From: a virus
Direction: 5' to 3' (one strand)
IMG/VR virus record: IMGVR_UViG_3300025127_000281
Coordinates: 1 to 23,810 of that record
DNA: 23,810 nt
The translations under genes and the position numbers were made by a program. Shown here one piece after another: positions 1 through 23,810 of this stretch (its first letter is position 1; each line of letters opens with the position of its first letter). The notes beneath the pieces are model-generated. The model did not search any database. It was not told the origin of the DNA and saw only the letters and a list, made by a program, of their open reading frames with translations.

Positions 1-795
1 GGAAGCACCTTATTGAAAAGTATTATTGACCAGAATCCAAACGTACATACTGAACCAGTTTCCCCAGTGATGGAGTTAATGTATCATAGTGAGCAATATT
101 TTAAACAGAGTGAACAATATATTGGATATCCTAAACCAAAAAATGCTTACAAAATTGTTGGTAGTTATATTGAAAATTATTATTATGAAATAGACAAACC
201 AATTGTCATTGATCACAATCGAGCATGGTCAAATAATATTGAAAGAATTAAAACATATCTAAATCCAAATCCAAAAATCATTTGTCCTGTTCGTGACATC
301 TCAGAGATACTCACATCATTTATTACAATGATACATCGAAACTCTGATGAGGTTTCTTTTATTGATGAAGACTTAATTGAAGGGGGATTCACAGTCGATG
401 ATGATAATCGATGTCAATATCTAATGAGTGATAATGGTATTGTAGAGCAAGCACTCTGGGCACAATCACAAGCTTTCATTCGAAATGAAACGAAGCACTT
501 GCTGATGGTTGAGTATGATGATATTGTGAATACTCCACAGGAAACAATGGATCGAATATATAATTTTTTAGAGATAGATGGATATAAACACGACTTTAAT
601 AATGTTAAAAATAATCATCGTGAAAGTGAGAAGCAATGGAATCTAAAAGATATGCATCATGTCAGAAATAAAGTACAGAAAATATCTAAGAAACCTGAAG
701 ATGTCTTATCACCATATATTCTAAATAAATATAGCAAACTGGAATATTGGAAGTATCCTGATAGCACCTACTTAAAAAATGGCAGCAACGAATAA
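1..795 (+). CDS. Sulfotransferase, 5'-truncated by window edge
   Basis: PAPS-dependent sulfotransferase that would transfer sulfate from PAPS to an unknown acceptor. The frame is open from the first base, and the first codons read GSTLL, the end of the P-loop (PRSGSTLL) that binds the 5'-phosphosulfate. The true start therefore lies upstream, and the TTG at 13 is not the start. The 3'-phosphate-binding segment is PVRDISEILTS. The protein is a clear paralogue of the sulfotransferase at 11932-12831, sharing the IGYPKP/TGYPKP, IDKPxVID and NRAW segments, the DxNRCQ motif, the NDHRE/NNHRE motif and the C-terminal LExWK region. Its end overlaps the next gene by 17 bases, so the two are probably cotranslated. 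The acceptor (host glycan, virion glycan or protein tyrosine) cannot be read from sequence. Confidence 0.85.
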   Translation, partial: GSTLLKSIIDQNPNVHTEPVSPVMELMYHSEQYFKQSEQYIGYPKPKNAYKIVGSYIENYYYEIDKPIVIDHNRAWSNNIERIKTYLNPNPKIICPVRDISEILTSFITMIHRNSDEVSFIDEDLIEGGFTVDDDNRCQYLMSDNGIVEQALWAQSQAFIRNETKHLLMVEYDDIVNTPQETMDRIYNFLEIDGYKHDFNNVKNNHRESEKQWNLKDMHHVRNKVQKISKKPEDVLSPYILNKYSKLEYWKYPDSTYLKNGSNE

Positions 796-3790
796 AAGAG
801 GTGTATTCTCTCTTGAAACGATAATAGAAAGACAGTCGGATTATAATTGGTCAGACATAAGTAATGTTTTTGCTTATGAAAACTCTTCAGCAACAGGAGG
901 ATCAGTTAGTAATCATGGTTATTTTACAGGAGGAGCATATCCTAGTGTATCTTCTGAGAAATCGACTATAGATCGGATTGATTTTACTAATGATACAGCA
1001 ACAGCATCACCAAAAGGCAATACATCTATAGCACGTAAAAATCATGGTGCTACTGGTAATAATTCTCATGGATATTCAGTTGGTCATTTTCCTGCAAACT
1101 CTACAACAGATCGAATTGATTACTCTAATGATACATCAACAGCATCACCAAAAGGTAAATTAGGGGAACCAAAAGGTTATGTATCCGCTACAGGTAATAA
1201 TAATTTTGGATATGTTGCTGGTGGATATTCACCAGGTAATGGTAGTCCAACTGACAGATCATCAACTGTAGATAGATTAGATTATTCAAATGATTCGTAT
1301 AACTGCACACAAAGAGCTAATTTGAGTAGTGGTAGATCTTCTGGATCAATGACTGGTAATCAAGACTTTGGATATCTTTGTGGTGGTAAAGTACCTGGCA
1401 TAGTATCAACGGTAGAGAGAATTGATTACAGCAATGATAATGCAACACCACTTACAAAAGGTCCATTAAGTGCGACACGTAGATATAATCATGCTACAGG
1501 TAATGCTAACTTTGGATATGTGTCTGGAACTGGTGGGTATAGTACACAAATAGATCGAATTGATTATGCAAATGACACAGCAACAGCATCTCCTAAAGGT
1601 CCATTTAGTGCTGCTTATTCATATCGAGCAGCAACAAGTACATCCTCATTTGGATACTTTGGTGGTGGACAAAATCCATCATCAACAGTTCACACGTATA
1701 TAGATCGTCTTGATTATTCAAGTGATACAACAACAGCATCACCAAAAGGTAATTTAAGTGTTGCATCTAATAAAGCAGCAGGGGTAAGTAGTCAAGAATG
1801 TGGATTATCAAATAAACCAAGAAGATTTAGATTTTATGATAATACACCAGCTCCAAGAGGATATTTTGCTGGTGGATTTAATAATAATACCGAAGGTAAT
1901 CCATGGAATTATTATTCAACTGTAGAGAGATATAATTTTGATAATGATACAGCAATGGCATCACCAAAAGCTAATTTACTATTTACAGGAACTACGGATC
2001 TTGCTGGTATTGCGACTCCTGATTTTTCATACTTTATTGGAGGTACATTAAGTTTTGGTCCTTATCCGTTTACTTATAAATCTTACGCAGAACGTCTTGA
2101 TCATAGTAATGATTCAATGGTAAGAAGAGGTACTATTTTACCAACACGTCGTGCACAAGTTACAGGAAACTCTAATTTTGGATACCTCAGTGGGGCTACT
2201 TATCCTGGTGATTCTTCATCTTACACTCAACTTACTTCGATAATAAGATTTGATTTTTCGAATGACGATACTTATCATAGTCCAACCGCTGCGATTTCCG
2301 CAGTATCACCACCTACACTTAGGGGAGCAGTATCAAGTGAAAATTTTGGATATTATGCAGGAGGATATATATCTGGCTCATCTTCAACTTTTGTTGAACG
2401 AATTGACTTTTCGAATGATACAGCTAATCTTGTAGCAAAAGGATCATTAAGTGAAGCAAGACAATCTTTGGGAGCAACAGGTAATAATCATTTTGGATAT
2501 ATGGCTGGTGGTAACTCTAATCCTGGTAGCACTTATCGCACCACAATAGATCGTCTTGATTACTCAAACGATACAGCAAATTTAGTTGCAAAAGGACCTT
2601 TATCTGTAGTGAAGAAAGAGTTTGGAGCATCGTCAAGTAATTCATATGCATACTTTGGTGGTGGATATAATCTTATTCCCGGTGGAAATAATTATCTATC
2701 TTCCACTGATCGTCTTGATTTTTCAAATGACACTGCGACAGCAGTTGCGAAAGGTAACCTATCTAGAAATAGAAATCAAATTGGAGCAACATCATCAGTG
2801 GTTCCAGCGACAGCACCAGTTCAACCACCATTCACATCTCCAACTATGTTGGTACAATATCCATCAGCATTTGGATATGGATATATTGTTGCTGGACCTA
2901 ATGTCAGCACAGTTTCAAGAATTGACTATTCAAATGATACTGCGACAGGAGTATCAAAAGGTCCTGATGACACTTCTGCAAATAAAGCATCCACAAGTAG
3001 TGAAACTCATGGATATCTTCTTGGTGGATACAGTCCAAACCAAGCCACCACAATCAAAAGAATTGATTATGCAAGTGATACATCAACAACGTCACCAAAA
3101 GGTAACTTAACAAGTGAGGCACTCCTCGCAATGTCTGGGCAAGGATTACATACTCCATCATATGGATGGATAGTTACTACTTATCCTGGAGGCAAAGTTG
3201 ATAGAATTGATTTTGCAAATGATACTGCAACTGCACCACAAAGATCAACAGGGGGAGATACTTCTATCAGAACAGGAAGCACTGGCAATCAAAGTTACGG
3301 TTGGAAAGTAGGAGGTTCGCCAAACAAAACTTTCACCTTTAGACTTGATTATGAAAATGATACATCAGCATTATCACCAAAAGGAAACATGGATAGTGGA
3401 ATAGATTGGCCTTCTTGTTTTGGTAATCAAAATTATGGATATTATGGTGGATCTCCTGGTGAAGAAGTCCCTAACTATACAAGAACATCTACTCATCGTA
3501 TTGATTATGCAAATGATACTGCTACATCAGTTCAAAAAGGTAGTTCCCCAATAGCATTTGGTATAGGATCTGGAACAAGTCATAATGACAATTATGGATA
3601 TATGGGAACGGGTGATATATATCCTGGTACTTATACGAGTAGCATTTTTCGAGTAGATTATGCAAATGATACTGTAGCAGCATCACCATCAGGTCCAGTT
3701 AGTTTTCCTGCTGCTTATGGAGCTACTAGAACTCGTGCGGTAAGTGCCGCTGATGGTGGCATGACACCTGGCAGTCCTTATGTTACTTGA
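779..3790 (+). CDS. Giant kelch-type repeat protein A (18 blades, probable tail fibre/adhesin)
   Basis: A 1003-aa protein made almost wholly of a 45-55-residue repeat. Each unit reads roughly GYFAGG - variable loop - (D/E)RIDYSNDTAT - xPKGxLSxAR - ATGN, which matches a kelch blade (GG strand, YD strand, turn, R). I count 18 DRIDYSND-type motifs. Non-repeat linkers at residues about 339-359 and 674-698 (the latter contains APVQPPF) divide them 6+6+6, suggesting three six-bladed beta-propellers at about 45-338, 360-673 and 699-988. Residues 1-40 are a separate N-terminal module (NKRGVFSLETIIERQ) shared with the larger paralogue at 6803. No signal peptide or membrane segment is visible. Size, repeats and neighbouring virion genes suggest a tail-fibre or other virion adhesin, but that role is inferred. 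No strong Shine-Dalgarno sequence precedes the ATG, which overlaps the sulfotransferase end. Confidence 0.85.
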   Translation: MAATNKRGVFSLETIIERQSDYNWSDISNVFAYENSSATGGSVSNHGYFTGGAYPSVSSEKSTIDRIDFTNDTATASPKGNTSIARKNHGATGNNSHGYSVGHFPANSTTDRIDYSNDTSTASPKGKLGEPKGYVSATGNNNFGYVAGGYSPGNGSPTDRSSTVDRLDYSNDSYNCTQRANLSSGRSSGSMTGNQDFGYLCGGKVPGIVSTVERIDYSNDNATPLTKGPLSATRRYNHATGNANFGYVSGTGGYSTQIDRIDYANDTATASPKGPFSAAYSYRAATSTSSFGYFGGGQNPSSTVHTYIDRLDYSSDTTTASPKGNLSVASNKAAGVSSQECGLSNKPRRFRFYDNTPAPRGYFAGGFNNNTEGNPWNYYSTVERYNFDNDTAMASPKANLLFTGTTDLAGIATPDFSYFIGGTLSFGPYPFTYKSYAERLDHSNDSMVRRGTILPTRRAQVTGNSNFGYLSGATYPGDSSSYTQLTSIIRFDFSNDDTYHSPTAAISAVSPPTLRGAVSSENFGYYAGGYISGSSSTFVERIDFSNDTANLVAKGSLSEARQSLGATGNNHFGYMAGGNSNPGSTYRTTIDRLDYSNDTANLVAKGPLSVVKKEFGASSSNSYAYFGGGYNLIPGGNNYLSSTDRLDFSNDTATAVAKGNLSRNRNQIGATSSVVPATAPVQPPFTSPTMLVQYPSAFGYGYIVAGPNVSTVSRIDYSNDTATGVSKGPDDTSANKASTSSETHGYLLGGYSPNQATTIKRIDYASDTSTTSPKGNLTSEALLAMSGQGLHTPSYGWIVTTYPGGKVDRIDFANDTATAPQRSTGGDTSIRTGSTGNQSYGWKVGGSPNKTFTFRLDYENDTSALSPKGNMDSGIDWPSCFGNQNYGYYGGSPGEEVPNYTRTSTHRIDYANDTATSVQKGSSPIAFGIGSGTSHNDNYGYMGTGDIYPGTYTSSIFRVDYANDTVAASPSGPVSFPAAYGATRTRAVSAADGGMTPGSPYVT
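911..3742 (+). repeat. Three six-blade kelch arrays in protein A
   Basis: In-frame tandem repeats of about 135-175 bp. Array 1 is about 911-1792, array 2 about 1856-2797 and array 3 about 2873-3742. Each holds six copies of the R-(I/L)-D-(Y/F)-(S/A)-N-D motif. Copies 7-9 (in array 2) are the most diverged, with ERYNFDND, ERLDHSND and IRFDFSND. The repeats drift at both DNA and protein level, so they are old duplications and not fresh slippage. Confidence 0.85.
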
Positions 3791-3815
3791 TTAATTTAAA
3801 AAGATTTGTTATAAT
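3787..3815 (+). promoter_or_regulatory. Putative extended -10 promoter after kelch gene A
   Basis: TTGATT (3787-3792, overlapping the kelch stop codon), a 17-base spacer and TGTTATAAT (3807-3815) form a good sigma70-type extended -10 promoter. It lies 20 bases before the glycosyltransferase start at 3836. The same arrangement recurs after kelch gene B and before the replication operon. Confidence 0.55.
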
Positions 3816-3835
3816 AAGTAAAACGTTTATTTTAT

Positions 3836-4489
3836 ATGGGTTTGATGATTGCCCTCCCCTGTCATGGAGGGATTGTAACTGAGAAAACTACGATGAGTTT
3901 ATTCAAACTCGGTAAACTTTTGGCGAGAAGTAATATACCTCACGGTCTTTTAACACAAGCAAATTCTTCTCTGATTACTCAAGGTAGATCGAAATGTGTT
4001 AATTTTTTTATCAATAATACTGATCACGAATATCTTTTCTTTTTAGATAGTGATATTGGATTTGATGAGTATGATGTGTTAAAGTTAATTAATCATCAGG
4101 TTGATATCGTTTCTGGTGCTTATCCAATGAAAACAATTCCAATTCGATACTGTATTAATGTTGTTCAACCAGAACAAAGAAAGGGAGACCTCTTAAAGAT
4201 TGAAGGAAACGGAATGGGATTTACTTTGATTCATCGAAATGTATTTCTGCAAATGGCACAGAAATTTCCAGATTTAAAATACATTCCACCGAAGGATGAT
4301 AGTAATGTTCCACCCACAGAAGCGGAGATAAATAACTCATACCATTTTTTTATGGAACATAAAAAAGGAGACGGGTTCTTATCTGAAGACAAGAGTTTCT
4401 TTTTTCGAGCAAGTATGCTAGGATATGATATATGGCTAGATACTACAATTAAATTACAACACGTTGGTTCACATATTTTTTCTGAATAG
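3836..4489 (+). CDS. GT-A fold glycosyltransferase (GT2/Anp1-like)
   Basis: Probable nucleotide-sugar glycosyltransferase of 217 aa. The fold signature is an N-terminal strand (MIALPCHG), an R-x-x-x-V-N segment near residues 51-57 and the metal-binding DxD as FFLDSDIGF (D71, D73), followed by VDIVSGAYPMK. A later GNGMGFTLIHRNVF strand-helix segment and a C-terminal EDKSFFFRA - GYDIWLDT - HVGSH stretch are typical of small phage GT-A enzymes, where the final His may be a metal ligand. It follows an extended -10 promoter and sits three bases before the GT4 gene. ATG 3845 is an in-frame alternative start; neither start has a strong Shine-Dalgarno sequence. Donor and acceptor are unknown. Confidence 0.8.
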   Translation: MGLMIALPCHGGIVTEKTTMSLFKLGKLLARSNIPHGLLTQANSSLITQGRSKCVNFFINNTDHEYLFFLDSDIGFDEYDVLKLINHQVDIVSGAYPMKTIPIRYCINVVQPEQRKGDLLKIEGNGMGFTLIHRNVFLQMAQKFPDLKYIPPKDDSNVPPTEAEINNSYHFFMEHKKGDGFLSEDKSFFFRASMLGYDIWLDTTIKLQHVGSHIFSE

Positions 4490-4492
4490 ATT

Positions 4493-6256
4493 ATGAAATC
4501 AGGAGCAACCGAAAGTTCTTATCAGTTTCTTTCGCAATATTATAAATTTCCAGAAGATGTCGAAGTAGCACATCTTCCACAGGAAATAATTAAATCAAAA
4601 AAGAAATATAAAATTCTCTGGGCACATCATGCATATGATCAACCAGTCTTTTTAAATTTTGATCACAATACAGTTGATCATATTGTATCTCCTTCACATT
4701 GGGCAAAGGAACAATTAGTTCGTTTTTTAAAAGTACCAAAGGAAAAGATAAGTGTGATCTCAAATGGAGTATCTGATAAATTTAAATACTCTGATGATAA
4801 AACAAAGACCTTCATCTATACATCAATACCTTATAAGGGATTAGAATTATTACCTCGAATTATTCCTTTAATTCAACAAAGACATCCCGATGCTAAATTT
4901 AAAATTTTTTCATCTATGTCTTTATATGGTAACATAATTGATCCTTATGTTGATCTATATCAAGATTTAAAATTGCTAAAGAACGTAGAGTATTCTGCTG
5001 CGGTTGATCAAGATGAATTGATTAAGCATTATCATGAATCTGCTTTCTTTATTCATCCAAATATATGGGAAGAAACATTTTGTGTTTCAATGGCAGAAGC
5101 GATGAAGTGTGGTTGCTATCCAATCATCACAAATATTGGAGCACTACCTGAAGTTGCAACTGATAAATTTGCTTCGATTGTTACACTGGAAGGAACCCGA
5201 ACAACTGAAAAATATGAGGTTACAGATAACTTTATAAATAAATTCGCAGAGATTTGTGTAGCTGCTGCAGATTACTTCGATGGTGATCGTGCTACATATA
5301 ATCAGATATCAAAATCTGCTTCAAATCATATAACTCAAAAATGTGATTGGAAGAAAATTTCCAAACAATGGAAAAAACTAATTACAAAAATTACAAGTGG
5401 AGAACCAATGACAAGTGACAAAAAAACTTCAGCATTAGATGGATATCAACCAATTAATTCTGAACAAGCGGTGCTTGATGAGGAATATTTGCATAAGGCA
5501 TTTCAAAATGTATTGAGATGGGAGGAGAGTGATAAGGAATTAGCACAGGGTAGAACTAACTTTCAGTTAGAAAAGTTTGCACTACTTGAAACTCACACAT
5601 TACCTGTTGCTTTTGAGAATACATTAAAGTCTCGTCGTCAGATGGCAGAAGGATATATGTACAAACTCATTGAGATGAAAGAGAAGGTTAGAGAGTTTGA
5701 ATACAAATGGAAAGATAAAGATAGAACACAACCACTTCTATGGGATCGAGGAGGTCCAGAATCAGGTAAAAAATTATGTTGGTTTGATTTAGATGAACTC
5801 TCACTTACACATTATCTGAAGTCATGTGAACTTGAAATTCGTGATCGTCTTCATCAGATGGAACACTTGGATAAGATTCTTGAAAAACTTGTTGAACAGA
5901 ATGATGGTAAAGTAGTAACTCGTGAGCAATTCCTTAATAGTGATGGTGAGTATTGGGAGCGTCGTTTTGCTGATCAGGCAATGGATGAAATGATTTCTTC
6001 TCAGACTGGTATTTCGATTGGTAACTTACATAGTATGCGTCGTGCTTCTGCACCTGCGATTGTAGATAAGAGAAATGAAATTCCAAATGGTTATGTCCCA
6101 TTAAATAAACTTCTTGAAAGTCCAAATGGAAAAATGGAATTCTTAAATGATCTTCAGAAAAAAGTCGTTCAAGGAATATCAGAAGTTACTGGAAATAATC
6201 TTGGAAAGATCACTGGAACATCAGAGGAGGATCAGAAAAAACTTCAAGGTGACTAA
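4493..6256 (+). CDS. GT4 glycosyltransferase fused to a phage-conserved domain
   Basis: A 587-aa two-part protein. Residues 1-305 are a retaining GT-B enzyme of the GT4 type: HHAYDQP (45-51), VSPSHWAKEQL, ISVISNGVSDKF (86-97), a donor-site strand FIYTSIPYKGLELL, and the E-x7-E region WEETFCVSMAEAMKCG (192-207). The N-terminal Rossmann half is short for the family. From Met306 (ATG 5408) the character changes to a charged, helical sequence (residues 306-587, with long runs such as ENTLKSRRQMAEGYMYKLIE). I recall this as a stand-alone hypothetical protein in other marine T4-like phages. A GGAGA sits at 5399-5403, four bases before ATG 5408, so the C-terminal part may also be made alone. The stop overlaps the next start (TAATG). 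Confidence 0.8.
   Translation: MKSGATESSYQFLSQYYKFPEDVEVAHLPQEIIKSKKKYKILWAHHAYDQPVFLNFDHNTVDHIVSPSHWAKEQLVRFLKVPKEKISVISNGVSDKFKYSDDKTKTFIYTSIPYKGLELLPRIIPLIQQRHPDAKFKIFSSMSLYGNIIDPYVDLYQDLKLLKNVEYSAAVDQDELIKHYHESAFFIHPNIWEETFCVSMAEAMKCGCYPIITNIGALPEVATDKFASIVTLEGTRTTEKYEVTDNFINKFAEICVAAADYFDGDRATYNQISKSASNHITQKCDWKKISKQWKKLITKITSGEPMTSDKKTSALDGYQPINSEQAVLDEEYLHKAFQNVLRWEESDKELAQGRTNFQLEKFALLETHTLPVAFENTLKSRRQMAEGYMYKLIEMKEKVREFEYKWKDKDRTQPLLWDRGGPESGKKLCWFDLDELSLTHYLKSCELEIRDRLHQMEHLDKILEKLVEQNDGKVVTREQFLNSDGEYWERRFADQAMDEMISSQTGISIGNLHSMRRASAPAIVDKRNEIPNGYVPLNKLLESPNGKMEFLNDLQKKVVQGISEVTGNNLGKITGTSEEDQKKLQGD
5399..5410 (+). promoter_or_regulatory. Possible internal ribosome-binding site and start
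   Basis: GGAGA at 5399-5403 followed four bases later by an in-frame ATG (5408), exactly at the boundary between the GT4 domain and the C-terminal phage domain. It would give a 282-aa product. It is one of the better Shine-Dalgarno sequences in this part of the window, where most starts lack one. Confidence 0.45.
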
Positions 6257-6810
6257 TGAATCAAAAATTTATTATTGTAGATGATTTTTATGATATTGCT
6301 TGTCGGGTTGGTAAAGATATCAACCTTAATTTTGATGAAACTGAATATAAAGATGGGGTTGTTGATGAGCTAACTGACAAAGTATCTCTTATTTTAAATC
6401 GTCCTATTCGAATAAATCATGTTATTAATGAAGTAATTTCAGAGGGTTCTTCAAATTATATTACATCAAATACAAAGTTCGATTGGATTGCAATTATATA
6501 TTTTAATCTTCCTACGGAGACACATCATCTTGGTAGAGGATTAAGTTTTTATTTGCACCAATCTACTGGATTAGATTGTTTTCCAAATGAAATGGCATGT
6601 AAAATAAATGGTCTTCAAAATATGGAAGATATTTTACGATGTTTTGATGTAAATAATCAATCATATTGGAAAGAATTTTTAAACATTTACATTAAATATA
6701 ATCGCATGATATTATTTCGTGCTGATTTGTGGCATTCATATGGAGTTGGTTTTGGTAACGAACTAAATAATTCAATGAAGCAACAAAAAGTATTAATACA
6801 AAATGTCTGA
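6256..6810 (+). CDS. DUF6445-like 2OG-Fe(II) oxygenase-type protein
   Basis: A 184-aa protein resembling the DUF6445 family, which has the double-stranded beta-helix fold of 2-oxoglutarate/Fe(II) dioxygenases. The recognisable parts are WIAIIYFNLP (strand), GRGLSFYLHQSTG (in this family usually GGxxFYRHxxTG) and YNRMILFRADLWHSYGVGFG, which carries the distal His. A canonical HxD is not obvious, so catalytic status is uncertain. The start overlaps the upstream stop (TAATG), and the end overlaps kelch gene B by 8 bases. It is therefore probably cotranslated with the repeat protein, making that protein or its glycans a plausible substrate (inference). Confidence 0.65.
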   Translation: MNQKFIIVDDFYDIACRVGKDINLNFDETEYKDGVVDELTDKVSLILNRPIRINHVINEVISEGSSNYITSNTKFDWIAIIYFNLPTETHHLGRGLSFYLHQSTGLDCFPNEMACKINGLQNMEDILRCFDVNNQSYWKEFLNIYIKYNRMILFRADLWHSYGVGFGNELNNSMKQQKVLIQNV

Positions 6811-9800
6811 TAACAGGGGAATATTTACATTAGATGAGTTATATGAACTTCAAGTAAGCGGACTTTTCGAGCATATAAATGATGTTTGGATATATGCTCG
6901 AAACATTAAAAATGATTTTGGTTTTTATGCTGGTTATCATGATGGAGGACATTCATATGTTACAAATATATACCGCCATGATTTTAGTGATGATACCATA
7001 ACATCGGCAAGTCAACTGACTGTGGCTAAATCACAAATGGGAGCTGTATCTAGTAGTGACTATGGATATTTCTTTGGTGGAAAAAATCCAAGTTCTTCCG
7101 TTGTATCGAATGTAGACCGATTAGATTTTAATAATAACACGACAGCAACATCACCAAAGGGAAATTTAGCTAATCCGATTAATATTTGCGACTCTGCTGG
7201 TAATGCTTCTTATGGTTATGCTCATGGATTGGCTTCTACTTCATATGCAACTTATATCCATAGAATTGATTATGCAAACGATACTGCAACAGCACCAGCA
7301 CATTTAAATTTTCCAGCAGCAAAATATTATGGTGCTGCAATGGGTAATCAAAATTATGGATATTGGGCAGGAGGATCAGCACCAGGTCCTTCTTACACCA
7401 AAACATCTACTATTCATCGAGTTGATTATTCTAATGATACTGCAGACGCATCACCTAAAGGAACTTTAAATAATATTGGTGTTTACGGAAATAATACTCA
7501 AACCTCTGGACAAGGTAATGCTGATTACGGATATGTTGCAGGTGGATATATATTTGCTGCTGTAACAAATGTAAGAAGAATTGATTACTCAAACGATACA
7601 GCAGTAACAGTAGATAAAGGTAATTTAGCTTCCCAAATGGCAAAGGGTGCATCTACTGGTAATCATTCTAATGGATACTTTGCAGGAGGATCTAATGTTT
7701 CCTCCATCCAGAAAGTAGATTTCTCTAATGATACTGCAACAGCAACAGCAGTGGCTTCTTTAACTGGTGCAGGTAATTCACCGTATTTTATAGGTGATAG
7801 CGGCACCAGTCCTTTAGAAAATGGTAATCCAATAACATACTTAGGTGCTATAGAGGGAATTCCTGCTACTACATTAGGTCCTGCCATGGGTTATGTTCTT
7901 GGGGGAGCATTTCCATACAGTTTTTCAATAGTAGACCGTATGGATTATTCAAATGACACTGCTACAATGGCGGTCAAAGGTCCATTAAGTGCTGGAACTT
8001 CATATCAAGCTGCTGTAAGTAGTAAAGATCATGGATATTCAATGGGTGGTAAGACACCTTCAAACGGTAAATCATCAAAAGTAGATCGTGTTGATTACGC
8101 AAACGACACTGCAACAGCAGCAGTCAAAGGTCCATTATCTGCAGGTGTTTACAGATCATATGCTGGAGTTGGAAATAAAGATTATGGATATCATTCTGGT
8201 GGAAATAGACCAGGAACATCCAGTACAATAGATCGTATTGAATATGCAAGTGATACATCAACAGCAACTCCTAAAGGTAATTTAGCATCTGCTAGATATC
8301 TTCACTCTGGAGCAGGTAATTTAAGTTATGGATATCAAATTGGAGGATCTCCACCATTCCAAAATAATTCTGTGGTTCAAAGAATAGATTATGGAAATGA
8401 TACAGCAACAGCAGTAACAAAAGGTAATCTAAATCAAGGTTCAAGAAAAGCAACTTCAACAGGAAATGCTTCATATGGATATGTTGGTGGTGGAACAAAC
8501 CCAAATCTATCTCAGATAACACGAATAGATTATTCAAATGATACAGCAACATCAGTCGCAAAAGGTCCGCTGACTGTTGACAGAGCATCTCTATCTTCTT
8601 TTAGTGCACCTGGTCATGGATATTTTGCTGGTGGTAATTACACTATGTTATCATCAGTAGATCGCATGGACTATTCAAATGACACAGCAACAGCAGTCGC
8701 AAAAGGTCCATTAAGTTCTGCCAGAGGTTATAATTCTGGTGTAAGTTCGAGAGATATAGGTGGTTCATTATCAACAACAAGTAAACCAGCAAGAAAAAGA
8801 TTTTCTGATGGTGCTACTGAAACACCTGCTGGAACAGCAGCTCCTGGACATGCATATTTTGCTGGTGGAGGACCTTCTCCAAGTGGAAAAACAATAGTAG
8901 ATCGACTTGATTTCTCTAATGACAGTGCTGCAATGGCACCTAAAGGATCATTGTCTCAAAGTAGAAAACAATTAACTGCGGTAGGTAGTCCTTCTTATGC
9001 GTATATGATGGGTGGATATGATGCTAATGCTTCTCCTGGATATGAATTATCTTATATTGATCGAATTGATTATGCAAGTGATACCTCAACAGCAACACCA
9101 AAAGGACTATTAGCAGAAGGCACATATTATGCTGGAGCAACAGGCACTGCCTCTTATGGATATAATGGTGGAGGAAGAGCAAGTAGTGGTGTTATATCAT
9201 GTACGGTTCAACGTATTGATTATAGTAATGATACTGCAACAGCATCACCAAAAGGTTATTTAACAATTCGTAGAAGAAATTTTGCTGGATGTGTGGGCAA
9301 TACTTCTTATGGATATTGGAGTGGTGGTGAGAATAATGCTTCTACATTTATTTCAACAACAGAAAGAGTTGACTTTTCAAATGATACAGCAGCAGCAGTA
9401 GTCAAAGGTCCAGTAGACGGTCCTGTTAGAGGAGCTTCTGATGGAACAGGTAATGCAAATTATGGATATTATGCTGGTGGATATTATCCAGATAGTCCAG
9501 CCCCAGCTCATAGGTATTCAATAGTATCTCGTATTGATTATTCAAGTGACACAGGAACAATACCAACAAAAGCAGCATTATCTAATAGTTTATCAGCAAC
9601 GGGAGCAGCAGGTAACGCATCATATGGATATTGGGGTGCTGGAGCAGATCCTTCAGGTCTTAAAACATCAGTAGATAGAATAGATTTTTCAAATGATACT
9701 TCAACACCAACAGTAGTAACAGCTTACTTATCAAATGCCAGAGCTCAGGCAGGAGCAGCAAGTGGTTTAATGTATGGACTTCCCCAAACAGCCTCAGCAG

Positions 9801-10810
9801 CAGTCGCAGCACCAGTTCAACCACCATTCCCATTCCCAGTACAAGCACATAATCCAGCTAATTATGGATATTTTGCTGGTGGATATGACGGTACTAATCC
9901 TTCTGGTCCTACTGGTGATTTGACAATAGTACAACGTATTGATTTTTCAAACGATACAGCAACAGCGTCATTAAGAGGTAATCTTGCAAACACTCCTGGT
10001 TCTTTAAAATCTACTTCAAGCAATAGAAATTATGGTTATGTTGTTGGAGGATCTACTGTTCCTTCTGTTTCATATGTAGAGCGTATTGATTATGCAAATG
10101 ATTCTGCAACCGCATTAGTAAGAGGACCTTTAGGAGGACCAGTAAGAGGATCTACAGCAGGGGCTGGAAATAATGATTATGGATGGCACACTGGAGGAAT
10201 GTATGCTCTTCCCTCTAGAACAAATTACTCACTCGTAGAAAGAATTGACTATTCAAATGATAGTTCAACGACTTCAACAAGAGGACCATTAGTATCTGCT
10301 AGATGTTATCATAACGCAACAGGTACTCTTAATTATGGATACTTCGCAGCAGGTTCTCCAAATGGAGCATTTGGTCCTAATAGTTCTACAGTACAACGTA
10401 TTGATTATGGAAATGATACAGGAACAGCATCACCAAAAGGTCCTTTAGCTCATTCAACATCTCAACTTGGTTCGACAGGCAATGCTAATTATGGATGGTT
10501 TATTGCTGGATACGGTCCTGCTAGGTCAAAAATATCTCGTGTTGATTATGCGAATGACACTGCAACAGCATCAGCAAGAGGACCATTGTATCAACCATCA
10601 TACAGATTAGAAGGAACTGGTAATGCTAATTACGGATACGTTCATCCTGGATTGTATCCTTCAAATCCTGCAGGACCTGATGGTAGCACTGATGTAGCAA
10701 GAATTGATTATAGTAATGACACTACTACAACATCGACTAAAGGTCATTTTGCCAGAGCATACCAAATTCAAGAAGGAGGAGTATCTGCTGCAGAAAATGG
10801 ACGTACTTAA
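6803..10810 (+). CDS. Giant kelch-type repeat protein B (24 blades, probable tail fibre/adhesin)
   Basis: A 1335-aa paralogue of the 779-3790 protein. It opens with the same module (DNRGIFTLDELYELQ), then has 24 blades of the GY-x-x-GG ... RIDYSNDTATA-x-PKGxL form. Linkers at residues about 326-361, 649-680 and 988-1018 divide them 6+6+6+6, suggesting four six-bladed propellers (about 39-325, 362-648, 681-987 and 1019-1328). Linker 2 (KPARKRFSDG...TAAPGHAYFAGG) resembles linker 1 of protein A (KPRRFRFYDNTPAPRGYFAGG). Linker 3 shares APVQPPF with linker 2 of protein A. Protein B thus looks like protein A plus one extra N-terminal propeller. The ATG overlaps the DUF6445-like gene. A virion adhesin role is inferred from size, repeats and context. 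Confidence 0.85.
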   Translation: MSDNRGIFTLDELYELQVSGLFEHINDVWIYARNIKNDFGFYAGYHDGGHSYVTNIYRHDFSDDTITSASQLTVAKSQMGAVSSSDYGYFFGGKNPSSSVVSNVDRLDFNNNTTATSPKGNLANPINICDSAGNASYGYAHGLASTSYATYIHRIDYANDTATAPAHLNFPAAKYYGAAMGNQNYGYWAGGSAPGPSYTKTSTIHRVDYSNDTADASPKGTLNNIGVYGNNTQTSGQGNADYGYVAGGYIFAAVTNVRRIDYSNDTAVTVDKGNLASQMAKGASTGNHSNGYFAGGSNVSSIQKVDFSNDTATATAVASLTGAGNSPYFIGDSGTSPLENGNPITYLGAIEGIPATTLGPAMGYVLGGAFPYSFSIVDRMDYSNDTATMAVKGPLSAGTSYQAAVSSKDHGYSMGGKTPSNGKSSKVDRVDYANDTATAAVKGPLSAGVYRSYAGVGNKDYGYHSGGNRPGTSSTIDRIEYASDTSTATPKGNLASARYLHSGAGNLSYGYQIGGSPPFQNNSVVQRIDYGNDTATAVTKGNLNQGSRKATSTGNASYGYVGGGTNPNLSQITRIDYSNDTATSVAKGPLTVDRASLSSFSAPGHGYFAGGNYTMLSSVDRMDYSNDTATAVAKGPLSSARGYNSGVSSRDIGGSLSTTSKPARKRFSDGATETPAGTAAPGHAYFAGGGPSPSGKTIVDRLDFSNDSAAMAPKGSLSQSRKQLTAVGSPSYAYMMGGYDANASPGYELSYIDRIDYASDTSTATPKGLLAEGTYYAGATGTASYGYNGGGRASSGVISCTVQRIDYSNDTATASPKGYLTIRRRNFAGCVGNTSYGYWSGGENNASTFISTTERVDFSNDTAAAVVKGPVDGPVRGASDGTGNANYGYYAGGYYPDSPAPAHRYSIVSRIDYSSDTGTIPTKAALSNSLSATGAAGNASYGYWGAGADPSGLKTSVDRIDFSNDTSTPTVVTAYLSNARAQAGAASGLMYGLPQTASAAVAAPVQPPFPFPVQAHNPANYGYFAGGYDGTNPSGPTGDLTIVQRIDFSNDTATASLRGNLANTPGSLKSTSSNRNYGYVVGGSTVPSVSYVERIDYANDSATALVRGPLGGPVRGSTAGAGNNDYGWHTGGMYALPSRTNYSLVERIDYSNDSSTTSTRGPLVSARCYHNATGTLNYGYFAAGSPNGAFGPNSSTVQRIDYGNDTGTASPKGPLAHSTSQLGSTGNANYGWFIAGYGPARSKISRVDYANDTATASARGPLYQPSYRLEGTGNANYGYVHPGLYPSNPAGPDGSTDVARIDYSNDTTTTSTKGHFARAYQIQEGGVSAAENGRT
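6917..10786 (+). repeat. Four six-blade kelch arrays in protein B
   Basis: Array 1 is about 6917-7777, array 2 about 7886-8746, array 3 about 8843-9763 and array 4 about 9857-10786, each with six blade-coding units. Short near-identical DNA segments recur between blades, for example around 8525-8567 and 8668-8710 (both encode an IDY/MDY-SNDTAT stretch followed by VAKGPL), and could serve as recombination substrates. The first two blades are the most diverged. Confidence 0.85.
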
Positions 10811-10826
10811 TAATTTATGATATAAT
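10798..10826 (+). promoter_or_regulatory. Putative extended -10 promoter after kelch gene B
   Basis: TGGACG (10798-10803, a weak -35), a 17-base spacer and TGATATAAT (10818-10826) at the kelch stop codon, 21 bases before the next ATG. It matches in position and -10 sequence the promoter after kelch gene A. Confidence 0.5.
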
Positions 10827-10847
10827 AATTACAACTATGGTTTTTTT

Positions 10848-11510
10848 ATGATAGACAATCCTTTGACAAATATTTTAATTCGACCAAACATAATAAACCC
10901 AGAGGGTTTAAAGGAAATGGTTGATCATATAAAAATAGCTAATAAAGAAGATTTATCTGTATTTGACCCAGATGAAACAAATCGGACAGGAGAAACTCAG
11001 TGGAGAACAGATAAGAAAGTCAGAGACACTCAGGTGGTTGAGATGGGACATTTGTTTCCAAAGATTTGTGATCTTTTTAAATATGCTGTTAAAGAAGTCG
11101 TAAATCCTTTTTATGGTTTTGAAGTTGAAAGCAGTGAAGTTCCACAGGTTTTATCTTATGGAGTCGGTGGTCACTATCAACCACATATAGACGGTGAAAG
11201 TATATGGGTTACACCAAATGGAGAAAAAATTTGGAAGAAATCAACAGACAGAGACTTATCATTTGTATTCTATTTGAATGATGAATTTGAAGGTGGAGAC
11301 TTTGTATTTCCAGAGCATAACATTCGAGTTAGACCGAAGCCTGGTATGTTAGTTACTTTCCCTTCGAATCATAATTATTTACATGGAGTTGAACCAGTCA
11401 CCAGAGGTAAAAGATATTCAATTGTGACATGGGCTAAAATAAAAGGATTTCCATCATTACAGGAAATAAATGAAAATTTATCTAGACAATACGGTGTTCC
11501 TGTGATATAA
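10848..11510 (+). CDS. Prolyl 4-hydroxylase-like 2OG-Fe(II) dioxygenase
   Basis: A 220-aa Fe(II)/2-oxoglutarate dioxygenase of the prolyl-hydroxylase (PHD2/P4H-like) group, a protein-hydroxylating family. The full active-site set is visible: HYQPHIDGE supplies His113 and Asp115, HGVEPVTRGKRYSIVTW supplies the distal His179, and Arg189 at +10 is the 2OG carboxylate anchor. GGDFVFPEHNIRVRPKPGMLVTFPS is the strand-turn segment typical of the family. The GTG-free start is ATG 10848; an earlier ATG at 10837 runs into a stop after four codons. The gene follows kelch gene B after an extended -10 promoter. Marine T4-like phages often carry such genes; their substrates are mostly unknown, and tail-fibre proteins are a reasonable guess here. 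Confidence 0.9.
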   Translation: MIDNPLTNILIRPNIINPEGLKEMVDHIKIANKEDLSVFDPDETNRTGETQWRTDKKVRDTQVVEMGHLFPKICDLFKYAVKEVVNPFYGFEVESSEVPQVLSYGVGGHYQPHIDGESIWVTPNGEKIWKKSTDRDLSFVFYLNDEFEGGDFVFPEHNIRVRPKPGMLVTFPSNHNYLHGVEPVTRGKRYSIVTWAKIKGFPSLQEINENLSRQYGVPVI

Positions 11511-11513
11511 ATA
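11506..11513 (+). promoter_or_regulatory. T4-type late promoter motif
   Basis: TATAAATA at 11506-11513 exactly matches the T4 late promoter -10 box recognised by gp55 with gp33. It overlaps the stop codon of the hydroxylase gene and lies 22 bases upstream of the ATG at 11536. I saw no other full eight-base match on the + strand while reading, but my scan was by eye. Confidence 0.5.
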
Positions 11514-11535
11514 TTATGAAACTAAAAAAATTTAA

Positions 11536-11925
11536 ATGAAATATTTAAAACATTACTGGAAATCCACAGAGAGTGGAGATTATCTTACTACTGTTAATAC
11601 TATTCATAAGAGACATCCAGAAGTAGAATTTGCTGGACTAGATGTTCAAATATGGATGCATGATGCTGATGGCATAGATGTCTGCATGGCACAAGTTCCT
11701 GATAGTACAACGATTACTGATGTTACAATCGGTTCTAAAAAAGCTATTCAAGAGTTGACAGAAACACAGTATAATACAGTGAAGACACCATTAGATGCTT
11801 CATATGCATTGAATGAAGAAGCAATGACTGCTGAAATGAGTGGTGATACAAGCACTGCTGAAACAAAAAGAACAGAGGCAACTACCAAATATAACGAAGC
11901 AAAAACTGCTTTACTTGCATTATAA
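11536..11925 (+). CDS. Phage-conserved protein of unknown function, 129 aa
   Basis: I do not recognise a named domain. The N-terminal half (KYLKHYWKSTESGDYLTTVNTIHKR..) looks like a compact alpha/beta unit. The C-terminal third (from about residue 75) is Ala/Thr/Glu-rich and helical (LNEEAMTAEMSGDTSTAET..), suggesting a coiled coil. It sits between the hydroxylase and the second sulfotransferase, downstream of a TATAAATA motif, so a late, virion-related role is plausible. No Shine-Dalgarno sequence precedes the ATG. Confidence 0.75.
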   Translation: MKYLKHYWKSTESGDYLTTVNTIHKRHPEVEFAGLDVQIWMHDADGIDVCMAQVPDSTTITDVTIGSKKAIQELTETQYNTVKTPLDASYALNEEAMTAEMSGDTSTAETKRTEATTKYNEAKTALLAL

Positions 11926-11931
11926 AACTGA

Positions 11932-12831
11932 ATGAAAACTTTTTATTTTATGGCGGGTCTTCCTCGTTCAGGAAGTACTCTTTTGTCAACATTATTAAAT
12001 CAGAATCCAAGAATTTACTCAGGTCCTTCGAGTCCTGTTCTTGGTACAATCTATGCGACTCATGATAGTTTCATATCCAATGAACTTTATACAGGATATC
12101 CAAAACCAAATCAGGTGAATGAAATCATTGGTTCAGTGATCGAACATTGGTATAGTGACATCGATAAACCAGTCGTAATAGATAAGAATCGTGCTTGGTG
12201 TGCGAGAGTGCCTTTTATTGAAGGATACATCAAGCAAGAAGCAAAAATAATTGTGCCAGTTCGAAGAGTTGATGAGATATTAGCATCGATTCTTACGATG
12301 ATTAAGCGCAATCCATTTCAAGATGGACAACCAAGAATTAATTTTGTAGATGAATATCTAGTAAAAAATAATACACCAATCAATGATGAGAACCGTTGTC
12401 AACATCTTTTAAATCCTGATGGTATTGTATGGGAATCATTAAATGCAACTAAACTTGGAGTTGATGAAGGATATGGTGACAAATTTCATTATGTAGACTA
12501 TAATGATTTAATTACAGATCCACAAGGTCAACTGAATCAAATTTATGAATTTTTAGGTGAAGATTCATTCGAACATACGTTTGATAACCTATCAAATGAT
12601 CATCGTGAGGATGATCTCACAACTTATGGATTAGGTGACATGCATAAAGTTCATAAAAAAATTCAAAAAAAATCACAGGATCCAAATTCAATTATTCCTG
12701 ACTCAATAATTGAACTATATAATAAGAATAAAAAAACACTTGAATTTTGGAAAATTCATGATACAATGGAAATGAAACCTAATATTATTTCACCTAACAA
12801 TTCAAACAATTATAATCTATTTTCTAGATAA
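11932..12831 (+). CDS. Sulfotransferase
   Basis: A complete 299-aa PAPS-dependent sulfotransferase. GLPRSGSTLLSTLL near residues 9-22 is the 5'-phosphosulfate loop, and PVRRVDEILASILTM (about 105-119) is the 3'-phosphate site with the conserved Arg and Ser. YNDLITDPQGQLNQIYEFLG and the following NDHRE segment are typical of this family. It is a full-length relative of the gene cut by the start of the window, and the pair brackets the kelch/glycosyltransferase block. The last 20 residues are Asn-rich and probably disordered. It lies six bases after the 129-aa gene and two bases before the next, so it is cotranscribed with them. The acceptor is unknown. Confidence 0.9.
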   Translation: MKTFYFMAGLPRSGSTLLSTLLNQNPRIYSGPSSPVLGTIYATHDSFISNELYTGYPKPNQVNEIIGSVIEHWYSDIDKPVVIDKNRAWCARVPFIEGYIKQEAKIIVPVRRVDEILASILTMIKRNPFQDGQPRINFVDEYLVKNNTPINDENRCQHLLNPDGIVWESLNATKLGVDEGYGDKFHYVDYNDLITDPQGQLNQIYEFLGEDSFEHTFDNLSNDHREDDLTTYGLGDMHKVHKKIQKKSQDPNSIIPDSIIELYNKNKKTLEFWKIHDTMEMKPNIISPNNSNNYNLFSR

Positions 12832-12833
12832 AA

Positions 12834-13175
12834 ATGGCAATCACACATACACAAACTGTCAGTAACCTAACAGTTGTAAATGACGGTACAGATGTCGTAT
12901 CGCAAGTTTCAGTTAAAACAGTATCGGTAGATGATTCTGATCCAACAAATCTTACCATTGAAGGTGAAGACGTTATTGATGTCGATACAAGCGGGGGTAA
13001 CACCGCATCCGGATTTATTAATTACAGTGCTCTCACACAAGACACGATATTAAATTGGACTGAAGTCAAAACTGCTCTTGATAATTCTAATACAAAGGTC
13101 AATCAAGAAGCATGGATTAATTCAGTTAAGACACCTCCTACACCATCACACGTTAATAAGGATCTACCTTTCTAA
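12834..13175 (+). CDS. Small phage-conserved protein (MAITHT.. type), 113 aa
   Basis: A small beta-rich, acidic protein beginning MAITHTQTVSNLTVVNDG and ending in the pattern KTPPTPSHVNKDLPF. I recall this N- and C-terminal pattern from small proteins of unknown function in many T4-like cyanophages, often near tail-fibre genes. The PTP-NKDLPF tail is distinctive. No catalytic motif, signal or membrane segment is visible. It sits two bases after the sulfotransferase. A structural or tail-associated role is plausible but unproven. Confidence 0.8.
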   Translation: MAITHTQTVSNLTVVNDGTDVVSQVSVKTVSVDDSDPTNLTIEGEDVIDVDTSGGNTASGFINYSALTQDTILNWTEVKTALDNSNTKVNQEAWINSVKTPPTPSHVNKDLPF

Positions 13176-13196
13176 CTTACATCATAATACTTTATT

Positions 13197-14099
13197 ATGC
13201 CACAGAAAAAATATTCATTGTTCCATGTACAAGGTGGATTTGGAAAACATGTTGCATCGACTGCAGTTGCGAAGTGTATTAAGAACAACTTTCCGAGTCG
13301 TGAGTTGATAGTTACTGGTGTTTGGACGGAAATATATCAGAATCTTCCATTTGTAGATCGTGTCTATCAAATGGGAAATACAAGTTACTATTATCAAACG
13401 TATGTTGAAGATATGGATTCACTGGTCTTTGCGAATGAACCATACTTTACAACTGATCATGTAAATAAAAAACTTCCTCTTGTTGAATCTTGGTGTAAGA
13501 TGTATAACCTTGATTACAATGGGGAGATGCCACAGATAAAATATAATCCTTTACAGAAAAAAATAGCAAGAGAGTTTTGGCCAAGTCGAGCAAATGGTAA
13601 ACCAATTATGGTGATACAAACTAATGGTGGTATGTATCAGGAACAAAGACCATACTTATGGGCAAGAGATATGCCTGTGGTTCTTGCACAAAAACTTGTA
13701 GATCATTATGCTGATGATTATCATATCTTCCAAGTCACAAGACCTTCATGTGAAATCCTAGACGGTGTTGAAGCAATCAAAGATCCTATGTCTAACATGG
13801 AACTTGTTAGTACATTATTATATGCTGATAAAAGAATTTTGATTGATAGTTGTTTACAACACGCTGCTGCAGCACTAAAGATGCCATCAGTTGTATTGTG
13901 GAATGGCACAAGTCCAAAAGTATTTGGATGGGACATGCACACAAATATACAGGCAAAGAAACCTGCGAAGTTTAAGTTACCGAATAGTGTATTATTTGAC
14001 TTTGATTTTACTGGTCAGGAAGCTGAGTATCCATATGTAGATGAGGATGATGAGATATTTGATTTTGATAAGATTGTAGAGGCAGTTGATAAATCATGA
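13197..14099 (+). CDS. GT9-like (heptosyltransferase-type) glycosyltransferase
   Basis: A 300-aa GT-B protein resembling ADP-heptose:LPS heptosyltransferases (GT9). N-terminal HVQGGFGKHVASTAVAKCIKNNFP matches the glycine-rich loop and first helix; the GVWTEIYQNLPFVDRVYQ segment follows. In the C-terminal half, ILIDSCLQHAAAALKMPSVVLWNGTSPKVFGW (from about residue 214) matches the family's D-(S/T)-x-x-x-H-x-A-A-A donor-site motif, with D217, S218 and H222 visible. It overlaps the carbamoyltransferase by ATGA, so the two are translationally coupled, which suggests that the transferred sugar is then carbamoylated. Targets could be LPS/O-antigen or virion glycans. Confidence 0.8.
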   Translation: MPQKKYSLFHVQGGFGKHVASTAVAKCIKNNFPSRELIVTGVWTEIYQNLPFVDRVYQMGNTSYYYQTYVEDMDSLVFANEPYFTTDHVNKKLPLVESWCKMYNLDYNGEMPQIKYNPLQKKIAREFWPSRANGKPIMVIQTNGGMYQEQRPYLWARDMPVVLAQKLVDHYADDYHIFQVTRPSCEILDGVEAIKDPMSNMELVSTLLYADKRILIDSCLQHAAAALKMPSVVLWNGTSPKVFGWDMHTNIQAKKPAKFKLPNSVLFDFDFTGQEAEYPYVDEDDEIFDFDKIVEAVDKS

Positions 14100-15781
14100 A
14101 TGTAGTTGGACTTTATGGTGCGATTGGTTGGAACGTAGTTATTTCTGACAATCCAAAACTTTTGAAGCAATCAGAAGACTCTTGGACGCATGGTGCGAGT
14201 GTAACTCTCATCAAGGATGGAGAACACTGTGTCAGTATTAGTGAAGAGAGATTAAGTAAGATTAAATATGATGGTAACTTTCCGAGAAAGTCCATAGAGT
14301 ATTGTTTGTCCGCTGCAAACTTAGATAAGAATGATATTGATTTGGTCATTGTTCCATCAATGGCGAACCAAAATTTCTATAAAAATTATATTAATAAAAC
14401 GATTGAGAAGAAAGTTAAAAGATATTTTCCAAAGGCAGAAGTTAGAATCGCATCTCATCACCTATGTCACGCATACTCTTCTGTATTCTCTTGTGACTAT
14501 AATGAAGGATCGTTTGTGACACTTGACAATGCAGGGTCAGTCATGTTTGATACATCAGGACAGATATTTGCCTGTGAGAATCATTCATTTGGATACTTCA
14601 ATAAGAAGAAAGGATTGTTCAAATACTATCCTGGCGTTCCAATGACAAATAATCTTGGAAATTATTATTGGATGTGGGCATATCACATTTATGTGAACAA
14701 GATGCAGAAAGAAATACAACTTACAGATCCAAAGTATCGTGAAACTTTTTGTGGAAAAGTAATGGGACTCTCTGCCTATGGTAATCTCAAAGAGTTTAAG
14801 AAGGATTGGAGAACACACTTTGAAGGTATACCACAGGTTGCACTTGAATCTTTACCTGGTCGTGACTTTAACTATGGTAATCTTTCACCAGAGAATAAGG
14901 CAAAGCAACTCCAATATAATTTTGAAAATGGAATGCTTGAATGGATGAAGGAACTCAAAGAACAGGATTATATTAGTGATAATCTTTGTCTTGCAGGTGG
15001 TGTCTTTCTAAACATACTCGCAAACTCTGTGCTGCGTAAGAATAAGGTGACAGAGAATATACATATCCCACCATTCCCAGATGATACTGGGCTCTCATTT
15101 GGAGCAGCATGCATTGGCGCGTTTAAGAATAATGATGTTGTTATCTTGCCACATAATATTTCTTTACTTGGTAAAACTTACAGTGAGGAAGAGGTCGAAG
15201 AGGCACTCGTAGATACAGAATATAAAAAATATGATGACTTCGATAAACTTTGTGAAGATATTTCAGAGTATCTTGCGGACAATAAGATTATTGGATGGTT
15301 CCAGAACAGGTCAGAGTTTGGTCCAAGAGCACTTGGATCAAGATCAATACTTATGAATCCAACTCCACAGAAAAATAAAGAGACAATTAACAAACGTATC
15401 AAACATCGTGAAGAGTGGAGACCTTTTGCAGGTATTATGCTTGAAGAATATCAAGAAGAATATTTTATGGATGTATTCCCAAATGAATATATGTTGTATT
15501 CTTTAACAGTAAGACCACATAAGAGAAAACAATTAGGTGCCATAACTCATAAAGATTTTAGCTGTCGTATTCAAACTGTAAACGATGAATTACATCCAGA
15601 AGTTACATCTCTTTTACAAAAATATCATAAGCTAACTGGTTGTCCTGTTCTTTTAAATACATCATTTAATGATAATGGTCAACCGATTATTGAGACACCA
15701 AAAGATGCTATAGATACATTTAATAAAATTGATTTGGACTATCTGGTTCTTAACAATTTTTTAATTACTAAAAACAAATAA
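14096..15781 (+). CDS. Carbamoyltransferase (NodU/CmcH family)
   Basis: A 561-aa enzyme expected to move a carbamoyl group from carbamoyl phosphate (via carbamoyl-AMP) to a sugar hydroxyl. The N-terminal Kae1-like part shows HGASVTLIKDG, the substrate/metal His cluster HHLCHA (H121, H122, H125), and VTLDNAGS. LAGGVFLNILANS and FPDDTGLSFGAAC follow. The C-terminal carbamoyltransferase part shows RSEFGPRALGSRSIL, EWRPFAGIMLEE and CPVLLNTSFNDNGQPI. It is full length for the family. The ATG overlaps the GT9 stop (ATGA). Phage examples are known in marine myoviruses, where surface or virion glycan modification is presumed. No terminator is visible after it. Confidence 0.92.
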   Translation: MNVVGLYGAIGWNVVISDNPKLLKQSEDSWTHGASVTLIKDGEHCVSISEERLSKIKYDGNFPRKSIEYCLSAANLDKNDIDLVIVPSMANQNFYKNYINKTIEKKVKRYFPKAEVRIASHHLCHAYSSVFSCDYNEGSFVTLDNAGSVMFDTSGQIFACENHSFGYFNKKKGLFKYYPGVPMTNNLGNYYWMWAYHIYVNKMQKEIQLTDPKYRETFCGKVMGLSAYGNLKEFKKDWRTHFEGIPQVALESLPGRDFNYGNLSPENKAKQLQYNFENGMLEWMKELKEQDYISDNLCLAGGVFLNILANSVLRKNKVTENIHIPPFPDDTGLSFGAACIGAFKNNDVVILPHNISLLGKTYSEEEVEEALVDTEYKKYDDFDKLCEDISEYLADNKIIGWFQNRSEFGPRALGSRSILMNPTPQKNKETINKRIKHREEWRPFAGIMLEEYQEEYFMDVFPNEYMLYSLTVRPHKRKQLGAITHKDFSCRIQTVNDELHPEVTSLLQKYHKLTGCPVLLNTSFNDNGQPIIETPKDAIDTFNKIDLDYLVLNNFLITKNK

Positions 15782-15797
15782 ATAAAATTTTAAGCAT

Positions 15798-16037
15798 ATG
15801 AATTTTGCAGTCTATTCCAAAGATGGTTGTCCATATTGTGATAAAATAAAAGAAGTTTTAGACTTGACAAAGACTAAGTACGTGGTCTATAATTTAGGAG
15901 AGCACTTTGACAGAGAATCATTCTATGATGAGTTTGGTCAAGGATCGACATTCCCACAGGTCTTGGTCGATGGTAAAAAATTAGGAGGTTGTATTGACTC
16001 AATCAAATTCCTTAAGGAACAACAAATCATCAAATGA
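15798..16037 (+). CDS. Glutaredoxin
   Basis: A 79-aa glutaredoxin with the dithiol active site CPYC (C11, C14), the cis-proline motif TFPQ (P53) and the glutathione-binding GGC (63-65), as expected for the family. It probably reduces phage or host ribonucleotide reductase, linking it to the nucleotide-supply genes downstream. The start ATG has no strong Shine-Dalgarno sequence. The C-terminal sequence IDSIKFLKEQQ is echoed as a non-coding remnant at 16069-16111, suggesting that this locus once held a second or different glutaredoxin. Confidence 0.93.
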   Translation: MNFAVYSKDGCPYCDKIKEVLDLTKTKYVVYNLGEHFDRESFYDEFGQGSTFPQVLVDGKKLGGCIDSIKFLKEQQIIK

Positions 16038-16223
16038 TCAACTAAATAAAGATAATCATTTAAACCGTGGAGTAGAATTGATGCTCAATTCCTCAAGGAA
16101 TAAGAGATCAAAACCAATTCATATCATGTTTAAAAAAATGATTTGTTTTTTTAATAGAGAATTCAAAATTTCTTTTGAATTTTCATTAAATATAAAAAAA
16201 ATTTAATAAAAATGGAGGTAACT
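16038..16223 (+). other. Intergenic stretch with glutaredoxin remnant and two A/T hairpins
   Basis: No convincing gene. The first part holds the glutaredoxin-like remnant. The second holds two adjacent inverted repeats: an A7/T7 stem at 16130-16138 with 16146-16154, and a 12-bp stem (one G-T pair) at 16157-16168 with 16173-16184 and a TTTC loop. Neither is followed by a clean T-run on the + strand, so they are weak terminator candidates or processing sites. A strong Shine-Dalgarno sequence ends the stretch at 16214-16218. Confidence 0.6.
16069..16111 (+). pseudogene. Remnant of a glutaredoxin 3' end
   Basis: This stretch aligns with the last codons of the intact glutaredoxin at 15984-16031 after a few small indels. 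The remnant encodes RIDA-QFLKE followed by TAA, against CIDSIKFLKEQQ in the gene. Shared words include GGAG, ATTGA, AATTCCT and AAGGAA in the same order. No upstream part of a second glutaredoxin remains. Confidence 0.5.
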
Positions 16224-16448
16224 ATGTCAACAGAAATTTTATTGGTTATTATGTTACCTATTTCATTTTTATTATTTTCGGCGGGTATTCTTGGTGGTTG
16301 GTTGGCTAGAGATTACATGATGAACTATCGTGAAATTCCAAGACCTCATCCAGAAATGTTTGATCCAGATGGAAATCTCATACCTGATGAAATTGTAGCA
16401 TTCAGATTTGAAAATTATGACGACAACAACGAAGAAGAAGACAACTAA
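16224..16448 (+). CDS. Small single-pass membrane protein with acidic tail
   Basis: A 74-aa protein with one hydrophobic segment (about residues 4-25, ILLVIMLPISFLLFSAGILGG) followed by WLARDYMMNY and a proline- and acid-rich cytoplasmic-type tail ending in an Asp/Asn/Glu run. I recall similar small membrane proteins in other T4-like cyanophages; function unknown. The start is placed at ATG 16224 rather than the in-frame ATG 16212, because a strong GGAGG (16214-16218) sits five bases before it and would lie inside the longer reading. The end overlaps the next gene by about 30 bases in another frame. Confidence 0.8.
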   Translation: MSTEILLVIMLPISFLLFSAGILGGWLARDYMMNYREIPRPHPEMFDPDGNLIPDEIVAFRFENYDDNNEEEDN

Positions 16449-17019
16449 AAGAAAAAGTGTCACTGTAAAACCACTGTCACTTAATTTACCTAGAAATCCA
16501 TTTGCCTTTGAGGTTCTTGATTTAGCATCAAGACAAAGATCAAAAGCTAAAAAGATTGAGGTATTGAAAAAATATGAGGATATATCCCTCAAGGCAATAC
16601 TTATTTGGAATTTTGATGAGTCTATCATATCAGTTCTTCCTGAGGGTGAAGTCCCTTATGCTGGATATGATGATCAAAATACCTATAGTGGCACTCTTAC
16701 AACAAAATTGACAGAGGAAGTTCGTAAAATGCACACCACTGGATCTTTTTCGTTAGGTTCAAGTGATCAACAAGGACACACCACAATTCGTAGAGAGTGG
16801 AGAAACTTTTATCACTTTGTCAAAGGCGGTAACGATAGAATGAGTGCAATTCGTAGAGAGACAATGTTTATAAACGTTTTAGAGGGTCTCCATCCTTTAG
16901 AGGCAGAGATAGTATGCTTATGTAAGGATAAACAATTACAATCAAAGTACAAGATTACAAAAGAAATAGTTTCAGAAGCATATCCTGACATTACGTGGGG
17001 AGGCAGATCATATGGATAA
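16417..17019 (+). CDS. DUF6433-like phage protein
   Basis: A 200-aa soluble protein. After a basic Thr/Lys-rich N-terminus (TTTTKKKTTKRKS) it reads FAFEVLDLASRQRSKAKKIEVLKKY, then LKAILIWNFDESIISVLPEGEVPY, which I recall as the hallmark of the DUF6433 family of phage proteins (function unknown). The rest is helical with REWRNFYHFVKGG and LHPLEAEIVCLCKDK. ATG 16417 is preferred over the in-frame TTG at 16408. It overlaps the membrane-protein gene by 32 bases and the next gene by 8, so all three are coupled. Possibly a transcription or replication accessory; not established. Confidence 0.75.
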   Translation: MTTTTKKKTTKRKSVTVKPLSLNLPRNPFAFEVLDLASRQRSKAKKIEVLKKYEDISLKAILIWNFDESIISVLPEGEVPYAGYDDQNTYSGTLTTKLTEEVRKMHTTGSFSLGSSDQQGHTTIRREWRNFYHFVKGGNDRMSAIRRETMFINVLEGLHPLEAEIVCLCKDKQLQSKYKITKEIVSEAYPDITWGGRSYG

Positions 17020-17305
17020 GGATAAAGCTGCTGAGTATGGTTGTGAAGTATTACTTGAGAATACAACAATAGACAAAGCATCGGATGTAAATTTCCCTAC
17101 TGATGCATACATTGTTAGATATAAACTTGATGATAAAGATTGTATTGATCTCACAAGGACAGGAAAATTAACAAGTTTATTTGATATGTATTATGATACT
17201 CATGGTAAAAATGTTATTGAAAAGATTGAATTTGGTAGAGGTAATCGAGATCCAAAGTTGTGGGGCATTAAATCACCACCAAAGAAAAAAAGATTGAAGG
17301 GGTAA
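17012..17305 (+). CDS. Small phage protein with basic tail, 97 aa
   Basis: A hypothetical protein with a mixed alpha/beta core (YIVRYKLDDKDCIDLTRT, then LFDMYYDTHGKNVIEKIEFGRG) and a strongly basic C-terminus (KLWGIKSPPKKKRLKG), which suggests nucleic-acid contact. A purine-rich GGGGAGG (16997-17003) lies eight bases before the ATG and supports the start. It overlaps the DUF6433-like gene by 8 bases and is the last gene before a clear terminator. I recall similar proteins beside DUF6433 genes in cyanophages but know no function. Confidence 0.75.
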   Translation: MDKDKAAEYGCEVLLENTTIDKASDVNFPTDAYIVRYKLDDKDCIDLTRTGKLTSLFDMYYDTHGKNVIEKIEFGRGNRDPKLWGIKSPPKKKRLKG

Positions 17306-17327
17306 ACCAAAATCAACTTTTAATTTC

Positions 17328-17361
17328 AAAATATCGGGGAAAAAAATCCCGGTATTTTTTT
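17328..17361 (+). terminator. Intrinsic terminator
   Basis: An 11-bp stem with one G-T pair (17328-17338 with 17348-17358), a nine-base A-rich loop and a T-run to 17361. It ends the transcript of the glutaredoxin to 97-aa gene group. The arms begin with AAAATA, giving partly symmetric A/T flanks, so it might act in both directions. Confidence 0.85.
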
Positions 17362-17368
17362 GCCTGTA

Positions 17369-17391
17369 GGGTTTTTACGAAAGTCAAACCC
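17369..17391 (+). other. Second hairpin after the terminator
   Basis: GGGTTT pairs with AAACCC. An inner AC/GT pair closes a GAAA loop across a small asymmetric internal loop. It lies eight bases beyond the terminator T-run and lacks its own T-run. It may be a back-up terminator or a transcript-stabilising structure. Confidence 0.4.
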
Positions 17392-17471
17392 ATTATTTAG
17401 ACATTAATTATTTCAAATTGTGTGTTGAATCTAAAAAAATTATAAAATTGTAACACAAATTACAAAACTAC

Positions 17472-17507
17472 TTGCCTATATAGAGTGAATGTGTTAGTAT
17501 AAACACA
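17472..17507 (+). promoter_or_regulatory. Promoter with overlapping operator-like palindrome
   Basis: TTGCCT (17472-17477), a 17-base spacer and TGTTAGTAT (17492-17500) form an extended -10 promoter. A perfect inverted repeat, TGTGTT - six bases - AACACA (17490-17507), spans the -10 region and could be a repressor site. The first small ORF starts 13 bases later. About 80 bases between the second hairpin and this promoter hold nothing I can name. Confidence 0.5.
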
Positions 17508-17508
17508 A

Positions 17509-17519
17509 CGTTCATCCGA
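17509..17519 (+). promoter_or_regulatory. Repeated leader element, copy 1
   Basis: CGTTCATCC followed by two bases and an ATG. The identical nine-base element with identical spacing precedes the second small ORF (17742-17750). Neither start has a purine-rich Shine-Dalgarno sequence. Confidence 0.4.
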
Positions 17520-17723
17520 ATGATAGAACTCACACTACTGGCATCACTCCTTGCTGAACATAATGCTTCCCACTGGGAAATGTCTTGTTCAGATTGGAAC
17601 AAAAACAGAATTGAGATACTTAGCGATAAGAATCTTAACTCTGATGCTCACGAGTATCTTATAGATTACTTGAGAACTAAAGTGTCAGATGACTGTGATG
17701 CTTATATCATCGGACGCAAGTAA
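17520..17723 (+). CDS. Small protein of unknown function, 67 aa
   Basis: An acidic small protein (MIELTLLASLLAEHN..., DWNKNRIEIL, YLIDYLRTKVSDDCDAYIIGRK). I do not recognise it. Support comes from its place as first ORF after an extended -10 promoter and from the CGTTCATCC leader shared with the next ORF. Its last codons (GGA CGC AAG TAA) lie in a repeat element that also marks the end of the next ORF. It could be a short regulator or host-takeover peptide. Confidence 0.6.
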   Translation: MIELTLLASLLAEHNASHWEMSCSDWNKNRIEILSDKNLNSDAHEYLIDYLRTKVSDDCDAYIIGRK

Positions 17724-17740
17724 GCCGACTCGGAACGGGT
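17712..17740 (+). repeat. Gene-boundary repeat element, copy 1
   Basis: GGACGCAAGTAAGCCGACT then CGGAACGGGT, spanning the stop codon of the 67-aa ORF. It matches copy 2 at 17911-17940 apart from a two-base gap and a three-base insertion. Confidence 0.6.
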
Positions 17741-17741
17741 T

Positions 17742-17752
17742 CGTTCATCCTT
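17742..17752 (+). promoter_or_regulatory. Repeated leader element, copy 2
   Basis: CGTTCATCC plus two bases directly before ATG 17753. This is the same element and spacing as copy 1. Confidence 0.4.
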
Positions 17753-17929
17753 ATGTACCAAATTCTTCTTAGTTTAATAGTGATTGGAGCACCACTTGAT
17801 TGTGAGACTGCTGCTGAACTAATAGACACTGCAGGAAATAATCCTAATAAATCTGAGCAATTAGAAATAACAAGGGTTGTGGTAGCACATACTAATCCTA
17901 TGTGTTTTAAGGACGCAAAAGCCGACTGA
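17753..17929 (+). CDS. Small, possibly exported protein, 58 aa
   Basis: The N-terminus is hydrophobic (MYQILLSLIVIGAPLDC), then comes a soluble part starting ETAAELIDTAGNN and ending CFKDAKAD. The layout looks like a short signal or anchor ahead of a roughly 40-residue domain with two Cys (C17, C51) that could form a disulfide. I recall similar tiny proteins in cyanophages but know no function. It is preceded by the CGTTCATCC leader and ends inside the second boundary repeat. Confidence 0.6.
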   Translation: MYQILLSLIVIGAPLDCETAAELIDTAGNNPNKSEQLEITRVVVAHTNPMCFKDAKAD

Positions 17930-17940
17930 AGGAACGGGAA
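17911..17940 (+). repeat. Gene-boundary repeat element, copy 2
   Basis: GGACGCAAAAGCCGACTGAA then GGAACGGGAA. It is read in a different frame from copy 1 but again contains the stop codon of the preceding small ORF. A perfect ACTC-GAAA-GAGT tetraloop hairpin follows at 17949-17960. Confidence 0.6.
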
Positions 17941-17997
17941 CACGGATCACTCGAAAGAGTTAAAGGTGCAAAGTCCAATTACTTTAGGAGAAACCAA

Positions 17998-18141
17998 ATG
18001 GCACAAGTCACATATAGAGGTGTTCAGTATGACACCAAAGAGTACAATGCAAAAGTACTCGCAGAAGCTGCAAAGAGGCAGCGCCATGATCTAATGTATC
18101 GTGGTTTAAAAGTTACTAAAAAGGTAGCTGGAGGTGTGTAA
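17998..18141 (+). CDS. DUF4278-like small protein, 47 aa
   Basis: Opens AQVTYRGVQYDTKEYN, matching the (L/V)TYRGxxY start of the cyanobacterial DUF4278 family, then a basic helix (AEAAKRQRHDLMYRGLKVTKK). A good Shine-Dalgarno sequence (TAGGAG, 17985-17990) lies seven bases before the ATG. The stop overlaps the next start (TAATG). Function unknown; the family is largely cyanobacterial, which supports a cyanobacterial host. Confidence 0.7.
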   Translation: MAQVTYRGVQYDTKEYNAKVLAEAAKRQRHDLMYRGLKVTKKVAGGV

Positions 18142-18230
18142 TGTTGGTCACTGTAGAAATTCTCGCTGCAAGTGTAGTATTTCTTACGATCATCTACGCT
18201 GAAGCAAGACTCTTGTACGGCAGGAGTTAA
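18141..18230 (+). CDS. Tiny membrane peptide, 29 aa
   Basis: One hydrophobic segment (LVTVEILAASVVFLTIIYA) followed by a basic end (EARLLYGRS), as in other phage micro-membrane proteins. It is coupled to the 47-aa ORF by TAATG and followed eight bases later by a terminator, so it closes the small-ORF operon. There is no homology I can name; the coupling is the main support. Confidence 0.55.
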   Translation: MLVTVEILAASVVFLTIIYAEARLLYGRS

Positions 18231-18237
18231 AAAAAAT

Positions 18238-18264
18238 AAGGGGGGGTTGATTCCCCCCTTTTTT
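18238..18264 (+). terminator. Strong intrinsic terminator (G/C hexamer stem)
   Basis: A run of seven G (18240-18246), a TTGATT loop, six C (18253-18258) and six T (18259-18264). AA before the G-run can pair with TT after the C-run. It ends the small-ORF operon. Its loop doubles as the -35 of the next promoter. Confidence 0.9.
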
Positions 18265-18274
18265 GTGCTATAAT
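18247..18274 (+). promoter_or_regulatory. Extended -10 promoter embedded in the terminator
   Basis: TTGATT (18247-18252, the terminator loop), a 16-base spacer made of the C and T runs plus GTGC, and TGCTATAAT (18266-18274), a perfect extended -10 box. It would start transcription about 18280, just before the ATG at 18293, and drive the replication operon. An ATAAATA (18273-18279) overlaps and could also serve as a late-type box. Confidence 0.6.
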
Positions 18275-18292
18275 AAATAAAATGAAAATCTC

Positions 18293-18460
18293 ATGAATAA
18301 AGAAAATCTAAAAGTACTTATTTCTGATCTTGAACGTGCAGTCTCAGAATTGAAAGCAGAGGTATATTCTGATAAAACTTCTTATTTGACATACGAAGAT
18401 TATAAGAAACTGGACGGAAAAGATTTGAATTATGGTCATATTTACGAGGACGATGAATGA
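18293..18460 (+). CDS. Small acidic helical protein, 55 aa
   Basis: MNKENLKVLISDLERAVSEL then KAEVYSDKTSYLTYEDYKKL, ending in an acidic tail (YEDDE). The N-terminal 25 residues have a heptad-like pattern. It is the first gene after the composite terminator-promoter and overlaps the next ORF by four bases (ATGA). I recall short genes of this style upstream of thyX in cyanophages; function unknown. Confidence 0.7.
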   Translation: MNKENLKVLISDLERAVSELKAEVYSDKTSYLTYEDYKKLDGKDLNYGHIYEDDE

Positions 18461-18612
18461 GATCCAAACAGGTATTAAAAAATCTTAAAAAAGCACTTGA
18501 ACAAGATTTCCTTTATAATGAGCAAGAACTCTCTTACATGAGAGAACAGCTATCGATATTGGAGCATGAAATATATGAAAAAAGAAAACAAAAACCAAAA
18601 GGATTTGGATGA
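18457..18612 (+). CDS. Small basic coiled-coil protein, 51 aa
   Basis: MRSKQVLKNLKKALEQDFLY, then a Glu/Leu-rich helix (NEQELSYMREQLSILEHEIY) and a basic tail (EKRKQKPKGFG). It is probably one long helix. It overlaps both the preceding ORF and thyX by ATGA, a chain of couplings that supports expression. Function unknown. Confidence 0.7.
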   Translation: MRSKQVLKNLKKALEQDFLYNEQELSYMREQLSILEHEIYEKRKQKPKGFG

Positions 18613-19241
18613 CTATTAACTTAATAAGCATCACACCTGATGCAGAGAAAACGATGGCACATATCGCCAGAGTGTCTAATCCAGACAATCAAGATAATCC
18701 AAACTATGCAGGATTATTGAAATATTGTATCAAGCACAACCACTGGTCTGTATTTGAGCAATCATCAATGACACTTGAGATTGAAACGACTCGTGCAATC
18801 GCAGCGCAAATTCTAAGGCATCGTAGTTTTACTTTCCAAGAATTTTCTCAAAGATATGCAAAAAGTAATCAACTAGGTGAGATCGAATTACCAGAATTGC
18901 GTAGACAGGACACAAAAAATCGTCAGAACAGTATAGATGATCTTGATAGTAAGGTCGTCGATAAACTGAACCGTCAGATGATTACCCTGTTCAGTTCTGC
19001 ACAGAGTCTTTATAATCAGATGATTGAAGAAGGAGTGGCAAAAGAATGTGCTCGCATGGTATTACCACTTTGCACTCCTACAAAGATCTATATGACAGGT
19101 TCATGTCGTTCTTGGATTCATTATATTAATCTAAGATCAGCACATGGAACTCAGAAAGAGCACATGGAGATTGCAGAGGCATGTCGTAAGGTATTTACCG
19201 AACAATTCCCCTCTGTGTCTGAAGCCCTTGAATGGGTCTAA
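18609..19241 (+). CDS. thyX: Flavin-dependent thymidylate synthase ThyX
   Basis: A 210-aa FAD-dependent enzyme that methylates dUMP to dTMP using methylenetetrahydrofolate and NAD(P)H. The ThyX signature R-H-R-x7-S is present as RHRSFTFQEFS (R70 to S80), followed by QRYAKS. The C-terminal LPLCTPTKIYMTGSCRSWIHYINLR carries the conserved substrate-contacting Arg residues. It lies in the replication operon, start overlapping the 51-aa ORF. It supplies dTTP for an A/T-rich phage genome and probably works with ribonucleotide reductase and the glutaredoxin upstream. Confidence 0.95.
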   Translation: MTINLISITPDAEKTMAHIARVSNPDNQDNPNYAGLLKYCIKHNHWSVFEQSSMTLEIETTRAIAAQILRHRSFTFQEFSQRYAKSNQLGEIELPELRRQDTKNRQNSIDDLDSKVVDKLNRQMITLFSSAQSLYNQMIEEGVAKECARMVLPLCTPTKIYMTGSCRSWIHYINLRSAHGTQKEHMEIAEACRKVFTEQFPSVSEALEWV

Positions 19242-19265
19242 ATAACTTTACAAAACTTAATTCTC

Positions 19266-19517
19266 ATGCCTACATATCCAGTAATAAATAAAAAAACAAA
19301 GGAAAAGAAGGAATTGTCAATGACCATGAAAGATTATGATCAATGGAGAAAGGATAATCCAGATTGGGATAAAGATTGGCAAGCAGGTGTTGCAGCAGCT
19401 CAAGAAATGTTTAGATGGACTGGAGAAGCAGCATCCTCTGGTTGGAATGAAGTATTAGATAGAGCATCAAAACAACCAGGTGCAAACGTTCGCAAAAATA
19501 GAGATTATTCATTCTAA
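19266..19517 (+). CDS. Phage-conserved protein between thyX and phoH, 83 aa
   Basis: Begins MPTYPVINKKTKEKKELSMT, an opening like that of small FmdB-type beta-hairpin proteins but without the zinc-ribbon cysteines (no Cys at all). It continues with YDQWRKDNPDWDKDWQAGVA and an end containing GWNEVLDRASKQPGANVRKNRDYSF. I recall near relatives in other T4-like cyanophages; function unknown. The stop overlaps the phoH start (TAATG). Confidence 0.8.
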   Translation: MPTYPVINKKTKEKKELSMTMKDYDQWRKDNPDWDKDWQAGVAAAQEMFRWTGEAASSGWNEVLDRASKQPGANVRKNRDYSF

Positions 19518-20269
19518 TGCCTAGAAAAAAAAGAGGATCCTCTGATCAACCGATTGGTGTCGGTTTGACTGTTAAACAGATGAAGAGGAGAAAACCCTTA
19601 AGCACAGATTACCTTATTGATATTGAACCACTAACTGATAATCAAAAGGTTTTATTTAAATCTTATAAAGATGGGAAAAATATTATTGCATATGGATGCG
19701 CTGGAACTGGTAAAACATTTATCACTTTATATAATGCGATTCGTGATGTATTAAATGAAAATACACCCTATGAGAGAATATATCTTGTACGTTCATTAGT
19801 TTCGACTCGTGAGATTGGATTCTTACCTGGTGATCATGAAGATAAGGCAGACATATATCAAATACCTTATAAACATATGGTTAAATATATGTTTCAAATG
19901 CCTTCAGATGCAGATTTTGAAATGTTATATGGTAATTTAAGATCACAGGATACAATTAAATTTTGGAGCACATCATTTCTGAGAGGAACAACTTTAGATA
20001 ATTCTATCATCATAGTTGATGAGTTTCAAAACCTTAATTTCCATGAATTAGACTCTATTATCACTCGTGTTGGTGAAAATAGTAAAATAATGTTTTGTGG
20101 GGATGCAAGCCAGAGTGATTTAACAAAATCGAATGAAAGGAATGGTATTCATGATTTTATGAACATCTTGCGTAAAATGGAATCTTTTGATATAATAGAA
20201 TTTGAGGTTGAAGATATAGTTCGATCTGGACTCGTGAAAGAGTACATCTTAGCAAAACAATCTATTTAA
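19517..20269 (+). CDS. phoH: PhoH-like P-loop ATPase
   Basis: A 250-aa ATPase of the PhoH family. Walker A is GCAGTGKT (60-67), and Walker B is IIIVDEFQN (164-172). VRSLVSTREIGFLPGD and the sensor-type stretch KIMFCGDASQSDL are also typical. The N-terminal 35 residues are basic. PhoH relatives are common in marine phages. RNA helicase-type ATPase activity is known for some bacterial members, and the phage role is unsettled despite the phosphate-starvation name. Translationally coupled to the 83-aa gene. Confidence 0.93.
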   Translation: MPRKKRGSSDQPIGVGLTVKQMKRRKPLSTDYLIDIEPLTDNQKVLFKSYKDGKNIIAYGCAGTGKTFITLYNAIRDVLNENTPYERIYLVRSLVSTREIGFLPGDHEDKADIYQIPYKHMVKYMFQMPSDADFEMLYGNLRSQDTIKFWSTSFLRGTTLDNSIIIVDEFQNLNFHELDSIITRVGENSKIMFCGDASQSDLTKSNERNGIHDFMNILRKMESFDIIEFEVEDIVRSGLVKEYILAKQSI

Positions 20270-20272
20270 TTA

Positions 20273-20965
20273 ATGTTTAATCATATTGATATCAATCTCC
20301 CAAAATTATCAAGGGAGACTATAGATGGAGTTCGTTATTATTCCGTACCAGACAATGATGAATTAATTAAATTAGTTTCTATAACTTCTGTTACAAGTCA
20401 TTTTAACAAACAAATTTTTCTTGATTGGAGAAAAAGAGTAGGTAATGAAAAAGCAGATCGTGTCACCAAAGCTGCCACAACTCGTGGAACAGACATGCAC
20501 ACTTTGACAGAACATTATCTGAAAAATGATGAAAAACTTCCAAAAGTCCCTCCTATATCTAAGTTTCTTTTCAATGTTGCAAAAGAAAAACTTGGTAAAA
20601 TAGACAATATTCATGCCTTGGAGGGATCACTATATAGTAGGCATCTAGGCATTGCAGGAACTGTCGATTGCATTGCTGAATATGATGGTGAATTATCGAT
20701 AATAGATTTTAAGACAGCAGCAAAACCGAAACCCAGAGATTGGATTGAAAATTATTTTGTTCAAGCAATGGCTTACGGTTGTATGTTTTACGAACTTACA
20801 GGAATATCTGTCAAAAAATTAGTTATCATTATGTCTTGTGAAAATGGAGAATGTGTTGTTTATGAAGAATACGACAAAACAAAGTTTATCAAATTACTCG
20901 ACAAATATATTAAAAAATTTGTTCACGACAAACTGGAGTTGTATGGAGTCAAACAAAGAACTTGA
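20273..20965 (+). CDS. PD-(D/E)XK exonuclease, RecB/MGME1-like
   Basis: A 230-aa nuclease with the full RecB-type motif order. RGTDMHTLTEHYL supplies H76, and E117 sits in HALEGSLYSRHLGIAGTVD. D132 lies in GTVDCIAEYDG, IDFKT supplies D145 and K147, and FVQAMAYG supplies Q164. This is the arrangement of the MGME1/RecB exonuclease group, which degrades single-stranded DNA ends. In T4-like cyanophages such genes are usually annotated as exonuclease. A role in host DNA breakdown, recombination or replication-end processing is plausible. It lies three bases after phoH and overlaps gene 33 by 23 bases. Confidence 0.85.
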   Translation: MFNHIDINLPKLSRETIDGVRYYSVPDNDELIKLVSITSVTSHFNKQIFLDWRKRVGNEKADRVTKAATTRGTDMHTLTEHYLKNDEKLPKVPPISKFLFNVAKEKLGKIDNIHALEGSLYSRHLGIAGTVDCIAEYDGELSIIDFKTAAKPKPRDWIENYFVQAMAYGCMFYELTGISVKKLVIIMSCENGECVVYEEYDKTKFIKLLDKYIKKFVHDKLELYGVKQRT

Positions 20966-21203
20966 AAAAGTCATAGAGGAAAAATTTTTAACACCCTCTA
21001 AATTTTCTATGGAGATTGAAACAATTGTTTCCAAAGAAAAAATTAATTACATAGAAGCAATATGTCAGTATTGTGAGGATAATGACATTGAAATTGAATC
21101 AGTATCAAAACTTATATCAAAACCTCTTAAAGAAAGGTTGAAATATGATGCGATTCAGTTAAACTTTATGAAGAAAACATCAAGAGCTAAACTACCTTTA
21201 TAA
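20943..21203 (+). CDS. 33: gp33-like late-promoter transcription accessory protein
   Basis: An 86-aa protein resembling marine T4-like gp33, which bridges the host RNA polymerase beta flap to the gp45 sliding clamp so that late promoters fire. The features are EEKFLTPSKFSMEIETIV, NYIEAICQYCEDNDIEIESV, SKLISKPLKERLK, and the C-terminal KKTSRAKLPL, whose hydrophobic end would fit the clamp-binding role. It is shorter than T4 gp33 (112 aa as I recall). ATG 20943 is chosen because GGAG (20935-20938) lies four bases upstream; longer readings would overlap the nuclease far more. The stop overlaps the gene 59 start (TAATG), giving the T4 order 33-59-...-32. Confidence 0.85.
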   Translation: MESNKELEKVIEEKFLTPSKFSMEIETIVSKEKINYIEAICQYCEDNDIEIESVSKLISKPLKERLKYDAIQLNFMKKTSRAKLPL

Positions 21204-21799
21204 TGAAAGTGACACCTTTTGAGACTTATCAAACATACTTATCAATGAAAAGTCATTTTACTAATAAAAAATATGACTTTATTAAGTATGGAGGTAAGTC
21301 AAAAGCTACAATGACTTCCTTCAATAAAAGAAAGGATAAGTATTGGTTTGAAAAAACATCAAGAAAATATTCTGATCAACAAATTACAGATTTTTTGTTG
21401 GCAAATTTTGTCACAACTGATAATCCTAAAAATTTGTGGATCGGAGAGATTATTAATTCTGGAGAAAGGACTTATGCAGAATGGATGAAACGACAGCAAA
21501 GTTTAACTTACTTGTTCAAAGAACAATCAAGGGAATTGCTCTACGAAAAAAAATTGGAGAGCATATTCGATTGCTCGAAAGGACACCCAATGATTCTAAA
21601 AAAATATCTGGGTGGAAAAATAAGTTTAGAAACATTTTCAATTTTTGAAAAAATATTTTCTTTTAAAAAAAATTTTGATAAAAAGTTGAATGATCCAGTG
21701 TGGGAAACCGTTAGTATGAAATTAAAAAAGTATTCTCCTTTCCTAAATATTAATGTAATTCAATATAAAAAAATACTTAGAGAGATAGTTAATGTCTAA
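21203..21799 (+). CDS. 59: gp59 helicase loader
   Basis: A 198-aa homologue of the T4 gp59 loader, which places gp41 helicase on gp32-coated forked DNA. Recognisable parts are TPFETYQTYLSMKSHFTNKKYDFIKYGGK, SFNKRKDKYWFEKTSRKYSD, FLLANF and the WIGEI segment. The all-helical, very basic composition and the length agree with the family. It is coupled to gene 33 upstream and overlaps the following gene by 8 bases. Confidence 0.93.
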   Translation: MKVTPFETYQTYLSMKSHFTNKKYDFIKYGGKSKATMTSFNKRKDKYWFEKTSRKYSDQQITDFLLANFVTTDNPKNLWIGEIINSGERTYAEWMKRQQSLTYLFKEQSRELLYEKKLESIFDCSKGHPMILKKYLGGKISLETFSIFEKIFSFKKNFDKKLNDPVWETVSMKLKKYSPFLNINVIQYKKILREIVNV

Positions 21800-22124
21800 T
21801 TTTTTCGACTCAGAAATAGTGAAAGAAGCATTGGATGAAATCCAAAGTTTACAAAGTTCTTTGTATAAAAACGTATTCATGTTCGAAAGCATGGATTCGG
21901 AAGAAAAAGAAGAACACATTGATAAATTATCTGAACTTTTAGATAAACAAAGAATTATGTACGCTCGTCTATCACTCTCAGATGACCCTGTTGCAACCAA
22001 AATGAAAGAACATCTGCAACAATCTATAGCTTTGATGGGATTCCCACCAGAAACTGATATGTTGGTTTTGTTTGACGGTATGAAGAAAACGATTGAAAAA
22101 TTGAGGGGTATGAAAGGAGCATAA
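21792..22124 (+). CDS. DUF1825-like protein
   Basis: A 110-aa helical protein. SNFFDSEIVKEALDEIQSLQ, EEKEEHIDKLSELLDKQRIMYARLSLSDDP and the closing MGFPPETDMLVLFDGMKKTIEKL match the layout of the cyanobacterial DUF1825 family (FFDSEIVQEE..., YRIFxxRxxLSDD..., ...MxxTLExM). The family is mostly found in cyanobacteria and their phages; function is unknown. Its place between gp59 and gp32, overlapping gene 59, suggests a replication or transcription role and supports a cyanobacterial host. It is the last gene before the gp32 promoter. Confidence 0.75.
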   Translation: MSNFFDSEIVKEALDEIQSLQSSLYKNVFMFESMDSEEKEEHIDKLSELLDKQRIMYARLSLSDDPVATKMKEHLQQSIALMGFPPETDMLVLFDGMKKTIEKLRGMKGA

Positions 22125-22133
22125 ATAGTAATG

Positions 22134-22162
22134 TTGACAATATCTTAATTATCTACTATAAT
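22134..22162 (+). promoter_or_regulatory. Consensus sigma70-type promoter of gene 32
   Basis: TTGACA (22134-22139), a 17-base spacer and TATAAT (22157-22162): a perfect bacterial housekeeping promoter. It gives a leader of about 35 bases rich in A and C ending in GAGGA (22191-22195) before ATG 22203. The unstructured leader would suit autogenous control by gp32, as in T4 (inference). Confidence 0.85.
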
Positions 22163-22202
22163 CTTAGTATCTTCCAAATCTAAAAAATCCGAGGAAATCC
22201 AA

Positions 22203-23084
22203 ATGTCTTTTGCAAATTTAAAAAAGCAATCTAAATTAGGCTCTTTAACTGCAAAGTTAGTCAAAGAAGTCGAAAAAATGAATAATAACGGAACATCAGG
22301 TGATGACCGTTTATGGAAACTAGATGTTGATAAATCTGGTAATGGTTATGCAGTAATACGTTTTCTCCCATCACCCGATGGTGAAGACTTACCATTTGTA
22401 AAACTATATTCACACGCATTCCAAAGCTCTGGTGGATGGTATATTGAAAATTCACTCACCACTCTTGGGCAAAAAGATCCAGTTTCTGAGTACAATACTC
22501 AACTCTGGAATAATGGAACAGACGCAGGAAAAGAGGCTGCTCGTAAACAGAAACGTAAACTCACATACATTAGTAATATCTATGTTGTGAAAGACCCTGC
22601 TAATCCTGAGAACGAAGGTAAAGTATTCTTATATAAGTATGGTAAGAAAATCTTTGATAAACTTACTGCTGCAATGCAACCTGAGTTTGAAGACGAAGAG
22701 GCAATCGATCCATTCGATTTCTGGCAAGGTGCTAACTTTAAGTTAAAGGCAAAGAACGTTGCAGGTTATAGAAATTACGATAGTTCTGAGTTTACTGCTC
22801 AAACTCCTCTACTTGATGATGATGATGCACTTGAAGCACTATGGAAAAAACAATTCTCTCTTGCAGAGTTTGTTAATCCAGATCAGTTTAAAACTTATGA
22901 TGAGTTAAAGACTCGTCTAGATTATGTTCTTGGAAACAAGAAGTCTGTCGCACCAGTATTTGAGGAAGAAGATACTGATCGTGGAGAAGCAGAAGAGTTA
23001 GTGACTGCATCCGTAACACCATCATCCGTTAATGAAGATGATGATGATGCCTTATCTTATTTTCAAAAATTAGCTGAAGAATAA
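22203..23084 (+). CDS. 32: gp32 single-stranded DNA-binding protein
   Basis: A 293-aa homologue of T4 gp32, which coats ssDNA in replication, recombination and repair. The N-terminal cooperativity segment is FANLKKQSKL (LAST-like basic patch). The OB-fold core shows YAVIRFLPSPDGEDLPFVKLYSHAF, then WYIENSLTTLGQKDPVSEYN, VVKDPANPENEGKVFLYKYGKKIFDK and FKLKAKNVAGYRNYDSSEF. The acidic C-terminal tail (EEEDTDRGEAEEL.., NEDDDDALSYF) recruits partners such as gp59. The T4 zinc ligands are mostly gone: H71 remains, but the Cys positions read S84, D92 and S95. It has its own consensus promoter. Confidence 0.95.
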   Translation: MSFANLKKQSKLGSLTAKLVKEVEKMNNNGTSGDDRLWKLDVDKSGNGYAVIRFLPSPDGEDLPFVKLYSHAFQSSGGWYIENSLTTLGQKDPVSEYNTQLWNNGTDAGKEAARKQKRKLTYISNIYVVKDPANPENEGKVFLYKYGKKIFDKLTAAMQPEFEDEEAIDPFDFWQGANFKLKAKNVAGYRNYDSSEFTAQTPLLDDDDALEALWKKQFSLAEFVNPDQFKTYDELKTRLDYVLGNKKSVAPVFEEEDTDRGEAEELVTASVTPSSVNEDDDDALSYFQKLAEE

Positions 23085-23744
23085 TTAAGGAATAGTAACA
23101 CGAGTATTTTCTGTTCTAATTAATCTTCGATTTACAAATTGAGATGATTCTCTATAGATCATCTCATTTTTCATGTCATCCAAAAATTGACCAAGGTAAA
23201 TTGGTTTTAAAACATAGATAGTTCTTTTCTTTTCGTTTTGATCAACTTCAAAATCATAGTTTGAAATAGCTTTCACGGTTTCACTGGCAGAGGTGGTGAT
23301 AGGTGTTGAATCAAAGTAACTTACTGTAAAATCTGAATTTACAATTTTTCCTGCCGGTAAAATCAATTTTCCATTTGAATCTTTGATTTCTTTGGTGACA
23401 TGGTGATGTGTGTCATTTAATTTTTCAACACCATATTTTTTTAATGCATAGTCATACAATTCTTTACTTGTGATTGGCCATTGATCTCTTATATTTGTAA
23501 TATTCGCAGTCAAAAGAACAACATAATCATAACTAGGTCTGCCATATAGTTCATCTGCAACAGTGTCTGGTCTGGATCCATCAACAATTTGATACTTATC
23601 AAAAATTGTAAAAATATTCTGCAAGTCATCACGAATTTTCATTCGACGAAATAAATTTTTTGCTAATACATATGATGAATCTGACAATCTATCCGAAAAT
23701 GGTGATTGATATTCTAAATTTGGTAACTCTCTAAAATAACCCAT
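23085..23744 (-). CDS. 53: gp53 baseplate wedge protein
   Basis: A 219-aa protein resembling marine T4-like gp53, a baseplate wedge subunit. MGYFRELPNLEYQ is the usual start, and KYQIVDGSRPDTVADELYGRPSYDYVVLLTANI is the LysM-like segment typical of gp53, followed by WPITSKELYDYALKKYG. The C-terminal part (IYLGQFLDDMKNEMIYRESSQF) is helical. The stop codon directly abuts the gp32 stop with no spacer, so the two transcripts converge. The start overlaps the stop of the upstream minus-strand gene (TAATG), showing that a morphogenesis operon continues beyond the window. Confidence 0.9.
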   Translation of the reverse strand: MGYFRELPNLEYQSPFSDRLSDSSYVLAKNLFRRMKIRDDLQNIFTIFDKYQIVDGSRPDTVADELYGRPSYDYVVLLTANITNIRDQWPITSKELYDYALKKYGVEKLNDTHHHVTKEIKDSNGKLILPAGKIVNSDFTVSYFDSTPITTSASETVKAISNYDFEVDQNEKKRTIYVLKPIYLGQFLDDMKNEMIYRESSQFVNRRLIRTENTRVTIP

Positions 23745-23810
23745 TAGTAACCTACTCCGATTAATCCGTCGTCTGAATCATAATCTTTTTGATATATTGG
23801 ACTTATTTCA
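23744..23810 (-). CDS. C-terminal end of the gene upstream of gp53 (partial)
   Basis: On the minus strand, one frame stays open from the window edge and encodes 21 residues (EISPIYQKDYDSDDGLIGVG then Y) before a TAA that overlaps the gp53 ATG. The acidic YDSDDG followed by a glycine-rich end suggests a structural protein, but too little is present to name it. Confidence 0.65.
   Translation of the reverse strand, partial: EISPIYQKDYDSDDGLIGVGY

Follow-up and report, generated by a model that had tools for sequence, protein, structure and literature searches.

Chains of predicted six-bladed kelch-like propellers in a T4-like marine phage and the exchange of whole rings among their relatives

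Introduction

How does a protein built from tens of similar repeats keep their number to exact multiples of six? This question is raised by two proteins, A and B, encoded on a DNA fragment of 23.8 kb from a T4-like marine phage (23,810 nucleotides, referred to as the window). The original prediction, made from the sequence alone, held that selection seems to preserve closed six-bladed beta-propellers strung along one chain, and saw in them a multi-propeller fibre architecture. Here, we combined blade counting, structure prediction and comparison with related viral contigs to examine the fold of the repeats, the way in which the sixes are kept and the possible role of the chains.

Results

Layout of proteins A and B

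Both chains are intact open reading frames, A of 1003 aa and B of 1335 aa, and the features of the locus are as follows.

1..795, + strand: sulfotransferase preceding chain A and belonging to the conserved chain cassette
779..3790, + strand: protein A, N-terminal segment and three six-bladed kelch-like rings, 18 blades (6, 6, 6)
779..904, + strand: A N-terminal segment, RGVFSLETIIERQ..., about 42 aa; relatives have segments of this RERQ class as well
917..1801, + strand: A ring 1, blades 1-6, start GYFTGG, closing strand NKAAGVSS
1802..1858, + strand: A linker 1, CGLSNKPRRFRFYDNTPAPR region, low pLDDT at residues 345-356
1859..2797, + strand: A ring 2, blades 7-12, blade 7 being the degenerate RYNFDND
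2798..2878, + strand: A linker 2, VPATAPVQPPFTSPTMLVQYPSAF..., low pLDDT at residues 677-696
2879..3751, + strand: A ring 3, blades 13-18, closing strand RTRAVSAAD
3836..6256, + strand: two glycosyltransferase-like genes between the chains, position kept in relatives
6256..6810, + strand: 184-aa protein preceding chain B, matching DUF6445 weakly and under the cutoff, position kept in relatives
6803..10810, + strand: protein B, N-terminal segment and four six-bladed rings, 24 blades (6, 6, 6, 6)
6803..6919, + strand: B N-terminal segment, MSDNRGIFTLDELYELQVSG...
6920..7810, + strand: B ring 1, blades 1-6
7811..7888, + strand: B linker 1
7889..8752, + strand: B ring 2, blades 7-12
8753..8851, + strand: B linker 2
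8852..9766, + strand: B ring 3, blades 13-18; the stretch 8810-9802 was modelled as a closed six-bladed kelch propeller
9767..9865, + strand: B linker 3, APVQPPFPFPVQ..., sharing its motif with A linker 2
9866..10798, + strand: B ring 4, blades 19-24, C-terminal closing strand EGGVSAAEN
10848..11510, + strand: 2OG-Fe(II) oxygenase directly after chain B, position kept in relatives

The predicted counts of 18 motifs in A and 24 in B were borne out by a profile, which found exactly these numbers. A fixed motif pattern gave 16 sites in A and 24 in B, since it skips RIDFTND in the first blade of A and the degenerate RYNFDND in the seventh, and the count of 18 thus holds if degenerate blades are included. 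By the same profile, blades follow each other at 44-57 aa within rings, and longer spacings occur only after blades 6 and 12 in A (69 and 77 aa) and after blades 6, 12 and 18 in B (72, 78 and 80 aa), precisely where linkers had been placed. Given the matches of both proteins to the PHROG_19111 profile (E = 3.5e-104 for A, 4.4e-133 for B) and the recurrence of the same pattern in about 100 relatives, this six-by-six arrangement is far from chance.

Fold of the rings

Ring 3 of B was modelled as a monomer with an alignment of 105 related rings that the analyst had cut at the linkers, and it closed as a six-bladed propeller (pLDDT 90.2, pTM 0.90), as had been expected of a six-blade segment. In a Foldseek search, its best 50 PDB matches were all six-bladed kelch propellers, natural or designed, with target TM scores of 0.85-0.93, and included KLHL12, KEAP1, KLHL domains and the designed SAKe6. 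In addition, a profile matched KLHL12 (E = 2e-6) and phmmer matched a designed kelch protein, while Pfam kelch scores stayed under the gathering cutoff (15.9 vs 22 bits and 18.4 vs 21.6 bits). Nearly every blade carries GYFxGG, with the double glycine after strand b that is typical of kelch repeats; of the spaced Tyr and Trp that follow the glycines in kelch blades, a Tyr/Phe is present in RIDY and the Trp is absent from the blade consensus. In the kelch topology, a C-terminal strand completes the first blade (velcro closure). Each phage ring opens on strand b and has one additional strand a at its end (most chains carry a motif of this strand, for instance LAATSAAANGLPQ, at the C terminus), so the last strand would complete the first blade; predicted structure and ring-end sequence thus agree on a closed propeller of four-stranded blades.

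The monomer model of the full A chain (pLDDT 75) loses confidence at residues 345-356 and 677-696, which are its two linkers, and its top PDB matches are LRP2/megalin followed by the same kelch domains as for B ring 3. Hence, the full-chain prediction upheld the division into rings at both linkers, but with a pTM of 0.45 it does not predict the orientation of the rings relative to each other; by the same token, the propeller chain of the original prediction is supported, and 'fibre' stays a conjectural word for its overall form. Taken together, the ring model with its Foldseek matches, the closing strand a and the breaks of the A model at the linkers support closed six-bladed propellers strung on one chain as the best reading of these predictions. 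That the repeats instead build one continuous, open solenoid or a single large ring, with incidental breaks, would be suggested only by the units being tandem and alike; the confident closed model with its kelch matches, the closing strand at ring ends and a linker after every sixth blade in about 100 chains speak so clearly against it that we consider it very improbable, and the open solenoid was rejected on the ring model and the closing strand.

The two faces of the rings differ strongly in sequence. By entropy, the face formed by the a-b and c-d loops is nearly invariant and that formed by the b-c and d-a loops is hypervariable, the b-c loop ranging from 2 to 16 residues with about 3-3.8 bits at most positions (the search pattern fixes some of the conserved letters). 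Such variability is as expected of a putative binding surface.

The rule of six among relatives

Relatives were collected by two motif scans of viral contigs, for the RIDYSND motif and for the GYFGGG strand, and the chain set, drawn from the matches listed, is a sample. After neighbouring pieces of one contig had been joined and near-duplicates removed, 98 distinct complete chains were obtained among the matches listed, with 6 blades in 22 chains, 12 in 18, 18 in 20, 24 in 10, 30 in 10, 36 in 7 and other numbers in 11. Exact multiples of six, set beforehand as the test for homologues, were therefore found in 87/98, and ten of the eleven off-six chains proved, when read by eye, to be undercounted or to come from broken genes. 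In five of them the profile had overlooked blades, and the true counts are 18 (L162), 30 (c30433_3105), 18 and 12 (both L129) and 12 (L133). The other five are fragments of broken genes: L113 and the Synechococcus phage S-SKS1 each contribute one through a frameshift, a further S-SKS1 fragment lies at the end of its record, and L158 contributes two, which were taken as frameshifted from comparison with L162. The S-SKS1 pieces readable together give 6+6. Apparent counts of 5, 7, 9, 11, 14, 16, 17 and 29 were in this way traced to missed degenerate blades, frameshifts and record ends.

The single real-looking exception among the matches listed is a 4+6 chain (L149, 636-2177). Its blades are 84-95% identical in DNA and contain a 120-nt exact repeat, so that both a deletion and a short-read assembly collapse are possible. 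Six is kept even at about 25% identity, in marine virus AG-345-L05 (18, 18 and 12 blades) and AG-345-O18 (18). It is kept too in a large, very remote protein (L162, 2637-9260; 18 blades), whose proline-rich repeats are followed by three six-bladed kelch-like rings and these by RCC1-like repeats.

Other arrangements were also seen. Four contigs (L022, L042, L010 and L088) carry tandem arrays of separate one-ring genes with another N terminus (MSITITGGISFSGG), and chain genes are split by frameshifts in S-SKS1 (L128, 1663-6216), L113 (1050-3653) and L011 (3855-8575), where sequencing error, decay and phase variation are not distinguished. A bacterial or prophage origin was rejected, as no relatives were found in the genome collection at the sensitivity used.

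Gain, loss and exchange of whole rings

Whether gains and losses come in sixes had been proposed as a test, and a 30-blade chain (contig c5074) shows such a step: its rings 1, 4 and 5 correspond to rings 1, 5 and 6 of its 36-blade orthologues, and the five-ring chain equals the six-ring chains minus exactly one ring. When chains with the same number of rings are paired, DNA identity stays level within each ring and shifts abruptly from one ring to the next. One such pair has rings at 60%, 100% and 53% with linkers at 89% and 92%; another has rings at 53%, 60% and 98% with linkers at 88% and 93%. Jumps of more than 20 points were found inside 2/106 rings vs across 16/76 linkers (Fisher p = 2e-5, the pairs not being fully independent), with pairs chosen by half-ring identity to avoid selecting ring-sized blocks. 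Linkers are also more conserved than the flanking rings in same-class pairs (0.75 vs 0.63). Because identity jumps at linkers and hardly ever inside rings, the exchange of rings as whole cassettes, whose breakpoints lie within or close to linkers, is strongly supported.

Why six

Blade likeness gives a further view of how the sixes arose. Blades at the same ring position are alike at 0.546, other blades at 0.536 and neighbours in one ring at 0.564. Ring neighbours being most alike and same positions barely more alike than others, these small differences suggest that blades have also been copied inside rings, with six kept by selection. Whole-ring duplication with fixed blade positions was considered and rejected, the position signal being weak and strongest at blade 6.

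The sixes might instead be passive history, with rings copied or deleted whole at linkers and no selection on blade number. The travel of rings as cassettes with breaks near linkers, as well as the good conservation of the linkers themselves, would fit such a history. Against it, the blade likenesses point to copying at the level of blades within rings, single-ring genes and far-diverged remote relatives still have six, and near-identical arrays may lose blades, as L149 suggests, yet such counts are rare. We therefore regard a purely passive origin as rather unlikely, though it deserves some weight. The sixes hold in homologues, and six may be kept partly by whole-ring recombination near linkers and not only by selection against other numbers.

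Sister chains

Related phages carry two or three chain genes, which fall into N-terminal classes (RGIFxLxDVRERQ, RGIFRLKQVYEEQ and DVFGLEQIYxLQ), and sister chains of one genome are about 29-73% identical. All complete chains share one ring number in 16/23 genomes, where shuffling expects 3.3 and reached a maximum of 11 in 20,000 shuffles; the shuffle leaves in genome kinship, and a few counts were set by hand for frameshifted or missed blades. The window, with three and four rings, is one of the 7/23 exceptions. Two explanations offer themselves: a need for sister chains to be of equal length, or homogenisation by recombination. Here we speculate, tentatively, that divergent chains (usually three) with different docking N termini might assemble alongside each other in a single appendage, ring number serving as a length ruler matched between partners, and that cassette swaps at linkers would change receptor specificity while keeping length.

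Genomic setting

The right end of the window carries gp32 and the baseplate wedge gene gp53, together with open reading frames that resemble ThyX and PhoH as read from the sequence. The window gp32 is 85% identical to that of AG-345-L05 (a Kyanoviridae record) and about 80% identical to those of Prochlorococcus phages P-SSM2 and P-SSM5, whereas the window chains are only about 27% identical to the chains of AG-345-L05, which argues that the chains diverge fast.

In relatives, the chains lie in a cassette that runs from a tail fibre or baseplate-connector gene through a chain, modification genes, a second chain, further modification genes and a third chain to a 2OG-Fe(II) oxygenase, the order of the inner blocks varying somewhat. 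The gene adjoining the cassette in related contigs matches tail fibre or fibre-connector PHROGs; in the window, the left end cuts the cassette. The window order (sulfotransferase, A, two glycosyltransferase-like genes and the 184-aa protein, B, oxygenase) is the right-hand part of this cassette, starting inside the sulfotransferase, which in relatives follows another chain gene, and a third chain therefore probably lies just left of the window.

Modification genes are dense around the chains (3836-6810 and 10848-15781), with glycosyltransferases, two sulfotransferases (one at 1-795), the oxygenase and a carbamoyltransferase, in positions largely conserved in relatives, and may decorate the chains or a surface glycan. 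A 113-aa protein at 12834-13175 has a DUF7936 match barely over cutoff.

Discussion

We read A and B, with a probability of about 0.75, as tail-associated adhesin chains in which an N-terminal docking segment precedes the closed six-bladed kelch-like propellers, three in A and four in B, the ring being the unit of both folding and evolution. Tail location, adhesion, N-terminal docking and an extended bead-on-string shape are what we infer from this material, and the N-terminal segment of A is likely its docking part. The sequence evidence suggests and favours a tail-borne multivalent adhesin because of the tail-fibre genes adjacent in relatives, fusions of rings to LamG-like and tail-like regions, the hypervariable face and the precedent of phage CBB. 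In that phage, the kelch proteins CBB_550, CBB_552 and CBB_554 adjoin LamG structural proteins, and CBB_552 was detected in the virion by mass spectrometry (PMC5259590).

Another surface role is possible for the chains, because glycan and modification enzymes are numerous among their neighbours. Peptide binding is common in kelch domains, and modification enzymes sit between the chain genes, so that the chains could also be imagined as multivalent kelch adaptors acting within the infected cell, like the kelch proteins of poxviruses, and not on the virion. With tail-fibre and baseplate-connector genes adjoining in relatives, rings fused to tail-like and LamG-like regions, divergence that is fast relative to core genes and a single-ring kelch protein present in CBB virions, we judge this intracellular role improbable.

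In the proposed adhesin, a short N-terminal segment would dock the chain, and three (A) or four (B) rings would follow on short linkers. The C-terminal strand a of each ring would complete its own first blade, so that the ring closes as a folding unit. Whole rings would be gained, lost and swapped by recombination in or near the linkers, whereby blade number stays a multiple of six, and the variable b-c/d-a face would provide the putative binding surface. Whole-propeller exchange would, most likely, rebuild the tail-borne adhesins.

Such chains represent a quantised domain count, in which tens of similar blades come in exact sixes and evolution acts on whole propellers, and they offer a natural system for testing how ring closure is maintained in repeat proteins. 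Cassette exchange is in addition a plausible route for marine phages to change their adhesins, and PHROG_19111, previously without assigned function or structure, now has a structural reading. Beyond the initial counts, the present analysis adds ring-level gain, loss and exchange as a mechanism for the sixes, identifies one possible exception and shows that sister chains usually have matching ring numbers. The literature searched yielded no description of propeller chains in cyanophages or tail fibres; the fold itself and phage kelch proteins were already known, and what is new, as far as that literature shows, is the stringing of as many as six rings on one phage chain and the exchange of these rings as units.

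Among known systems, the kelch propellers of KLHL12, KEAP1 and SAKe6 share with the phage rings six four-stranded blades, the double glycine after strand b and a C-terminal strand a that closes blade 1. The phage chains differ in falling below the Pfam kelch cutoffs, in bearing an R-I-D-Y-S-N-D-T signature in place of the kelch Trp and in stringing up to six rings per chain. LRP2/megalin and related receptors likewise carry several six-bladed propellers on one polypeptide, a likeness of architecture only: LRP2-type receptors have YWTD blades with EGF-like domains between them, and A and B gave no Pfam match to YWTD repeats or EGF-like spacers, which sets them apart from the LRP type.

Closer in kind are the kelch proteins of CBB, which also have the kelch fold in a phage, but with one ring per gene (by length) and in a jumbo phage of enterobacteria; a BFVD structural search matched them to the chains weakly, and the match is structural only. 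PHROG_19111 and S-SKS1 belong to the same family by profile, S-SKS1 having two chains with 6+6 blades across frameshifts and differing in its two rings per chain. Finally, newly amplified beta-propellers, the kelch lineage included, arise by amplification of blades (PMC9218822). The amplification described there concerns blades, whereas in the phage chains the amplified and exchanged unit is the ring.
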